Position numbers and translations under genes: made by a program
From: a virus
Strand: one strand, 5' to 3'
Virus record (IMG/VR): IMGVR_UViG_3300032893_003193
Span: 1 to 46,660 of that record
DNA length: 46,660 bases
The notes under the pieces: generated by a model
What the model was told of the DNA's origin: nothing
The model's database searches: none
What the model saw: only the letters and a program-made list of their open reading frames with translations
Shown: positions 1 through 46,660 of the stretch, in pieces
Numbering within the stretch: position 1 is the first letter of the stretch
Layout: each line of letters opens with the position of its first letter

Positions 1-228
1 ATGAAAGCAACCCTCTACAAGACTCCTACGTGTCCTTATTGTAGTAAGGCTTTAGATCTTCTTCGTTTAAGGGGGGCCGAGGTTGATGTGGTGGATGTTA
101 CTTCTTCTCCTGAAAAGATGGTGGAAATGATTTCTAAGTCAAGGGGGATGAAGGTTCCTGTTATAGAGATTAATGGGGAGGTTATTGTGGGGTTCGACCG
201 ATTAGAGGAAAAATATGGGTTTCAATAA
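1..228 (+). CDS. Glutaredoxin-like thiol-disulfide oxidoreductase
   Basis: A 75-residue thioredoxin-fold protein. The redox motif CPYC is at residues 11-14 and the cis-proline segment VPVI at 52-55, as in glutaredoxins and NrdH-type proteins. The likely role is to reduce a cytoplasmic partner, most plausibly the class I ribonucleotide reductase encoded at 28939-31606, whose large subunit ends in a CxxC pair that needs such a reductant. CPYC is the glutaredoxin form; NrdH proteins more often carry CVQC or CMQC. The ATG is the first base of the window, so upstream signals are not visible. It leads into the terminase genes with an 8-base gap. The family is clear; the partner is inferred. Confidence 0.9.
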   Translation: MKATLYKTPTCPYCSKALDLLRLRGAEVDVVDVTSSPEKMVEMISKSRGMKVPVIEINGEVIVGFDRLEEKYGFQ

Positions 229-236
229 GAGACAAA

Positions 237-830
237 ATGGCTACTGCTAAGAATCATAATGCTCCAGAGGTGGTCGCCCGGCGTGAAAAGGGTAAGGCTA
301 TTATTGCTGAAAGGGGGGCGGATATTTTCAAGTCCTTAGAGTTTAAGTCCTATAGAGAGGTAGCGCAAGACTTTGGATTGGTTGATGCGTATCAAAACGC
401 TGGCACAGCTACTTCAGCGGTGGTTCAGTTCTATAATAAGGTTGTGGATGATCCACAAAAGTATGGGGTTGAGGTTCATACTGCTAAAGTAGTTAAGGAT
501 GTAGTGCAGAGTAGGTCTCCCCATAAAAAGGAGGTAGAGGTTACTAATGAGTCAATTGGGGATATTTTAATTGGTACAAGAAACCTCGCAGCTAAACTCC
601 TGAGAAAGAAACTCCAAATGTATGAAGAGGACCCAAAACTTCTCCAAAATGAGAAACTGGTTCAGTTAACTACTGCACTAGCTATTCTATTTGATAAGGG
701 ACAGATTATCCAAGGTGCTGCCACAGAGCACATTGCGGTTATGTCCAACATTCCAGACCACCTTGATCCTGATGAGGCACTAAAGACAATTATGGCGATG
801 AGAGAGAAAACTCTCGAAAGTAAAGGATAA
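237..830 (+). CDS. Putative terminase small subunit
   Basis: A 197-residue, mostly helical, charged protein. I do not recognise it by sequence. Its place directly ahead of the large terminase, its size and a helix-turn-helix-like stretch near residues 38-68 make a DNA-recognition terminase small subunit the best guess. Such a protein would bind the packaging site and load the large subunit onto concatemeric DNA. The C-terminal half has long helices (about 100-165) that could form the oligomerisation ring. The ATG at 237 follows glutaredoxin by 8 bases with no clear Shine-Dalgarno. It could also be another small structural or regulatory protein. Confidence 0.5.
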   Translation: MATAKNHNAPEVVARREKGKAIIAERGADIFKSLEFKSYREVAQDFGLVDAYQNAGTATSAVVQFYNKVVDDPQKYGVEVHTAKVVKDVVQSRSPHKKEVEVTNESIGDILIGTRNLAAKLLRKKLQMYEEDPKLLQNEKLVQLTTALAILFDKGQIIQGAATEHIAVMSNIPDHLDPDEALKTIMAMREKTLESKG

Positions 831-831
831 T

Positions 832-882
832 ATGCTGGAGCAGGAGTGCAGGAGATGTCATATTGAATACTTATGTCACTAG
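832..882 (+). CDS. Micro-ORF overlapping the terminase start
   Basis: A 16-codon reading frame (MLEQECRRCHIEYLCH) begins one base after the stop of the preceding gene, the same TAA-T-ATG junction used by many real genes here. It ends inside the first codons of the large terminase, overlapping it by 10 bases. It holds three cysteines and two histidines in a CxxC-H arrangement. It may be a leader that delivers ribosomes to the terminase start by termination-reinitiation, a tiny zinc-binding peptide, or chance. Confidence 0.3.
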   Translation: MLEQECRRCHIEYLCH

Positions 883-2504
883 ATGTTGCTCAAGAAACAC
901 TCCGAAGAAAGGAGATATTTCAGAAGTATGTTCATTCTGAGGATTACCAGAAAAAGCTCATTGAGAGGCTTAAGATCAATGATGCGTGTGATAAGTCTGC
1001 CGAAGCACGTGAATTAACGTGGGCCCTTTGTGCACGACCGGATAACCCAGCAGAGGGTGCGATTTTCTTTATTGAGAACTTTGGATGGACGTTTGACCCT
1101 AGACCACAAGCCGACCCCAACAACCTTCCATTTATTTTATTTGAGTACCAAAAGGATATGATCCGGTACTTAATTGACCACATTGATTCTGGTAAGGATG
1201 GATTCTTTGAAAAGTCCCGAGACATGGGAGCTTCGTGGATTATTTTTGTGTACGTTCCACTGTGGTATTGGTTATTTAAAGATGGCTCCAACATTCTAAT
1301 TGGTTCCTATAAAGAAGACCTCGTTGACAACCGAACCAAGGACTCCCTGTTTGGAATGATTGATTACGCTATTGAGAATCTTCCTAAATGGATTCTTCCT
1401 AAAAAGTTCAACCCTGAAAAGGATCGAAGACATCTTAAACTAGTGAACCCAGCTAATTCTAATCAGATTACTGGTGATACCATGAACCCACAATTCGGTC
1501 GTGGATCACGTAAAACCGCTGTACTCTTTGATGAGTTAGGATTCTGGGAGTATGCCAAAGAAGCCTGGGAAGCGTGTTCTGACGTTACAGCGTGTAGAAT
1601 TGCGAACTCTACTCCACACGGATATAACTACTATGCCTTACTAAGAAACTCTGGAATCGACGTAAAAACAGTCCACTGGCGTTCGCACCCCCTCAAAGAC
1701 GAAGAGTGGTACGAGTTTGAAAAAGCTCGGCGAACTCCTGAGGAGGTAGCTCAAGAACTCGACATCTCGTACGTCAAATCCTTGGAAGGGCGTGTCTATC
1801 CCGAGTGGGATGACCGCAATATAGCACATGGTTCTTTCCCGTATTCCCCAGATCTTCCGTTGTATGTGGGGTGGGATTTTGGTAGGACTGATGACACAGC
1901 AATTATCTGGGCACAACGTGCAAACAATGGACGTTTCAGGATCATAGACACCTATAAGAATTCTAACAAACATATTGAATTTTTTGTTCCGTTTGTAACT
2001 GGGTTCGTTTCAATGGATCTCTATGGTAAGTATAACTATACCCCAGAAGAACTAAGAATGATAGAAACCCACCGTGAGTGGAAACGACCCATCCACTACG
2101 GAGATCCATCTGGTAGGTTTTATACACAAAACTCTGACTCTTCTGTATTTGATTTACTAAAAGAAAATGGAGTTATCGTGAACTTCCGTGATGAATGGAA
2201 AGTATTCCAGAAAAGGAAACTAGCTGCTAAGCACATAATCATGGATGGTATTGATTTAAATACCACTCCACGGTCCGTGTACTTTGATATGTGTATGACG
2301 CAATCAGCCTACCCCAAAGTCCGTAGAGATGGATCTGAGGAGGTTCGATCTGATAAGCCAGTACATAACTGGACCTCCCACTATAGATCGGCATTTGAAT
2401 ATCTTTGTCTTGGTATTGAGGACTCTCGTGGTCCGGTATTAAAACCAAGAGATATGTTCCCACCCAAACAACGATTCGGCGTTAAAAGAGGAATTAGTTA
2501 CTAA
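873..2504 (+). CDS. terL: Terminase large subunit (ATPase-nuclease)
   Basis: A 543-residue packaging motor, the usual length for the family. The N-terminal ATPase shows a Walker A-like KSRDMGAS at about 114-121, Walker B AVLFDE at 216-221 and coupling motif STP at 246-248. The C-terminal RNase H-fold nuclease has WDFG with Asp335, GDPSG with Asp411 and a conserved C-terminal stretch near 495-513. It would dock on the portal, pump DNA with ATP and cut concatemers. The Walker A lacks the classic GKT, as in many phage terminases with a KSRQ-type loop. The start at 873 overlaps a 16-codon micro-ORF, suggesting translational coupling. The next gene follows after one base. Confidence 0.95.
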   Translation: MSLDVAQETLRRKEIFQKYVHSEDYQKKLIERLKINDACDKSAEARELTWALCARPDNPAEGAIFFIENFGWTFDPRPQADPNNLPFILFEYQKDMIRYLIDHIDSGKDGFFEKSRDMGASWIIFVYVPLWYWLFKDGSNILIGSYKEDLVDNRTKDSLFGMIDYAIENLPKWILPKKFNPEKDRRHLKLVNPANSNQITGDTMNPQFGRGSRKTAVLFDELGFWEYAKEAWEACSDVTACRIANSTPHGYNYYALLRNSGIDVKTVHWRSHPLKDEEWYEFEKARRTPEEVAQELDISYVKSLEGRVYPEWDDRNIAHGSFPYSPDLPLYVGWDFGRTDDTAIIWAQRANNGRFRIIDTYKNSNKHIEFFVPFVTGFVSMDLYGKYNYTPEELRMIETHREWKRPIHYGDPSGRFYTQNSDSSVFDLLKENGVIVNFRDEWKVFQKRKLAAKHIIMDGIDLNTTPRSVYFDMCMTQSAYPKVRRDGSEEVRSDKPVHNWTSHYRSAFEYLCLGIEDSRGPVLKPRDMFPPKQRFGVKRGISY

Positions 2505-2505
2505 T

Positions 2506-2871
2506 ATGGAAGGCAGTTACTGGTTTAATCGTCTCCAAAAGGACGCAAAGAAAATATCTAAATACTTACGCTTTAAGCGAATTAAGTATGGATTTTACCG
2601 CATCTACTACAAAGACGCTTACATAGGAGAGTGTTCCAAGGACATGACTCAGGTAGGGTATGACGTAGAAGAAAAAAACTGGAACTATGAAGACAAGAGT
2701 TTCGCCCTAGACCATGAGGATTTAATTGACCAAACAGCTAAGTTAAAGAACTTCCGGGAGGGATATTGGAACACTTTAGATATGCTAAGAACCAGAGTTT
2801 ATATGTTCCGCCACAACAAAGAAATGTACAAAAACGCACTCCAGGGATACAAGCAAATGCGTATAAAGTAG
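2506..2871 (+). CDS. Hypothetical protein between terminase and portal
   Basis: A 121-residue protein rich in Lys, Tyr and Asp with no family I recognise. The middle alternates short strands with aromatic residues (about 25-60); the C-terminal half is helical and basic. It starts one base after the terminase stop and its own TAG forms the first three bases of the TAGACA -35 box of the portal promoter. Position between terL and portal suggests a packaging or head-completion role, but nothing in the sequence shows it. Confidence 0.75.
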   Translation: MEGSYWFNRLQKDAKKISKYLRFKRIKYGFYRIYYKDAYIGECSKDMTQVGYDVEEKNWNYEDKSFALDHEDLIDQTAKLKNFREGYWNTLDMLRTRVYMFRHNKEMYKNALQGYKQMRIK

Positions 2872-2897
2872 ACAAATGAAATAAAGTGTGTTATAAT
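2869..2897 (+). promoter_or_regulatory. Sigma70 promoter ahead of the portal gene
   Basis: TAGACA at 2869-2874, a 17-base spacer and TATAAT at 2892-2897. The -35 overlaps the stop codon of the upstream gene. The expected start of transcription is only about 7-8 bases before the portal ATG at 2912, so the mRNA would be nearly leaderless. Layout and several flanking bases match the promoter at 17809-17837, including CCAAAATA between -10 and ATG. Confidence 0.8.
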
Positions 2898-2911
2898 GTT
2901 CCAAAATATAC

Positions 2912-4957
2912 ATGACGGATCAGCTAACCTGGAGTAACGAACCCTTGTTACAGCCTGAGACATTCGTGTCTGAGGCTGAGCAGTTCTACTTGCAATCCGA
3001 AAAGGAAAGGCAAGTAGTACGGGAAGTTTTCTTTAAGTTTCGCTGGTCCCAGGATATGCGTAACAGGGCGTACGAACTCTTCGATGGCCGCACCATTATT
3101 GAATATATTAACGATTCAGTTTCTCGTTTCATCACTAATATCTTTGAACGAGACGGAATCCAAGACTGGCAAGCTCGTGTCCATGACCCACTGACAAGAA
3201 ACAAAGTCTTGGCTGTTCTTGGTAAGGTTGTGAGTGTTCTTCCAACAGCCAACTTCACCTCTCGTGGTGATGATGATATTCGTAAGGGTTCGATTCTTTC
3301 TGACCTTTATGACTACTCAGAAGACATAGATAACTACGAGGAGTTTATGATTAACTTCCTCCTGGAAGCAATTGTAAAGGGTACTGCTGTAGGCTACGAG
3401 GGTGTTGAATACCACGAAAACAAACTCCGTGATGTCGAGGGTTTTGGCGACTCTTTAACTGTTAAGGAAAGTATTCGTAAGGAAACAAAACTCTTCGCAG
3501 AACTTGTACCGTTGGAAGAGTTCTATCCAGCACACGTAGCTATTAGAACTATTAAAGACATGCCTTTCTGTTTCTGGAGGCATGAGATTTCATATGACGA
3601 ATTCAAAACACGTTGGTTCAATGCCGGATATGAACGGGTTAAATATGTTAAACCCCATGCTCCGCTTTCACAGTGGCGCGAGCAACGTCCCTTCTACCTC
3701 GACTACATTTCTACAACAGTACAGCCCGGAAATGTGGAAATCATACGATACTACGATAAGATCAATGATACCTACGTTATCCTTGCCAATGGTGTTTGGA
3801 TCAACCCAGTAGGAGAAACGGAAGAGGTTTCCCCGATGCCTTGGAACCACAAAGAACTTCCCTTCTTTGATATTAAGTTTGACTACTTGGTGAACTGGTT
3901 CTACGGCAAGTCTCTGCCAGATCGACTCCAATCACTCCAAGACGTTGTAGACGTTTTGACAAACATGCTCCTTGACCAGAGCTTCCTTACTATCTTCCCG
4001 CCCCTCATTACATCTGGAAATGATGCGATTGAAGATGACTACCTCCGTCCTGGTCGCCGCACGCCAATTGATACCCAAGGTCTACCCTTGAATCAGACAT
4101 ACGCGACACTCGACCTCGGCACTCCTCAGGGTTGGCACCAGTTTATCCTACAGTACGTTCGTCAAATTTCAGAAGACTCTTCGGTTGACCAAGTTACTCA
4201 GGGTCAAGCGGGTGTTGGTGGGCGTACTACTGCTACGGAAATCAATGCCGCCCAGGGTGGTGCTGAGTCTATGCTTGGTCTATTTGGACGCCAAATCTTC
4301 TTTGGTATTAAGCGCAAGGCACTCTTGCGTGCTAAGAACATTCTCCAATTCTGGACTGATCCGAAGTCACCTCGTGTTACTGGTGTCCTGGGAGACAACG
4401 GAAACGAGGAACTTGCAGACGCATTTGATCTCTACAAGATCGACAATACTACCCTTTCCCATGGAGTTCGTGGAACCCGTATTATTGCGATGTTTAAGGA
4501 TCAAAGCCAAATGCCTGATGCTAATAAGCTCAAGGTAAAGGGTGCTGTTAAGGAGGCCCTAAATGGACGCCCTGTAGAGTATATGGCTATTAATGCAGAG
4601 TATATCCGCAACCTAGACTTCAATGTAAAGGTGGTTATGGATGAATCTAAGTCTGCTACCAAGGATATTGAGAAAGCAATGCAACTTGAAAAGGTTCGTG
4701 TGTATATGTCCTTCTTCCCACAACAGGTGGATGTCAACGAACTCGCCGCTGAAACGGCTGAGAAAATGGGCGATGACCCATCTAAGATTCTGAAACAGCA
4801 AGTATTCCAACCGCCACAGCAGGGTCCTGAATCACAAGGACCAATGAGTACGGAACCACAATCTAACGTTGCACAGAATATGGCTAATGCCCCACAAAAC
4901 GGTATTGCGGGTGGTATGAGACAACTCGCACAACTGAGTGGAAGTATGACTGGATAA
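2912..4957 (+). CDS. Portal protein
   Basis: A 681-residue protein in the portal position, between terminase and scaffold. It has the mixed helical and strand pattern of large podovirus-type portals, with a long central section, a helical stem region and a Gln/Pro/Met-rich disordered tail after about residue 625. It would form the dodecameric ring at the capsid vertex that nucleates assembly and serves as the DNA channel and tail docking site. The assignment rests on order and size more than on a single motif. The ATG lies 14 bases after a perfect TATAAT with no Shine-Dalgarno, so translation from a near-leaderless message is likely. Confidence 0.85.
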   Translation: MTDQLTWSNEPLLQPETFVSEAEQFYLQSEKERQVVREVFFKFRWSQDMRNRAYELFDGRTIIEYINDSVSRFITNIFERDGIQDWQARVHDPLTRNKVLAVLGKVVSVLPTANFTSRGDDDIRKGSILSDLYDYSEDIDNYEEFMINFLLEAIVKGTAVGYEGVEYHENKLRDVEGFGDSLTVKESIRKETKLFAELVPLEEFYPAHVAIRTIKDMPFCFWRHEISYDEFKTRWFNAGYERVKYVKPHAPLSQWREQRPFYLDYISTTVQPGNVEIIRYYDKINDTYVILANGVWINPVGETEEVSPMPWNHKELPFFDIKFDYLVNWFYGKSLPDRLQSLQDVVDVLTNMLLDQSFLTIFPPLITSGNDAIEDDYLRPGRRTPIDTQGLPLNQTYATLDLGTPQGWHQFILQYVRQISEDSSVDQVTQGQAGVGGRTTATEINAAQGGAESMLGLFGRQIFFGIKRKALLRAKNILQFWTDPKSPRVTGVLGDNGNEELADAFDLYKIDNTTLSHGVRGTRIIAMFKDQSQMPDANKLKVKGAVKEALNGRPVEYMAINAEYIRNLDFNVKVVMDESKSATKDIEKAMQLEKVRVYMSFFPQQVDVNELAAETAEKMGDDPSKILKQQVFQPPQQGPESQGPMSTEPQSNVAQNMANAPQNGIAGGMRQLAQLSGSMTG

Positions 4958-4958
4958 T

Positions 4959-5261
4959 ATGTGGAAACCATTCGTTAAAGTAGTTGATCGTGAAATGGAT
5001 GAAATTGAGTTGTCATCCAAGCTCGCTAACCTACTCGGTGATATTGAATCAGTTGAAATAGTTACCGAGGCACAAAAGCAAATCTTTAAAGATCTTGCTG
5101 GTGTGGATGGATTACTCGACTATCTCCGCGACACCCTAGTCAATGACATGAAGCGGTACTTCGGTGCCCAATCAGAAAAAGAACGCGATATTATCCGAGG
5201 TGGTTTCTCTCGTACGGCTTACATCCGAAGCCGTATTCTTGACAGTATAAAGAATTCATAG
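4959..5261 (+). CDS. Hypothetical protein downstream of portal
   Basis: A 100-residue acidic helical protein starting one base after the portal stop. Residues 75-97 contain an EKERDIIRGGFSRT segment followed by basic residues, a pattern seen in small proteins that follow portals in several phages, though I cannot name the family. Its last codon runs into the spacer of the promoter that serves the scaffold. A head-assembly accessory role is a positional guess. Confidence 0.7.
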   Translation: MWKPFVKVVDREMDEIELSSKLANLLGDIESVEIVTEAQKQIFKDLAGVDGLLDYLRDTLVNDMKRYFGAQSEKERDIIRGGFSRTAYIRSRILDSIKNS

Positions 5262-5267
5262 TATAAT
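5239..5267 (+). promoter_or_regulatory. Consensus sigma70 promoter for the capsid genes
   Basis: A perfect TTGACA at 5239-5244, a 17-base spacer and a perfect TATAAT at 5262-5267. It overlaps the end of the upstream gene. It should be among the strongest promoters in the window and drives scaffold, decoration and major capsid genes, which need high expression. Transcription should start near 5274 and give a 5' leader of about 145 bases. Confidence 0.88.
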
Positions 5268-5273
5268 ATAAGC

Positions 5274-5417
5274 AGATTTGGTGTTGCGTGTGCTGTTCGG
5301 CCCTGCCCCGGACAGCACAGGCCACATCAAAGGCCACCCATAAAGGTCGTAGAGGGACTCAACCCTCCCTGGGCAGAACCAGGATAAAAAGTGTTAGTAG
5401 TAAAAGGGACAAAATTT
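5274..5417 (+). promoter_or_regulatory. Structured 5' leader of the capsid mRNA
   Basis: The leader carries a strong hairpin at 5290-5318: 11 pairs including one G-U, with a 7-base CCCTGCC loop. Two smaller stems follow, GAGGG/CCCTC and CCTGG/CCAGG, near 5353-5384. No credible reading frame fills it. It may stabilise the abundant capsid message or control its translation. No riboswitch class is recognised. Confidence 0.5.
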
Positions 5418-6044
5418 ATGGACAAAAACCCAGAAATTTCCAATCCAGGAAATGGGGGGGAAGACAAAGTTGAACTCTCTAAAGCAGAGTACGACAAATT
5501 GGTTGAGGAGCGAGCTAAAGGGCTCGAAGCTCAAGCAAGAATGAAGGATGAAATTACGCAGCTTCGTGAGAAGATTCGTACTGAAAATCCTTCCCTACAG
5601 CCAGAGGATATTACCAAAGCTGTAGAAGCAGAATTCAAGAAGCGAGAAGCTGACCAGGTGAAGAAAAACATCGAGGAAGCTACTCAGGATTTCTTGAGTG
5701 AACACCAGGAGTTCTCGAAAGAGAATGACCCGGATGGTTCTAAATTAGCATCTTTCCAGAAAGCTCTTGGACAGTTTAGTTTGTCTGGTGTTAAGACCAA
5801 AGAAGACTATACCCAAGTGCTGAATAATGCAATGCGTCTCACCCCTGAGGTGAGCCAACCTGTCACCCCTATCGTTTCAACTCCTCGCACTCCTTCAATC
5901 CCTGGTGGGAAACCATCAGCACGATTGTCGGACAAAGAGATTAAGTTGGTTCAACGAAGTTTTGGCGGCGATGTGGAGGCATATCTCAAGGTAAAGACCA
6001 AACGACCTGAATACGTCGAGGGGCTTCTCGACTATATCAGGTAG
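5418..6044 (+). CDS. Capsid scaffolding protein (putative)
   Basis: A 208-residue, highly charged protein placed between portal and capsid genes. Residues 15-110 form long amphipathic helices, probably coiled coil. A Pro/Thr linker follows at about 145-165, then a compact basic C-terminal helix region. This is the layout of phage scaffolds, whose C-terminus touches the coat protein. It would guide procapsid assembly and then leave. I chose ATG 5418, which has an AAGGG-like sequence about 10 bases upstream, over an upstream GTG at 5391 that would add nine codons. Confidence 0.75.
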   Translation: MDKNPEISNPGNGGEDKVELSKAEYDKLVEERAKGLEAQARMKDEITQLREKIRTENPSLQPEDITKAVEAEFKKREADQVKKNIEEATQDFLSEHQEFSKENDPDGSKLASFQKALGQFSLSGVKTKEDYTQVLNNAMRLTPEVSQPVTPIVSTPRTPSIPGGKPSARLSDKEIKLVQRSFGGDVEAYLKVKTKRPEYVEGLLDYIR

Positions 6045-6065
6045 GTCGAATTTTACATAATAAAT

Positions 6066-6071
6066 AAGGAG
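6066..6071 (+). promoter_or_regulatory. Strong Shine-Dalgarno of the decoration gene
   Basis: AAGGAG lies eight bases before ATG 6080. It stands out because most starts in the virion block lack any such site. It probably sets very high translation of this capsid protein. Confidence 0.8.
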
Positions 6072-6079
6072 TTATACAT

Positions 6080-6604
6080 ATGGCATTTATTAAAGTGGGA
6101 ACACTTTCGCCTTATGGGGCTCCTGTTCTTCGCAGCGCAGTAATCACCAACAGCACCACGATGTCTGTTGCAGATATGGTTGCGGTCTCTTCTGGATTCG
6201 TCCTTGACGCATCTGGTACGACCTACCCCATCTTCGGCAACCTTGTGGCGTTCTCGACCTATAAAGGTGTTGGTGTGCTTACGACTGGTGCAGCGGGTGC
6301 GGCTCTTGGTTCCTTCGTTGGAACTTATGCAACCGCCTCCGACAACCAGACGAACGCTAAAATCGAAGCCGTAGTGGACATCTCAAAGGAATCGCTTTAC
6401 ACGAATCCTACGAGCGGTACACCGGGTACGACAACTGGTTCTAACCTTCTTGGTTATTACTTGAACCTCGTAGCCGCATCGGCGACGACCATTGATGAGA
6501 CTTCCGCGACGACCACAAGGGGAACTACACAGTTCTTCAACTGGGGTCTTCAAGTTGGCTCTACTTCGCTCATTGTTGTGAACCTCGAAACTACTCTGCG
6601 ATAA
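6080..6604 (+). CDS. Head decoration or capsid stabilisation protein (putative)
   Basis: A 174-residue protein rich in Thr, Ser, Ala and Gly, predicted nearly all beta strand. It sits directly upstream of the major capsid gene and has the strongest ribosome binding site of the virion block, so it should be made in large amounts. This matches the place and composition of lambda gpD-like decoration proteins that bind the expanded capsid lattice. No family motif is recognised and the assignment is by context. Codon use here and in the capsid gene is richer in C-ending codons than in flanking genes, in line with high expression. Confidence 0.65.
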   Translation: MAFIKVGTLSPYGAPVLRSAVITNSTTMSVADMVAVSSGFVLDASGTTYPIFGNLVAFSTYKGVGVLTTGAAGAALGSFVGTYATASDNQTNAKIEAVVDISKESLYTNPTSGTPGTTTGSNLLGYYLNLVAASATTIDETSATTTRGTTQFFNWGLQVGSTSLIVVNLETTLR

Positions 6605-6619
6605 GGTATAAGACCTTAT
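6601..6619 (+). promoter_or_regulatory. Hairpin over the decoration stop codon
   Basis: ATAAGGT / ACCTTAT form a perfect 7-pair stem with a 5-base loop. The stop codon of the decoration gene is inside the stem and the major capsid start lies 33 bases on. It could affect coupling between the two genes or mRNA processing. Confidence 0.4.
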
Positions 6620-6626
6620 CTCTCGT

Positions 6627-6671
6627 ATGATTCGACGTTCTTATATTGGCTATGCCAGAAACAAGAGGTAA
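6627..6671 (+). CDS. Micro-ORF overlapping the capsid gene start
   Basis: A 14-codon frame (MIRRSYIGYARNKR) starts at ATG 6627 and ends 20 bases inside the major capsid gene. With the similar frame before the large terminase it suggests a reinitiation device. It has no Shine-Dalgarno and could be chance. Confidence 0.2.
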   Translation: MIRRSYIGYARNKR

Positions 6672-7620
6672 ATGGACCGATCTTATCCCCGACGTAGGGC
6701 TTAAGATCAGTGAGGTGTTTGACCAAGGCGACCTCGAATATCAGCCTGGTGTCTTTGCGATTCTTCGCCAAGACAGTGGAACGGGTGCTCAGAAAAACTA
6801 CACAGGTAAAACTGGATTTGGAGAAGTCATCCAATTCAATGACGGTGACGACATCGCAACGATTCAGCGTTACAAGACCTACACGACCCAAGTTATTTAC
6901 ACTAACTACGGTGGTGCGGTTGAAGTAACGAAGAATACGATTGAGGATCGTGACTTTGCTCAGGAATTGGGTGAGATGAAAGACCTTTCTCGCGCTATTA
7001 ACTATAGCGTTGACAAGGCTGGATTCCAACTCTTCAACGGTGGCTTCTCGACGACAACGAACGTCAACAACTACGTTATGACGTGGTACGGTGACAATGT
7101 TCCGTTGTTCTCGACTGTTCACCCGTCTGTTGTTCCTGGTGCTTCGACGCAATCAAATGCGTCATCGACTGGTATCGTTTTGTCGCACGACAACCTCGAA
7201 ACCGCTCGCTTGGCACTTGAACTTCAACAGACTGACAACGGTAAGGCTTTGACGATGGTTGGTAAAACCACCCTCATTGTCCCGTTGAACCAGGAGAAAC
7301 CGGCTCGTCAGACTCTTGAGTCTGCGTTCACACCTGAAAGCTCTAACAACGCGATCAACATCTATCGCGGCATGATTGACCTCATGGCCACGAAGTTCCT
7401 CGACACGATCAACGGTGGATCTAACACGCAATGGTTCTTGATTAACCAGGGTGTGCACAAACTCTACCACGACACGCGTCAGGAAAAACGCCTTGAAATG
7501 GATACAAATATCCGTAACAAGGTTGTCACCTTCACGGTGGATGCACGTTGGGCTGACCACTCTCGCGAGTGGAAAGGCACGTGGGGCTCGAAAGGCGACG
7601 GTCTCTCGTACAGTTCTTAG
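6652..7620 (+). CDS. Major capsid protein (HK97-like)
   Basis: A 322-residue coat protein. Position after scaffold and decoration genes, length, and the segment PLFSTVHPSV near residue 150, common in Mu-type major head proteins, support the call. The fold would be HK97-like, with the N-terminal arm and long helix in the first third and the A-domain towards the C-terminus. It builds the icosahedral shell. I chose ATG 6652 over a TTG two codons upstream. There is no Shine-Dalgarno, but a micro-ORF ends just inside the gene. A pair of stable hairpins follows. Confidence 0.85.
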   Translation: MPETRGKWTDLIPDVGLKISEVFDQGDLEYQPGVFAILRQDSGTGAQKNYTGKTGFGEVIQFNDGDDIATIQRYKTYTTQVIYTNYGGAVEVTKNTIEDRDFAQELGEMKDLSRAINYSVDKAGFQLFNGGFSTTTNVNNYVMTWYGDNVPLFSTVHPSVVPGASTQSNASSTGIVLSHDNLETARLALELQQTDNGKALTMVGKTTLIVPLNQEKPARQTLESAFTPESSNNAINIYRGMIDLMATKFLDTINGGSNTQWFLINQGVHKLYHDTRQEKRLEMDTNIRNKVVTFTVDARWADHSREWKGTWGSKGDGLSYSS

Positions 7621-7626
7621 TTTTCT

Positions 7627-7723
7627 TGAGAGATTACTTTCACCAACCCCGGTGTCTGTAGTCTCTCACCCAACCAAGCGTATCTCTAGTCTCCGAGGTA
7701 CTGGCAGACAGGGTAATGAGACT
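7627..7723 (+). promoter_or_regulatory. Two hairpins after the capsid gene
   Basis: TGAGAGATTAC at 7627 pairs with GTAGTCTCTCA at 7658 (11 pairs, one G-U), with CACC/GGTG nested inside. A second stem pairs AGTCTC at 7688 with GAGACT at 7718. No U-run follows, so these are not classical terminators. They may stabilise the 3' end of the capsid mRNA or lower read-through. Confidence 0.5.
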
Positions 7724-7737
7724 TAACTAAATTTATT

Positions 7738-7989
7738 ATGGCAATGAAATCAGGTGTCCGTGGTGCAACGACTATGGGACACTACAGCGAACACATCGAA
7801 GCAGCAAAGTCTCAAGGTGCAACACACCTTGGCCACGCTGCTGAATCCAACGCTACGCACAGTATCTTGTCGCGTGGTGCTGGTGTAGTTCCGAACCCGC
7901 TTCCTAAACCAATGATGGTTCCTGGTAGTGAGGTTGGTACTCCGCCTGAACCGAAGCCCGGCACCGAAATTGGTAGCCGTATCATGTAA
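7738..7989 (+). CDS. Hypothetical small virion-block protein
   Basis: An 83-residue protein with Ala/His/Gly-rich N-terminal half and a Pro-rich, probably disordered C-terminal half. I do not recognise it. It follows the capsid gene and its structured intergenic region and is followed after one base by another small gene. It could be a minor head protein. Confidence 0.65.
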   Translation: MAMKSGVRGATTMGHYSEHIEAAKSQGATHLGHAAESNATHSILSRGAGVVPNPLPKPMMVPGSEVGTPPEPKPGTEIGSRIM

Positions 7990-7990
7990 T

Positions 7991-8137
7991 ATGGAAGGCT
8001 TTCGAGATTTAACGGCAGAACGGAAGAAGAATCTTCCCAAGGATGGTTTGGATACAAACTATTCGGATAGCATGACTATCAACGGTGGTATTAGCCGTAA
8101 CCCCGACATGGAATACGGTTTGGGTGATGAGAATTAA
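7991..8137 (+). CDS. Hypothetical 48-residue protein
   Basis: A short hydrophilic protein. ATG 7991 lies one base after the preceding stop, the usual junction here, so I prefer it to an upstream in-frame start inside the previous gene. It has no recognisable motif. Its end overlaps the next gene by 11 bases (ATGAGAATTAA), which suggests coupled translation. Confidence 0.6.
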   Translation: MEGFRDLTAERKKNLPKDGLDTNYSDSMTINGGISRNPDMEYGLGDEN

Positions 8138-8402
8138 TATCACAAAGAAATCTTCTACTAAAGCTGAGCGAAGGGTATACGAGGTTCTCAAAATCCTCAA
8201 GATACCGTTTAAGCACAGATGGTTAGTAAAAGGATTAGAAATAGATTTCCTGATCGGTGACTACGCCCTCGAACTAGACGGCCACGCACAAGATCCAGAA
8301 AGAAATCACAAGATAAAGAGTTTAGGATTAACTCCGCTCCACTTGTCAAACGAAGCAACAAATGATCCAGCTTATTTAAAATCTTTATTACTCAATTTAT
8401 AA
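8127..8402 (+). CDS. DUF559/Vsr-like PD-(D/E)XK endonuclease
   Basis: A 91-residue protein with the pattern of small DUF559 or very-short-patch-repair-like nucleases: AERRVYEVLK at 13-22, EIDF with Asp40, then ALELDG at 48-52, giving the acidic metal-binding pair of the PD-(D/E)XK fold. DUF559 proteins are usually 100-130 residues, so this is compact. It probably nicks or cuts DNA. It is odd inside a structural operon and may be a mobile (free-standing homing-like) gene or a moron. I chose ATG 8127, overlapping the previous stop, over an upstream in-frame start. Confidence 0.65.
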   Translation: MRINITKKSSTKAERRVYEVLKILKIPFKHRWLVKGLEIDFLIGDYALELDGHAQDPERNHKIKSLGLTPLHLSNEATNDPAYLKSLLLNL

Positions 8403-8405
8403 ATT

Positions 8406-10607
8406 ATGGCAAATAAACCCTCAATCGGGACAAACTTCTTCATCACGAACAAGAACTCGACTGCGGCGACACAAGAACAAGTTGCTCTTGTGGACGGCAA
8501 TCACTACCCTGTTCTGATGATTGGAACGGTTGTTCCTACAACGGGTAACTACGCAACTGGTGCACTGTTCCTCAACTCAAACGGAGGTACGAGCACGACG
8601 TTGTACGTCAACGAAGGCACAAACACGGCTCCGAACTTCGTAGCATATGGTGCTCCTTCGGGTGGCGGTGGTGGCGGTACTCTCACGATTCCGTTCTCTG
8701 AAACGGACGGTGTTAGTACGACTGGCACGTCAATTGCTGTTTCGTCTACAGCACTAACATCTGGATCAGTATACAAAGGTACTGTTGCAACGGGTGTATT
8801 CACGACAGGCGGTGCAGTATTCAATGCTGCGATGAACGCAATCACGGCTGGTAATGCGTTCGTTGCGACGACGACTGGTGTCTATACGGGCACGGGTCTC
8901 TCACTTCTCACGGCAAACTCTGCAACGACTGGTGTCATCAACGTGGTTTCTGCGACTGGTCTTACGACCGGATCTGCTTTCCAGGGTACTGTTGGTACGG
9001 CCCTCACAACGGGTGCTGTCTTCAACGCTGCAATGGGAGCAGCTACATCTGGTGCTGGTCTCAAGATCGCAACCACTGGTGTTTACACTGACACCACGAC
9101 AGGTTTGATTTCTGTCACAGCTAACTCACTCACTACGGGTGACATGGCTATCTTCTCGGCAACGGGACAGACGACAGGTTCTCTCATCTCTGTAACTGGT
9201 GGCGGCTCGAACATCACAACTGGTTCACTCCTCGACTTGGAAATGGGCGCAGCGACTGCTGGTTCGGCAATCAAGATCGTTACATCAGGTGCTTACACCT
9301 CGACAACGACTGGTATCCTTTCAGTTACAGCGAACTCGCTTACCTCGGGTATCCTTGGTTTAGTTTCTGCAACGGGTCAAACATCAGGTACTGTTCTTAA
9401 GATCACTGGTGGTGGTTCTAACATTACATCTGGTATCCTTGCTGACCTTGAAATGGGTGCGGCAACCGGAGGTACTGCATTGAAGATTGTTACGACTGGT
9501 GTCTACGCTGGCTCTAACAACCTTATCTCGGTAACTGCTAACTCGGCCACTACGTCATCTGGTCTCGTCTCCATCTCGGGTACGGGCCTTACGTCTGGTC
9601 AGGCTCTCTCTATTACTGGTGGTGGTGCAAACGTCACCTCTGGTAACGCAACGGTTTTGATTACTCACGGTGCCTCTACAACTGGTATCGGTCTCAGTGT
9701 AGTCTCAACTGGTACGTACACTGGTACTGCTGGTAACGGTCTCGTGAACATCACGGGTAACTCGGCTACTACAACGGCTGGTCTTCTCCAGGTCTCTGGT
9801 ACTGCTCTCACGACTGGTGCTGCTGTCTTGGTTACTGGTGGTGGTACGAACATTACCACGGGTACTACGGTTCAGATTTCTAACGGTGCTGCAACGGCCG
9901 GTGGTGGTCTCCTCGTTTCAACGACAGGTGTCTACACGGACACGACTCGTGGTCTCGTTAACGTTACCGCTTCCAGCGCAACCTTGGGTGTCATTCTTGG
10001 TGTAAAAACATCTTCGAGTGTCGCTCTTGCAGTTGGTCAGGCGTTCGCAACTCCCGCATTCCAGGTTGACGCTTCAACGTCGTCTCAGGCTGCGGGTCTC
10101 AAAGTCAAGGGTGCTGCGACTGGCGGTACTGTGGCTGTTTCCGCGATTGACTCTGGTTCTAACACGAACCTTTCTATCGACGGTAAGGGTAGCGGTACTA
10201 TCGTAATTGGTGGTACTTCTACTGGTCAGATCTCGATCGGTCGTGGTATCGTGGGACTCCCGATCTTCTCAGGAACGATCACGTCTCTTGGTACTACGCA
10301 GAACTCTACCCCGACGGCTGCTCAGCTTCTCGGTGGTATTGTCACGCAAACTAGCTCAACTGGTGCTGGTACGGTAACTCTGCCGACTGGTACCCAGCTC
10401 TCGTCTGCGGTAACTGGTGTTGCGGTTGGGGATACGTTCTTCACAACGTTCGCCAACCTTGGTGGTGGTCAAACCCTCACCATTACTGGTCAAACTGGTT
10501 CTACTGTCGTTGGTACAGCAGCGGTTGGCTCTGGTAAGAATGCCGAACTCACGTTCGTTAACACGGGTACTAACACCTGGAACGTATACGTGGTTGTAAG
10601 CGCTTAA
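8406..10607 (+). CDS. Repeat-built fibre or spike protein
   Basis: A 733-residue protein made mostly of Gly, Thr, Ser, Ala and Val. After a unique N-terminal domain (1-85) and a poly-Gly hinge at 86-92 come tandem degenerate repeats, roughly 60-70 residues each, with shared pieces such as TTGVYT, SVTANS, SATGQTTG and ITGGGSNI. They run to about residue 560 and should fold as a beta-helix or stacked beta prism. A different C-terminal domain follows. The likely role is a trimeric fibre contacting the host. The mRNA has matching DNA repeats. It follows the nuclease gene by 3 bases. Confidence 0.75.
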   Translation: MANKPSIGTNFFITNKNSTAATQEQVALVDGNHYPVLMIGTVVPTTGNYATGALFLNSNGGTSTTLYVNEGTNTAPNFVAYGAPSGGGGGGTLTIPFSETDGVSTTGTSIAVSSTALTSGSVYKGTVATGVFTTGGAVFNAAMNAITAGNAFVATTTGVYTGTGLSLLTANSATTGVINVVSATGLTTGSAFQGTVGTALTTGAVFNAAMGAATSGAGLKIATTGVYTDTTTGLISVTANSLTTGDMAIFSATGQTTGSLISVTGGGSNITTGSLLDLEMGAATAGSAIKIVTSGAYTSTTTGILSVTANSLTSGILGLVSATGQTSGTVLKITGGGSNITSGILADLEMGAATGGTALKIVTTGVYAGSNNLISVTANSATTSSGLVSISGTGLTSGQALSITGGGANVTSGNATVLITHGASTTGIGLSVVSTGTYTGTAGNGLVNITGNSATTTAGLLQVSGTALTTGAAVLVTGGGTNITTGTTVQISNGAATAGGGLLVSTTGVYTDTTRGLVNVTASSATLGVILGVKTSSSVALAVGQAFATPAFQVDASTSSQAAGLKVKGAATGGTVAVSAIDSGSNTNLSIDGKGSGTIVIGGTSTGQISIGRGIVGLPIFSGTITSLGTTQNSTPTAAQLLGGIVTQTSSTGAGTVTLPTGTQLSSAVTGVAVGDTFFTTFANLGGGQTLTITGQTGSTVVGTAAVGSGKNAELTFVNTGTNTWNVYVVVSA

Positions 10608-10622
10608 TCACTAAATTAGGTT

Positions 10623-10645
10623 TGGGGTAGAGGTAGGCTACCCCA
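10623..10645 (+). promoter_or_regulatory. Intergenic hairpin after the fibre gene
   Basis: TGGGGTA and TACCCCA form a 7-pair stem around a 9-base loop, between the fibre stop and the next start. A U-run is missing, so it is at most a weak terminator or a stability element. Confidence 0.4.
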
Positions 10646-10659
10646 GCTTACTAAACAAC

Positions 10660-11094
10660 ATGCTGTATTACCCAAATGTAACTCCCGTAGTGTGGCTTGG
10701 AACTAAGTCCAAAACCACACTTACCCCTGTTACACTCACAAACGCTTATACGGGCAACCGTGCAAGTAAGTACGTGAGTGGTTTCTCGGAGATGACGTTC
10801 GACGTTAAGTACACCACGGGTTCTGGTGAATCTGGTACAACCGTGGACATCATCCTGGAGCACAGTATCGACAATACGAACTTCTACCGCCTTACAAACG
10901 AATCTGCGTCTGCGGGTACTTCTACCCTCACACAACGTACATTCGCGTTTGCTGGTGGTGCTGGTTCAACTTCGTACTACTTTAGCTACCGACTAGACAT
11001 TAGTTACAAGTACATAAGACTTTCTGCACAGGAAGCCGGAGTTAGCACAAACTACGGCACAATCTTTGTGGAAGGTGTACTGGCTGGCAACTAA
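10660..11094 (+). CDS. Hypothetical beta-rich virion protein
   Basis: A 144-residue protein that looks like one beta sandwich: alternating Thr/Val/Tyr strands, no long helix, no Cys. The pattern DIILEHSIDNTNFYRL in the middle is typical of jelly-roll-like tail or fibre accessory domains. It lies among fibre genes and probably belongs to the adsorption apparatus. No family is named. Confidence 0.6.
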   Translation: MLYYPNVTPVVWLGTKSKTTLTPVTLTNAYTGNRASKYVSGFSEMTFDVKYTTGSGESGTTVDIILEHSIDNTNFYRLTNESASAGTSTLTQRTFAFAGGAGSTSYYFSYRLDISYKYIRLSAQEAGVSTNYGTIFVEGVLAGN

Positions 11095-11095
11095 T

Positions 11096-11665
11096 ATGGT
11101 TAACGAGGAAGTTCGACAGAACAACCTTGTAGCCCACACCTCAGTATTAAAAAACGAGCTGGCGAGCGTTCTCAGCCAGCTCGCTGAGGCGGGGAACAAG
11201 ATCGCAGAACTCACTAAAGATCGTGAGCGTCTTGCATCTTTGAACGAAACAATTAAAGCCGACAACGAGCGTCTTCTTAGGGATCAGGCGCAGATATTCC
11301 TTGATACTAATAAGTTCATCGAGGCTGCTATAGAAAAAGTCACTGAGTCTGTCAAAGAACTGGGGTTGACAATTCAACAAAATGATGGTAAAATACGTCA
11401 GAGTCAGGAAGACTTCTTAGCTTTTAAATCTGGGATCGAAGAAGAAATCAGTAAATCTCGCAAACAACTGGATAGGGTAAAAGAAGATCTGCAACAGGCA
11501 CTAGCAAACCTCGACGCAGAACGAGAAAAGATTTCGTCACCGCTAGAGTTTCTTAAAGCAGAAGAAGCACGACTAGACCAAAAGAGACAGGATTTAGATA
11601 TTTATATGTCACAGGTTAAACGATACTGGGACAAGGTATTCCCTGGCAGAGAACTCATAATTTAA
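11096..11665 (+). CDS. Coiled-coil virion protein
   Basis: A 189-residue protein that is almost entirely heptad-repeat helix, with Leu, Ile and Ala at core positions and many Lys, Glu and Gln. Long rods of this kind serve as fibre stalks or connectors. ATG 11096 sits one base after the preceding stop; an upstream in-frame start at 11066 would lie in the previous gene and is less likely. Function is inferred from context only. Confidence 0.6.
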   Translation: MVNEEVRQNNLVAHTSVLKNELASVLSQLAEAGNKIAELTKDRERLASLNETIKADNERLLRDQAQIFLDTNKFIEAAIEKVTESVKELGLTIQQNDGKIRQSQEDFLAFKSGIEEEISKSRKQLDRVKEDLQQALANLDAEREKISSPLEFLKAEEARLDQKRQDLDIYMSQVKRYWDKVFPGRELII

Positions 11666-11666
11666 T

Positions 11667-11702
11667 ATGTCGAAATCCTGGGGGCAGCAATTAGTTATCT
11701 AA
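11667..11702 (+). CDS. 11-codon 5' fragment of the fibre gene or leader peptide
   Basis: ATG 11667 follows the preceding stop by one base and opens the same frame as the fibre protein, but reaches TAA after MSKSWGQQLVI. It looks like the original start of the fibre gene interrupted by a nonsense codon, or a short leader peptide. Confidence 0.4.
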   Translation: MSKSWGQQLVI

Positions 11703-11789
11703 CCGAATAGGCTTATTTCAATTTTCAGCGGAGTTAATAACCCAGGTGTATCACTTAACCAGTTTACAACAGCACAATACAACGCGCTG

Positions 11790-13166
11790 TTGACATTTTC
11801 TACGCTTACTGATCCTGGTGCAAACCGCCTCCTGGGATGGGACCACACTGATAACGGATACGAATTTTTTACGATAGGTTCTGGATTGTCCTACGATCAC
11901 TCCACACACACCATTAGTTCGTCTGGTGCGGCTGGATTGACTGTAGGAACATCTACAATCACCTCTGGTTCCAATACCAAGGTTCTATACGATAATGCCG
12001 GAGTACTTGGGGAGTATACAATTAGTGGATCGGGTAATGTGGCCATGACCACATCACCGTCATTTACTACACCAACACTGGGAGTTGCGTCTGCAACGTC
12101 AATAAACAAACTAACGATCACAACTCCTGCAACAGGGTCAACACTAACTATAGTAGACGGGAAAACATTAACGATAAATAACTCCATAACACTAGCGGGT
12201 ACAGATTCAACAACGATGACATTCCCAGGGTCGTCTGATACGGTGGTCACACTTGGTGCAACACAAACACTAACCAATAAAACTCTCACCTCCCCAACAC
12301 TGACCACCCCGGCGTTGGGAACCCCCGCTTCTGGAACACTCACAAACTGCACATTTCCAACGCTGAACCAGAATACTACGGGGAGTGCAGCGAGTTTGTC
12401 TATATCAGGACAATCGGGATTGTTAACCTTCACTGGTCTATCAAGCACCAATAGAACGAAAACTGTTCGAGATGCTGCTGATACAATTCTTGAGCTTGGT
12501 GGGTCATATACACCGACTGGAACGTGGACCTCTATGACGTTTGTGACACCAACACTCGGGGCTGCATCAGCCACAACAATAAATAAGGTAACTATTACTA
12601 CCCCGGCAACAGGAAGCACGTTAACTATCGCTGATGGGAAAACTCTTACAGCAAACCACACATTAACTATCAATGGTGGTGATTCTGCTGTATTGGCCAT
12701 TGCAGCCTCCAAGACTCTTACAGTAAGTAACACCCTTACACTGGCTGGAACTGATTCAACAACGATGACATTCCCAGGAACATCAGACACCGTGGGTGGC
12801 CTTGGAACTGCCCAGACGTGGACTGCACAAAATAAGTTCAACAATATCATCGACGTGAATAACGCCGTATCGGTGACCTCGAACGCGGGCACCGTCCCGG
12901 TCACGTACCGCCTCAACACCTTCACCAATAGCTCGGCAGCGACGATGACTATCACGATGGCAACCGCGAGCGCTGTGGATGGACAGATGACCATCGTGCG
13001 TATCTATGATGCTTCGGCGGCAGCACAAACAATTTCTTGGGTCAACACCGAGAACAGTACTGTGACTGCACCTACAACGTCGAATGGCTCGACGACGTTG
13101 CCGCTCACCGTCGGGTTCATGTACAACTCGCAGACCTCGAAATGGCGCTGTATTGCTTCCGCATAG
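11790..13166 (+). CDS. Tail-fibre protein with uncertain start
   Basis: A repeat-rich protein with pieces such as TLTNKTLTSP, LGTPASGTLTN and TITTPATGSTLTI that are common in phage fibres, then a C-terminal domain from about 12840. The start is unclear. TTG 11790 gives 458 residues, but coding-like sequence continues upstream in frame to 11703. Just before that, an in-frame TAA at 11700-11702 separates it from ATG 11667, which sits at the standard TAA-T-ATG junction and encodes MSKSWGQQLVI. So either the true N-terminus has been cut off by a stop, the stop is read through, or initiation is at a non-ATG codon. The last 330 bases look richer in G+C than the rest. Confidence 0.7.
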   Translation: MTFSTLTDPGANRLLGWDHTDNGYEFFTIGSGLSYDHSTHTISSSGAAGLTVGTSTITSGSNTKVLYDNAGVLGEYTISGSGNVAMTTSPSFTTPTLGVASATSINKLTITTPATGSTLTIVDGKTLTINNSITLAGTDSTTMTFPGSSDTVVTLGATQTLTNKTLTSPTLTTPALGTPASGTLTNCTFPTLNQNTTGSAASLSISGQSGLLTFTGLSSTNRTKTVRDAADTILELGGSYTPTGTWTSMTFVTPTLGAASATTINKVTITTPATGSTLTIADGKTLTANHTLTINGGDSAVLAIAASKTLTVSNTLTLAGTDSTTMTFPGTSDTVGGLGTAQTWTAQNKFNNIIDVNNAVSVTSNAGTVPVTYRLNTFTNSSAATMTITMATASAVDGQMTIVRIYDASAAAQTISWVNTENSTVTAPTTSNGSTTLPLTVGFMYNSQTSKWRCIASA

Positions 13167-13169
13167 TAT

Positions 13170-13811
13170 ATGGCAATCGCTTTCGATAACTCGACTCAGG
13201 GCCCACAAGCCTCGTCGCCAGGTACCCAGACTTACTCGCATACCTGCACAGGCAGCAATCTAATCCTTTACGTCCACGTCTACACGAACCCTGATAACTC
13301 AAACAAAGTATCGGGTGTCACCTATAACGGTGTTTCTATGACTCTAGTGAATATCTCGGGTGGATTACTTGGAGCTGGTACTGCCTATCTTTATCGACTC
13401 GTCGGGCCAGCGACAGGTGCTAACAACGTGGTTGTGACGTACTCAGGAGCAACTTTTGGTGTCTCCGTCGCCACATCCTATACAGGAGCAAAGCAATCTG
13501 GTGGTGTCTTTGTATCGAATACGAATACCGGCGCATCAACTGATACGGTGACTCTCACCCCGAACTCCGCGAACAATTGGATTGTGATGGCGGTCGCATC
13601 CAGCAACGCAGCGCCAACTGCGGGAGGGGCAGCATTTCTCAGGCAAGTAGGAAGCAATGTTGCTATCACGGCGTTCGATACGAATGGTGCAGTGACGGGT
13701 AGCACAAGTATGACTGCTAACGCATCTCCCGGGAACATGGGGGCGGTCGCTGAGTCTTTTGAGCCAGTTGTATCGGCATCTGCGAACGGTAACTTTTTAG
13801 CCTTTATGTAG
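13170..13811 (+). CDS. Beta-sandwich virion surface protein (putative)
   Basis: A 213-residue Ser/Thr/Gly/Ala-rich protein. Its layout, an opening strand with AFDNSTQG, then VSGVTYNGVSMTLV, LYRLVGP, GANNVVVTYSG and ATSYTGAKQSGG, is a common domain of phage and bacterial surface proteins. It starts 3 bases after the fibre gene and shares its G+C-rich codon use, so the two may have arrived together. A receptor-contact or decoration role is inferred. Confidence 0.6.
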   Translation: MAIAFDNSTQGPQASSPGTQTYSHTCTGSNLILYVHVYTNPDNSNKVSGVTYNGVSMTLVNISGGLLGAGTAYLYRLVGPATGANNVVVTYSGATFGVSVATSYTGAKQSGGVFVSNTNTGASTDTVTLTPNSANNWIVMAVASSNAAPTAGGAAFLRQVGSNVAITAFDTNGAVTGSTSMTANASPGNMGAVAESFEPVVSASANGNFLAFM

Positions 13812-13814
13812 CGT

Positions 13815-14057
13815 ATGGATCAAGAAAAACCAAACTGGTTCCAACAACACGAGGATTCTGACCGAGAAAACTTCGGGAAGATTCTTGATAAGTTAGAATG
13901 TCTAGAGGAAAAACTTGATCCTGTAGTAGCGGCGTATAACACTGCTGGAATAATGGGGAAGGGTTTTAAGTGGGTTGCTGGGCTTATATTAGCTTTAGTA
14001 ACACTGTGGGCATCTATAGTTCAAATTAGAAGCGGGGGTCCATTCCATCTATTTTAA
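13815..14057 (+). CDS. Small membrane protein, holin-like
   Basis: An 80-residue protein with an acidic, helical N-terminal part (1-40) and one hydrophobic segment at about 52-72 (VAGLILALVTLWASIVQI), ending in a short tail. The layout resembles XhlA-type lysis helper proteins, with a cytoplasmic coiled region and a C-terminal membrane anchor. It lies two bases before an M23 peptidase, and another two-segment membrane protein follows that, so the three may form a lysis cassette. The start at 13815 is the only good one. Function is inferred from topology and neighbours. Confidence 0.55.
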   Translation: MDQEKPNWFQQHEDSDRENFGKILDKLECLEEKLDPVVAAYNTAGIMGKGFKWVAGLILALVTLWASIVQIRSGGPFHLF

Positions 14058-14059
14058 AT

Positions 14060-14635
14060 ATGATTAAACTTTACTATCCAGTTAAACCCCTACACATTAA
14101 CCAACCATTTGGTGCTAATAAAGAATACTATCTCTCGCACTTCGGCTCTAACGGACATATGGGGATCGACTTTATGGCCAGCCACGGTCAACCAGTTTAT
14201 GCAGCACACGATGGTGAGGTTGTTTGGATAAAAGATGCCCACGGAGGTGAAGGGCTCTGGAACTATGCAGATGGTTTTGTAACAATATACTGGCATCTTG
14301 TTGGAGACTCTGATCCAGTTTATCCTTGGCCAATCCCTGTGACTGTCAACGGTCCACGAATTCCCGTTAAGGCTGGAGACCTTATTGGGTACGCAGATAA
14401 TACTGGTGCTCCATTTGAATCCTCAGGAGACCATCTACATTTTGGATTGATCTTGCTAGATGCAAATGGTAACGAACTTAATCAAGACAACGGCACACAA
14501 GGATGTATTGATCCAGAACCGTACTTCAATGGAATCTTCGCGCAGGATATAAAAAACTTAATACCAATTGAACGGGCACTGGTCGTAGCCCTACAAGCGT
14601 TGGTAAATTATTACATTTCACTAAGAAACAAATAA
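14060..14635 (+). CDS. M23-family metallopeptidase (endolysin or tail lysin)
   Basis: A 191-residue LytM/M23 zinc peptidase. The motif HMGID (His33, Asp37), WHL (His79) and HLHF (His125, His127) supply the zinc and catalytic residues. It would cut peptide cross-links in peptidoglycan. There is no signal peptide, and the C-terminal 30 residues are hydrophobic and basic and may touch membrane. Between two small membrane proteins it is likely the endolysin; a virion-bound entry enzyme is possible too. A second muralytic gene, a transglycosylase, is at 31614-32045. Confidence 0.85.
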   Translation: MIKLYYPVKPLHINQPFGANKEYYLSHFGSNGHMGIDFMASHGQPVYAAHDGEVVWIKDAHGGEGLWNYADGFVTIYWHLVGDSDPVYPWPIPVTVNGPRIPVKAGDLIGYADNTGAPFESSGDHLHFGLILLDANGNELNQDNGTQGCIDPEPYFNGIFAQDIKNLIPIERALVVALQALVNYYISLRNK

Positions 14636-14636
14636 T

Positions 14637-14807
14637 ATGACAAATACTTCAAAACTAATGAACGCGGTCATCAACATGGTTGCACACGGAATCGTGTGGG
14701 TTGTACCGCTGGTTTTCTTGGCCTACCCGGAACTCGGGAAGATCACTATTGGTGCTGTCGGCAGCATTATCGTAGCTTACGTTAACGCTCACTACTTGAG
14801 CCAATAG
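14637..14807 (+). CDS. Two-segment membrane protein, holin candidate
   Basis: A 56-residue protein that starts one base after the peptidase stop. Two hydrophobic segments, about 17-31 and 37-51, are joined by a short turn (PELGK). Size and hairpin topology fit a class II holin that would release the adjacent peptidase. No family match is claimed. Confidence 0.55.
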   Translation: MTNTSKLMNAVINMVAHGIVWVVPLVFLAYPELGKITIGAVGSIIVAYVNAHYLSQ

Positions 14808-14808
14808 T

Positions 14809-15003
14809 ATGTCTACTGAATCCAGCCCAAGCCACAACGTGATCGGACAGGCGGCTGATAATAAAATCCAAGACTCTGGAGCTTCGGTAATGCCAGCTTC
14901 TGGTAGCGAGGAATTTACGGACCGCCCACCGCACATGCGTAACCGTCCAGAAAGCTGGGCGTACGAAAATGAGAAGTCAGGTCTCTACGAACACGGAATG
15001 TAG
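14809..15003 (+). CDS. Hypothetical 64-residue hydrophilic protein
   Basis: A short Ser/Glu/Asn-rich protein, probably disordered, beginning one base after the holin candidate (TAG-T-ATG). No motif recognised. It leads towards another fibre-like gene. Confidence 0.55.
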   Translation: MSTESSPSHNVIGQAADNKIQDSGASVMPASGSEEFTDRPPHMRNRPESWAYENEKSGLYEHGM

Positions 15004-15014
15004 TTCTAGATAGT

Positions 15015-15797
15015 ATGGAAAGCCCTGTATCAATCCAGTCACTGAAAAGTGATATTGCTAAACTGCAACAACAGGTTGCAGGGCTTTCTGCTACTGTTAA
15101 GAACCAAACCGCTCCAGTTAACCCCTCGTCTAAAGACAAGGTTAACCAACTGAACGTTAGTACGTCTCAGATAATGGATGCTCTTTGGAACAGTGTATTT
15201 TACTACGTGGTGTACTGGGATGACGTTGCTGACGGTTGGAGTCTTGGTGCCGATGGAACTGGTACTGGAACAGCAACTGCTGCTGGGGTCTTCCTGCAAA
15301 CAGATAGCACGAGTGGACACCGTGTTTACTTCCAAAAGGGACCAAGCTATAACTCGGTACTTTCTTTCGATAAATACTCCCGATTCCGCACATCTTATTC
15401 ACCAGGGAAAATTTCCAATGTTTACATAGTGGCCAGTATCGGTGACGCAACCCACGGCACCGTAACCCCACACTACGGATTCCGTCAAGAAAACGCAACT
15501 CTTTATGGTGTAACAGCTAACGGTACTTCTGAAACAACATTCCCATTAGTAACAGTTGCAGCTAATGGGGTTTACGTTCTCGAAGCACGACTTACCCCGG
15601 GTAAGCGTGTTGACTTCTATGTGAGTGACTCCAATGCAATCGCCACCAAATATCGTGGTTCGATTTCGACAACCCTACCAACAGGAAATATCGGATTGAA
15701 TTCCTTGGAGTGGATTCAATACAAGATTACTACCAACACATCAGCTACTGCTAGCGTAGGGTTTAGCTTCGCTGAGTATATCCAATCACGCCTCTAG
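15015..15797 (+). CDS. Coiled-coil plus beta-sandwich fibre protein
   Basis: A 260-residue protein. Residues 5-60 form a trimer-type coiled coil (SLKSDIAKLQQQVAGLSATV). Residues 65-260 look like a concanavalin or laminin-G-type beta sandwich with strands such as YVLEARLTPGKRVDFYVSD, the usual carbohydrate-binding fold at phage fibre tips. It probably recognises a surface glycan. The following gene starts one base after its stop. Confidence 0.6.
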   Translation: MESPVSIQSLKSDIAKLQQQVAGLSATVKNQTAPVNPSSKDKVNQLNVSTSQIMDALWNSVFYYVVYWDDVADGWSLGADGTGTGTATAAGVFLQTDSTSGHRVYFQKGPSYNSVLSFDKYSRFRTSYSPGKISNVYIVASIGDATHGTVTPHYGFRQENATLYGVTANGTSETTFPLVTVAANGVYVLEARLTPGKRVDFYVSDSNAIATKYRGSISTTLPTGNIGLNSLEWIQYKITTNTSATASVGFSFAEYIQSRL

Positions 15798-15798
15798 T

Positions 15799-17805
15799 AT
15801 GCCTAAACAACAGTCCTCAGGAATATACGGCGGAGACCAACAGCAATCTCAGCAACAGGAACCCAATAGTGTTGTTATTGATCTATCATCTCTGGGTGGT
15901 CTGGAAAATGGTTACTACGGAGATTCGGACCAAACGTCAACACTTCCATACCGTAAAATAAATCAAAACGATACCACTCTTGCAGAGGGATATTTTAACC
16001 CCTGGATGCGCCAAGGATACCTTTCTCCTGCTGTAGCAACAACGCAGTCGTGCACATTCGATAACACCCCGGCAGGAGTTATGGGAAGCGGATTGGTTGA
16101 TTCTGTCAACAGTATTCTTTATGTAGCAGAACGCGGTCCGTACCTATTCTCTGCGTCGTCGTTGGATTCACTAAGTTTCACACTCCAGGAGAATGTTACT
16201 GGTGCCACAATTAAAGACATGGAGAAGTATATTCTAGATGGTACAACAGCAATTTTCTATAGCTATTCTCGACCCAGTGATACTGTAACTTTTAATACCA
16301 CAGGACACGTGGTAGTCGGAACCAATGGTTATTACAACAACGGTACGGCAGTTACATTTAGTGTAACGGGTGGATCACTCCCAACTGGTGTATCTGCTAA
16401 TACTACATACTATATTGTTACCGCAAATGGGAGTGCTACATTTCAGATCTCAACATCGTTAGGTGGTTCAGCACTTATCTTCAGTAGTAACGGTTCTGGA
16501 ACAATTACCATGACTGGTGTGGCTGGTCTTGGTGGCGTTGGCGTATACTTCGGTGGTTCATACCACGATGGTTGGCTCAATGGCCAAACTGTAAATAGTG
16601 GTAATCTAGTCAACCCTGTTGTTCTTTCAAACAACGAGAACTTCATGCGTCAAGGAAACGATGGATACATGTATATCTTCGATGGGAACGTTGTACATCG
16701 TTTAGATGGAACCGTGCTCGGTGGTCTTGCTGGAACCCTAACTCAACAGGTTTACTCCGTACTACCAAACTGGATAATTACTGATGCTGCTGTATACCGA
16801 CAGTTAATGTATATCGCTGCAAAAGATAACACTACGGCTGCTCCTACGGTAGCAACTACCCAATCAAACTATAACGCTAATTGCTTCGTTGCTGTATGGG
16901 ATATGACAGCAACAGCCACAGAAACTAGAGACATTATTGCAGTTCCAGGAATTCAATCAATTCAGAAGTTATACGTTTCCCCCACAGGTAAACTCCGTGC
17001 AATTGCAATCTCTGCAAGTGGTCTGACTAAGTTGATGGAATACGACGGAACAGAATTCAAGGTTCTCAAAACAATGGGACTTGGTGCTGCACCACAATAT
17101 CCCGACGCTCTCACCACCACAGATAAACTTGCTGTGTGGACTGGTACTGATGGGAACATTTATGGCCACGGACAAGTTCTTGACAATGGGGACGAGGTTC
17201 TTGCCAAGATAGGTAACTTCGCTTCTCAGGGCCCCCACCCCCAAGCAAACATTGCTTATGCAGGAGTGATGTTATATTCTGGTGCTACAGCATATTCTGG
17301 TACCGTAGGATATAGACAGGATAGACAGGGATTTACCTTTTCATACTTCGATGGGTCGAATCCTGTAAAGATTGTTCGCTGGTATCCTTTTGATAAGGGT
17401 TCAATTAACTCAGTAAACCAAAACGCACTTGCTGGGAATATCTATTCTGGAGTGCATTTCCTAGAATCTTCGGCGGCTAACTTCTATACAGGAACTAGGT
17501 TCATTGCACAGCTCTCTACGGTAGCGTTTATTAACGTTTTCTTCGCTGCTGGTACTAGTAGTGGATCATCCACGGCGGCCACAATTAGAGTTCTAATTAA
17601 CGGTAATTCTACCCCTTGGGGAAGTTTTACTGTTACCTATGACGACATTGCAAAGGGATATAAACGCCTTGAAATCAATCAACCATATGTCAATACAGTC
17701 CAGCTAAAGATCGAATACCCAACAGGAACGGTCTTATCTGATGCTTGGGACTTCCACCCATACGTTGCTATAGTTTACTACAGTCCTACTAATACAAGGG
17801 GATAG
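15799..17805 (+). CDS. Large beta-rich tail protein
   Basis: A 668-residue protein with a Gln-rich N-terminus and a long series of short beta segments with Gly, Asp and aromatic residues, as in beta-propeller or spike proteins. Around residues 175-250 is an inserted domain with SLPTGVSANTTYYIV and ATFQISTSLGG, a module found in many unrelated phage proteins. It may be a tail spike, nozzle or baseplate-like component. Its stop lies three bases before the -35 of a promoter identical in layout to the portal promoter. Confidence 0.6.
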   Translation: MPKQQSSGIYGGDQQQSQQQEPNSVVIDLSSLGGLENGYYGDSDQTSTLPYRKINQNDTTLAEGYFNPWMRQGYLSPAVATTQSCTFDNTPAGVMGSGLVDSVNSILYVAERGPYLFSASSLDSLSFTLQENVTGATIKDMEKYILDGTTAIFYSYSRPSDTVTFNTTGHVVVGTNGYYNNGTAVTFSVTGGSLPTGVSANTTYYIVTANGSATFQISTSLGGSALIFSSNGSGTITMTGVAGLGGVGVYFGGSYHDGWLNGQTVNSGNLVNPVVLSNNENFMRQGNDGYMYIFDGNVVHRLDGTVLGGLAGTLTQQVYSVLPNWIITDAAVYRQLMYIAAKDNTTAAPTVATTQSNYNANCFVAVWDMTATATETRDIIAVPGIQSIQKLYVSPTGKLRAIAISASGLTKLMEYDGTEFKVLKTMGLGAAPQYPDALTTTDKLAVWTGTDGNIYGHGQVLDNGDEVLAKIGNFASQGPHPQANIAYAGVMLYSGATAYSGTVGYRQDRQGFTFSYFDGSNPVKIVRWYPFDKGSINSVNQNALAGNIYSGVHFLESSAANFYTGTRFIAQLSTVAFINVFFAAGTSSGSSTAATIRVLINGNSTPWGSFTVTYDDIAKGYKRLEINQPYVNTVQLKIEYPTGTVLSDAWDFHPYVAIVYYSPTNTRG

Positions 17806-17808
17806 CAC

Positions 17809-17837
17809 TAGACAAATAAATAAATCCATGTTATAAT
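17809..17837 (+). promoter_or_regulatory. Sigma70 promoter for the tail-adaptor operon
   Basis: TAGACA at 17809-17814, a 17-base spacer and TATAAT at 17832-17837, with the next ATG 14 bases further on. It is a near copy of the promoter at 2869-2897, down to the CCAAAATA between -10 and ATG and the same 14-base distance to the start codon. Confidence 0.8.
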
Positions 17838-17851
17838 GGGCCAAAATACCC

Positions 17852-19105
17852 ATGTCCGTGCAAGTTAATGACATCCAAAACGATTTAAACCGCTATATTG
17901 GTGACTCTAGCACCAATCGTATTTCAGCCACGGACCGCCTGGAATACATCACAGACGCTACAATTTGGCTCCAGGAGAACCTGAAAAACGACCACCTGAT
18001 GAAGACATATAACCTGTCATACCTTGACACGGTGAACTACTATCTCGTTACCTCAGAACTCGCTGACCTTCTTGAAGGATCAGAACTCCGCCGTCAAACT
18101 GGCCTAAACTACACGGGGATGACCCACAAGTCTCCTCGTCAGCTTGCTATGGACATTTCCAATGGAATTGTTCTTGACGATGCGTGGGCAATTGAACGTG
18201 TCAATAGCAACGTATATCTTGTTATCAACGCTACCCCCCAATTCCAAGCGGTAGTAATTGATAATTTTGATAGTGGTGTTGGAAACTGGACCGCAGATAC
18301 GTCTACTTCTGACATGACTAACCTTGCAGAAAACAAAACAAACTTCGATCAAGGAAGTGCTAGTGCTTCGTTCGACATCTCAGTGGGTCAGTCTGCTAAC
18401 AACAGGGCGACCATGACCTCAACGAACAATTTCTCCTTGAACCTGACATCGAATCTAAACTTTGGAGTATTTCTCATCGACACCTATATCTCTGGTCAGG
18501 CTTCCAATGTTTCTTCGTACACCTTGTACTGGGGTACTGACGCAAGCAACTACTGGTCGCAAACTGTTACGACCGACATTAATGGAAACGCGTTCGGTAA
18601 TACCCAGTGGCAAACTCTTGCATTTGATTGGGTTGGAGCGACCCAGGTCGGCACACCTACTGTAACATCAATCCAATATTTCCGCATCGACATGAACTAC
18701 TCTGGCGGCATGACCAACCAGACAGCTTTCTACTACGACTTTTTCCGTGTTGCGAATCCCGAAACCCTTACTTTCCACTATGCAAGTTTCTATGTAGGAA
18801 CAAGTTCTGGTGGTTCAAATCTTTTGACGTTCTCGTCAACTACAGACATCCCTTTCTTCTCAGGTAAATACGACCAATATCGTAAAGCAGTAGCTCACAA
18901 GGCTGCTGAGTTTGCGTTTATGAATCTACGTCTACGTGAGGAAGCTGCACTAGAAGCCGCTGCTGCACAAGACGCTCTACGCCGTGCGTATCAAATCTAC
19001 CCAGTATCTATTACTAAGGAAGTTAAAACCTTCGCTGTTCAGGGTATTAACTTCGCACGTCGCCAAGTAGGACGTATTACTAAGTCAGATCAGTTCTCTA
19101 AATAA
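17852..19105 (+). CDS. Tail-adaptor-like protein with inserted beta domain
   Basis: A 417-residue protein. Residues 1-130 and 330-417 are helical and resemble podovirus head-tail adaptors: an N-terminal helix pair near IQNDLNRYIGD and a C-terminal helix bundle near RLREEAALEAAAAQDALRRA. Between them, at about 135-325, is a beta sandwich opening with NFDSGVGNWT, typical of carbohydrate-binding modules. So an adaptor seems to carry a sugar-binding insertion. It would join portal to tail. The start is set by the short distance from the promoter. Confidence 0.6.
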   Translation: MSVQVNDIQNDLNRYIGDSSTNRISATDRLEYITDATIWLQENLKNDHLMKTYNLSYLDTVNYYLVTSELADLLEGSELRRQTGLNYTGMTHKSPRQLAMDISNGIVLDDAWAIERVNSNVYLVINATPQFQAVVIDNFDSGVGNWTADTSTSDMTNLAENKTNFDQGSASASFDISVGQSANNRATMTSTNNFSLNLTSNLNFGVFLIDTYISGQASNVSSYTLYWGTDASNYWSQTVTTDINGNAFGNTQWQTLAFDWVGATQVGTPTVTSIQYFRIDMNYSGGMTNQTAFYYDFFRVANPETLTFHYASFYVGTSSGGSNLLTFSSTTDIPFFSGKYDQYRKAVAHKAAEFAFMNLRLREEAALEAAAAQDALRRAYQIYPVSITKEVKTFAVQGINFARRQVGRITKSDQFSK

Positions 19106-19108
19106 CGT

Positions 19109-20569
19109 ATGGCAACACCCGCCCAAGCGATCACATCTCAGTTGGTTAATGCCAACGCGAACCTCCAAGCACCTGGAACAATGGGTGGTGGACAGCCTGT
19201 ACTTGGTGGGGGTGGAAATATTGGTACCCCTGGGAGTGCTGGTGGAATTAATTCAAACCAACAGAGTTTGAATGAATTTATCCAGAACTTCCAAACACAA
19301 CTCAGTCAAGCACAACAGGGCATAACCTCATCTGTTGATGTAGGAAACCAGCAAATCCAAACAGCAATCCAGGGGCTCCAGTCGCAACAGCAATCATTTG
19401 ATACGAAACAAATGGCTGGACTCCAAGGAGCAATCCAGGGTCAAGCTAATAAGTTTGGTACGACCTTGTTCAACACCAAGGCTGGGCCTGGTGGATTATC
19501 CACAAACTCTGTACTCCTACAGAACCTCCAACAAGACAATGCTGATACGATTAAACAACTTGAGGCGTCTGCTTCCGCTGCAATGGCTAATGGTGACGTT
19601 CAGTTTGCAACACAAATTTCAAACCTCCAAGCAAAGCAATACGAAATGGCTCTCAATGCTAAAGAGAGTATTTACCAGAACCTTATCAACGAGGGTTCAG
19701 CAGTAGCCAGCTTATCACAAGCACAAACGGCACAGGCACAACAGCAGGAACAGCAGATGAATGATATGGCAACCCTCGCTACTAAGTACGGAGTTGCTAT
19801 CCAACCGGGGTGGACTATGACTGATGTCATTAAAGCTGTAACACCGAAAGCATCCATGGAGGAAACACTTCACCTTGGTGAGATGCGTGCTTCTATCAAC
19901 GCATCGAATGCCCAGGCAGCACTAGCAACAGCACAGGCTTCGGTTATCTCCCCAATGTCCCAAGACCAGATTGATTCGCTGATTACGTGGTATACCGACC
20001 AACCTCCGGGTTCCCAAATGCAACAGCAAGCGGGGCAACAAATTGGCCAGATCCTTGCCAATAACCCCAAGAACGCAACCCTATATGCTCAGGCGTACAA
20101 TGAGTGGGCGGCCGGACACACGTTTGATGTAGGACCAAATAGCGCGGATACGGGCACCCTATCAACGTGGGTTGGTATTGCAAAGTCCAACGGTATGGAT
20201 GCGAACTCAGCCATTTCAGCTTACGTAATTAATAACCCTGGTGTAAAGAATAAAACTGACGTAGCTAACTACTTCTACGCTGCATACGGTGTGCAGCCAG
20301 CAGTTAACCCATTCACTACGGCAATTGGTGCTCTTGGATCACGATTCTCTGTTGGTATCATGCCTGGACAGATGACAACCTCTGGTGGAAAGTCTGTACT
20401 AACTCCTTCTGGTAAGGCAACAGCAGAAATGGGTGCTGCTCAATTCAACCGTAACAATCCTCAGACAGCAAACATGCCGGGCGCGAACTACTACGTGAAC
20501 CTTGTCACTGGTAATACGACAACTTCTTACAACGACTTCCTCAAGCAGCAAGGTCTGCCGACTCAATAA
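19109..20569 (+). CDS. Gln-rich internal virion protein (putative)
   Basis: A 486-residue protein rich in Gln, Ala, Asn and Ser. A flexible Gly-rich start (20-50) is followed by long helices (about 50-275) with almost no aromatic residues, then a compact C-terminal part. Directly upstream of the 1504-residue protein, it has the character of podovirus ejection proteins that form a channel across the envelope. This is an inference from composition and order. Confidence 0.5.
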   Translation: MATPAQAITSQLVNANANLQAPGTMGGGQPVLGGGGNIGTPGSAGGINSNQQSLNEFIQNFQTQLSQAQQGITSSVDVGNQQIQTAIQGLQSQQQSFDTKQMAGLQGAIQGQANKFGTTLFNTKAGPGGLSTNSVLLQNLQQDNADTIKQLEASASAAMANGDVQFATQISNLQAKQYEMALNAKESIYQNLINEGSAVASLSQAQTAQAQQQEQQMNDMATLATKYGVAIQPGWTMTDVIKAVTPKASMEETLHLGEMRASINASNAQAALATAQASVISPMSQDQIDSLITWYTDQPPGSQMQQQAGQQIGQILANNPKNATLYAQAYNEWAAGHTFDVGPNSADTGTLSTWVGIAKSNGMDANSAISAYVINNPGVKNKTDVANYFYAAYGVQPAVNPFTTAIGALGSRFSVGIMPGQMTTSGGKSVLTPSGKATAEMGAAQFNRNNPQTANMPGANYYVNLVTGNTTTSYNDFLKQQGLPTQ

Positions 20570-20572
20570 ACT

Positions 20573-23500
20573 ATGCCAGGTGATGTCCCAGATGTAGGTG
20601 ATCTGGGTGGGGTCTATTCAGATCCATACACCCAGCAACTTCTCGACCTCGCACAACAGCAGGGTGGAGCTGTTGCAGAAACCGCAGGAAATCTCGTTCA
20701 TCCTAACGGGAGTTTTCTGTCTATGGCAAAAGATAAACTTGGGAACGCGTTCCATGGTTTGCTAGACGTTCTCGCTACACCCTCTGAAACTATCGCAGCA
20801 GGAATGTCCCAGTTCACACAACACCCACACTCGTTATCTGATGCGTATACTAACCACATTGCTCCGTCTGAGGTTCTCTTTGGTAAAGACGCGGCTGCTT
20901 CTACTGCTGGAAAAGTCGGAGAGTTTGGTATCCGATTCCTTGCTGATACTCTTCTCGACCCACTTACCTATGCAACTATGGGTGAGTACAGTGGACTCAT
21001 GGGCCTATCCAAGCTCTCATCTATTCCAATTAAAGAGTCCACAGCCGCCGAGTTGGGTATTAAAGACCTGTACCAAACCTCTGCGGGTAAGGAGGCTATT
21101 AGGCACAGAACTCTATCGGCTGAGGGTCAGAGCCGTCTGCAAGCTATTTCCCGAAAGATCGAAGACACTGTAAGGCAAGACACCCTAGAGCGTGGTGGTT
21201 GGAATGTTGGTTCTGGCAAGGGTGCAGGATTTGAGGTTGGTGGAAAGATCACAGACCCGTTCTTGGAACGATTCCAATCAGCAGACAACATCCGCGCACG
21301 AGTAACAAAAACCCTTCAACCACTAATAGGAAAGACGGTTCAAGAAATGCTTGAAACGTTTCCTTCTCTCGAAGGAGCTTCGAGTATTGCTGGCAACGCA
21401 CTAATCAAAATGGTAAAGGATGGTGCTCTAGCAGCGAAGCCGGTGGAGCAAATGACGGCTGCTGAACGTGACGCATGGACTCATGCTGTGAACGTGTCCA
21501 CTAAGAACGCAATGGATGACCAAGCAGCACGTCTAGTGCGCCACACAATACAAGCACGCCGAAGTGATATTGATGCCGCTGCAAAAGAAACCCTTAGTCG
21601 AATTCTTGAGAAGAGTTCTCTACGTGGTCATGAGGTGGTTGATAAGTTCGGGAAACCAATCAAGGATCAATTTGGTAACAAGATGATCCGCAACATGACA
21701 CAATCCATTATTGATAAGGGTGGATTCAAGATGTTCGGGCAGAGTATTGTGAGTGGTGTTCGCATGAGACAGATTATGAATCTCGTGCGTCCCGCAGAAG
21801 ACTCGGCAACACGTTTCAGTCCTAAGGCTGCACAATTTCTCCATGACCTTAGTACGTATCGCAATTACCTCAACTCTTTATTCTCCACCAACTGGACATC
21901 CGAAGGACGCATACCCGATACCATGCTACAGATAGCACGGCAAGCCAAATTCAAGAGTGAATCAGAACTCAGTGAGTTCATCAATCACATGGAACGTATT
22001 GGTAAAAAGATGGCTATCCCCCGAGAAGAAATGCAAACAGCCTTTGCTGCTGCTGTAATGGGCAAGGCACCGGCAGAAGGCGGTGAAGGACGACTTTCAG
22101 CTCTCTATGCTTTGATGCACTCAAAGACGGGGAACCAGGTAATGAAAGATATTGCAAACGGCGTGTATGGAGATGGGACAAAGCCCGAAGACGTAAGACG
22201 CATGTGGGCTGCTGCTAAGTTCGTTAAAGATCAACTCCATCAGAACCTTGTCATGACACGAGATGCTGGTATGGATATTTATGAACAGAAGAACTATCTT
22301 CCTTTGCTTGGTAATGAACCGAAACAAATCGCATCTCCATATCTTCGTACCAAGTCAACGCAAGCGGTTAATGCAACCAAAGGACAGTTAAATAAGTGGG
22401 TGAACGTTGATGATCCTGCCAGGGTCTTGTTTGGTACACAAGAGGCTGCCAAAGATTCAGAGGGAAATGTTCACTTCCTCAAGCAGTACAACAAGGCAGA
22501 GGAACGAAGTCGTATCAACGATAAGATTGATAAGGAGGTGATGCGTAGTAATACTCGTGTTGCCGATCTAAAGTCTGAGATTGAAGAACTCTGGAATAAG
22601 GTAAACGACCGATTCAAGAAGTCTGTTCTTGCTCCGTCGGAGTCCCTCATGCGTGAAGCGGCCGGGGAAGACAAGTTCAACTACCAAGCCTTACAGAAAG
22701 CCCTAGAGGACACGATTCCTTCTGTGGACCGTGAACGACTACTTGCTGACTTTGGTAAAAAGGCTGGTGAGGAAGCTGGTGCAGTAGTATCAGAAAACAA
22801 ACTCAAGGCTGAGGACATTACTAAGCTCAGATCTGACCTTGCAACCGGGGACCAAGATCTCGATAACATCGTACAACAGATGCTCTCTAAGGCGTCTGAG
22901 ATGGTGGTGAGCACTGGGGCTGCAAAGAAAGTTACTAAAGCTGCTACAACTGAAACAGAAGCCAACTACCAAAAGGCTCTCAAAGAAATGCAGAAATTAG
23001 TTAAACAAAACGGTATTGATGCAAAGACGAAGTTCATTGCAGAAGCACTTGGTAAAGACGACTCATTTAAAAAGGTTATCGCAAACCTTGCTGATGAGTG
23101 GCACCAGAACCCAGAAGGAGTCCAAGGATTCTTGAAAGGTATATCTGGACGTAGCCAGGAAATCGAACGTACACTTTCTGATCTCTCTGAAACTAAACAC
23201 TCACTCGAACAGGAACTAAACCAGAAAGGATTGGTTAAGGTTGCTGACCGATGGTTCTATAAAGATAGTGCTGGAGAAGTCTACCAGCGTCAACGTGCCA
23301 CAGCAGCAGAGATCAACAAGAACTACTTCGACGGTAAAGAAATGTTCTCGGAGGAACCCTTCGAGCCGTTTTTCCATTCCACAGAAAACGTATTGCGAAC
23401 CGTGAACACAAAATATCTCCTCAAAAATATTGCGGAGAAGTTTGGTGTTCCCGAATCACAAGCACCATCTAACTATATGAAGGTGAGTATTGCGAGCATG

Positions 23501-25087
23501 TCCCACAAGGAGGGAGACTTACCGGACATGCTATCTAAATCAGGTGGTGCAAAGGAGGTGGAGAGTCTCATGTACCACCCGTCTGTTGCAAAGAATATTG
23601 TTGACATTATGCGTGTCATGGATAAAGACCCCGCAGAACAAACCCTGCTGGGGATGATTGACCGCCTTACCAACGTGTTCAAGGTTTCAGTTACCGCACC
23701 ATTCCCGGCCTTCCATGGACGTAACGCCATGTCTAACGTGTGGCAGTCAATGATGGACATTGGTGTAAAGGCATTGAGTCCTGCAAAGCACATGATGGCT
23801 ATACAACTCCAAAAGCACAGTAAACAATTAGAAAACCTCATGCTCGATCTCAACGAGAATCCTACACCTGAAAAGCTGGCAAAATACTTTGAGCTTTCTG
23901 ATAAGGTGATCCTGAAAGACAAGGCAGGGCGTGAATGGACTGTTGGCGAACTTGATCGTGTGATCCGCGATAACGTGGTGGCCTACCACCCGTCTGTCCT
24001 TGGTATGATGGATGCTGGTATGACCCCGGGAGAACGCATGAAAGAACTCCACGACAACCTATTCTCCGAAGTAGATAAGTGGGGTAACGCAAAACGTAAA
24101 CTCAACCCGTTCAAGCAAACATTTATTCCGTATAAGGTGGGGCGTGACTTTGCTAACTATACTGAATCACAACCACGTATCTTGAACTTCCTTGCTAACC
24201 TAGAGAATACTGGTGACGTAGCTTTTGCAGCACACCAAACAAAACAATTCCTCTACGACCACTCAAACCTTACAGCATTTGAACGTAATGTTCTACGTCG
24301 TTTAATTCCTTTCTACGCCTACACAAGAAAGAATACCGAAGGAATGATTAAGGCTTTCATTGGTAAGCCTGGTCGTGTGGATTGGTTCCGCAACGCATAT
24401 GTTACCCTTGGTGATGCTCTCGCAGGAGGTAATCTCTCCAACGAGGAACGTGCACAACTTCCTGAGTGGATGCGTGATTCCCTTGACCTTGTGGTTAAGC
24501 GAAACGGCTCTAATGTTAAACTAGTAACCTCGATGGCTACTCCATTCGAGGCTCCTGTAGATGAAATCGGAAACCTGTTTGGTTCCCTCAACCCGATCTT
24601 CAAAGGACCCATTGAACAAATCACCGGCTTCTCGTTCTTTGAGGGTAAACCACTAAGCCAGGTCACTAACGCAGCGGCCTTTAAAGACGCTCCAGAGGCC
24701 GTAAAACACTTTATAGGCTTCACAGAGAGGCAATACACAGATAAGCAAGGTAACGTTCATACGTTGTACATTGCTCTGAATCCTCGCATGATGAACATCT
24801 TTAATAACCTTCCCCTTACTTCTAGAACCCTCTCACAGTTGGCCGTTCTCCAGAACCCAGACATCGACACACAGAACGAGGTGCTTGCTAACCTACTTGG
24901 AATTAAACCAACCACCATTAACTTAGAGGACGAAGAATATCAACGTCAGCGTGAACTTGATGAGGAAATTCAACAGATCCTTTCACAGGCTGGTGTGGGC
25001 TACACCAAGCAAGACTATACCCCTCCTATTGGTACGAAGCTACCGAAGCCAGAACCCAGACCCATAACCGATAAAACTGATATATAA
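20573..25087 (+). CDS. Giant internal virion / ejection protein
   Basis: A 1504-residue, largely helical protein, the largest here and the last of the virion block. It has several soluble helical sections, a coiled region at about 640-890 and a conserved-looking stretch from 1035 on (APFPAFHGRNAMSNVW, then RRLIPFYAYTRKNT) seen in very large podovirus virion proteins. No lytic, polymerase or ADP-ribosyl motif is evident to me. It is probably stored in the capsid and ejected with the DNA. It has no transmembrane stretches, unlike tape measures of long-tailed phages. A terminator follows its stop by five bases. Confidence 0.65.
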   Translation: MPGDVPDVGDLGGVYSDPYTQQLLDLAQQQGGAVAETAGNLVHPNGSFLSMAKDKLGNAFHGLLDVLATPSETIAAGMSQFTQHPHSLSDAYTNHIAPSEVLFGKDAAASTAGKVGEFGIRFLADTLLDPLTYATMGEYSGLMGLSKLSSIPIKESTAAELGIKDLYQTSAGKEAIRHRTLSAEGQSRLQAISRKIEDTVRQDTLERGGWNVGSGKGAGFEVGGKITDPFLERFQSADNIRARVTKTLQPLIGKTVQEMLETFPSLEGASSIAGNALIKMVKDGALAAKPVEQMTAAERDAWTHAVNVSTKNAMDDQAARLVRHTIQARRSDIDAAAKETLSRILEKSSLRGHEVVDKFGKPIKDQFGNKMIRNMTQSIIDKGGFKMFGQSIVSGVRMRQIMNLVRPAEDSATRFSPKAAQFLHDLSTYRNYLNSLFSTNWTSEGRIPDTMLQIARQAKFKSESELSEFINHMERIGKKMAIPREEMQTAFAAAVMGKAPAEGGEGRLSALYALMHSKTGNQVMKDIANGVYGDGTKPEDVRRMWAAAKFVKDQLHQNLVMTRDAGMDIYEQKNYLPLLGNEPKQIASPYLRTKSTQAVNATKGQLNKWVNVDDPARVLFGTQEAAKDSEGNVHFLKQYNKAEERSRINDKIDKEVMRSNTRVADLKSEIEELWNKVNDRFKKSVLAPSESLMREAAGEDKFNYQALQKALEDTIPSVDRERLLADFGKKAGEEAGAVVSENKLKAEDITKLRSDLATGDQDLDNIVQQMLSKASEMVVSTGAAKKVTKAATTETEANYQKALKEMQKLVKQNGIDAKTKFIAEALGKDDSFKKVIANLADEWHQNPEGVQGFLKGISGRSQEIERTLSDLSETKHSLEQELNQKGLVKVADRWFYKDSAGEVYQRQRATAAEINKNYFDGKEMFSEEPFEPFFHSTENVLRTVNTKYLLKNIAEKFGVPESQAPSNYMKVSIASMSHKEGDLPDMLSKSGGAKEVESLMYHPSVAKNIVDIMRVMDKDPAEQTLLGMIDRLTNVFKVSVTAPFPAFHGRNAMSNVWQSMMDIGVKALSPAKHMMAIQLQKHSKQLENLMLDLNENPTPEKLAKYFELSDKVILKDKAGREWTVGELDRVIRDNVVAYHPSVLGMMDAGMTPGERMKELHDNLFSEVDKWGNAKRKLNPFKQTFIPYKVGRDFANYTESQPRILNFLANLENTGDVAFAAHQTKQFLYDHSNLTAFERNVLRRLIPFYAYTRKNTEGMIKAFIGKPGRVDWFRNAYVTLGDALAGGNLSNEERAQLPEWMRDSLDLVVKRNGSNVKLVTSMATPFEAPVDEIGNLFGSLNPIFKGPIEQITGFSFFEGKPLSQVTNAAAFKDAPEAVKHFIGFTERQYTDKQGNVHTLYIALNPRMMNIFNNLPLTSRTLSQLAVLQNPDIDTQNEVLANLLGIKPTTINLEDEEYQRQRELDEEIQQILSQAGVGYTKQDYTPPIGTKLPKPEPRPITDKTDI

Positions 25088-25091
25088 GAAA

Positions 25092-25115
25092 AGGCCCCGG
25101 ATTGCTCCGGGGCTT
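25092..25115. terminator. Bidirectional intrinsic terminator
   Basis: A 10-pair GC-rich stem (AGGCCCCGGA / TCCGGGGCTT, one G-U) with a TTGC loop between the converging virion and chaperonin operons. Read leftward it is followed by TTTTCTT; read rightward by CTTATCATTT. Both operons probably end here. Confidence 0.85.
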
Positions 25116-25213
25116 ATCATTTGTCCACTGGAATGCACTATTTACGGTAAGTAACCCTGCCAGGCATTCGACCGTATGTGTGTTCTCAAATGATTCTTTT
25201 CATTATACCATAT
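25116..25213. other. Short convergent spacer
   Basis: No gene is seen in this 98-base gap. GAATGC and GCATTC form a weak inverted repeat near 25130-25168. Confidence 0.4.
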
Positions 25214-25504
25214 TTACTGATAGCCGACAACATCCTCTTCCTTAATGACAAAGTACGTCTTTCCTTCAAGGTTAAACTTTGTAGACGAGTGTTCGTTGAA
25301 CAGAACTACCATACCATTCCTCACGCTCATTTCCCCCCTCTTCCCGGATTCTAACATTCGCCCTGGTCCAACCTTGAGCACTCGTCCTTCTTGTGGTTTG
25401 TCGTCGGTTGTAACCCCCTTCACTACACGATCAACAATCTCTGGTTTGATACCAACCACAAGAATATTGTCATTAAGAATTTGCAGTTTGCTGACTTGCA
25501 ACAT
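25214..25504 (-). CDS. groES: GroES-like co-chaperonin
   Basis: A 96-residue Cpn10, normal length. DNILV near the start, EGRVLKVGPGRM in the core and GMVVLFNEHSSTKFNLEGKTYFVIKEEDVVGY at the end (not quoted in full) fit the GroES beta barrel. The mobile loop, about residues 22-36, is short and lacks a clear Ile-Val-Leu contact tripeptide, so docking to its partner may differ from bacterial GroES. It would cap the phage GroEL to fold virion proteins. Its start lies inside the end of the preceding gene (32-base overlap). Confidence 0.9.
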   Translation of the reverse strand: MLQVSKLQILNDNILVVGIKPEIVDRVVKGVTTDDKPQEGRVLKVGPGRMLESGKRGEMSVRNGMVVLFNEHSSTKFNLEGKTYFVIKEEDVVGYQ

Positions 25505-25667
25505 CGTCTTGAGGAGCCGACTCCTTCTTAGGGCTAGTAACTAGACGAACCGAGGGGATTGTAAATGGGTCCAAAAGCACGCCACGGCGGTTAAGAATCT
25601 CGTTAATTTCCTCTGTTGCGTCTTTAATGTTCTGCTGTTCAGGTGTCAATTCTGTATCTTTATCCAT
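25473..25667 (-). CDS. Hypothetical 64-residue protein between GroEL and GroES
   Basis: A small acidic protein with a helical N-terminal half and a Pro/Ser/Gln-rich tail. ATG 25667 lies one base after the GroEL stop. Its 3' end overlaps the groES start. The setting suggests a chaperonin accessory or client-linked protein, but no motif supports that. Confidence 0.55.
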   Translation of the reverse strand: MDKDTELTPEQQNIKDATEEINEILNRRGVLLDPFTIPSVRLVTSPKKESAPQDDVASQQTANS

Positions 25668-25668
25668 A

Positions 25669-27207
25669 TTATTTTTCTTCTTTTTCATCGTCATAATCGT
25701 TCAAGATATATGTTCCGATGCTTGTTAATATTGTTGCTACTGAAACGGCATTTTTCAATGCCATCTCTGTTGCCTTAAATGGTTCGACCACTCCACTTTC
25801 CAAAAGATTTTCATACTCCCCAGACTCAGAGTTGTACCCAACATCTCCCTTATACTTGGTCCAATCTGGTTTAATCTGTGAGTTCTTTGCGATCTGTTTA
25901 ATGCTCGATGTAGCAATGGTGAGTGCCGTATCGACTTCTTCTTCTGAGTCGTAGTCTTTTGTTTCCATAGCCGCGAATATAGAAACCCCACCACCAACCA
26001 AGTATCCGTCTCGTTTAGCAGCACGGGTTGCGTTAATAGCGTCCTCGTATCGGTATACCTTTTCTCGTGCTTCGCGTTCTGTGCGTCCACCAATCTTTAG
26101 AGTGACGATACCATTAGTCAGAGATGCCAGACGTTGCTTTGCTTTAGTATTATCTTTATCCTTAGCAACCTCTTCCTGGAGATACTTAATACGTGCCTTG
26201 AGATCACGACTCTCTGACATCGCTGTAAAGAGAATCTTCTGTGGGTCGGCAGTAAGCGTGTTGGCGATTACGAAGTCGTCTCGTGTAATTGAGTCAACGC
26301 GTCGTCCACCAGACTCGGAAATTACCTTACCACCAAGATAGGTAGCTAGATCGTCGAGTGCTACATCATCACTAATCTTTGCAAGAACGACTCCAATAGT
26401 TCCTTGTACGTGGTTCGCAATAAATGTATTGGGTGCGTCACCAAGGAAGTCCTTAGCTACTATACAGATATTACGGAACCCCTGGTTAATAGCAACGCGG
26501 AGAATGTGTTCAGCTTCCTCAGCGTAGTAAATGGTTTTATCAAAGATAATAACCGGGATCTCTCGATGTGCCACCTGTGGTTTTGCGGGGTCTGTATACA
26601 GGTTTTGGTACATCATCCCTTGAGGAATACGAAATCCAACCTGCTTCTCCACAACCACCTCATCGCGTGGGTACAGTTCAAGATACACCATTCCATCCAA
26701 CCCAGCGGTGTTGATAGTTTCGATTACCTTATTAGCAATTTCCTTATCACCACCCGCTGAGATTGTCGCAACCTCTTTCAGTTGCTTATCATCTTTGACT
26801 GTCTTTTTGATCTTCTTGAGGCGCGAAACCAATTTATCAGCAACTTTATTAAACATGTCACTGATCTCTTTGTGAGTCATCCCCTTCTCCTGGAACTCGA
26901 TTGACTTGTTGATAAATGCGCGAGAAAATAGGACAGTGGTAGAAGTACCATCCCCAGCCTCTTGGTTTGTACGCAGAGATCCGTCTTTGATAATCTCTAG
27001 CACAGCATTTTCAATAGGATCTTTAAACGCCATCCCACGAAGTACGGTGATACCATCGTTGGTGAGTTCAAAGTTTCCTTTATCTGTTTCGTACAGCACG
27101 TTCCGTCCCATCGGTGAAATGGTTTCAATCACAGGGACACTTACCTTATCCACAGCAGCAAGGACTTGCTTGCGAATATCACCCTCCCTAAATAGTTGTT
27201 TGTTCAT
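25669..27207 (-). CDS. groEL: GroEL-like chaperonin
   Basis: A 512-residue Cpn60, slightly short of the bacterial 540-550. Nucleotide-site motifs are present: PMGRNV at 32-37, NDGITV at 50-55, GDGTS at 85-89, and EDAINATRAA with the catalytic aspartate near residue 395, followed by VGGGVS. The C-terminus is acidic (DEKEEK) and lacks the GGM repeat tail. It would form a folding chamber, probably for the capsid or other virion proteins. The start overlaps the end of the NinG-like gene by 20 bases. Sequence is clearly divergent from host-type GroEL, as in other phage chaperonins. Confidence 0.92.
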   Translation of the reverse strand: MNKQLFREGDIRKQVLAAVDKVSVPVIETISPMGRNVLYETDKGNFELTNDGITVLRGMAFKDPIENAVLEIIKDGSLRTNQEAGDGTSTTVLFSRAFINKSIEFQEKGMTHKEISDMFNKVADKLVSRLKKIKKTVKDDKQLKEVATISAGGDKEIANKVIETINTAGLDGMVYLELYPRDEVVVEKQVGFRIPQGMMYQNLYTDPAKPQVAHREIPVIIFDKTIYYAEEAEHILRVAINQGFRNICIVAKDFLGDAPNTFIANHVQGTIGVVLAKISDDVALDDLATYLGGKVISESGGRRVDSITRDDFVIANTLTADPQKILFTAMSESRDLKARIKYLQEEVAKDKDNTKAKQRLASLTNGIVTLKIGGRTEREAREKVYRYEDAINATRAAKRDGYLVGGGVSIFAAMETKDYDSEEEVDTALTIATSSIKQIAKNSQIKPDWTKYKGDVGYNSESGEYENLLESGVVEPFKATEMALKNAVSVATILTSIGTYILNDYDDEKEEK

Positions 27208-27577
27208 CTAGTTTTTTTATTTTATTCTTATAAAGTTTGATTTTCTTAAGGTAATCTGCTTCGCTCCATTGAGTAGTTTTACCTACTAGTTTCTTGAGTT
27301 TGTTGACCCTGCGGACTCCCAAACGTAATCCGTATTCATATTGGTTCCCTTGCAAAAAGAGGTTACATTTTGCACACTGTCCGTGAACATTGTCTTCGTG
27401 GAAGTACAGTGCGAGCCCACCAGTTGACTTAGGAATGAAGTGACCAGCATGATAATTACGACCCCAAGCACGGCTACCACAAGTAAAACAAATTCCTTTA
27501 TCTCGCTTTCGTACATATTCTGAAAATACTTTCCAAAGATCTTTCTTAAGTTTAGGGAGAGACTTTTTACCTTTCAT
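27188..27577 (-). CDS. NinG/HNH-like zinc protein
   Basis: A 129-residue basic protein. Two Cys pairs (Cys30/Cys33 and Cys68/Cys71) flank AGHF at 44-47 and the segment FHEDNVHGQC, the pattern of lambda NinG (Rap) and related HNH-type structure-specific nucleases. It may resolve recombination or replication intermediates. I chose ATG 27577, which has GGAGAG five bases upstream and overlaps the previous stop, over ATG 27643 further upstream. Confidence 0.8.
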   Translation of the reverse strand: MKGKKSLPKLKKDLWKVFSEYVRKRDKGICFTCGSRAWGRNYHAGHFIPKSTGGLALYFHEDNVHGQCAKCNLFLQGNQYEYGLRLGVRRVNKLKKLVGKTTQWSEADYLKKIKLYKNKIKKLDEQTTI

Positions 27578-27770
27578 ATATCTCTCCGGTGAAGTGGGCC
27601 ACCATTCTCCCATGATCCTTATCCCACTCCCACCACGGTACATACTCTTGTGGGAAGAACATGACCGTCATTCTCCTTGCATCTAACCTACCTTTAGCAT
27701 TTATTATATGTTTGAATTGGGTGGTGAATTCATCGCCATCAAAATGCCTACTTACTAAAACTATAAACAT
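27567..27770 (-). CDS. Hypothetical 67-residue protein
   Basis: A small mixed protein with an N-terminal strand (MFIVLVSRHF) and several Trp residues (PWWEWDKD). Start 27770 is one base after the preceding stop. No family recognised. It sits in the leftward operon between an exonuclease and a NinG-like protein. Confidence 0.55.
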   Translation of the reverse strand: MFIVLVSRHFDGDEFTTQFKHIINAKGRLDARRMTVMFFPQEYVPWWEWDKDHGRMVAHFTGEIYER

Positions 27771-27771
27771 A

Positions 27772-27936
27772 CTATTCAAATTCTTCGTCTAGAGGTGGAG
27801 AATAAATTAACTCCTTAATATATTCATAAATATTCTCTAGGTGAAAGTCTGCGGCTGGATCGTCTACGTAGATTGTTGCGTCCACAAAATCCTTACCAAT
27901 TTGCGCTTCTATACGAATGTAGTCAGGATGTGGCAT
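27772..27936 (-). CDS. Hypothetical 54-residue acidic protein
   Basis: A short acidic protein (ending DEEFE) that starts one base after the exonuclease stop and ends one base before the next start. Its tight fit in the operon supports a real gene. No function can be read. Confidence 0.55.
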   Translation of the reverse strand: MPHPDYIRIEAQIGKDFVDATIYVDDPAADFHLENIYEYIKELIYSPPLDEEFE

Positions 27937-27937
27937 A

Positions 27938-28693
27938 TTATCGAATTACTATTTCTGTTTTCTCAGACTTACCTACTGACCACCCACCGCATGATTTACA
28001 CTGGAATCGTTGCTTACGTCCTGCTCTTGTGAATTCATATCCCCTACGATGTAAAGTATTCTTTTCACCGCATATAGGACACGTGTGTGGTCGATCCATA
28101 AGTAGTCCAAGGTTCGGATGATTCCTTGCCCAAGGACGGAGTTTCATATAAACCTCATACAACAATTCTACATCATGTTTATTGTATGAAGTCATTGTTT
28201 TCCACGCCTTCATGTCTCCGTTCATACACCCTAACCACGTATTCTTTCCTTGTGTGGCAAGCTTACGACCTAATCCTAGATACCGTGCAAGAGAATCCAA
28301 CCTATTAGAATCGAAACGAAAACTACGACGAGCCAGCTTAAGAGTATCGACCGTTTTGTATGTCGGCGGTGGAGTGAGGCCGTGAAAGACAAACCTTGCA
28401 TTAGCCCTTTTAATATCAAAATTGTCCCCGTTATGAGCGATGACAATATCAGCATCAGTAAACACACGATGTAGGTCAGAAACCAAAAGTCTATCATTTG
28501 TCTTATTCTTTTTATAGCCCTTGTAATCAGGCAAAGAATAGACCTTCGTTTTGCCGTCGTTCCACTTAACAGCGAACGAAAGCATGTACCAATCCTGGTC
28601 CACCTCTAGCACCTCTGCCTCGTGCATTTCCCAGACGTAACCCCTAGTTGGGGCCGTCTCAATATCAATAAACGCAATCTTTAAATCTGCCAT
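27938..28693 (-). CDS. DnaQ-like 3'-5' exonuclease with zinc ribbon
   Basis: A 251-residue protein. The DEDD exonuclease domain shows DIE at 10-12, the AHNGDNFD segment with the second acidic site near residue 90, and YNKHDVELLY (ExoIII, Tyr-x3-Asp) near 170. After it, CPICG and CKSCGG give a four-cysteine zinc ribbon (about 207-240). The role is probably proofreading or nucleic acid processing. No DNA polymerase gene is visible, so it may work with the host enzyme. I chose ATG 28693 over a GTG three codons upstream. Confidence 0.85.
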   Translation of the reverse strand: MADLKIAFIDIETAPTRGYVWEMHEAEVLEVDQDWYMLSFAVKWNDGKTKVYSLPDYKGYKKNKTNDRLLVSDLHRVFTDADIVIAHNGDNFDIKRANARFVFHGLTPPPTYKTVDTLKLARRSFRFDSNRLDSLARYLGLGRKLATQGKNTWLGCMNGDMKAWKTMTSYNKHDVELLYEVYMKLRPWARNHPNLGLLMDRPHTCPICGEKNTLHRRGYEFTRAGRKQRFQCKSCGGWSVGKSEKTEIVIR

Positions 28694-28699
28694 TGCTGC

Positions 28700-28861
28700 C
28701 ACTTAATTATGTAAAATTCAGCCTAGGTAGATAGTGGTATTAATCTAGACTCCTAGGCTGCGGTGTTCCCATATAATGCCTGGGTGGGCTCTTAGTGGCG
28801 AGTTTGACACCGACAGTTGCTGCCACCCAGTTTCATCGAATACCACTTCGTGAAACCTGTA
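28700..28861 (-). promoter_or_regulatory. Structured 5' leader of the exonuclease-chaperonin operon
   Basis: Three nested or serial stems lie between promoter and gene. GTTTCA/TGAAAC with CGAA/TTCG at 28830-28856 makes about 10 pairs with one bulge. CCACCCAG at 28823-28830 pairs with CTGGGTGG at 28780-28787. CAGCCTAGG at 28719-28727 pairs perfectly with CCTAGGCTG at 28752-28760. No known riboswitch is recognised. It may control expression of the exonuclease and chaperonin genes. Confidence 0.5.
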
Positions 28862-28867
28862 TGAAGA

Positions 28868-28936
28868 ATTATAACAAATGCACTTTAAAAGTCAAGCAAT
28901 TTCTCATTATACACCACGAGAAAATTACTTTGTCAA
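28868..28936 (-). promoter_or_regulatory. Tandem leftward sigma70 promoters
   Basis: Reading leftward: TTGACA (28936-28931), 19-base spacer, TATAAT (28911-28906); then TTGACT (28895-28890), 16-base spacer, TATAAT (28873-28868). Both lie just after the NrdA stop and fire into the structured leader. Confidence 0.7.
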
Positions 28937-28938
28937 CA

Positions 28939-30612
28939 CTATGCTTCGCACTCCTTGCACTCAATTAACTTTTTACGGTTTAATTCTTGTGCTGCTGAAA
29001 TAGAGTGTTGATAATAGAGACTTTTAATTCCAGCTTTCCACGCATACAAATAGAGATTATTGATGGTGCGTGCTGGTGTTGAGGGACCAATCATAAGATT
29101 AAGTGATTGCCCCTGGTCGATGAATTGCTGTCTGTCGCTTGCTTGGATAAGGATCTTAATAGGATCAATTTCCGCGAAGGTTTTGAATACATCTTTTTCT
29201 TGGTAGGATAGGAAGTCAAGGTGTGCAACTGATCCGTCGTTGTCTCGGATCGAGTCCCAGGTTTCCTTATCATTTTTACCGTGCCTCTCCAGAAGGTTTG
29301 TGAGGAATGGATTCTTGATCGTGACCTTCATCTTATCAATATCCTTTACATAACAATTACTCCACACAGGTTCAATTCCTTGTGATACCTGGCCGAGAAT
29401 AAATGAGCTAGAAGTTGTTGGGGCGATTGCCATTAGCGTCGTGTTGCGTCTTCCTTTGCCTTTCAACATCTCCGGTTCACCAAGTTCTTCTGCAAGAGAC
29501 TTACTACCAGCATCGGCGTGAGCACGAATGTTTTGGAATATCTCTTTATTCAAAGTCAATGCTTCGTCGGATTCAAATGGAATCATGTGGGACTGGAGGT
29601 ATGAGTGCCATCCGAGCACACCAAGACCTAACGCACGATTCTCTTTGGCAAAGTTATACGCACGTTCCATGAACTGAAACGCAAGTCGTTCCTGGTGTTT
29701 GTCTGAGTCGCGGAATGATTCAAGTCTACGAATAAACTCTTCCATTACTGCATCGAGGAAGTACACCATTGTTTCCACAGCATCAGTGTCCTTCCACTCG
29801 TCGTAGTGAAGAATATTCAAACTAGACAGGCAGCATACAAACGACCATCGTTCATTTGCTGGGAGCATGATTTCCGTACAGAGGTTACTTGCAAGAATTT
29901 TGTGCTTCCCCTTATACACATCGACAGTATTGTTGTTTGCGTTGTCGCCAAACATAATGTAAGGGAATCCAATTTCACCACGTCTCTGGATGATCTTGGC
30001 CCATACCTCACGTTTCTTTTCATCACCGTCTACCATCGATTGCATCCACTCATCAGTTACCACAACTCCGTGGTTTAGATTTTGTAGAGGATTACCCTCA
30101 GTTCCAATGTCGAGGAACTCATCCACGTCTCCATGGTCAGCAGGAAGGTACGCCGCATAGTGGCCTTTACGTGTCGAACCTTGGGAAACTACGTTAGTGA
30201 TAGTTTCAAACAAGGACATAAAGTGAACCGAACCAGACGACGTACCGTTATCTTTGATGTCAGAACCACGGGGGCGAACATCTCCTAAGTATCCTGATGT
30301 CCCACCTCCGTACTTACTCATCATTCCTGCTTCTGCTTGGGAGTACAAAATACCACTCATACTATCCTCTACATAGCCACCGAAGCAGCTTATAGGAAGG
30401 CCCTTAGAACGCCCAAAATTGGCCCATACGGGCGTTGAAAGTGAGTACCAGCCTCTCCCCATGTATTCGTAAAACTTATCAGCAAATCCGGGCTTTTGCA
30501 GGATGTCCTCTGCGTGGCGTGCAATCGCCATAATGCGATCTTCTGCCGACTCCCCATTTAATAGATACCCCTTAGAAAGAAACTTCCTGCTATTTTCATT
30601 TAGCCATCGCAT
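28939..30612 (-). CDS. nrdA: Ribonucleoside-diphosphate reductase, large subunit (class I)
   Basis: A 557-residue catalytic subunit. Active-site features: Cys76 in PISCFGG, the NLCTE motif with Cys245 and Glu247, Cys260/261 in the partner position, the Tyr-Tyr radical pair in SLYYQHS near the end, and a C-terminal CKEC pair that is re-reduced by a thioredoxin-type protein such as the glutaredoxin at base 1. APTTSSSFILGQ is the phosphate-binding loop. It is about 200 residues shorter than E. coli NrdA and starts without the N-terminal ATP-cone, so overall activity control by dATP is probably lost. It follows nrdB by one base. Confidence 0.93.
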   Translation of the reverse strand: MRWLNENSRKFLSKGYLLNGESAEDRIMAIARHAEDILQKPGFADKFYEYMGRGWYSLSTPVWANFGRSKGLPISCFGGYVEDSMSGILYSQAEAGMMSKYGGGTSGYLGDVRPRGSDIKDNGTSSGSVHFMSLFETITNVVSQGSTRKGHYAAYLPADHGDVDEFLDIGTEGNPLQNLNHGVVVTDEWMQSMVDGDEKKREVWAKIIQRRGEIGFPYIMFGDNANNNTVDVYKGKHKILASNLCTEIMLPANERWSFVCCLSSLNILHYDEWKDTDAVETMVYFLDAVMEEFIRRLESFRDSDKHQERLAFQFMERAYNFAKENRALGLGVLGWHSYLQSHMIPFESDEALTLNKEIFQNIRAHADAGSKSLAEELGEPEMLKGKGRRNTTLMAIAPTTSSSFILGQVSQGIEPVWSNCYVKDIDKMKVTIKNPFLTNLLERHGKNDKETWDSIRDNDGSVAHLDFLSYQEKDVFKTFAEIDPIKILIQASDRQQFIDQGQSLNLMIGPSTPARTINNLYLYAWKAGIKSLYYQHSISAAQELNRKKLIECKECEA

Positions 30613-30613
30613 G

Positions 30614-31606
30614 TTAGAACAAATCGTTACTGGTTACGCTTGTAGCCCGCTTGTGATAATTTACTGAACGCTTTACAAAGAAATCGAGATGCTTAGTGGT
30701 AATGATTTCGTCATCAAACCACTCAGACTGTTTCGCGATTTCTTGGTTGAGATCGAACACGGGAGTCATGCCGATACTCTTGAGTGAGTTATTGAATCTT
30801 GTCTTGATAAACTCCTGAACTACTGACTTCGGAAGGAAATCTAATTCTCCTTGCTCGAAGATCCAGTCTAGTATTTTTTCCTCAGACTCGTGCGCGTCGA
30901 GGACTGCTTTAATAACATCTACTTCCAACTGTTCGTCGAACCACTCAGGGTGTTCTTCTTTGATATGGTTTACAAGATCAATTCCAAACAACCCGTGGAT
31001 TTGTTCTTCCTTAGACGTAGCCTCAACAACATTTGAAATACCCTTGAAGATATTTTTATATTTGTTGAAAGCCATAATAATTAAGAACTGTGAAAACAAA
31101 GAAACATGCTCAACGAACAAAGAGAAAAGGAGCACAGACTTAACGTACTCCTTATCAGATGTTGACTTAGCACCAGCGATTGCCTCGTTAAGATACTTAA
31201 CGCGACCAGCGAGCGCAGGAATTTCCAAAATCTTCTCGAACTCTGAATTTAGTCCGAGTATTTCAAGAAGGTGCGAGTAAGCATCCTGGTGACGAACCTC
31301 ACACTCAGAAAATGTGTACCCCACATTGCCGATTTCCGGCTTTGGTAGACGCTTGAAAACGTCCCCCCAGAATGTCTTAACAGCGACCTCTATCTGGCTA
31401 ATGGCAAGCATAGCCTTCGAGATAACAGATCGCTCTGCGTCTGTAACATTCACCTTGAAATCGTGAATGTCACTTACGAAATTGAACTCGGTATGAATCC
31501 AGTAGGAGTGCCTTACAGCATCCACATACTCAAGAAATTCGGGATATTCATACGGTTTAAGATTAATCCTGCGCTGAAAAATATCCCTCTTAACTTGAGT
31601 CTCCAT
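30614..31606 (-). CDS. nrdB: Ribonucleoside-diphosphate reductase, small subunit (class I)
   Basis: A 330-residue radical-bearing subunit. Diiron ligands are visible: Glu73 in SQIEVAVKTFW, Glu103 and His106 in ECEVRHQDAY, Glu166, and Glu201/His204 in EEQIHGLF. Tyr110 is in the place of the tyrosyl radical (His-x3-Tyr). The first ligand is Glu where E. coli has Asp84, as in one NrdB subgroup. The enzyme supplies deoxynucleotides for phage DNA. It lies between a transglycosylase and nrdA in one operon. Confidence 0.93.
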   Translation of the reverse strand: METQVKRDIFQRRINLKPYEYPEFLEYVDAVRHSYWIHTEFNFVSDIHDFKVNVTDAERSVISKAMLAISQIEVAVKTFWGDVFKRLPKPEIGNVGYTFSECEVRHQDAYSHLLEILGLNSEFEKILEIPALAGRVKYLNEAIAGAKSTSDKEYVKSVLLFSLFVEHVSLFSQFLIIMAFNKYKNIFKGISNVVEATSKEEQIHGLFGIDLVNHIKEEHPEWFDEQLEVDVIKAVLDAHESEEKILDWIFEQGELDFLPKSVVQEFIKTRFNNSLKSIGMTPVFDLNQEIAKQSEWFDDEIITTKHLDFFVKRSVNYHKRATSVTSNDLF

Positions 31607-31613
31607 ATCTGGG

Positions 31614-32045
31614 TTAGCCCCAGCATGGTTTGGACCATAGCCAAGGCGAAGTTCCGTAATTTGCTAAAATCCAGAAACCAGCTTTCAAGTTGTCATCGGG
31701 CTTGGTAATGTCCAATCCCATTTTATCCTTGAAATATGATTGCCAGTAGAAGCTATTAATCTGAAACAGACCAATATCTTCTGACCACACGACTCCCGCC
31801 TTTGTTTTATTAAGTCGTATAGCTTGGGGGTCGTTATGAGACTCACAAGCAACAATGCGTTTAGCTACGCTCAAACTAACGTTGTACTTTGCGGCATAAA
31901 TTTGCATCATGCCATCGACTCCAACGGTAGCTATTGTTGATTGCGACGAATCAGTTACTTCCCCGGATGCTGTGCGTACTGCGGGTGCCAGCCACAATAT
32001 TGTTACTAGTAAGCCGTAGCACAGCCAAACGATTAAACGTTTCAA
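31614..32045 (-). CDS. Secreted lytic transglycosylase (SLT domain)
   Basis: A 143-residue protein. An N-terminal hydrophobic segment (5-22) after KR is a signal peptide or anchor. The SLT goose-lysozyme-like domain shows the catalytic Glu68 in ACESHNDPQA, IGLFQINS at 91-98 and NLKAGFWILANYG near the end. It would cleave glycan strands outside the membrane. The start appears to be TTG 32045; no nearby ATG precedes the signal sequence. Its promoter lies just upstream. It could aid lysis or keep the wall open for DNA entry. Confidence 0.85.
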   Translation of the reverse strand: MKRLIVWLCYGLLVTILWLAPAVRTASGEVTDSSQSTIATVGVDGMMQIYAAKYNVSLSVAKRIVACESHNDPQAIRLNKTKAGVVWSEDIGLFQINSFYWQSYFKDKMGLDITKPDDNLKAGFWILANYGTSPWLWSKPCWG

Positions 32046-32055
32046 AACTAATTGT

Positions 32056-32071
32056 GTCCCTCTCTAGGGAC
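32056..32071 (-). promoter_or_regulatory. Hairpin in the transglycosylase leader
   Basis: GTCCCT and AGGGAC pair around a 4-base loop, between the promoter and the TTG start. It would lie at the very 5' end of the message and could hide or expose the ribosome site. Confidence 0.4.
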
Positions 32072-32080
32072 GTAGGCGTG

Positions 32081-32109
32081 ATTTTAACATATCCACACCC
32101 CGAAGTCAA
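32081..32109 (-). promoter_or_regulatory. Leftward sigma70 promoter for transglycosylase-nrdBA
   Basis: TTGACT (32109-32104), 17-base spacer, TAAAAT (32086-32081). It lies in the short gap after the 51-residue gene and would start transcription about 30 bases before the transglycosylase. Confidence 0.7.
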
Positions 32110-32111
32110 CC

Positions 32112-32267
32112 CTAGTTTTGGGATTGTTTGTCAAGCTCATTATAGAGCTGAGCAGCATAACTATCCGTATGATTTTTACCCATATATTTAGCCACCAATT
32201 TAGGGTCTACGTGTGCTGCTTTTGCCACGGCCATAATGAACCGTAACAGCGTTCCATATCTATTCAT
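32112..32267 (-). CDS. Hypothetical 51-residue protein
   Basis: A small helical, basic protein. It follows the exonuclease after a two-base gap. The segment HVDPKLVAKYMGKN could be a short helix-turn-helix, but this is weak. No family recognised. Confidence 0.55.
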   Translation of the reverse strand: MNRYGTLLRFIMAVAKAAHVDPKLVAKYMGKNHTDSYAAQLYNELDKQSQN

Positions 32268-32269
32268 AT

Positions 32270-33103
32270 TTATTCCCCGCTTAGCCTTTTATTTTCACGG
32301 TATAGGTGCAAGGCCGCGATGAACGAGTTCCTATTTGCAACTACATCTTTATCCTCTGTGACCGTAAAGTGCGGTGCACCGAAGGGTATAATAATGTGTT
32401 TGTCAATCTTTGTTGGGGGAAGGATAAATTCACCCGTGCGTGTGAACCCTCCATTTTCCGATATTTGAATATCGTATCCCCCAATTTGCCAGAACTGATT
32501 CGGGTACGCGGCTTTAGACGATTTGAAGTCTATTATCGCGCAAGAGCCATCTTTAAGAGTTGCTCCAAGATCTGAAATGCCGCCAAGCCAATGTTCAGCG
32601 GAGTAAGTATGAATTTCTGACCATAGGAATCTATCAACATTATTGATGGCCCACTCGATGAATCCAGCGATTCCCGGCTCATCGACCCGCGTGGGCGTCC
32701 CGGCTTTCTTTTCAATACAGTATTTGACATATTTTTCTAGTTTACTGTGTAATTCCTTGCCCCCAACCGCAGCCTTATCTTTGGTTTTGGAGTGGGCGTA
32801 GTAGGCTCCATCGAGTACAGCTAGAAATCCCTCAAGATCTCCTTTAGCCATCATTTCTGATAGCTGCTGAAATTTAGGTGTCAATTCCTGCACCCGCCGC
32901 TCTTTGGAAACGTTACGAGGTTTACCATTAATGTACTCCTTAATCGGAGTCCAACCCAGGGTCTTTAAACCCTCTCCCACGGCCCACCAAGTCAAGGGTT
33001 TGGATATAATATCCATTACCGATGAGGTGCCCGTGAGAGGCTTACCATCCAGTATATGCAAATGGTTTTCCTCGTCAAATTCGTATCTGCCTACTAAGGA
33101 CAT
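32270..33103 (-). CDS. PD-(D/E)XK exonuclease (RecB/Cas4-like)
   Basis: A 277-residue nuclease. The motif GGISDLGA (Asp178), IIDFKSSK (Asp192, Lys194) and QFWQIGGY (Gln203, Tyr210) are those of the RecB-type nuclease family, including phage exonucleases. It probably resects or degrades DNA for recombination or host takeover. It is in one run with SSB-like and small unknown genes. Confidence 0.82.
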   Translation of the reverse strand: MSLVGRYEFDEENHLHILDGKPLTGTSSVMDIISKPLTWWAVGEGLKTLGWTPIKEYINGKPRNVSKERRVQELTPKFQQLSEMMAKGDLEGFLAVLDGAYYAHSKTKDKAAVGGKELHSKLEKYVKYCIEKKAGTPTRVDEPGIAGFIEWAINNVDRFLWSEIHTYSAEHWLGGISDLGATLKDGSCAIIDFKSSKAAYPNQFWQIGGYDIQISENGGFTRTGEFILPPTKIDKHIIIPFGAPHFTVTEDKDVVANRNSFIAALHLYRENKRLSGE

Positions 33104-33107
33104 AAGA

Positions 33108-33251
33108 TTATTTCTTCTTAAGGAAGATGTACGTGTGCTTGTCGTTACTCATGTGGCGGTACTTGCGGTACCCCTCGTTGTACAACTTCTCAAGTTTAGC
33201 GGCCATCCCTGGCTTAAACTCGATTACAATAAATTCTTTAGTGTCTGCCAT
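33108..33251 (-). CDS. Hypothetical 47-residue basic protein
   Basis: A short protein (EFIVIEFKPGMAAKLEKLY) with a basic, aromatic C-terminus. Start 33251 is one base after the previous stop; four bases separate its end from the exonuclease start. Position in the recombination module is the only clue. Confidence 0.55.
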   Translation of the reverse strand: MADTKEFIVIEFKPGMAAKLEKLYNEGYRKYRHMSNDKHTYIFLKKK

Positions 33252-33252
33252 A

Positions 33253-33834
33253 TTATTCTAAGCTAAATGTTATTCTGATGGTGTCGCTTTCGATTCCTGG
33301 AACACGCTTCAAGGTGTTGGTTTCGAGAGTCTTTTGCATAATCATGTACTCGTATGTACGAGTTACGTTACCATCAGCTTCTACTTTTCTGTCGTAGATA
33401 CGTTCCTTAAAGTCCTTTTGTGGGAGCAAGGTAGCGTCTGCGACTAACTCATCAGTTTCATCCTTTGAGTTTAATTTCTTAACAAGAGGAAGTAGGTAGT
33501 GCATATTCTTAACGGGGACCGCCGAGATTGTTTCCTCGTCGTACCCCAACCTAAGAATAAATTCCTCGTAGATTTGGATCAGTCGGTTGGCTTCTTGTGG
33601 TGCCAACCCGATCTCAGGCTGTTTAAGATAATCAGCCCATGTGTCAATTCCCTTACCTATTGCGTTTTTGAAAGTGTCTTTCTTTTTCAGTTCACGCAAA
33701 ATCTTTCCCATCACCACGAAGCTCATTTTATTTTCTCGTACTACGTACACGAGAGCGTTGTGTAGATCGTATGGTGTGGAGTCCTTCGTAATCTTAGAAG
33801 GCGTCTTCGACGTTTTTTTCGTAGTCGGTGTCAT
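33253..33834 (-). CDS. Hypothetical helical protein of the recombination module
   Basis: A 193-residue, mainly helical protein with a Lys/Thr-rich N-terminus (MTPTTKKTSKTPSK). I do not recognise it. Lying between an SSB-like gene and a RecB-type nuclease it may be a recombination partner. I chose ATG 33834, which overlaps the SSB-like gene by 41 bases; a longer frame to 34026 would lie fully inside that gene. Confidence 0.6.
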   Translation of the reverse strand: MTPTTKKTSKTPSKITKDSTPYDLHNALVYVVRENKMSFVVMGKILRELKKKDTFKNAIGKGIDTWADYLKQPEIGLAPQEANRLIQIYEEFILRLGYDEETISAVPVKNMHYLLPLVKKLNSKDETDELVADATLLPQKDFKERIYDRKVEADGNVTRTYEYMIMQKTLETNTLKRVPGIESDTIRITFSLE

Positions 33835-34141
33835 AAACTGGAGCAGGAGGTGTATCAGTGGTGCCGAATACCGCCGCTTCGAGCTTTGACAATCGTCGTT
33901 CAATATCCGAATTGTCTTGTTTCGGGCGTCCGGGAGAGGTGCGGAAGTTTGTGAAATTGCCATTCTTTTGAATTTCAATTTGCACCTTATCTCCACCTTT
34001 CCAGTCCTTTGTTGTACGGGCATCAAAAGATGTCATGCGAACATCTGGGTGTTCCTCCGTATAAATTGATACCCTAGTTCCAGGTCCACGCTTCGTGTTG
34101 ACTTGATCTCGGAAAATTGACCGAATTGTTACTGTTTCCAT
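33794..34141 (-). CDS. Single-stranded DNA-binding protein candidate
   Basis: A 115-residue protein. Residues 1-65 are strand-rich and basic, compatible with an OB fold (FRTSPGR at the edge). After a flexible linker the C-terminus is acidic and ends DTDYEKNVEDAF, like the acidic, Phe-terminated tails with which bacterial SSB and T7 gp2.5 recruit partners. It is the first gene behind its own promoter and precedes the recombination genes. No sequence family is claimed. Confidence 0.6.
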   Translation of the reverse strand: METVTIRSIFRDQVNTKRGPGTRVSIYTEEHPDVRMTSFDARTTKDWKGGDKVQIEIQKNGNFTNFRTSPGRPKQDNSDIERRLSKLEAAVFGTTDTPPAPVYDTDYEKNVEDAF

Positions 34142-34178
34142 ATATAAAATATATTTAAATTAAATCGACCTGGATATA

Positions 34179-34208
34179 AGTATATCACAGGCCGACCCTT
34201 GCAATCAA
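34179..34208 (-). promoter_or_regulatory. Leftward sigma70 promoter for the SSB-exonuclease module
   Basis: TTGATT (34208-34203), 18-base spacer, TATACT (34184-34179). The leader before ATG 34141 is about 30 bases and very A+T-rich. Confidence 0.65.
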
Positions 34209-34227
34209 GTTTTATTTGTTTTATAAT

Positions 34228-34806
34228 CTATATCTTGTGTGGATAATCCACAACACGATAGTTACCAGGCTTTTCACCTTTATTAGCCATTACTTCTTGT
34301 GCAATAATTCCATCACGTTCTTGTCCTGCTGCTGTCCACGCATCCCACAATCGTTCTACACGATAGTGAGTTACTATAGCAATATTCTGGTGATTATACG
34401 CAGGAAGCGTATGCAAGAAATCAATAGTACGTGTACGGAACGTATCGAAACTTTCACCAGAAGGAGTTTCGATATTCGGATTCATAATTAAATGCTCCAC
34501 CATTGCAATAATATCACTTGCCTTTTTTCCTTGCAGATCGCCAAGATTCCAGGGACGTAACGCTCGTGTCTTGAACAAAATAGGTGCTCCAGTTGCCTTT
34601 GCAATTTCCTCGGCAGTTTGTACTGCTCGTTTCAAGTCAGATGTTATAATTCCATCCAGGTGGATGGTTTGACTGAGTTTCTTTCCAGTAGTGACAGCTT
34701 CTTGCACTCCGTCACTATTCAAGGGGACATCTATCCATCCACGAATTCTATCACCGTCGGCATTTAATGCCGTGGTACCGTGACGGACAATAATTAACTT
34801 ACCCAT
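34228..34806 (-). CDS. Histidine phosphatase (phosphoglycerate-mutase-like)
   Basis: A 192-residue member of the RHG superfamily. RHGTTALN (His9 accepts phosphate) is at 8-15, SDLKRAVQTAE supplies the second Arg, SGESF is near 125 and VTHYRVERLW holds the second catalytic His. Substrate is unknown: phosphosugars, nucleotides or an alarmone are all possible. It starts one base after the small basic protein and ends the regulator cassette. Confidence 0.88.
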   Translation of the reverse strand: MGKLIIVRHGTTALNADGDRIRGWIDVPLNSDGVQEAVTTGKKLSQTIHLDGIITSDLKRAVQTAEEIAKATGAPILFKTRALRPWNLGDLQGKKASDIIAMVEHLIMNPNIETPSGESFDTFRTRTIDFLHTLPAYNHQNIAIVTHYRVERLWDAWTAAGQERDGIIAQEVMANKGEKPGNYRVVDYPHKI

Positions 34807-34807
34807 A

Positions 34808-34981
34808 CTATTTAAGTTTACCGCGACGTTTCATCGACAAAGCGACAGCCACAGCTTGCTTTACAGCAACCTTGCGACGCTTGTTAGATTTGGAGACAGG
34901 TTGTTTCGTATTGCGACGAATTCCCTCTTTCATAATCTGGGAAACCTTTTTACTAACTTTATTGTTTGTTGATTTTTTCAT
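34808..34981 (-). CDS. Small basic protein, DUF6496-like
   Basis: A 57-residue, very Lys/Arg-rich protein. The order KKVSQIMKEG, then SKSNKRRKVAVKQAVAVALS, follows the DUF6496 pattern (vmkEgk ... sRkQAiAIAlS). It probably binds nucleic acid. A GC-rich hairpin at 34994-35014 lies just before it. Confidence 0.6.
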   Translation of the reverse strand: MKKSTNNKVSKKVSQIMKEGIRRNTKQPVSKSNKRRKVAVKQAVAVALSMKRRGKLK

Positions 34982-34993
34982 GTTGAGAAATCA

Positions 34994-35014
34994 GGGGGAG
35001 TAATTAGCTCCCCC
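34994..35014 (-). terminator. GC-rich hairpin inside the regulator cassette
   Basis: GGGGGAG and CTCCCCC pair with a 7-base loop between the zinc-finger stop and the next start. Read leftward it is followed by TGATTTCT, a poor U-run, so it would be a partial terminator or attenuator that lowers expression of downstream genes. Confidence 0.5.
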
Positions 35015-35024
35015 ATTGATTCAA

Positions 35025-35219
35025 TTAGAATACAGAAGCTTTTATGTCTGCTACAAATCTGTCTCGGTGTTCGATCCATATACGTTTACACCGCTTGCTA
35101 CAGAAACTGTGGCTGTAGTGGTAGTGACGTATCAGACCAAACGGTCCGTGGCAGAAATTGCAGCGACGTTTTCTAAGTAGTTTTCCGATGTTTCGGAATC
35201 TCTTATTACGCCTGGACAC
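35025..35219 (-). CDS. Small zinc-finger protein
   Basis: A 64-residue basic protein with CNFCHG and FCSKRCKRIW, a four-cysteine treble-clef-like site. It may bind DNA, RNA or a protein. The start is GTG 35219, with GGAGGG about six bases upstream, and it overlaps the end of the HTH gene by 14 bases, so the two are coupled. Confidence 0.65.
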   Translation of the reverse strand: MSRRNKRFRNIGKLLRKRRCNFCHGPFGLIRHYHYSHSFCSKRCKRIWIEHRDRFVADIKASVF

Positions 35220-35439
35220 CGTGGTCCCTCCATCCCATGACGTGCTTTAGAGCACTGGTAGAGTTGTGAACTCCGAGCTTTTTGAAAGCGTTGAGCCGGT
35301 GATCTTCGACAGTCCGAGGACTGATATGAAGCTCACGAGCAATGATCTTGTTGGTTTTCCCGTCACAAACGTGTGACAGGACATCAAGTTCTCGCTGAGA
35401 AAGTACAGACTTTCCAGCGAATTCTTCCGGCAACTCCAT
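35206..35439 (-). CDS. LuxR/GerE-type HTH transcription regulator
   Basis: A 77-residue protein that is almost only a GerE helix-turn-helix: LSQRELDVL, then NKIIARELHISPRTVEDHR with the recognition helix, then KLGVHNSTSAL. It lacks any sensor domain, like GerE itself. It probably turns on or off phage or host promoters. AGGAGG lies five bases before the ATG, one of the best ribosome sites in the window. Confidence 0.88.
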   Translation of the reverse strand: MELPEEFAGKSVLSQRELDVLSHVCDGKTNKIIARELHISPRTVEDHRLNAFKKLGVHNSTSALKHVMGWRDHGVQA

Positions 35440-35448
35440 GATTTCCTC

Positions 35449-35586
35449 CTATTTGATAAGAGAAGCGGGGTCGAAGCCGAAGACTCTACACCACCGTGCT
35501 ACTTCCTCGGCCATGCGGTTGAAAGTGCCCCACCAGTAGTCGAAATAATTCTCTACAGGGGGCGGATCATCTGGGTCGTAGACCAT
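35449..35586 (-). CDS. Hypothetical 45-residue acidic protein
   Basis: A small protein with an acidic, Pro-rich start and a helical, Trp-rich body (YFDYWWGTFNRMAEEVARW). GGGAGG lies four bases before ATG 35586 and the gene is first after a strong promoter. Its stop overlaps the Shine-Dalgarno of the HTH gene. Its function is unknown; an anti-host or regulator-partner role fits early small phage genes. Confidence 0.6.
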   Translation of the reverse strand: MVYDPDDPPPVENYFDYWWGTFNRMAEEVARWCRVFGFDPASLIK

Positions 35587-35612
35587 AATTCCCTCCCATA
35601 TTCACCTCCGCT

Positions 35613-35641
35613 ATTATACACCTAAAAGAACTATTTTGCAA
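35613..35641 (-). promoter_or_regulatory. Leftward sigma70 promoter for the regulator cassette
   Basis: TTGCAA (35641-35636), 17-base spacer, TATAAT (35618-35613). It starts a short leader and the run of genes with strong Shine-Dalgarno sites. Confidence 0.75.
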
Positions 35642-35654
35642 GTTGAGTTGCAAA

Positions 35655-36140
35655 TTATTTACCTTTCTTTTTCTGTACCTTAACCTTCGCTTTAACAGAC
35701 TTCTTTTCAACCTTAACTTTCGATTTAAGGGATTTCTTTTCACCCTTAGAATAAACCTTGTCTTTCAACTGTTTAATGTTTTCTTTATCTTTAGCCATAT
35801 CTTTTTGTTTTAAAATCTCGTGCAGCATCCCTTGTGTATTAAATAATACTGCACACAATGCTTCTTCAATATCGACCTTTTCTCCTTTTTCGTTTAACAC
35901 CACCCCACCCCGCCAAATCTTCCACGCCTGAAATACGTGCCTAATTAGTGATTTTCTGTAGGATTCAATCGGAATCCCAAGCTGCCAGTTATCATCGTTT
36001 CTTCTCGTGCCATCAGCTTGTACTCGATTAGAGACTTTGAACTCTCCATATCGCTCAAGAACACGAGGGGAAAGCGATCCCTCGTAGTCAATTTTTTCTT
36101 TGTCTTCATTGCGTTTAGCCCCTGTACTAAATGTCCTCAT
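35655..36140 (-). CDS. dATP/dGTP diphosphohydrolase-like domain protein
   Basis: A 161-residue protein. Residues 1-95 carry the order FSTGAKRN, DYEGSLSPRVLERYGEF, DNWQLGIP and YRKSLIRHV seen in the N-terminal domain of phage dATP/dGTP diphosphohydrolases and related DUF5664 proteins. The C-terminal 50 residues are a Lys-rich tail with repeats of KSKVKVEKK type. It may hydrolyse or sense dNTPs together with the ribonucleotide reductase; enzymatic residues cannot be assured. I chose ATG 36140 over a TTG three codons upstream. Confidence 0.65.
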   Translation of the reverse strand: MRTFSTGAKRNEDKEKIDYEGSLSPRVLERYGEFKVSNRVQADGTRRNDDNWQLGIPIESYRKSLIRHVFQAWKIWRGGVVLNEKGEKVDIEEALCAVLFNTQGMLHEILKQKDMAKDKENIKQLKDKVYSKGEKKSLKSKVKVEKKSVKAKVKVQKKKGK

Positions 36141-36142
36141 AA

Positions 36143-36190
36143 TTACCAACTGTTGGTTGTACCTTGTTGCATAGTTGTACCTTCTTGCAT
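36143..36190 (-). CDS. Repeat-encoded 15-residue leader peptide
   Basis: A micro-ORF (MQEGTTMQQGTTNSW) ends two bases before the next gene. Its first 12 residues are encoded by two tandem copies of an 18-base repeat (36156-36191). A leader peptide that couples or attenuates translation of the dNTPase-like gene is possible. Confidence 0.35.
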   Translation of the reverse strand: MQEGTTMQQGTTNSW

Positions 36191-36191
36191 G
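36156..36191. repeat. Tandem 18-base direct repeat
   Basis: GTTGTACCTTGTTGCATA is followed at once by GTTGTACCTTCTTGCATG, 16 of 18 bases equal. It lies upstream of the dNTPase-like gene and encodes the micro-ORF above. It might also be a regulator binding site. Confidence 0.7.
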
Positions 36192-36279
36192 ATAAATTAA
36201 TTAACTAGTAATCGACCTAACCAGGAAACAGTAGAAAACTCATTGAAATTTTTTAAATATTATTCACAGTCTTACTATT

Positions 36280-36309
36280 CTTTACTTAGACTAGTTATAC
36301 TAAGTAAAG
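36280..36309. promoter_or_regulatory. Perfect inverted repeat, operator candidate
   Basis: CTTTACTTAG at 36280-36289 and CTAAGTAAAG at 36300-36309 are perfect complements around a 10-base spacer. The spacer ends in TATA and with the second arm gives TATACT (36296-36301), a possible rightward -10. It fits a dimeric repressor site or a hairpin at the edge of the structured RNA region. Confidence 0.55.
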
Positions 36310-36590
36310 AGACTCGCAAGCTAACGCTTGCTCGTTTAGGGAATGGCAACATTCCCTAGAACGGTCCTTACATTACCCCCTTTCCCCCATGAGAGTCATG
36401 AGAGAAAGGAAGATCGGGGTATTCCCCAGTGACGGCCTTGCTGGAACAAAATCGCAACCAGCTAGCGTATACCAGATCGGCTTCTTTTACCCCTGCCGAA
36501 TTATCCCTTCGGGGAGAGTTATTAACCCTATTCACAGCCCAGGCTCCGGCGGGGATCACTTAGGCCGTGAATACGATTAAGAACTTATGA
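36310..36590 (+). ncRNA. Candidate structured RNA with three stable tetraloops
   Basis: No gene fits this roughly 280-base stretch, which looks richer in G+C than its flanks. Read rightward it has GCAAGC-TAAC-GCTTGC (about 36317-36332), TAGGGAATG-GCAA-CATTCCCTA (36337-36358) and TCCC-TTCG-GGGA (near 36508), that is UMAC, GNRA and UUCG tetraloops, which are favoured only on this strand. ACGGCCT at 36432-36438 pairs with AGGCCGT at 36562-36568 and would close a multibranch domain. No family is recognised. A leftward promoter at 36596-36624 fires across it in the other sense, so the strand is not certain. Confidence 0.5.
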
Positions 36591-36595
36591 ACGTA

Positions 36596-36624
36596 ATTAT
36601 ATACCAGAACGATTCTAAAGTCAA
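36596..36624 (-). promoter_or_regulatory. Leftward sigma70 promoter
   Basis: TTGACT (36624-36619), 17-base spacer, TATAAT (36601-36596). Transcription would begin near 36590 and run through the structured region into the dNTPase-like gene. Confidence 0.75.
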
Positions 36625-36644
36625 GGTGAAGATACCATTATAAA

Positions 36645-37094
36645 CTAAAACTGCGGGGATGTCAAATGTGGACACTGGCCGTAAAAAGATTTCGCCATGT
36701 TACAGTTATGACAAAGAACTTGAAATCCCGTAGGCCAGTTATTTTTTCTTAAGTAAGTGTAAAAACCAATACCCCCCTTTGGTTCTCCGTTTCTCTTGGC
36801 CGTTGCACCGTTATTATTAATATGATCTATTGCAAGGAACTCGTGGTGTCTTTCACCACAACAGGCGCACTTTATATCACCACCAGAGTAGTGGTTCAAT
36901 ACCTCGATTCTAAGGTTTTTACGTGCTTTGTTGCGAATTTTTTTATAACGTTCTGGATTTTTCTCTATCCAAATACGATTTAGCTCCCTTGAGCGTATTT
37001 TATTTCTCTGGTGGTAATCTTTTCTGTAGCATTTTCTACACATACCCCGTACAACACTTTGAAATGAATCTTTACAAACGCAGCACTCTTTCAT
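36645..37094 (-). CDS. HNH endonuclease with zinc motifs
   Basis: A 149-residue protein. CCVCKDSF and CRKCYRKDY form an N-terminal zinc site (5-25). The HNH domain has CACCGERHHEFLAIDHI, then NNNGATAKR and CHNCN, the layout of phage free-standing homing endonucleases. It cuts DNA, probably to spread its own gene. It sits between the primase genes and a structured RNA locus. I chose ATG 37094 over a GTG two codons upstream. Confidence 0.85.
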   Translation of the reverse strand: MKECCVCKDSFQSVVRGMCRKCYRKDYHQRNKIRSRELNRIWIEKNPERYKKIRNKARKNLRIEVLNHYSGGDIKCACCGERHHEFLAIDHINNNGATAKRNGEPKGGIGFYTYLRKNNWPTGFQVLCHNCNMAKSFYGQCPHLTSPQF

Positions 37095-37108
37095 TGTCAC
37101 ATATTATA

Positions 37109-37366
37109 TCATATGAAACCATTATCGTCAAGATATTTTAAAGCCTCTTTAAAAGTCATACCCATAGCAATTAGGAAATCCAAAGCATTCTGGCCATTTT
37201 TAGAGCAACCGAAGCAATGAAATCCCCCGTCAGGGTAAATAACACAGCTCGGGGTCCTTTCATTGTGAAAAGGACACCGAATGTGCTGTCTACGAAAAGA
37301 TGTTAGTCCTAATACTTGCTGGACCTTAATCTCTCTAGCCCGTTTAACTACCAATTCCCACTCCAT
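37109..37366 (-). CDS. CHC2-type primase zinc-binding protein
   Basis: An 85-residue protein that is only the DnaG-type zinc domain: RCPFHNERTPSC (Cys31, His34) and FHCFGCSKNG (Cys51, Cys54). In bacterial primases and T7 gp4 this domain is N-terminal and reads the priming site on single-stranded DNA. Here it is a separate gene downstream of the TOPRIM-helicase gene, overlapping it by 19 bases. It must act in trans, or a frameshift could fuse it to the helicase C-terminus. Confidence 0.88.
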   Translation of the reverse strand: MEWELVVKRAREIKVQQVLGLTSFRRQHIRCPFHNERTPSCVIYPDGGFHCFGCSKNGQNALDFLIAMGMTFKEALKYLDDNGFI

Positions 37367-38832
37367 ATTTCGTCGTCTTTTTCTGGTACAGTAGCCTGGT
37401 TATCGTCAAATAATCCTGTAGAGGGGTCGAAATTAAAGATTCTCTCAGTCATGGGGCCCTTATTTTTCTGAACGTCAACCAAAATTCCCCCTGTACTATT
37501 CTCTGAAAGGAGTACGACAACCTCCGGGTCTTGGTAAAGACTCGATGAACCCTTGAGATCCTCGATATTAGGCTTCCTAGAACGCGCTATAAAGGCCCCA
37601 GGAGCGTCTAATTTGCGTAGGTGTGATACAACTATCAAGATGAGTCCAAATTCCTCTGCAACGTGTTTTAAAGCCTTTAGGGTGTCACTAATAGCCGACT
37701 CTCGGTTCGTTCCAGCGTTACGTACCAAATAGTCTAGGTGGTCGATAATTACGACCTTGATATTGAGAAACCGAGCTGACTTTTCAATAACCTGTGGATT
37801 ATCCACAATATCGGGTAGTGCAAAGTAAATAGGTAGGTCTGCAACCTTTCTAATCAACCCGTCCCAATCCTCGTTAGAGTACCTTGACATGTCTTCCTCG
37901 GTATTTTCGGACACAATATGCAACAGGCGTTCCCCCACACTCTCAATTCCACGCTCAAACGGTTCGACCAACACACCAATACCTTGTGAAGCAATATCTT
38001 TAGCAATATTCATTACGTAGGCGGTTTTCCCTACATTTTGACGGCCTGAAATCATAGCCATCCATCCGTTTTTAAACTTGACTTCGGGGATGTAACGAGT
38101 TTGTAAGTCAAATTTTTCCCCAGATCGCAACGTATTAATGATGTCGCCAAGGGTTTTAAACTCTCCCACAAGGAAGGTTTTAGCCTTTTGGATCAATTCA
38201 ATAATCTCCTTACGTCCATTTCCAGCCAAAAGGAAGTCATTAGCGTCCTTTTGCGGCCACTGGACACAGAAACACTTATCAGACCCTAGACGTTCCGCGA
38301 GCTTTTTAGCAGACTTCTGCCCAGGCTCATCATTATCATACGCGATCCAAATTCTAGGGATGGCAGAAACAAACTCCAACCACGGACCGAATGAATCCTT
38401 ACCGCTGGCTGGAGAGATTACATTCGTAACCCCCATTTGCCACACGGCCATGCAGTCAAACTCACCCTCGACAATTAAAATTCCTTTCTTTTTGATTCCT
38501 TCTTGCAACCCCTCGTCATTAAACATCCAAGTTTCTGCACCAGACTCGCTACCGTATTTACCCCTATCGCTATCAAGGAACCTATACTTGATGTTGATAA
38601 GTTGCCCCGACTTGTAAACAGGTATAGATATTGCGGATCGCTCACTGTCGTATCCAAGACCAAAGTGTTGTATTGTGGTGTCTGTAAGTCCTCGATCATG
38701 TAAATATTTCTGTGCTACTTCCGATCCTTTGAGTGCTTCTTGAAACTGAACTACCTTTGAAAATTCAGGGCGTTTGTATTCCACTCCCACAGTCTCACGC
38801 AGAGACTTGATTTTTTCTGTAATATTATTCAT
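37348..38832 (-). CDS. TOPRIM primase-DnaB-type helicase (Twinkle/gp4-like)
   Basis: A 494-residue replication protein. The TOPRIM domain has VEGEFD at 121-126 and AYDND at 164-168. The RecA-type helicase has Walker A GRQNVGKT at 263-270, Walker B VVIIDHLD at 360-367 and the sensor IVVSHLRK. It unwinds DNA ahead of the fork and could make primers with the zinc protein next to it. It lacks its own N-terminal zinc domain, so it matches the middle and end of T7 gp4. Confidence 0.92.
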   Translation of the reverse strand: MNNITEKIKSLRETVGVEYKRPEFSKVVQFQEALKGSEVAQKYLHDRGLTDTTIQHFGLGYDSERSAISIPVYKSGQLINIKYRFLDSDRGKYGSESGAETWMFNDEGLQEGIKKKGILIVEGEFDCMAVWQMGVTNVISPASGKDSFGPWLEFVSAIPRIWIAYDNDEPGQKSAKKLAERLGSDKCFCVQWPQKDANDFLLAGNGRKEIIELIQKAKTFLVGEFKTLGDIINTLRSGEKFDLQTRYIPEVKFKNGWMAMISGRQNVGKTAYVMNIAKDIASQGIGVLVEPFERGIESVGERLLHIVSENTEEDMSRYSNEDWDGLIRKVADLPIYFALPDIVDNPQVIEKSARFLNIKVVIIDHLDYLVRNAGTNRESAISDTLKALKHVAEEFGLILIVVSHLRKLDAPGAFIARSRKPNIEDLKGSSSLYQDPEVVVLLSENSTGGILVDVQKNKGPMTERIFNFDPSTGLFDDNQATVPEKDDEIWSGNW

Positions 38833-38847
38833 CCATAAGCCGCCGGT

Positions 38848-39039
38848 TTAGTCTGGTAACTGGTTTTTCTCCCAATAAAAGGTGTCAATAGGATCGTATG
38901 AGTTGTCAAGAATGTCGTGAGTATTACTTACAAACACAAACCTCCACCCGCACCAATTCCTCAGAGCTTGCCAAAACCTCTGTTCAGGGTGCTTTTGGCA
39001 ATATTCTGTGAAGGAATCTAGCAATGCTTTAGATTTCAT
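38848..39039 (-). CDS. Hypothetical 63-residue protein
   Basis: A small aromatic protein with FTEYCQKHPEQRFWQALRNW near the start and PIDTFYWEKNQ at the end. This pattern recurs in small proteins of phages and mobile elements but has no known role. It lies between the ATP-grasp and helicase genes, two bases after the former. Confidence 0.65.
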   Translation of the reverse strand: MKSKALLDSFTEYCQKHPEQRFWQALRNWCGWRFVFVSNTHDILDNSYDPIDTFYWEKNQLPD

Positions 39040-39041
39040 AA

Positions 39042-39803
39042 TTAGTGCGTGAGTCCAATAATTGCGTTTGCGTATGCTTCCAGGCCCAAATTAGACAGTC
39101 CCGGTGCAGTACCAACCTCCAACACGTAGCAATTTCCCTCTCTATCTCGCAAAATGTCCACAGCACCAAAATCAAGACCGAGTGCAGAAACCGCCTGTTT
39201 CGCCAATTCTTCGACACTCGGACGACGTGTGACAGCCCTAATAAACTCCCACCCCAACGCAGCAGACCTAATCATATCGTCAGACTGTGCATTAGATACG
39301 ATCCTGCCGTCAATACGCTTCACCTTTTTAGCGTAGTCAATAATTTCACCACGGAAAACATGCACCCGATACTCTCGTGAACGTGGTATGAACTTAGTAT
39401 AAACTGGAACATCGGGCAAGGCTTCACCCTGTCTCATAATAGTGATACCCTCACCCGAGTGTCCTTCAAGGACCGCGCGGCAAACTATCCTGTTCCATCC
39501 TTGTGTTTCCGATTTTGTGGTAGTAAAGGGCACTGTTTGCACATGGTGATCTCGTAGGCATACAAGTGTACGTAGCTTGTTCGCAGATATACGAACAGCA
39601 GCGGGGCTATTAATAATTCCTTCGTAATTCCACTTCGGGGATTTACTACTACCCCAATTTATAACAATGTCATGACGGCGACGAACAAAAGCACCATCAG
39701 GACGAACGCGTAAGATTTTGCCTTCAAATTTAGTTTGGAGAGTGTCTTGCAGATCACGGCAAGACTGCGACCCGATTTTGTATGGATATAAAATGATCCG
39801 CAT
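39042..39803 (-). CDS. ATP-grasp ligase (RimK/phage COOH-NH2 ligase type)
   Basis: A 253-residue enzyme. Visible parts of the ATP-grasp fold: the Gly-rich loop GHSGEGI at 114-120, EYRVHVF at 144-150, LGLDFGAVD at 208-216 and metal-binding VLEVGTAPGLSN at 227-238. Such enzymes activate a carboxylate with ATP and join it to an amine, often adding amino acids to peptides or proteins. Short ATP-grasp proteins of this kind occur in phages with amidoligase genes, as here across the divergent promoter. Substrates are unknown. Confidence 0.88.
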   Translation of the reverse strand: MRIILYPYKIGSQSCRDLQDTLQTKFEGKILRVRPDGAFVRRRHDIVINWGSSKSPKWNYEGIINSPAAVRISANKLRTLVCLRDHHVQTVPFTTTKSETQGWNRIVCRAVLEGHSGEGITIMRQGEALPDVPVYTKFIPRSREYRVHVFRGEIIDYAKKVKRIDGRIVSNAQSDDMIRSAALGWEFIRAVTRRPSVEELAKQAVSALGLDFGAVDILRDREGNCYVLEVGTAPGLSNLGLEAYANAIIGLTH

Positions 39804-39811
39804 AGATACTC

Positions 39812-39976
39812 TTATTTAGTGTGGTGCGTCGTAAAAAAATAAACCTTATGTACGCACCCCTCTCGTAAACACTTACTGCTAAAAAGGTCACGAGTAGATT
39901 TCTTATATTTTATGTAGCCCTCGAATTTAAAAGCACCAGTGCGATGCAAACCAAGAGAGCATAAAAACCTACCCAT
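39812..39976 (-). CDS. Hypothetical 54-residue zinc-ribbon-like protein
   Basis: A small basic protein starting MGRFLCSLGLHRTG. Cys6 and His11 and the later SSKCLREGCVH (Cys36, Cys41, His43) could bind one zinc. It fits snugly in the 211-base gap between two leftward genes. Function unknown. Confidence 0.5.
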   Translation of the reverse strand: MGRFLCSLGLHRTGAFKFEGYIKYKKSTRDLFSSKCLREGCVHKVYFFTTHHTK

Positions 39977-40014
39977 AACTCACTAATTATATCAGAAAAT
40001 AGAACTTATGCCAG

Positions 40015-40410
40015 TTATCCTAACATAGTAAATAATTGAATTTCCCAATTGTCAACATACGACTTTAATAGTTTAGGATCGTCCCACACCTTCTCTCCGA
40101 GCGTTTTCTTGATGTACGCAGCGTAGTATTTAGCCCGGTGTTGTATCCAGTAAAAGGGAAATCCCTTTTCGTATACTGTCATAAACTCTTTCTCATCGGT
40201 GCCGTTGTGCCCCCGCCACTCAAAATGACAAAAGATAATGGCTATGATTTGATCCTCGGTGTATATCTCCAACATTTTATTGATAGAGCTTTTCGCACGA
40301 TCTGTTTCAGGAAATTCAAAATCGGTCCCAAAAAATAATTTATGGAACGTAGAATAAACCTCAAAAACTTGTTCATGGAACTCAGTTTTTTTGCTTTTCC
40401 TAGATGACAT
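40015..40410 (-). CDS. Hypothetical protein, first gene of the leftward block
   Basis: A 131-residue mixed protein with many aromatic residues (HFEWRGHN, FYWIQHRAKYYAAYIK). I do not recognise it. ATG 40410 (MSSRKSKK) is preferred; ATG 40437 would add nine codons but lie four bases from the tRNA-like element. Being first in the block downstream of the long RNA region it may be an early gene. Confidence 0.6.
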   Translation of the reverse strand: MSSRKSKKTEFHEQVFEVYSTFHKLFFGTDFEFPETDRAKSSINKMLEIYTEDQIIAIIFCHFEWRGHNGTDEKEFMTVYEKGFPFYWIQHRAKYYAAYIKKTLGEKVWDDPKLLKSYVDNWEIQLFTMLG

Positions 40411-40440
40411 AATTTGTTTATCGGTCACAACTAGCATAGA

Positions 40441-40592
40441 AAGGCTTTAGGGAATCGAACCCTAAATATAGAGTTGCCTACGTTACGTACTGCGTAACCT
40501 CAGCGGGTTTGTTAAGTCCCCTCTACATTTCAGGGGGTTAAGTACATCAGTGTTTTAAGCCAACACACGTAACCCCCGTACCAGAAAGCCTC
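40441..40592 (-). ncRNA. tRNA-like element with 7-bp acceptor stem and T-arm
   Basis: Read leftward, GAGGCTT (40592-40586) pairs with AAGCCTT (40447-40441), and directly inside the 3' strand is a canonical T-arm, TAGGG-TTCGATT-CCCTA. Between them are about 120 bases with GGGGGTTA/TAACCCCC enclosing a GTGTT/AACAC hairpin, then CCCCT/AGGGG and GTTACG/CGTAAC. There is no normal D-arm or anticodon arm and no encoded CCA. This acceptor plus T-arm layout recalls the tRNA half of tmRNA, but 152 bases is too short for a usual tmRNA and no convincing tag frame is seen. Confidence 0.45.
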
Positions 40593-41403
40593 ATATCTCC
40601 GTACCCCACCAACCCGCATGTGTGGAATAAGCCGATCAGTGGGGGGTAGGGAGATGGGTGCAGCAAGAGGCTGCAATTTGGTCCTGCCTAAGCCCAGATG
40701 GACAATGGAGGACGTGGTGTATCAGACCACTAAGTGCTTCGAGGCACCGTAAGCCACCGCAGACGCATGTATGGCGTGGGGCAGCGAGACACCAGGGAGT
40801 CGCAAAGCTGGAAACTGAGCACATGCTATAAACGAGATCCCCAGCCAAGACGTTTTGGGCCATTATGGAGTTGATTAAGTAGCACCACCATGAGCCGCAA
40901 TAAATATGAATAGATGCGGAATTGATCGCTACACCCAAGTAGTAGGCAGGGTGGTGGTGCCGAAATATGCGACGCGATGAATAACGCCCACCACCCCAAA
41001 AGTGATGAAAAAACAGCACCACCACCCCACCCACTACATGAAAGAACTATGAAAGAACACGCGCAAGAACCACTTTTTAACGGCAGCCCTACACTTAGAG
41101 GCGTTAGGGAGTCGAACCCATAGGGATATAAATCCCGGCACTACTTCGGAAATCTAGGATCGACTATTTACCTTGTGGTCCGCCTGAGTTTTACGGGTTT
41201 CAGATTGTGCTCGCAGTCCTTGCGAACCACTAGGAGCAATCATTATTAACCGGATTAACGAAGGATCAGAGCAAGGGAACATCAATACCACATCCGACAG
41301 TACGGCAGATTGTCCCAAATCTGCAAAACCACCTCACACGGGAACCTTGCGGGTCCCCATGCCCAGCGCAGTGGAGAGTCGTGCAACCCCGCTGCTACCA
41401 GAC
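40593..41403 (-). ncRNA. Large structured non-coding RNA region
   Basis: About 800 bases without a credible gene. A consensus leftward promoter at 41410-41438 would transcribe it. Hairpins include GCAGATT/AATCTGC (41304-41323), a stem capped by a GCAA tetraloop on the leftward strand (41340-41357), GGGAT/ATCCC (near 41123-41136), GCAGC/GCTGC (40659-40673), GTGGT/ACCAC (40714-40730) and a 12-base match between GGGTGGTGGTGC (40949-40960) and GCACCACCACCC (41016-41027). Phages often place very large ornate RNAs (GOLLD, ROOL) beside tRNA genes; this may be one of them or a new type. I cannot assign a family. Confidence 0.5.
41098..41122 (-). other. Second T-arm/acceptor-like element
   Basis: Leftward reading gives TATGGG-TTCGACT-CCCTA followed by ACGCCTC. 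This closely parallels the 3' end of the element at 40441 (TAGGG-TTCGATT-CCCTA, AAGCCTT). A possible 5' partner AGGCG lies at about 41181-41185, and a variable-arm-like GGGAT/ATCCC is between, but D and anticodon arms do not form. Confidence 0.3.
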
Positions 41404-41409
41404 ACGAGA

Positions 41410-41438
41410 AGTATAGCAACACGGTACTTTGATGTCAA
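41410..41438 (-). promoter_or_regulatory. Leftward consensus promoter for the RNA region
   Basis: TTGACA (41438-41433), 17-base spacer, TATACT (41415-41410). It shares DNA with the -35 of the rightward promoter at 41429-41457, so the two face away from each other and may compete. Confidence 0.78.
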
Positions 41439-41457
41439 CATTTTCTCGTGGTGTAAT
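41429..41457 (+). promoter_or_regulatory. Rightward promoter 1 for the amidoligase operon
   Basis: TTGATG (41429-41434), 17-base spacer, TGTAAT (41452-41457). Its -10 lies in the left arm of the inverted repeat at 41449-41485, so a bound repressor would block it. Confidence 0.6.
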
Positions 41458-41485
41458 ATGAAAAACCATATTTCGCATTACACCA
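41449..41485. promoter_or_regulatory. Inverted-repeat operator candidate
   Basis: TGGTGTAAT (41449-41457) and ATTACACCA (41477-41485) are perfect complements with a 19-base spacer. The centre-to-centre distance of 28 bases is near three helical turns, as for sites bound by a dimer or pair of dimers. Confidence 0.55.
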
Positions 41486-41495
41486 TAAATTTTTA

Positions 41496-41524
41496 TTGTA
41501 TTCACCTTTTTAATTTGTTAATAT
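41496..41524 (+). promoter_or_regulatory. Rightward promoter 2 for the amidoligase operon
   Basis: TTGTAT (41496-41501), 17-base spacer, TAATAT (41519-41524). It would start an mRNA about 20 bases before ATG 41552. Confidence 0.5.
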
Positions 41525-41551
41525 TATCTCCATAAACATTTATCTATTTTT

Positions 41552-43186
41552 ATGCCAGGAGCACCAGAACAAGCACCAGAAAATGCAATAAATCCAGTAA
41601 ACCCATGGGGACAGAACCATTTTGGGCTTGTACACGGTGCTGCCGAAATGGTTTGGCGGATGCAACGAGAAGCGATTTTGCAAAACGTGGAAATAATACA
41701 ACCCGCTGAGCTAGCAGTAAGACAGACACAAGTCACTCCACAAGCTACAAAACTAAAAGAACCGACCGTGTATCGCTCGAACGAAAAAGGAGAATATGTG
41801 GTGTCCACACGTCCTTTCGGTGTGGAGTACGAAATCAATTTTTCTTGGAGTAACGCAGATGAACTGCGACGCATGATCGGTGCGGAGTACAACATCGTGA
41901 GTGATGGTTCAGTACGAAATGGCTTGGAGGTAGTAAGCCCGGTACTCCAGGGGCACGCCGGAGAACAACAGGTATTCAAAACATGTGCATCTATTAAGAA
42001 ATTAAAAGGTGCCACTGACGAGTCATGCGGTTTGCACGTCCACCTGGATGCAGCAGACTTCTACAAACCCACTGTAGCAAAGTCATCCAGCCTTATTAAT
42101 ACCTACATTAAGTATAAAGAAAAGAAAAGCCACGACAAGGTTTTGTGGATTGTCCACAGCTCTGTTATTAAATTCCTCATCAAAAGAGGAACCACAGAAG
42201 ACAGGCATCTTGCCGATTGCATGACCGGACGCTCACCATTTAGCGCAAGCAGCACCGACCGACTCATTAAGTACATGAATGACGCTACGTTTTTCCCGCA
42301 CCGCGTTCTCTTTGTGAACCACAAAGGAAAAATGGACCAACCACAAACATGCAAAATCTTGGCACATGGAGTACTAGGCCGAAGAAATAGGATTTTTAAA
42401 GAAATGCCCGTAGACAAAAACGGAGACTCAAAACTCGACGAGTGGAACGGACGACCCGCAATAAACCCTATCAACGGATACGTGTATATTGACCCCACAC
42501 GTGCAGATAAAATGCGTGTAATTATCCTTCCATTGGTAAACGAAGACACGAAACAACTCAGTAGATTAAAGCGTCTTGCCGCATTCTACATTGCATTTGA
42601 TGATGTGATTGCATCAATGCTTCCATCGGACCGCAGAGCGAATGACTTTGCGCGACGTGTATCACAGCGTGCGTCGCTGGAAGACATTAATTCATGCAGA
42701 TCGGTGCGGGACTTTATGCGCCTCTGGTTCCACCTACATGACGACGACACCATTGAAACTGCACAACACAATCGTCGCCACCACTCACGATATTGTGGTT
42801 TGAACCTCCACGCCTTGCTAAAACATGGTACTGTGGAAATTAGGTACCTCGGAGGCACAATCGACCCACACGAAATCATACAGTGGGTATACTTACACCA
42901 AACAATCTTAGACATTGCAGCCGACACGAGTGACCCACGATTCAACATGGAACTTCTGTCTAAGGCGTCAATGATTATTCGCCCAGATTACAAGGCGGAT
43001 GTATTCTTTAAAAAGCTGAAACTCCGTCCCGAAACAGAGCAATACTTCCGTGAACTCATCGGGAGACTGAAAGAGGACGACAGAACGCTGGTAGACGAGC
43101 TAATTGAAGAAGAGGCGCGAGTAGTACAGGACGACTACGAAGAACGGATGTTAGTATTAGAAGATGATGGTGACTTTTTAAACTAA
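41552..43186 (+). CDS. Amidoligase (COOH-NH2 ligase, glutamine-synthetase-like fold)
   Basis: A 544-residue enzyme of the Amidoligase_2 type. Motifs: FGVEYE at 89-94 (metal-binding glutamates), DGS at 118-120, LEVVSP at 125-130, CGLHVHLD at 159-166, RYCGLNLH at 413-420 and TVEIRYLGG at 427-435. The family is related to glutamine synthetase and gamma-glutamylcysteine ligase and joins a carboxylate to an amine with ATP. A Pro- and Gln-rich N-terminal stretch of about 85 residues is extra. It heads an operon with an amidotransferase 2 bases downstream. The real substrate is unknown; peptidoglycan or peptide modification has been predicted for such phage genes. Confidence 0.88.
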   Translation: MPGAPEQAPENAINPVNPWGQNHFGLVHGAAEMVWRMQREAILQNVEIIQPAELAVRQTQVTPQATKLKEPTVYRSNEKGEYVVSTRPFGVEYEINFSWSNADELRRMIGAEYNIVSDGSVRNGLEVVSPVLQGHAGEQQVFKTCASIKKLKGATDESCGLHVHLDAADFYKPTVAKSSSLINTYIKYKEKKSHDKVLWIVHSSVIKFLIKRGTTEDRHLADCMTGRSPFSASSTDRLIKYMNDATFFPHRVLFVNHKGKMDQPQTCKILAHGVLGRRNRIFKEMPVDKNGDSKLDEWNGRPAINPINGYVYIDPTRADKMRVIILPLVNEDTKQLSRLKRLAAFYIAFDDVIASMLPSDRRANDFARRVSQRASLEDINSCRSVRDFMRLWFHLHDDDTIETAQHNRRHHSRYCGLNLHALLKHGTVEIRYLGGTIDPHEIIQWVYLHQTILDIAADTSDPRFNMELLSKASMIIRPDYKADVFFKKLKLRPETEQYFRELIGRLKEDDRTLVDELIEEEARVVQDDYEERMLVLEDDGDFLN

Positions 43187-43188
43187 TT

Positions 43189-44550
43189 ATGTGTGGAATT
43201 TTATTTGTCAGTGCACGAGAGGGGAGAAACGCCGTAAAGCCAACTTTAAGGCGGTGGCGTAAGCAAAAACACCGAGGCTCCGAGGGTTTCGGATACGTTA
43301 CTATCGACCAAAATAATAAAATTGGCGAAGTAATGCGTGCAACCACCGGGACCGAAATAGAAAAGATGCTGCGACAAGAAACCGCAAAGCACATCATGTT
43401 CCACCACCGAATGCCGACATCCACGCCTAACTATGTGGAAGCGACACACCCCCTTGTTGTTCAGTGGAATAAGCTCGACCACGATTATTACATCGTACAC
43501 AACGGGGTTATTTCCAACTGGCAAGAAACATTCGAGAAGTACAAAACAGAGGGATATGTATTTCGTACCGAATTTCACCAGTACAAAGCAGAGGAATTTG
43601 TAAACTCTAAAAAGGTTTACTCCGAGGACCCGGAAATAAAAATCAATGACAGCGAATCATTTGCTATTGATCTTGCAATGTTCCTTGATGGTAAAAAGGA
43701 CGCAATCGAAAGCGTGGGGAGTATTGCGTTTATTGCTATCCAAACAGACAAAAACAGTTACGTAAAGAAAATATTTTGGGGCCATAACTACCGCAACCCA
43801 CTACTCCTTGAACAAGACAATACTGTGTTCGCCCTTAGATCAATGGGTGGTAGCTCTAAGGACGTAAAAACAGATGTTCTATTTAGTTTGGAATGGGACA
43901 CCGGAGAAATCATTGAAAAGTCAATAAACATCGGATACGGTTTTGCAGTTGATAAAACCAAAGGATCGAATGATTGGGAGCGATACTGGCCCAAGGAAAA
44001 AACCACAGGATTTAACACGGCAAAAACAAAAGAAATCGACCAGGGGATTACTAGGTTTCTCGACCCAAACTATCCCATGCTTCCCGATGGTATGGTGGCC
44101 TCTCCCATAAAGACTAAGGACATGTGGGAACGGGAACGCGAACAGCCAGCAGAAGACTATTCCGACGATTACGATTACGATTTTTTAGAAGAAAGAGGGG
44201 CCGACGAACCCTCCATTATAGAAATATTCGGAGGCGACGACGACGCACAAAAAAAACTCATGCAAGAGATCGTGGAAATGAGCGAGTATAAGCAGGGCGA
44301 CCCCGACCACATCCGCACACTACGCTCCGAACTCCGCAATGCACTATACGACTACGCACGATCACAAAACGAGTACCACGACGCTATACTATTGATTAAG
44401 GAGTCTAAGGGGGACAACTACGACCACCGAGAAAAAGACGCCGCGTGGGGGCTTTTAGAGGCTGCTAGGGCCGATGTAGCAGACTGTCGAAAGAACGTAG
44501 ACGCAACCGCAGCAGAACTAACAGCGTGGATTAGTAGCGAGAAATGGTAA
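43189..44550 (+). CDS. Class II glutamine amidotransferase with acidic extension
   Basis: A 453-residue protein. The N-terminal Ntn-hydrolase domain has Cys2 (MCGI) as nucleophile once Met is removed, KHRGSEGFGY at 27-36, HHRMPTST at 72-79, HNGVISN at 104-110 and NDSES at 153-157, like the glutaminase domain of GlmS and asparagine synthetase. It frees ammonia from glutamine. After residue 285 a region rich in Asp, Glu and Tyr, then a coiled-coil helix pair, makes a 170-residue extension I do not recognise, possibly the dock for a ligase. It follows the amidoligase by 2 bases and probably feeds it ammonia. Confidence 0.88.
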   Translation: MCGILFVSAREGRNAVKPTLRRWRKQKHRGSEGFGYVTIDQNNKIGEVMRATTGTEIEKMLRQETAKHIMFHHRMPTSTPNYVEATHPLVVQWNKLDHDYYIVHNGVISNWQETFEKYKTEGYVFRTEFHQYKAEEFVNSKKVYSEDPEIKINDSESFAIDLAMFLDGKKDAIESVGSIAFIAIQTDKNSYVKKIFWGHNYRNPLLLEQDNTVFALRSMGGSSKDVKTDVLFSLEWDTGEIIEKSINIGYGFAVDKTKGSNDWERYWPKEKTTGFNTAKTKEIDQGITRFLDPNYPMLPDGMVASPIKTKDMWEREREQPAEDYSDDYDYDFLEERGADEPSIIEIFGGDDDAQKKLMQEIVEMSEYKQGDPDHIRTLRSELRNALYDYARSQNEYHDAILLIKESKGDNYDHREKDAAWGLLEAARADVADCRKNVDATAAELTAWISSEKW

Positions 44551-44621
44551 ATCATTGCTGTCAAGTACAACTTCATGGTATATTTATTCATGGATTTAAT
44601 GTGAAGATTTAAAAATAAATT

Positions 44622-44663
44622 ATGTGTACAAATATTAAGGTTTGTAAGGTGTGCGGAAAATAA
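44622..44663 (+). CDS. Micro-ORF ahead of the second ligase
   Basis: A 13-codon frame (MCTNIKVCKVCGK) ending one base before the next gene (TAA-T-ATG). It looks like the first half of a zinc ribbon, cut off after CKVCGK. It may serve reinitiation, or be the remnant of a zinc-ribbon or HNH gene. Confidence 0.35.
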   Translation: MCTNIKVCKVCGK

Positions 44664-44664
44664 T

Positions 44665-45726
44665 ATGCGAGAACTATCCACGCAGCAAGACTTGAAAATG
44701 GGATGCGACCCCGAGTTTTTCATCACAAAAAACGGTAAAGTAATCGGGGCCGAGCATGTACTACCGAAAGAGGGACTAATCGGACCAAGGGGTAAATTCA
44801 TCATTGATGGTGTGCAAATCGAAATGAACCCCGCGCCATCGTACTGTCGTGGATTGTTGGGAAACTATATCGGTGACTGTTTTCGCCTTCTTGAAAGACA
44901 CCTGGAACTCGGTGGTTATAAGAAAGAGGGTGTTAGCGTCAGTTTTGATAATACAGTAAAGATCACGCGCACTAATTTTGAAAAATTGAGCAATAACTGC
45001 AAGCAATTCGGATGCAGCGTAAGTAATAACGTGGGACCAGACGGACAAATCATGCGCTCATATATCGACGTAGACCCCACAGTATATCGTTCACGCTCCG
45101 GTGGTGGACATATCCATTTCGGTGATTATGAATACACCAACCGCCCCGGACAAGTTAAGAAAGCACTAAAAAATGTACAAGTAATGGTTCCTGTGCTTGA
45201 TATTATTCTCGGCAACACAATGGTCCTCATTGATCGCGACCGAGGAAACAGGGAGCGACGCAAAACATACGGACGTGCTGGTGAGTTTCGACTACCTTCA
45301 TACGGTTTGGAGTACCGCACACCTTCTAACTTTTGGTTAAAATCTCCTGTACTATTTTCTCTCGCGTTTGGCCTTGCACGACTCGCTGTTCAGCTTGTTG
45401 TAGAAAGTGACCGTGAAAATAACTACGTCAAAGAACTCCTATCGCGTGTGGACATGGAGGATATACACGACGCAATCAACCGTAACTCAGCACTAAAAGC
45501 ACGCAGAAACTTTGACAAGATACTAGACTTGCTCATGGATATTATCCCCGCCGCTACCGTCACTACATTTTATCCATTCAGTGCATACAACATCGAACAA
45601 TTTAATAAGTTTGTTATCGGGGTGCAAAAGGAAAAAATCAAATTCACTAAACCATTTGAGACGTGGCTACGAATGGACAACGCACACAACCACGGAATTA
45701 ACGACTACCTAAACAGAATGAAGTAA
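44665..45726 (+). CDS. phiEco32-like COOH-NH2 ligase type 2
   Basis: A 353-residue enzyme. GCDPEFF at 13-19, DGVQIEMNP at 48-56, GGGHIHFG at 146-153, YGRAGEFR at 202-209 and GLEYRTPS at 214-221 are the marks of the phiEco32-like COOH-NH2 ligase-type 2 family, of the glutamine-synthetase-like fold. It differs from the first amidoligase, so two carboxylates or two steps are likely. A gamma-glutamyl-cyclotransferase-like gene follows by 4 bases. Family sure, substrate unknown. Confidence 0.92.
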   Translation: MRELSTQQDLKMGCDPEFFITKNGKVIGAEHVLPKEGLIGPRGKFIIDGVQIEMNPAPSYCRGLLGNYIGDCFRLLERHLELGGYKKEGVSVSFDNTVKITRTNFEKLSNNCKQFGCSVSNNVGPDGQIMRSYIDVDPTVYRSRSGGGHIHFGDYEYTNRPGQVKKALKNVQVMVPVLDIILGNTMVLIDRDRGNRERRKTYGRAGEFRLPSYGLEYRTPSNFWLKSPVLFSLAFGLARLAVQLVVESDRENNYVKELLSRVDMEDIHDAINRNSALKARRNFDKILDLLMDIIPAATVTTFYPFSAYNIEQFNKFVIGVQKEKIKFTKPFETWLRMDNAHNHGINDYLNRMK

Positions 45727-45730
45727 TAAT

Positions 45731-46096
45731 ATGGTTATCATCGGCGTTTACGGATCACTGAAAGAAGGATTTTATAACCACGACCCCTATATGAAGGGTG
45801 CACGAAAGATCATGGACACTAAGATTTTCGGTGCCATGGAGCTAATAAACGGCTCATATCCTATGCTTTTTGAGGACGGGCGTTATCCACAGTTTGATAG
45901 AATCCACGACATAGAGATATACGAAATTGATGATACAATGTTTGAGGCGATAGAGTATATGGAGTTGTTATCGGGGTACAAAATGGCACTCATGGACGTG
46001 GAAGGGATGGACGTTCACGTATTCCTCGCGCCACAAGGCCGCGCTTTCAACGAAAAAAACTTTATCGAATCTTATTCAAAAGAATTATTTAACTAA
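45731..46096 (+). CDS. Gamma-glutamyl cyclotransferase-like (AIG2/GGCT) protein
   Basis: A 121-residue protein of the GGCT fold. VYGSLKEGFYN at 6-16 forms the substrate loop and the TMFEAIEYMEL segment (69-79) holds the catalytic glutamate in the usual place. These enzymes release 5-oxoproline from gamma-glutamyl amines. Next to two ligases and a glutaminase it may trim or edit a gamma-glutamyl amide, or protect against unwanted products. Confidence 0.85.
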   Translation: MVIIGVYGSLKEGFYNHDPYMKGARKIMDTKIFGAMELINGSYPMLFEDGRYPQFDRIHDIEIYEIDDTMFEAIEYMELLSGYKMALMDVEGMDVHVFLAPQGRAFNEKNFIESYSKELFN

Positions 46097-46097
46097 T

Positions 46098-46265
46098 ATG
46101 AAAATAGAAAAACGCGCCGGGCTGTATGTAGCAAGAATTGGCGAATGGATGGTCGTGGCAACCACATTCGCAGAATCACTGAACACGGGTTTGGAATTGT
46201 TCTTTACAGGGTGTTTCTCTAAGCCACAAGTGGCAATTTTGAAGGGTGGAAAGTTATATGCCTAG
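46098..46265 (+). CDS. Hypothetical 55-residue protein
   Basis: A small mixed protein (MKIEKRAGLYVARIGEWMVV at the start) one base after the cyclotransferase stop. It overlaps the next start by eight bases (ATGCCTAG). No motif is known. Confidence 0.55.
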   Translation: MKIEKRAGLYVARIGEWMVVATTFAESLNTGLELFFTGCFSKPQVAILKGGKLYA

Positions 46266-46494
46266 ATCGTATTACATAGAAAATGCTGCGTGGAAGTCGC
46301 TTGACGACTATTGCAAGCGTAACCCAAAGCCGAGACTTTCGCCACGAATGCGACACCGATGCAAAATTTGGATCGCGTCGTGCATTCAAGACTATATAAT
46401 GGTCGGTCCTGATTATGAAAACGACCTATGGGTTATTGATGACGTGTCTGCAATGCGAATGATCGACTACGCGCACAGAACAATAAATGAATGA
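46258..46494 (+). CDS. Hypothetical 78-residue protein
   Basis: A basic, helical protein with WKSLDDYCKRNPKPRLSPRMR in the first half and an acidic second half (GPDYENDLWVIDD). ATG 46258 overlaps the preceding stop; an upstream GTG is less likely. No family recognised. Confidence 0.55.
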   Translation: MPRSYYIENAAWKSLDDYCKRNPKPRLSPRMRHRCKIWIASCIQDYIMVGPDYENDLWVIDDVSAMRMIDYAHRTINE

Positions 46495-46495
46495 T

Positions 46496-46660
46496 ATGAA
46501 TATAAAAATACTGTTAATCATGTTTGAGCTTGCAATAGCTGGTACTTGTCTGTGGTACACCTATTTACTGTATCAGATTGGAGCGTGGGAAGAGGCACCG
46601 CTAGGTATTATGGTGGCCGTCTTTCTGCTATACCTCAGTTATTTAATATATAAAAGCTAA
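46496..46660 (+). CDS. Small two-segment membrane protein
   Basis: A 54-residue protein with hydrophobic segments at about 4-25 and 36-52, joined by an acidic turn (GAWEEAP). It starts one base after the previous stop, and its TAA is the last codon of the window. Holin, anti-superinfection or envelope protein are possibilities. Confidence 0.55.
   Translation: MNIKILLIMFELAIAGTCLWYTYLLYQIGAWEEAPLGIMVAVFLLYLSYLIYKS

Follow-up and report, generated by a model that had tools for sequence, protein, structure and literature searches.

The window, by which is meant the whole virus record of 46,660 bases, carries five genes for amide-bond chemistry beside its replication genes, and these are another, rearranged member of a known predicted phage cassette, in a lineage without close named relatives. 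The explanation that we favour, with a probability of about one half, is that the cassette assembles a glutamate-derived amide or short non-ribosomal peptide, and can also trim it, in the cytoplasm of the infected cell. The interest lies in what the cassette makes more than in the window copy. The same enzyme set is found in phages of Escherichia, Pseudomonas, Vibrio, Proteus, Citrobacter and Cellulophaga, and the analysis narrows its core to two ligases of the glutamine-synthetase (GS) fold, one glutaminase and one RimK-like ligase. An earlier note on this DNA stated that such sets had been predicted by comparative genomics with no defined product, in agreement with the prediction of Iyer et al. 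2009; a role in the cell wall or in superinfection was proposed for the phiEco32 cassette, according to PMC10580990. Though the prediction dates from 2009, no product is reported in the literature covered.

Layout of the locus

The record also encodes a terminase, a portal protein, a ribonucleotide reductase and a TOPRIM/DnaB primase-helicase. The five open reading frames on which the earlier note based its reading are all present in the ORF list, four being identified by Pfam (each match above the curated cut-off) and one by PHROG:

37348..38832, minus strand: neighbouring TOPRIM/DnaB primase-helicase (Pfam, PHROG)
39042..39803, minus strand: ATP-grasp ligase, RimK/LysX-like (PHROG 2599; 253 aa; ExN motif reads E229-V-G231)
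40015..40437, minus strand: neighbouring replication-initiator-like protein, C-terminal part (140 aa)
40438..41551, no strand: divergent spacer of 1.1 kb between two operons, with two tRNA T-arm-like motifs on the minus strand
41552..43186, plus strand: Amidoligase_2, a glutamine-synthetase-like carboxylate-amine ligase (Pfam 1.9e-21; 544 aa)
43189..44550, plus strand: class II glutamine amidotransferase, Cys2 glutaminase (Pfam GATase_6 1.8e-6; 453 aa)
44665..45726, plus strand: COOH-NH2 ligase type 2, phiEco32-type, PF14395 (Pfam COOH-NH2_lig 1.4e-15; 353 aa)
45731..46096, plus strand: GGCT/GGACT-fold gamma-glutamyl cyclotransferase, AIG2/YtfP family (Pfam GGACT 8.8e-8; 121 aa)

The rightward genes thus run Amidoligase_2, Cys2 class II glutaminase, phiEco32-type COOH-NH2 ligase and GGCT. 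The placing of the ATP-grasp gene opposite this operon holds, and it can be added that the leftward operon also contains the primase/helicase, separated from the ATP-grasp gene by a single 63-aa ORF, and the replication-initiator-like gene. The latter is truncated in the window; contigs L022 and L026 have full-length homologues, the L022 protein with an HTH_36 domain. A divergent spacer of about 2 kb lies at the same place in L022, the sister phage. The window spacer yielded no convincing iterons or riboswitches and no excess of promoter-like sites (11 found, 14.3 expected by chance), and there was no match to the PADLOC models of known anti-phage defence systems.

The enzymes and their active sites

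The domain identities given in the earlier note were borne out, by Pfam for the four rightward proteins and by PHROG 2599 together with a profile match to RimK-type PDB entries for the ATP-grasp protein. Its reliance on intact active sites, judged here from alignments of 11-21 members per family, was justified for four of the enzymes but not for the ATP-grasp protein, in which a metal-ligand Asn is Gly. The family-invariant residues G90, E92, E94, D118, S120, E126, H162, H164, E429 and R431 of Amidoligase_2 (PF12224), including those of HxH and ExR, are all retained, as are D15, E17, H149, H151, R209, E216 and R218 of the COOH-NH2 ligase, with its DPE, GGHxH and GxEYR motifs. Neither ligase gave a meaningful sequence or profile match in the PDB. 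The AlphaFold2 model of the COOH-NH2 ligase (pLDDT 89, pTM 0.91) has the glutamine-synthetase/YbdK fold and matches YbdK, gamma-glutamylmethylamide synthetase, glutamine synthetase, Dop and glutamate-cysteine ligase; no more than four of these matches are better than E 0.001, with moderate TM-scores (0.3-0.5), but the top 28 all fall within one superfamily.

The glutaminase retains C2, H72, R74, T77, N105, G106 and D154 in alignment, the Cys2, HxR, HNG and Asp pattern of class II (Ntn) enzymes. Its profile relatives are the glutaminase domains of PurF and GlmS, with matches confined to the N-terminal part; no synthetase or isomerase domain was detected by profile, and the C-terminal part is charged and helical-looking. 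The GGCT protein keeps the YGSLK motif and a catalytic-type Glu78, and its profile relatives are YtfP and GGACT.

The ATP-grasp protein matches PHROG 2599 at 1e-63 and falls below every Pfam cut-off, including those that would place it in the R2K clade (R2K_3, 23.7 bits where 26.3 are needed, and a second at 15.5 against 26.2). Run against the PDB, the profile of its family picks out RimK-type ligases (1e-16, family positions 42-250), and its profile relatives are RimK, LysX and cyanophycin synthetase, so that the window protein is classed on sequence as a putative RimK-like rather than securely an R2K ligase. The metal ligands Asp216 and Glu229 are present, but position 231, which is Asn in at least 90% of the aligned sample, is Gly. 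The same change (ExN to ExG) is found in the sister L022, and because of it the enzyme may be altered or weak in both phages.

Occurrence in other phages

Searches by tblastn with the COOH-NH2 ligase found 308 phage records and with the ATP-grasp protein 313, with an almost equal break-down by host. The enzymes are co-located in annotated Kuravirus, Bruynoghevirus, Zobellviridae, Grimontviridae and a crAss-like phage, nearly always beside a primase/helicase. No relative came out of IMG/VR scans that used single sequences, either of three window proteins or of the ATP-grasp protein, so that an alignment-based scan was needed, and this produced 80 loci. The co-occurrence that the earlier note proposed to seek by profile searches was evident: all four core enzymes were present in 77/100 loci, with a median span of 5.5 kb, and in 58 of the 72 loci flanked by 5.5 kb or more on each side. 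Nearly all of the 100 loci were gathered via the COOH-NH2 ligase and a few via the ATP-grasp protein, on which these figures are conditional, and the counts are not independent, since there are near-duplicate loci (e.g. L047/L048 and L079/L082). Reversed-sequence controls gave zero matches. The same cassette thus recurs in dozens of phage loci, which supports the conserved neighbourhood that had been anticipated for related phages, and the window has what defines it, namely two GS-fold ligases, a class II glutaminase and an ATP-grasp protein in one neighbourhood adjoining a primase/helicase. A COOH-NH2 ligase without the other three core enzymes was found at 13 loci, ten of them with long flanks.

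At three loci (L042, L043 and L065) a second COOH-NH2 ligase stands in the place of Amidoligase_2 (by profile, and by Pfam for L042), and it is this replacement that makes the combination of two GS-fold ligases, glutaminase and ATP-grasp protein look like a constraint. The gamma-glutamyl-cleaving step is swappable and not universal: of the 77 full cassettes, 47 had GGCT and 45 a class I GATase; 66 had at least one of the two and 11 had neither. The protein P200 was present in 40 of the 77 and sits between the COOH-NH2 ligase and Amidoligase_2 in Kuravirus, Bruynoghevirus and Zobellviridae. P300 is likewise a conserved partner in lineages other than that of the window. Profiles found neither P200 (phrog_4877/11055) nor P300 in the window lineage, the sister lineage included, nor was P200 detected above noise as a hidden fusion in the window (best E 0.17). 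Its absence from the sister lineage also indicates that P200 is the mark of a sub-type rather than a defining part of the cassette. A search for the ligase in bacteria, with a narrow pattern, gave 11 loci, all on metagenome-assembled contigs and about half with the same cassette; none of the 11 offered a chromosomal context from which a function could be read.

The cassettes of other phages include small proteins of 60-80 aa, nearly all of which end in LENE in CVT22 and in LLEENV or similar in CW02. These endings were considered as a ligation tag and rejected, as the letters correspond to TTGGAGAATGA(A/G) or GAGGAGAA, the ribosome site of the gene that follows under translational coupling, and the same endings also occur outside the cassette.

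Inheritance in the window lineage

The sister contig L022 (IMGVR_UViG_3300037094_000013) has an identical divergent layout, with primase and ATP-grasp genes leftward and the other four rightward in the window order, and the same ExG ATP-grasp protein. Its terminase and portal are 69% and 70% identical to those of the window, whereas its four core enzymes are only 34-46% identical, and it has extra c11-family genes and the full-length initiator gene. In seven further contigs (L025, L026, L029-L032 and L034), which have terminase and portal in common with the window, the cassette genes all point the same way. Distances for each of the four enzymes, compared over nine phages, follow those of TerL (rho 0.66-0.86, Mantel p <= 0.006), and cassette distances follow the portal as well; the cassette is therefore passed on with the genome and maintained by selection whilst diverging fast.

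What the cassette may make

Characterised relatives of these enzymes (RimK/LysX, GS/YbdK, the PurF/GlmS glutaminase and GGACT) mostly handle glutamate, glutamine or glutamyl substrates, and for this reason stepwise assembly of a glutamyl amide or short peptide, followed by trimming, is favoured. In such a scheme the Cys2 glutaminase would release ammonia from glutamine, the RimK-like ATP-grasp enzyme would couple a carboxylate, via an acyl phosphate, to an amino acid, of which glutamate is the likeliest, and the two GS-fold ligases would add two more amide bonds at the expense of ATP, with ammonia in one case and an amine in the other. The GGCT protein (in many relatives a class I GATase resembling gamma-glutamyl hydrolase) would remove gamma-glutamyl groups as 5-oxoproline, a step that might by analogy serve as deprotection or recycling in the manner of BtrG or GGACT. 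As the product, a small glutamyl amide or peptide is preferred, with attachment to a host protein second. The scheme draws on observed domain identities, residue conservation, the fold of one ligase, the neighbourhood and co-inheritance, and from these we infer the order of steps, the substrates, the product and the purpose. No substrate or acceptor gene was identified for the cassette, and we know of no assay of any of its enzymes so far.

The amide-ligation chemistry proposed in the earlier note appears reasonable on sequence grounds, and its suggestion that the glutaminase supplies ammonia to the ligases and that GGCT edits their products is plausible, whereas peptidoglycan, a virion protein and a small molecule, which it named as targets, are guesses. 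Counting against the favoured scheme are the altered Asn of the ATP-grasp protein, the lack of universality of GGCT or class I GATase and the missing P200 in this phage.

The acceptor might instead be a protein, with an amino acid or peptide conjugated to a host or phage protein in the manner of RimK or Pup. The ATP-grasp protein is closest to RimK/LysX, which modify proteins and carrier proteins, Dop of the Pup system is among the fold matches of the COOH-NH2 ligase, and modification of host proteins is a role proposed for R2K ligases (PMC4431377). The model of P200 (pLDDT 84) gave no significant match to PDB folds (best E 0.025), but many of the sub-significant ones were recurrent barrels of the EF-P/eIF5A type, proteins that are modified in nature. 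Conjugation of this kind is nevertheless unlikely, if the foremost of the lesser possibilities, given that P200 is absent from the window lineage, that the LENE C-terminus of CVT22 is explained by the Shine-Dalgarno sequence of the next gene and that known GGCT enzymes act on small gamma-glutamyl compounds. Somewhat more doubtful is a modification of the cell wall or envelope, in which amidation of peptidoglycan stem peptides or another surface acceptor would block superinfection or lysins. The idea goes back to Iyer et al. 2009, whose prediction PMC10580990 quotes, and bacteria are known to amidate peptidoglycan glutamate by means of MurT/GatD (PMC3267633). However, Pfam and NCBIfam detect in the five proteins neither a Mur-ligase domain nor the class I GatD partner by which MurT/GatD is recognised, the class II GATase of the window is without the asparagine-synthetase domain of AsnB-type amidases, the conserved neighbour is a replication module, and the cassette hosts comprise Proteobacteria and Bacteroidetes, with no common surface chemistry evident in these data.

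The conserved position beside the primase/helicase might instead point to modified bases in the phage DNA as a protection from host nucleases, and the cassette-bearing Gordonclarkvirinae (L008, L016) resist restriction to a remarkable degree, though no modification pathway is known in them (PMC11990801). This is very unlikely, and is weakened by phage tf, which has the whole cassette but whose virion DNA is cut by RsaI, HpaI, EcoRV, SmaI and HaeIII (PMC3517423), enzymes whose sites jointly contain all four bases. For the kuraviruses deoxyuridine was suggested as the simplest case in the BASEL paper (PMC11990801), and none of the window proteins searched was recognised as a base-hydroxymethylating or glycosyl enzyme. 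A novel modification, derived from amino acids and placed on the DNA or nucleotides of the phage, or the charging of a dedicated acceptor protein, protecting replicating phage genomes, is an equally long shot; if true, it would explain both the adjacency to primase/helicase and the restriction resistance of kuraviruses. Finally, that the cassette is a decayed or non-functional remnant in the window phage is the least likely of these explanations. It would fit the ExG change in the window and L022, the truncated adjoining initiator gene and the fast divergence of Amidoligase_2 and GATII (24-36% and 22-34% identity to lineage members, respectively), but none of the five frames is interrupted or shortened, and the retention of the other catalytic residues at 20-45% identity needs purifying selection.

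Comparison with known systems

Tractable laboratory phages carry the cassette, among them kuraviruses growing on E. coli K-12, tf and PaP3, and homologues of the ATP-grasp, glutaminase and YtfP-type proteins were found by mass spectrometry as early products in a preparation of phage SU10 (PMC4281155). At the level of single enzymes, RimK/LysX alpha-L-glutamate ligases resemble the phage ATP-grasp family by profile (1e-16), but the window protein scores far under the NCBIfam equivalog cut-offs and stands in a phage-specific context. YbdK, gamma-glutamylmethylamide synthetase and glutamine synthetase share their fold with the model of the COOH-NH2 ligase, though there is no detectable sequence relationship. 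The LUZ24/PaP3/tf cassette (Bruynoghevirus, Krylovvirus) has the same five enzymes, the GGCT of tf being annotated as BtrG-like, but it forms a single early operon with P200 present, and identity to the window is about 30-35% over part of the COOH-NH2 ligase. The cassette of phiEco32 and Kuravirus (phi32_77 to phi32_86; L016) has COOH-NH2 ligase, Amidoligase_2, class II GATase, ATP-grasp and YtfP/GGCT genes beside primase/helicase, as in the window; it is co-directional with P200 (phi32_85) between the ligases, whereas the window cassette is divergent, differs in order, has no P200 and carries the ExG form of the ATP-grasp protein.

Proteins accompanying the cassette

Several protein families accompany the amidoligase cassette in the phages compared, as follows.

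P200 (phrog_4877/11055), uncharacterised cassette partner: L062 10881-11567, and relatives
c11, small conserved proteins, two copies: L022 11091-11441 and 12060-12527
Families of 60-80 aa, scattered between cassette genes: L010 (Citrobacter phage CVT22) and L011 (Salinivibrio phage CW02)

P200 sits between the COOH-NH2 ligase and Amidoligase_2 in 40 of the 77 cassettes with all four core enzymes. Its predicted structure is confident (pLDDT 84); a fold search of the PDB with this model gave no significant match, and the model has a weak, recurrent likeness to EF-P/eIF5A-type barrels. Genes for c11 adjoin the cassette in L022 (the sister contig IMGVR_UViG_3300037094_000013), L024, L025, L026, L027, L028, L029, L032 and L033, sometimes with two copies per locus; several of the proteins begin with a CCGIGE/CCAVGE-like motif, and the one scanned against Pfam had no match. 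An FKxGDxV-like start recurs in several of the 60-80 aa proteins, whose common C-terminus arises because the ribosome site of the next gene dictates the C-terminal letters.

Replication genes and the divergent spacer

The following genes were identified in the window.

25669-27207, minus strand: GroEL/Cpn60-type chaperonin, full length (Pfam Cpn60_TCP1, 1.8e-33)
37109-37366, minus strand: CHC2 primase zinc-finger, separate small gene
37348-38832, minus strand: TOPRIM-helicase gene
40015-40437, minus strand: replication-initiator-like gene, C-terminal part alone

The 46.7 kb phage genome thus described encodes the complete chaperonin beside a NinG-like gene. The CHC2 gene lies downstream of the TOPRIM-helicase gene and overlaps its end, a split kept in sister phages L022, L025, L030, L031 and L034.

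Two tRNA T-arm-like motifs lie on the minus strand of the divergent spacer (40438-41551), and the whole window has three against 0.38 expected. In L022, the same place (4828-4895, minus strand) holds a tRNA that falls just short of the Rfam threshold (28.4 of 29 bits) and whose anticodon loop is odd. These elements are possibly decayed or unusual tRNA genes. The initiator-like gene, reduced in the window, is full-length in L022, where it has an HTH_36 domain, and in L026.

What the first reader, a model, noticed from the sequence alone, without database searches (positions are those of the whole stretch)
40441..41403. About 1 kb of structured non-coding RNA between divergent promoters
No gene fits on either strand. 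A TTGACA-17-TATACT promoter fires leftward into it. It holds many hairpins, a leftward GNRA-capped stem and two tRNA-like T-arms. Its size and tRNA-like neighbours recall the giant ornate RNAs of phages (GOLLD, ROOL), but I cannot match one. It could be a new large RNA.
Basis: partly seen in the sequence, partly recalled or inferred. Interest (0 to 1): 0.8.

Follow-up and report, generated by a model that had tools for sequence, protein, structure and literature searches.

The report
Orphan phage RNA with tRNA-like ends
A one-kilobase stretch of a phage genome makes no protein and probably makes a long folded RNA ending in a tRNA-shaped piece just before the DNA-copying genes; it resembles known giant phage RNAs in kind but belongs to no known family, and its job is unproven.

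Summary
The ~1-kb gap is real. No ORF in it looks coding. A strong leftward sigma70 promoter (TTGACA-17-TATACT, 11/12) opens it, and it ends just before a gene of the replication operon. The two T-arms are more than T-arms. The leftmost closes a 152-nt tRNA-like domain (40592-40441) with a 7-bp acceptor stem and a perfect T-arm; 4 of 20,000 shuffles do as well. The other (41186-41097) resembles a class-II tRNA with five acceptor pairs. Their last 21 nt are 19/21 identical. Folding energy is low (z -4.1) but not exceptional for this genome (-2.1 +/- 2.2). No Rfam family matches; GOLLD, ROOL and tmRNA models are negative. One distant relative (IMG/VR 3300037094_000013, locus L044) has the same inverted gene order, with a ~1.1-kb region without convincing ORFs at the same place, an 11/12 promoter pointing the same way, a strong fold (z -8) and a tRNA-like gene near its 3' end. 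Sequence homology between the two RNAs is not established, and no covariation test was possible. Best reading: an orphan large phage RNA and leader of the replication operon, with a tRNA-like 3' domain acting as a processing signal. Transcription is unproven. Main rival: a regulatory or origin spacer holding decayed tRNAs.

The parts
41410..41438 (-). sigma70-type promoter TTGACA-17-TATACT (11/12, TG before the -10); predicted start of the RNA near 41403
40441..41403 (-). predicted non-coding transcript, about 963 nt, GC 51% against 45% for the window
   Evidence: transcription itself not shown
41337..41361 (-). 10-bp hairpin CATGGGGACC / GGTTCCCGTG, loop CGCAA
41213..41230 (-).
   Evidence: pair probability 0.98
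41097..41186 (-). tRNA-like element 1: class-II shape with AGGCG/CGCCT acceptor pairs, GAC/GUC D-arm, GGGAU/AUCCC variable arm and T-arm GGGUUCGACUCCC; degenerate anticodon arm
   Evidence: ARAGORN at a 50% threshold only
40939..41037 (-). 24-bp hairpin GTAGTGGGTGGGGTGGTGGTGCTG / CGGCACCACCACCCTGCCTACTAC with two hairpins inside
40681..40713 (-). hairpin with CATTGTCCATNNGGGCTT, shared (16/18) at a colinear place with L044 5482-5499, where the outer stem differs but still pairs
40441..40592 (-). tRNA-like element 2 (3' domain): 7-bp acceptor GAGGCUU/AAGCCUU, T-arm UAGGG-UUCGAUU-CCCUA, GG-bearing D-like loop, anticodon domain replaced by about 115 nt with helices of its own
   Evidence: ARAGORN intron mode: 1 of 300 shuffles; 4 of 20,000 shuffles; only instance in the window
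40015..40437 (-). downstream gene, 140 aa; matches the C-terminal part of the clade's 264-272 aa replication-initiator / helicase-loader proteins and lacks their winged-helix half
41552..43186 (+). divergent neighbour: amidoligase

Best explanation
The region encodes an orphan large structured phage RNA of about 0.96 kb. A strong host-type sigma70 promoter at 41438-41410 starts it, and it reads leftward toward the replication operon (helicase-loader-like protein, R2K-type protein, primase-helicase). Its last 152 nt fold into a tRNA-like domain (acceptor stem plus T-arm) that ends a few nt before the first possible start codon (40437) of the next gene. Most likely mechanism: host tRNA-processing enzymes (RNase P at about 40592, RNase Z or E at about 40441) recognise this domain and cut there, freeing the ~810-nt folded body from the downstream mRNA. 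The body then acts as a free structured RNA, in the manner of the other abundant large phage RNAs. Shown by sequence: non-coding status, promoter, tRNA-like domain, syntenic counterpart. Inferred: transcription, cleavage, and the body's independent function.
For: Non-coding by a clade-trained model. 11/12 promoter in the right place and orientation. tRNA-like 3' domain far beyond chance. A second tRNA-like copy inside the RNA, 19/21 identical over T-arm and acceptor 3' strand, whose acceptor keeps pairing through one T-A to G-C change (and sequence). Raised GC in both RNAs. A relative with the same gene order has a ~1.1-kb region without convincing ORFs, an 11/12 promoter, z -8 and a tRNA-like gene near the 3' end, although neighbouring proteins are only 27-50% identical. 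Abundant ~0.6-1.2 kb ORF-less RNAs occur in other phages: ICP1 (PMC7567579) and phage K (PMC9241854).
Against: No expression data. Fold z is ordinary for this genome. RNA-to-RNA homology with L044 is weak: sequence-only alignment z 0.5, sequence plus structure z 2.1 (2 of 100 shuffles reach it), and a local search does not rank L044 on top. No third homologue in IMG/VR, INPHARED, PLSDB or GTDB. Neither tRNA-like element ends in CCA and neither is found by ARAGORN at default settings. No convincing terminator separates the RNA from the operon.
Confidence: 0.5

Rival explanations
1. Spacer or regulatory DNA between two divergent operons that has collected and is losing tRNA genes. The promoter simply drives the replication operon through a long leader with no function of its own.
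For: Other members of the clade carry tRNA genes in large gaps without convincing ORFs, and these gaps share almost no sequence. Folding energy in the window is not exceptional. Element 1 has a damaged anticodon arm.
Against: Element 2 keeps acceptor and T-arm perfect while its anticodon domain is wholly replaced, which is not what random decay gives. The phages are otherwise compact. Size, promoter, orientation and a 3' tRNA-like element recur in L044. No IMG/VR contig carries the 20-nt T-arm/acceptor sequence, so it is not a recent copy of a known phage tRNA.
Confidence: 0.33
2. Replication origin whose transcript primes DNA synthesis (compare ColE1 RNA II or T4 R-loop origins, from general knowledge). 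The RNA is made next to the helicase loader and primase and is kept for its pairing with DNA.
For: The downstream gene is homologous to part of phage replication initiators / DnaD-like helicase loaders. It sits at the divergence of the two gene blocks, near the minimum of cumulative GC skew (about 42.5-43 kb).
Against: No iteron array beyond two 10-nt copies and no DnaA box in the region. Gene orientation explains part of the skew. The tRNA-like domain is not needed for priming.
Confidence: 0.14
3. A very divergent GOLLD or ROOL RNA.
For: Similar length, phage location and tRNA-like neighbours. In the literature GOLLD and ROOL lie near tRNA islands, and tRNAs can lie in the GOLLD linker (PMC12286853).
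Against: No match at E<=10 to either family in the window and at E<=5 in L044, and direct searches with RF02032 and RF03087 are negative in both (the ROOL search rang nowhere, so it is weak).
Confidence: 0.03

Closest known systems
GOLLD RNA (RF02032)
   Same: Phage-borne, about 0.8-1 kb, elaborate predicted fold, associated with tRNAs (PMC12286853)
   Different: No covariance-model match; here a tRNA-like domain forms the 3' end, whereas in GOLLD the 3' region is the conserved core
ROOL RNA (RF03087)
   Same: Phage large RNA near tRNAs (PMC12286853)
   Different: No covariance-model match; the model is 574 nt, this RNA about 960
ICP1 gp139-gp140 RNA and phage K lnc001/lnc002
   Same: About 0.6-1.2 kb ORF-less phage transcripts of unknown function (PMC7567579, PMC9241854)
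   Different: No DNA similarity to any INPHARED phage; expression is known there and not here
tmRNA (RF00023)
   Same: tRNA-like domain of acceptor stem, T-arm and GG-bearing D-like loop without a normal anticodon arm
   Different: No model match in the window and no tmRNA gene found by ARAGORN's tmRNA search

Membership tests
GOLLD | match to the Rfam covariance model RF02032 (conserved region) | tested here: not met
   none in window or L044
ROOL | match to the Rfam covariance model RF03087 | tested here: not met
   the control genomes did not ring either, so the negative is weaker
GOLLD | homo-oligomeric RNA nanocage | not testable with these tools
   needs cryo-EM
tmRNA | tmRNA covariance model or ARAGORN tmRNA match with tag peptide | tested here: not met
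tRNA | 7-bp acceptor stem and T-arm with TTCGA loop | tested here: met
   element 2:
tRNA | complete cloverleaf with 7-nt anticodon loop, default ARAGORN or Rfam score | tested here: not met
   (best tRNA-clan score 17.6 bits against a cut-off of 47)
large phage non-coding RNA (general kind) | ORF-less region of about 0.5-1.2 kb with its own promoter | tested here: met
large phage non-coding RNA (general kind) | abundant transcript during infection | not testable with these tools
   no RNA-seq for this phage
large phage non-coding RNA (general kind) | structure conserved by compensatory changes in homologues | tested here: inconclusive
   one syntenic counterpart, alignment z 2.1 at best; not detected locally

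The most novel reading that the evidence does not exclude
A new family of large phage RNAs that sit as the leader of the replication operon and are released by a tRNA-like domain at their 3' end, giving phages a tRNA-punctuated long RNA (a bacterial-virus parallel to the MALAT1 arrangement). The family evolves so fast that it is recognised by position and layout, not sequence.
Probability: 0.35. Interest if true: 0.7.

Novelty: new member of a known kind. Interest (0 to 1): 0.5.

Why it matters
Large phage RNAs such as GOLLD, ROOL and the ICP1 and phage K transcripts are abundant and unexplained. A further class fixed next to the replication genes, with a defined tRNA-like processing signal, would tie such an RNA to a genetic context and make function testable by simple deletion. 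It would also show that covariance-model libraries miss rapidly evolving large RNAs that synteny can reveal.

Tried and rejected
Exact 23-nt match in MT835684: lies inside a coding gene of an unrelated contig, chance. Motif ATTGTCCATNNGGGCTT in IMG/VR: 40 hits, almost all inside ORFs or without the outer stem; only L044 is relevant. So the shared motif is not a family signature in the collection. T-arm/acceptor 20-mer in IMG/VR: no hit. Conserved gap of G026/G031 (L190/L195, 58% over 1.6 kb): it holds a conserved ORF of about 105 aa, so not an RNA homologue. Local sequence-structure search of the window RNA against all the clade's gaps: nothing above background; a first version timed out. Folding energy as proof: rejected, because coding windows of this genome score as low or lower. 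132-aa ORF 41034-40636: rejected as coding. GTDB scan for relatives: one unrelated hit. Plasmids: none. A covariance model from the two-sequence motif alignment was not built, since a plain pattern search had already shown the motif to be unspecific.

Full report
WHAT IS THERE. The window is a 46,660-base virus record of a tailed phage with a T4-like terminase, ribonucleotide reductase, a GroEL-like protein and a primase-helicase. Between the leftward replication block (primase-helicase 37348-38832, R2K-type protein 39042-39803, 140-aa protein 40015-40437) and the rightward amidoligase block (41552 onward) lies a gap of 1.1 kb. A hexamer coding model trained on the clade's long ORFs finds no coding signal in it on either strand, while it scores the flanking genes strongly.

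PROMOTER. TTGACA-17-TATACT at 41438-41410 points leftward and predicts a start near 41403. The window has nine such sites of at least 11/12 where shuffled copies have 0.47, so this promoter type is probably in real use in this phage. No comparable rightward promoter was found in 41404-41551.

STRUCTURE. The minus strand folds to -361 kcal/mol, z -4.1; the plus strand reaches z -2.0. Forty-six windows of the same size elsewhere in the genome average -2.1 (sd 2.2) and several fall below -5. Folding energy therefore agrees with a structured RNA but does not prove one. High-probability elements include a GNRA-capped stem (41230-41213), a 10-bp hairpin (41361-41337) and a 24-bp hairpin (41037-40939).

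TRNA-LIKE ELEMENTS. The two T-arms are the strongest feature. Element 2 (40592-40441) has a 7-bp acceptor stem (GAGGCUU/AAGCCUU, one G-U pair), a perfect 5-bp T-stem with loop UUCGAUU, and a GG-bearing D-like loop, but about 115 nt with their own helices in place of the anticodon domain. ARAGORN in intron mode finds it, finds nothing else in the window, and finds such a gene in 1 of 300 shuffles. A direct test (5-bp T-arm with TTCGA plus 7-bp acceptor) is met in 4 of 20,000 shuffles and nowhere else in the window. Element 1 (41186-41097) looks like a degenerate class-II tRNA with five acceptor pairs. The last 21 nt of the two elements are 19/21 identical, and the acceptor stems of the two copies both pair although one pair differs (T-A in element 2, G-C in element 1). 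Neither ends in CCA and neither reaches default tRNA thresholds.

RELATIVES. Direct searches found no relative of the RNA. Terminase and primase searches brought in a clade of about 20 or more IMG/VR contigs. Most have the amidoligase genes in the opposite orientation, in line with the replication genes. One, IMGVR_UViG_3300037094_000013 (locus L044), has the window's inverted arrangement. There, between the amidoligase (start 3968) and the initiator gene (start 6046), a stretch of about 1.1 kb without convincing ORFs (4785-5908) starts at TTGACA-18-TAGAAT (4781-4810), folds with z -8 and carries a near-canonical tRNA-like gene at 5713-5784 (Rfam tRNA 28.4 bits against a cut-off of 29; ARAGORN). 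From predicted start to the end of the tRNA-like element is about 968 nt in L044 and 963 nt in the window. Predicted helices line up in order: a 22-24-bp hairpin about 340-370 nt from the start, then a hairpin with CATTGTCCATNNGGGCTT (16/18 shared) whose outer stem differs in sequence but pairs in both, then another hairpin, then a long stem. By my own estimate the shared word has a chance probability of roughly 0.002-0.02. A full-length alignment using sequence alone is not significant (z 0.5); with pairing probabilities it reaches z 2.1, 2 of 100 shuffles; a local search does not single L044 out. I call the two loci positional counterparts and probable, not proven, homologues.

FUNCTION. The gene just downstream belongs with phage replication initiators / DnaD-like helicase loaders in the relatives; in the window only the C-terminal part remains. 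The transcript therefore leads the replication operon. A tRNA-like domain directly before the first gene is, by established biochemistry of tRNA processing, a natural place for RNase P and RNase Z/E cleavage, which would release a free RNA body. That step, and transcription itself, are inferred. Large abundant ORF-less transcripts are known in ICP1 (about 800 nt, its most abundant transcript) and phage K (635 and 1154 nt from the table coordinates), so such an RNA would be a further example of a known kind.

FAMILY STATUS. It is not GOLLD, ROOL, tmRNA or any other Rfam family at any threshold tried. It works like, at most, a large phage RNA with a tRNA-like 3' domain; membership in a named family is not supported.

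Noticed in passing
window 36160-36640 (-): A second leftward non-coding structured stretch (about 470 nt, z -5.2, 0 of 100 shuffles) behind two tandem near-perfect sigma70 promoters (36665 with 12/12, 36624 with 11/12), directly downstream of an HNH/endonuclease-VII-like ORF (36645-37100). No Rfam, phage or clade match.
   Followed up: partly
window 40015-40437 (-): The helicase-loader-like protein lacks the winged-helix DNA-binding half that most relatives keep; G029 (L053 4439-4855) also has a short form, 43% identical.
   Followed up: partly
window 41552-46096 (+) against relatives: The amidoligase/GATase/COOH-NH2 ligase/GGACT operon is inverted relative to most of its clade; only L044 shares the window's orientation.
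   Followed up: partly
window 41449-41485: A 15-nt inverted repeat (87% complementary, 7-nt loop) between the leftward promoter and the amidoligase gene, perhaps an operator or terminator.
   Followed up: no
G025:C1:1422-1494 (L242): A 73-nt stretch scores 42 bits with the tmRNA model (cut-off 47) beside phage tRNA genes; possibly a tRNA or a tmRNA-like tRNA domain.
   Followed up: no
L043 14233-14304, L044 5713-5784, L161 7387-7481: Several phage tRNAs of this clade have four-base anticodons / 8-nt anticodon loops by ARAGORN.
   Followed up: no
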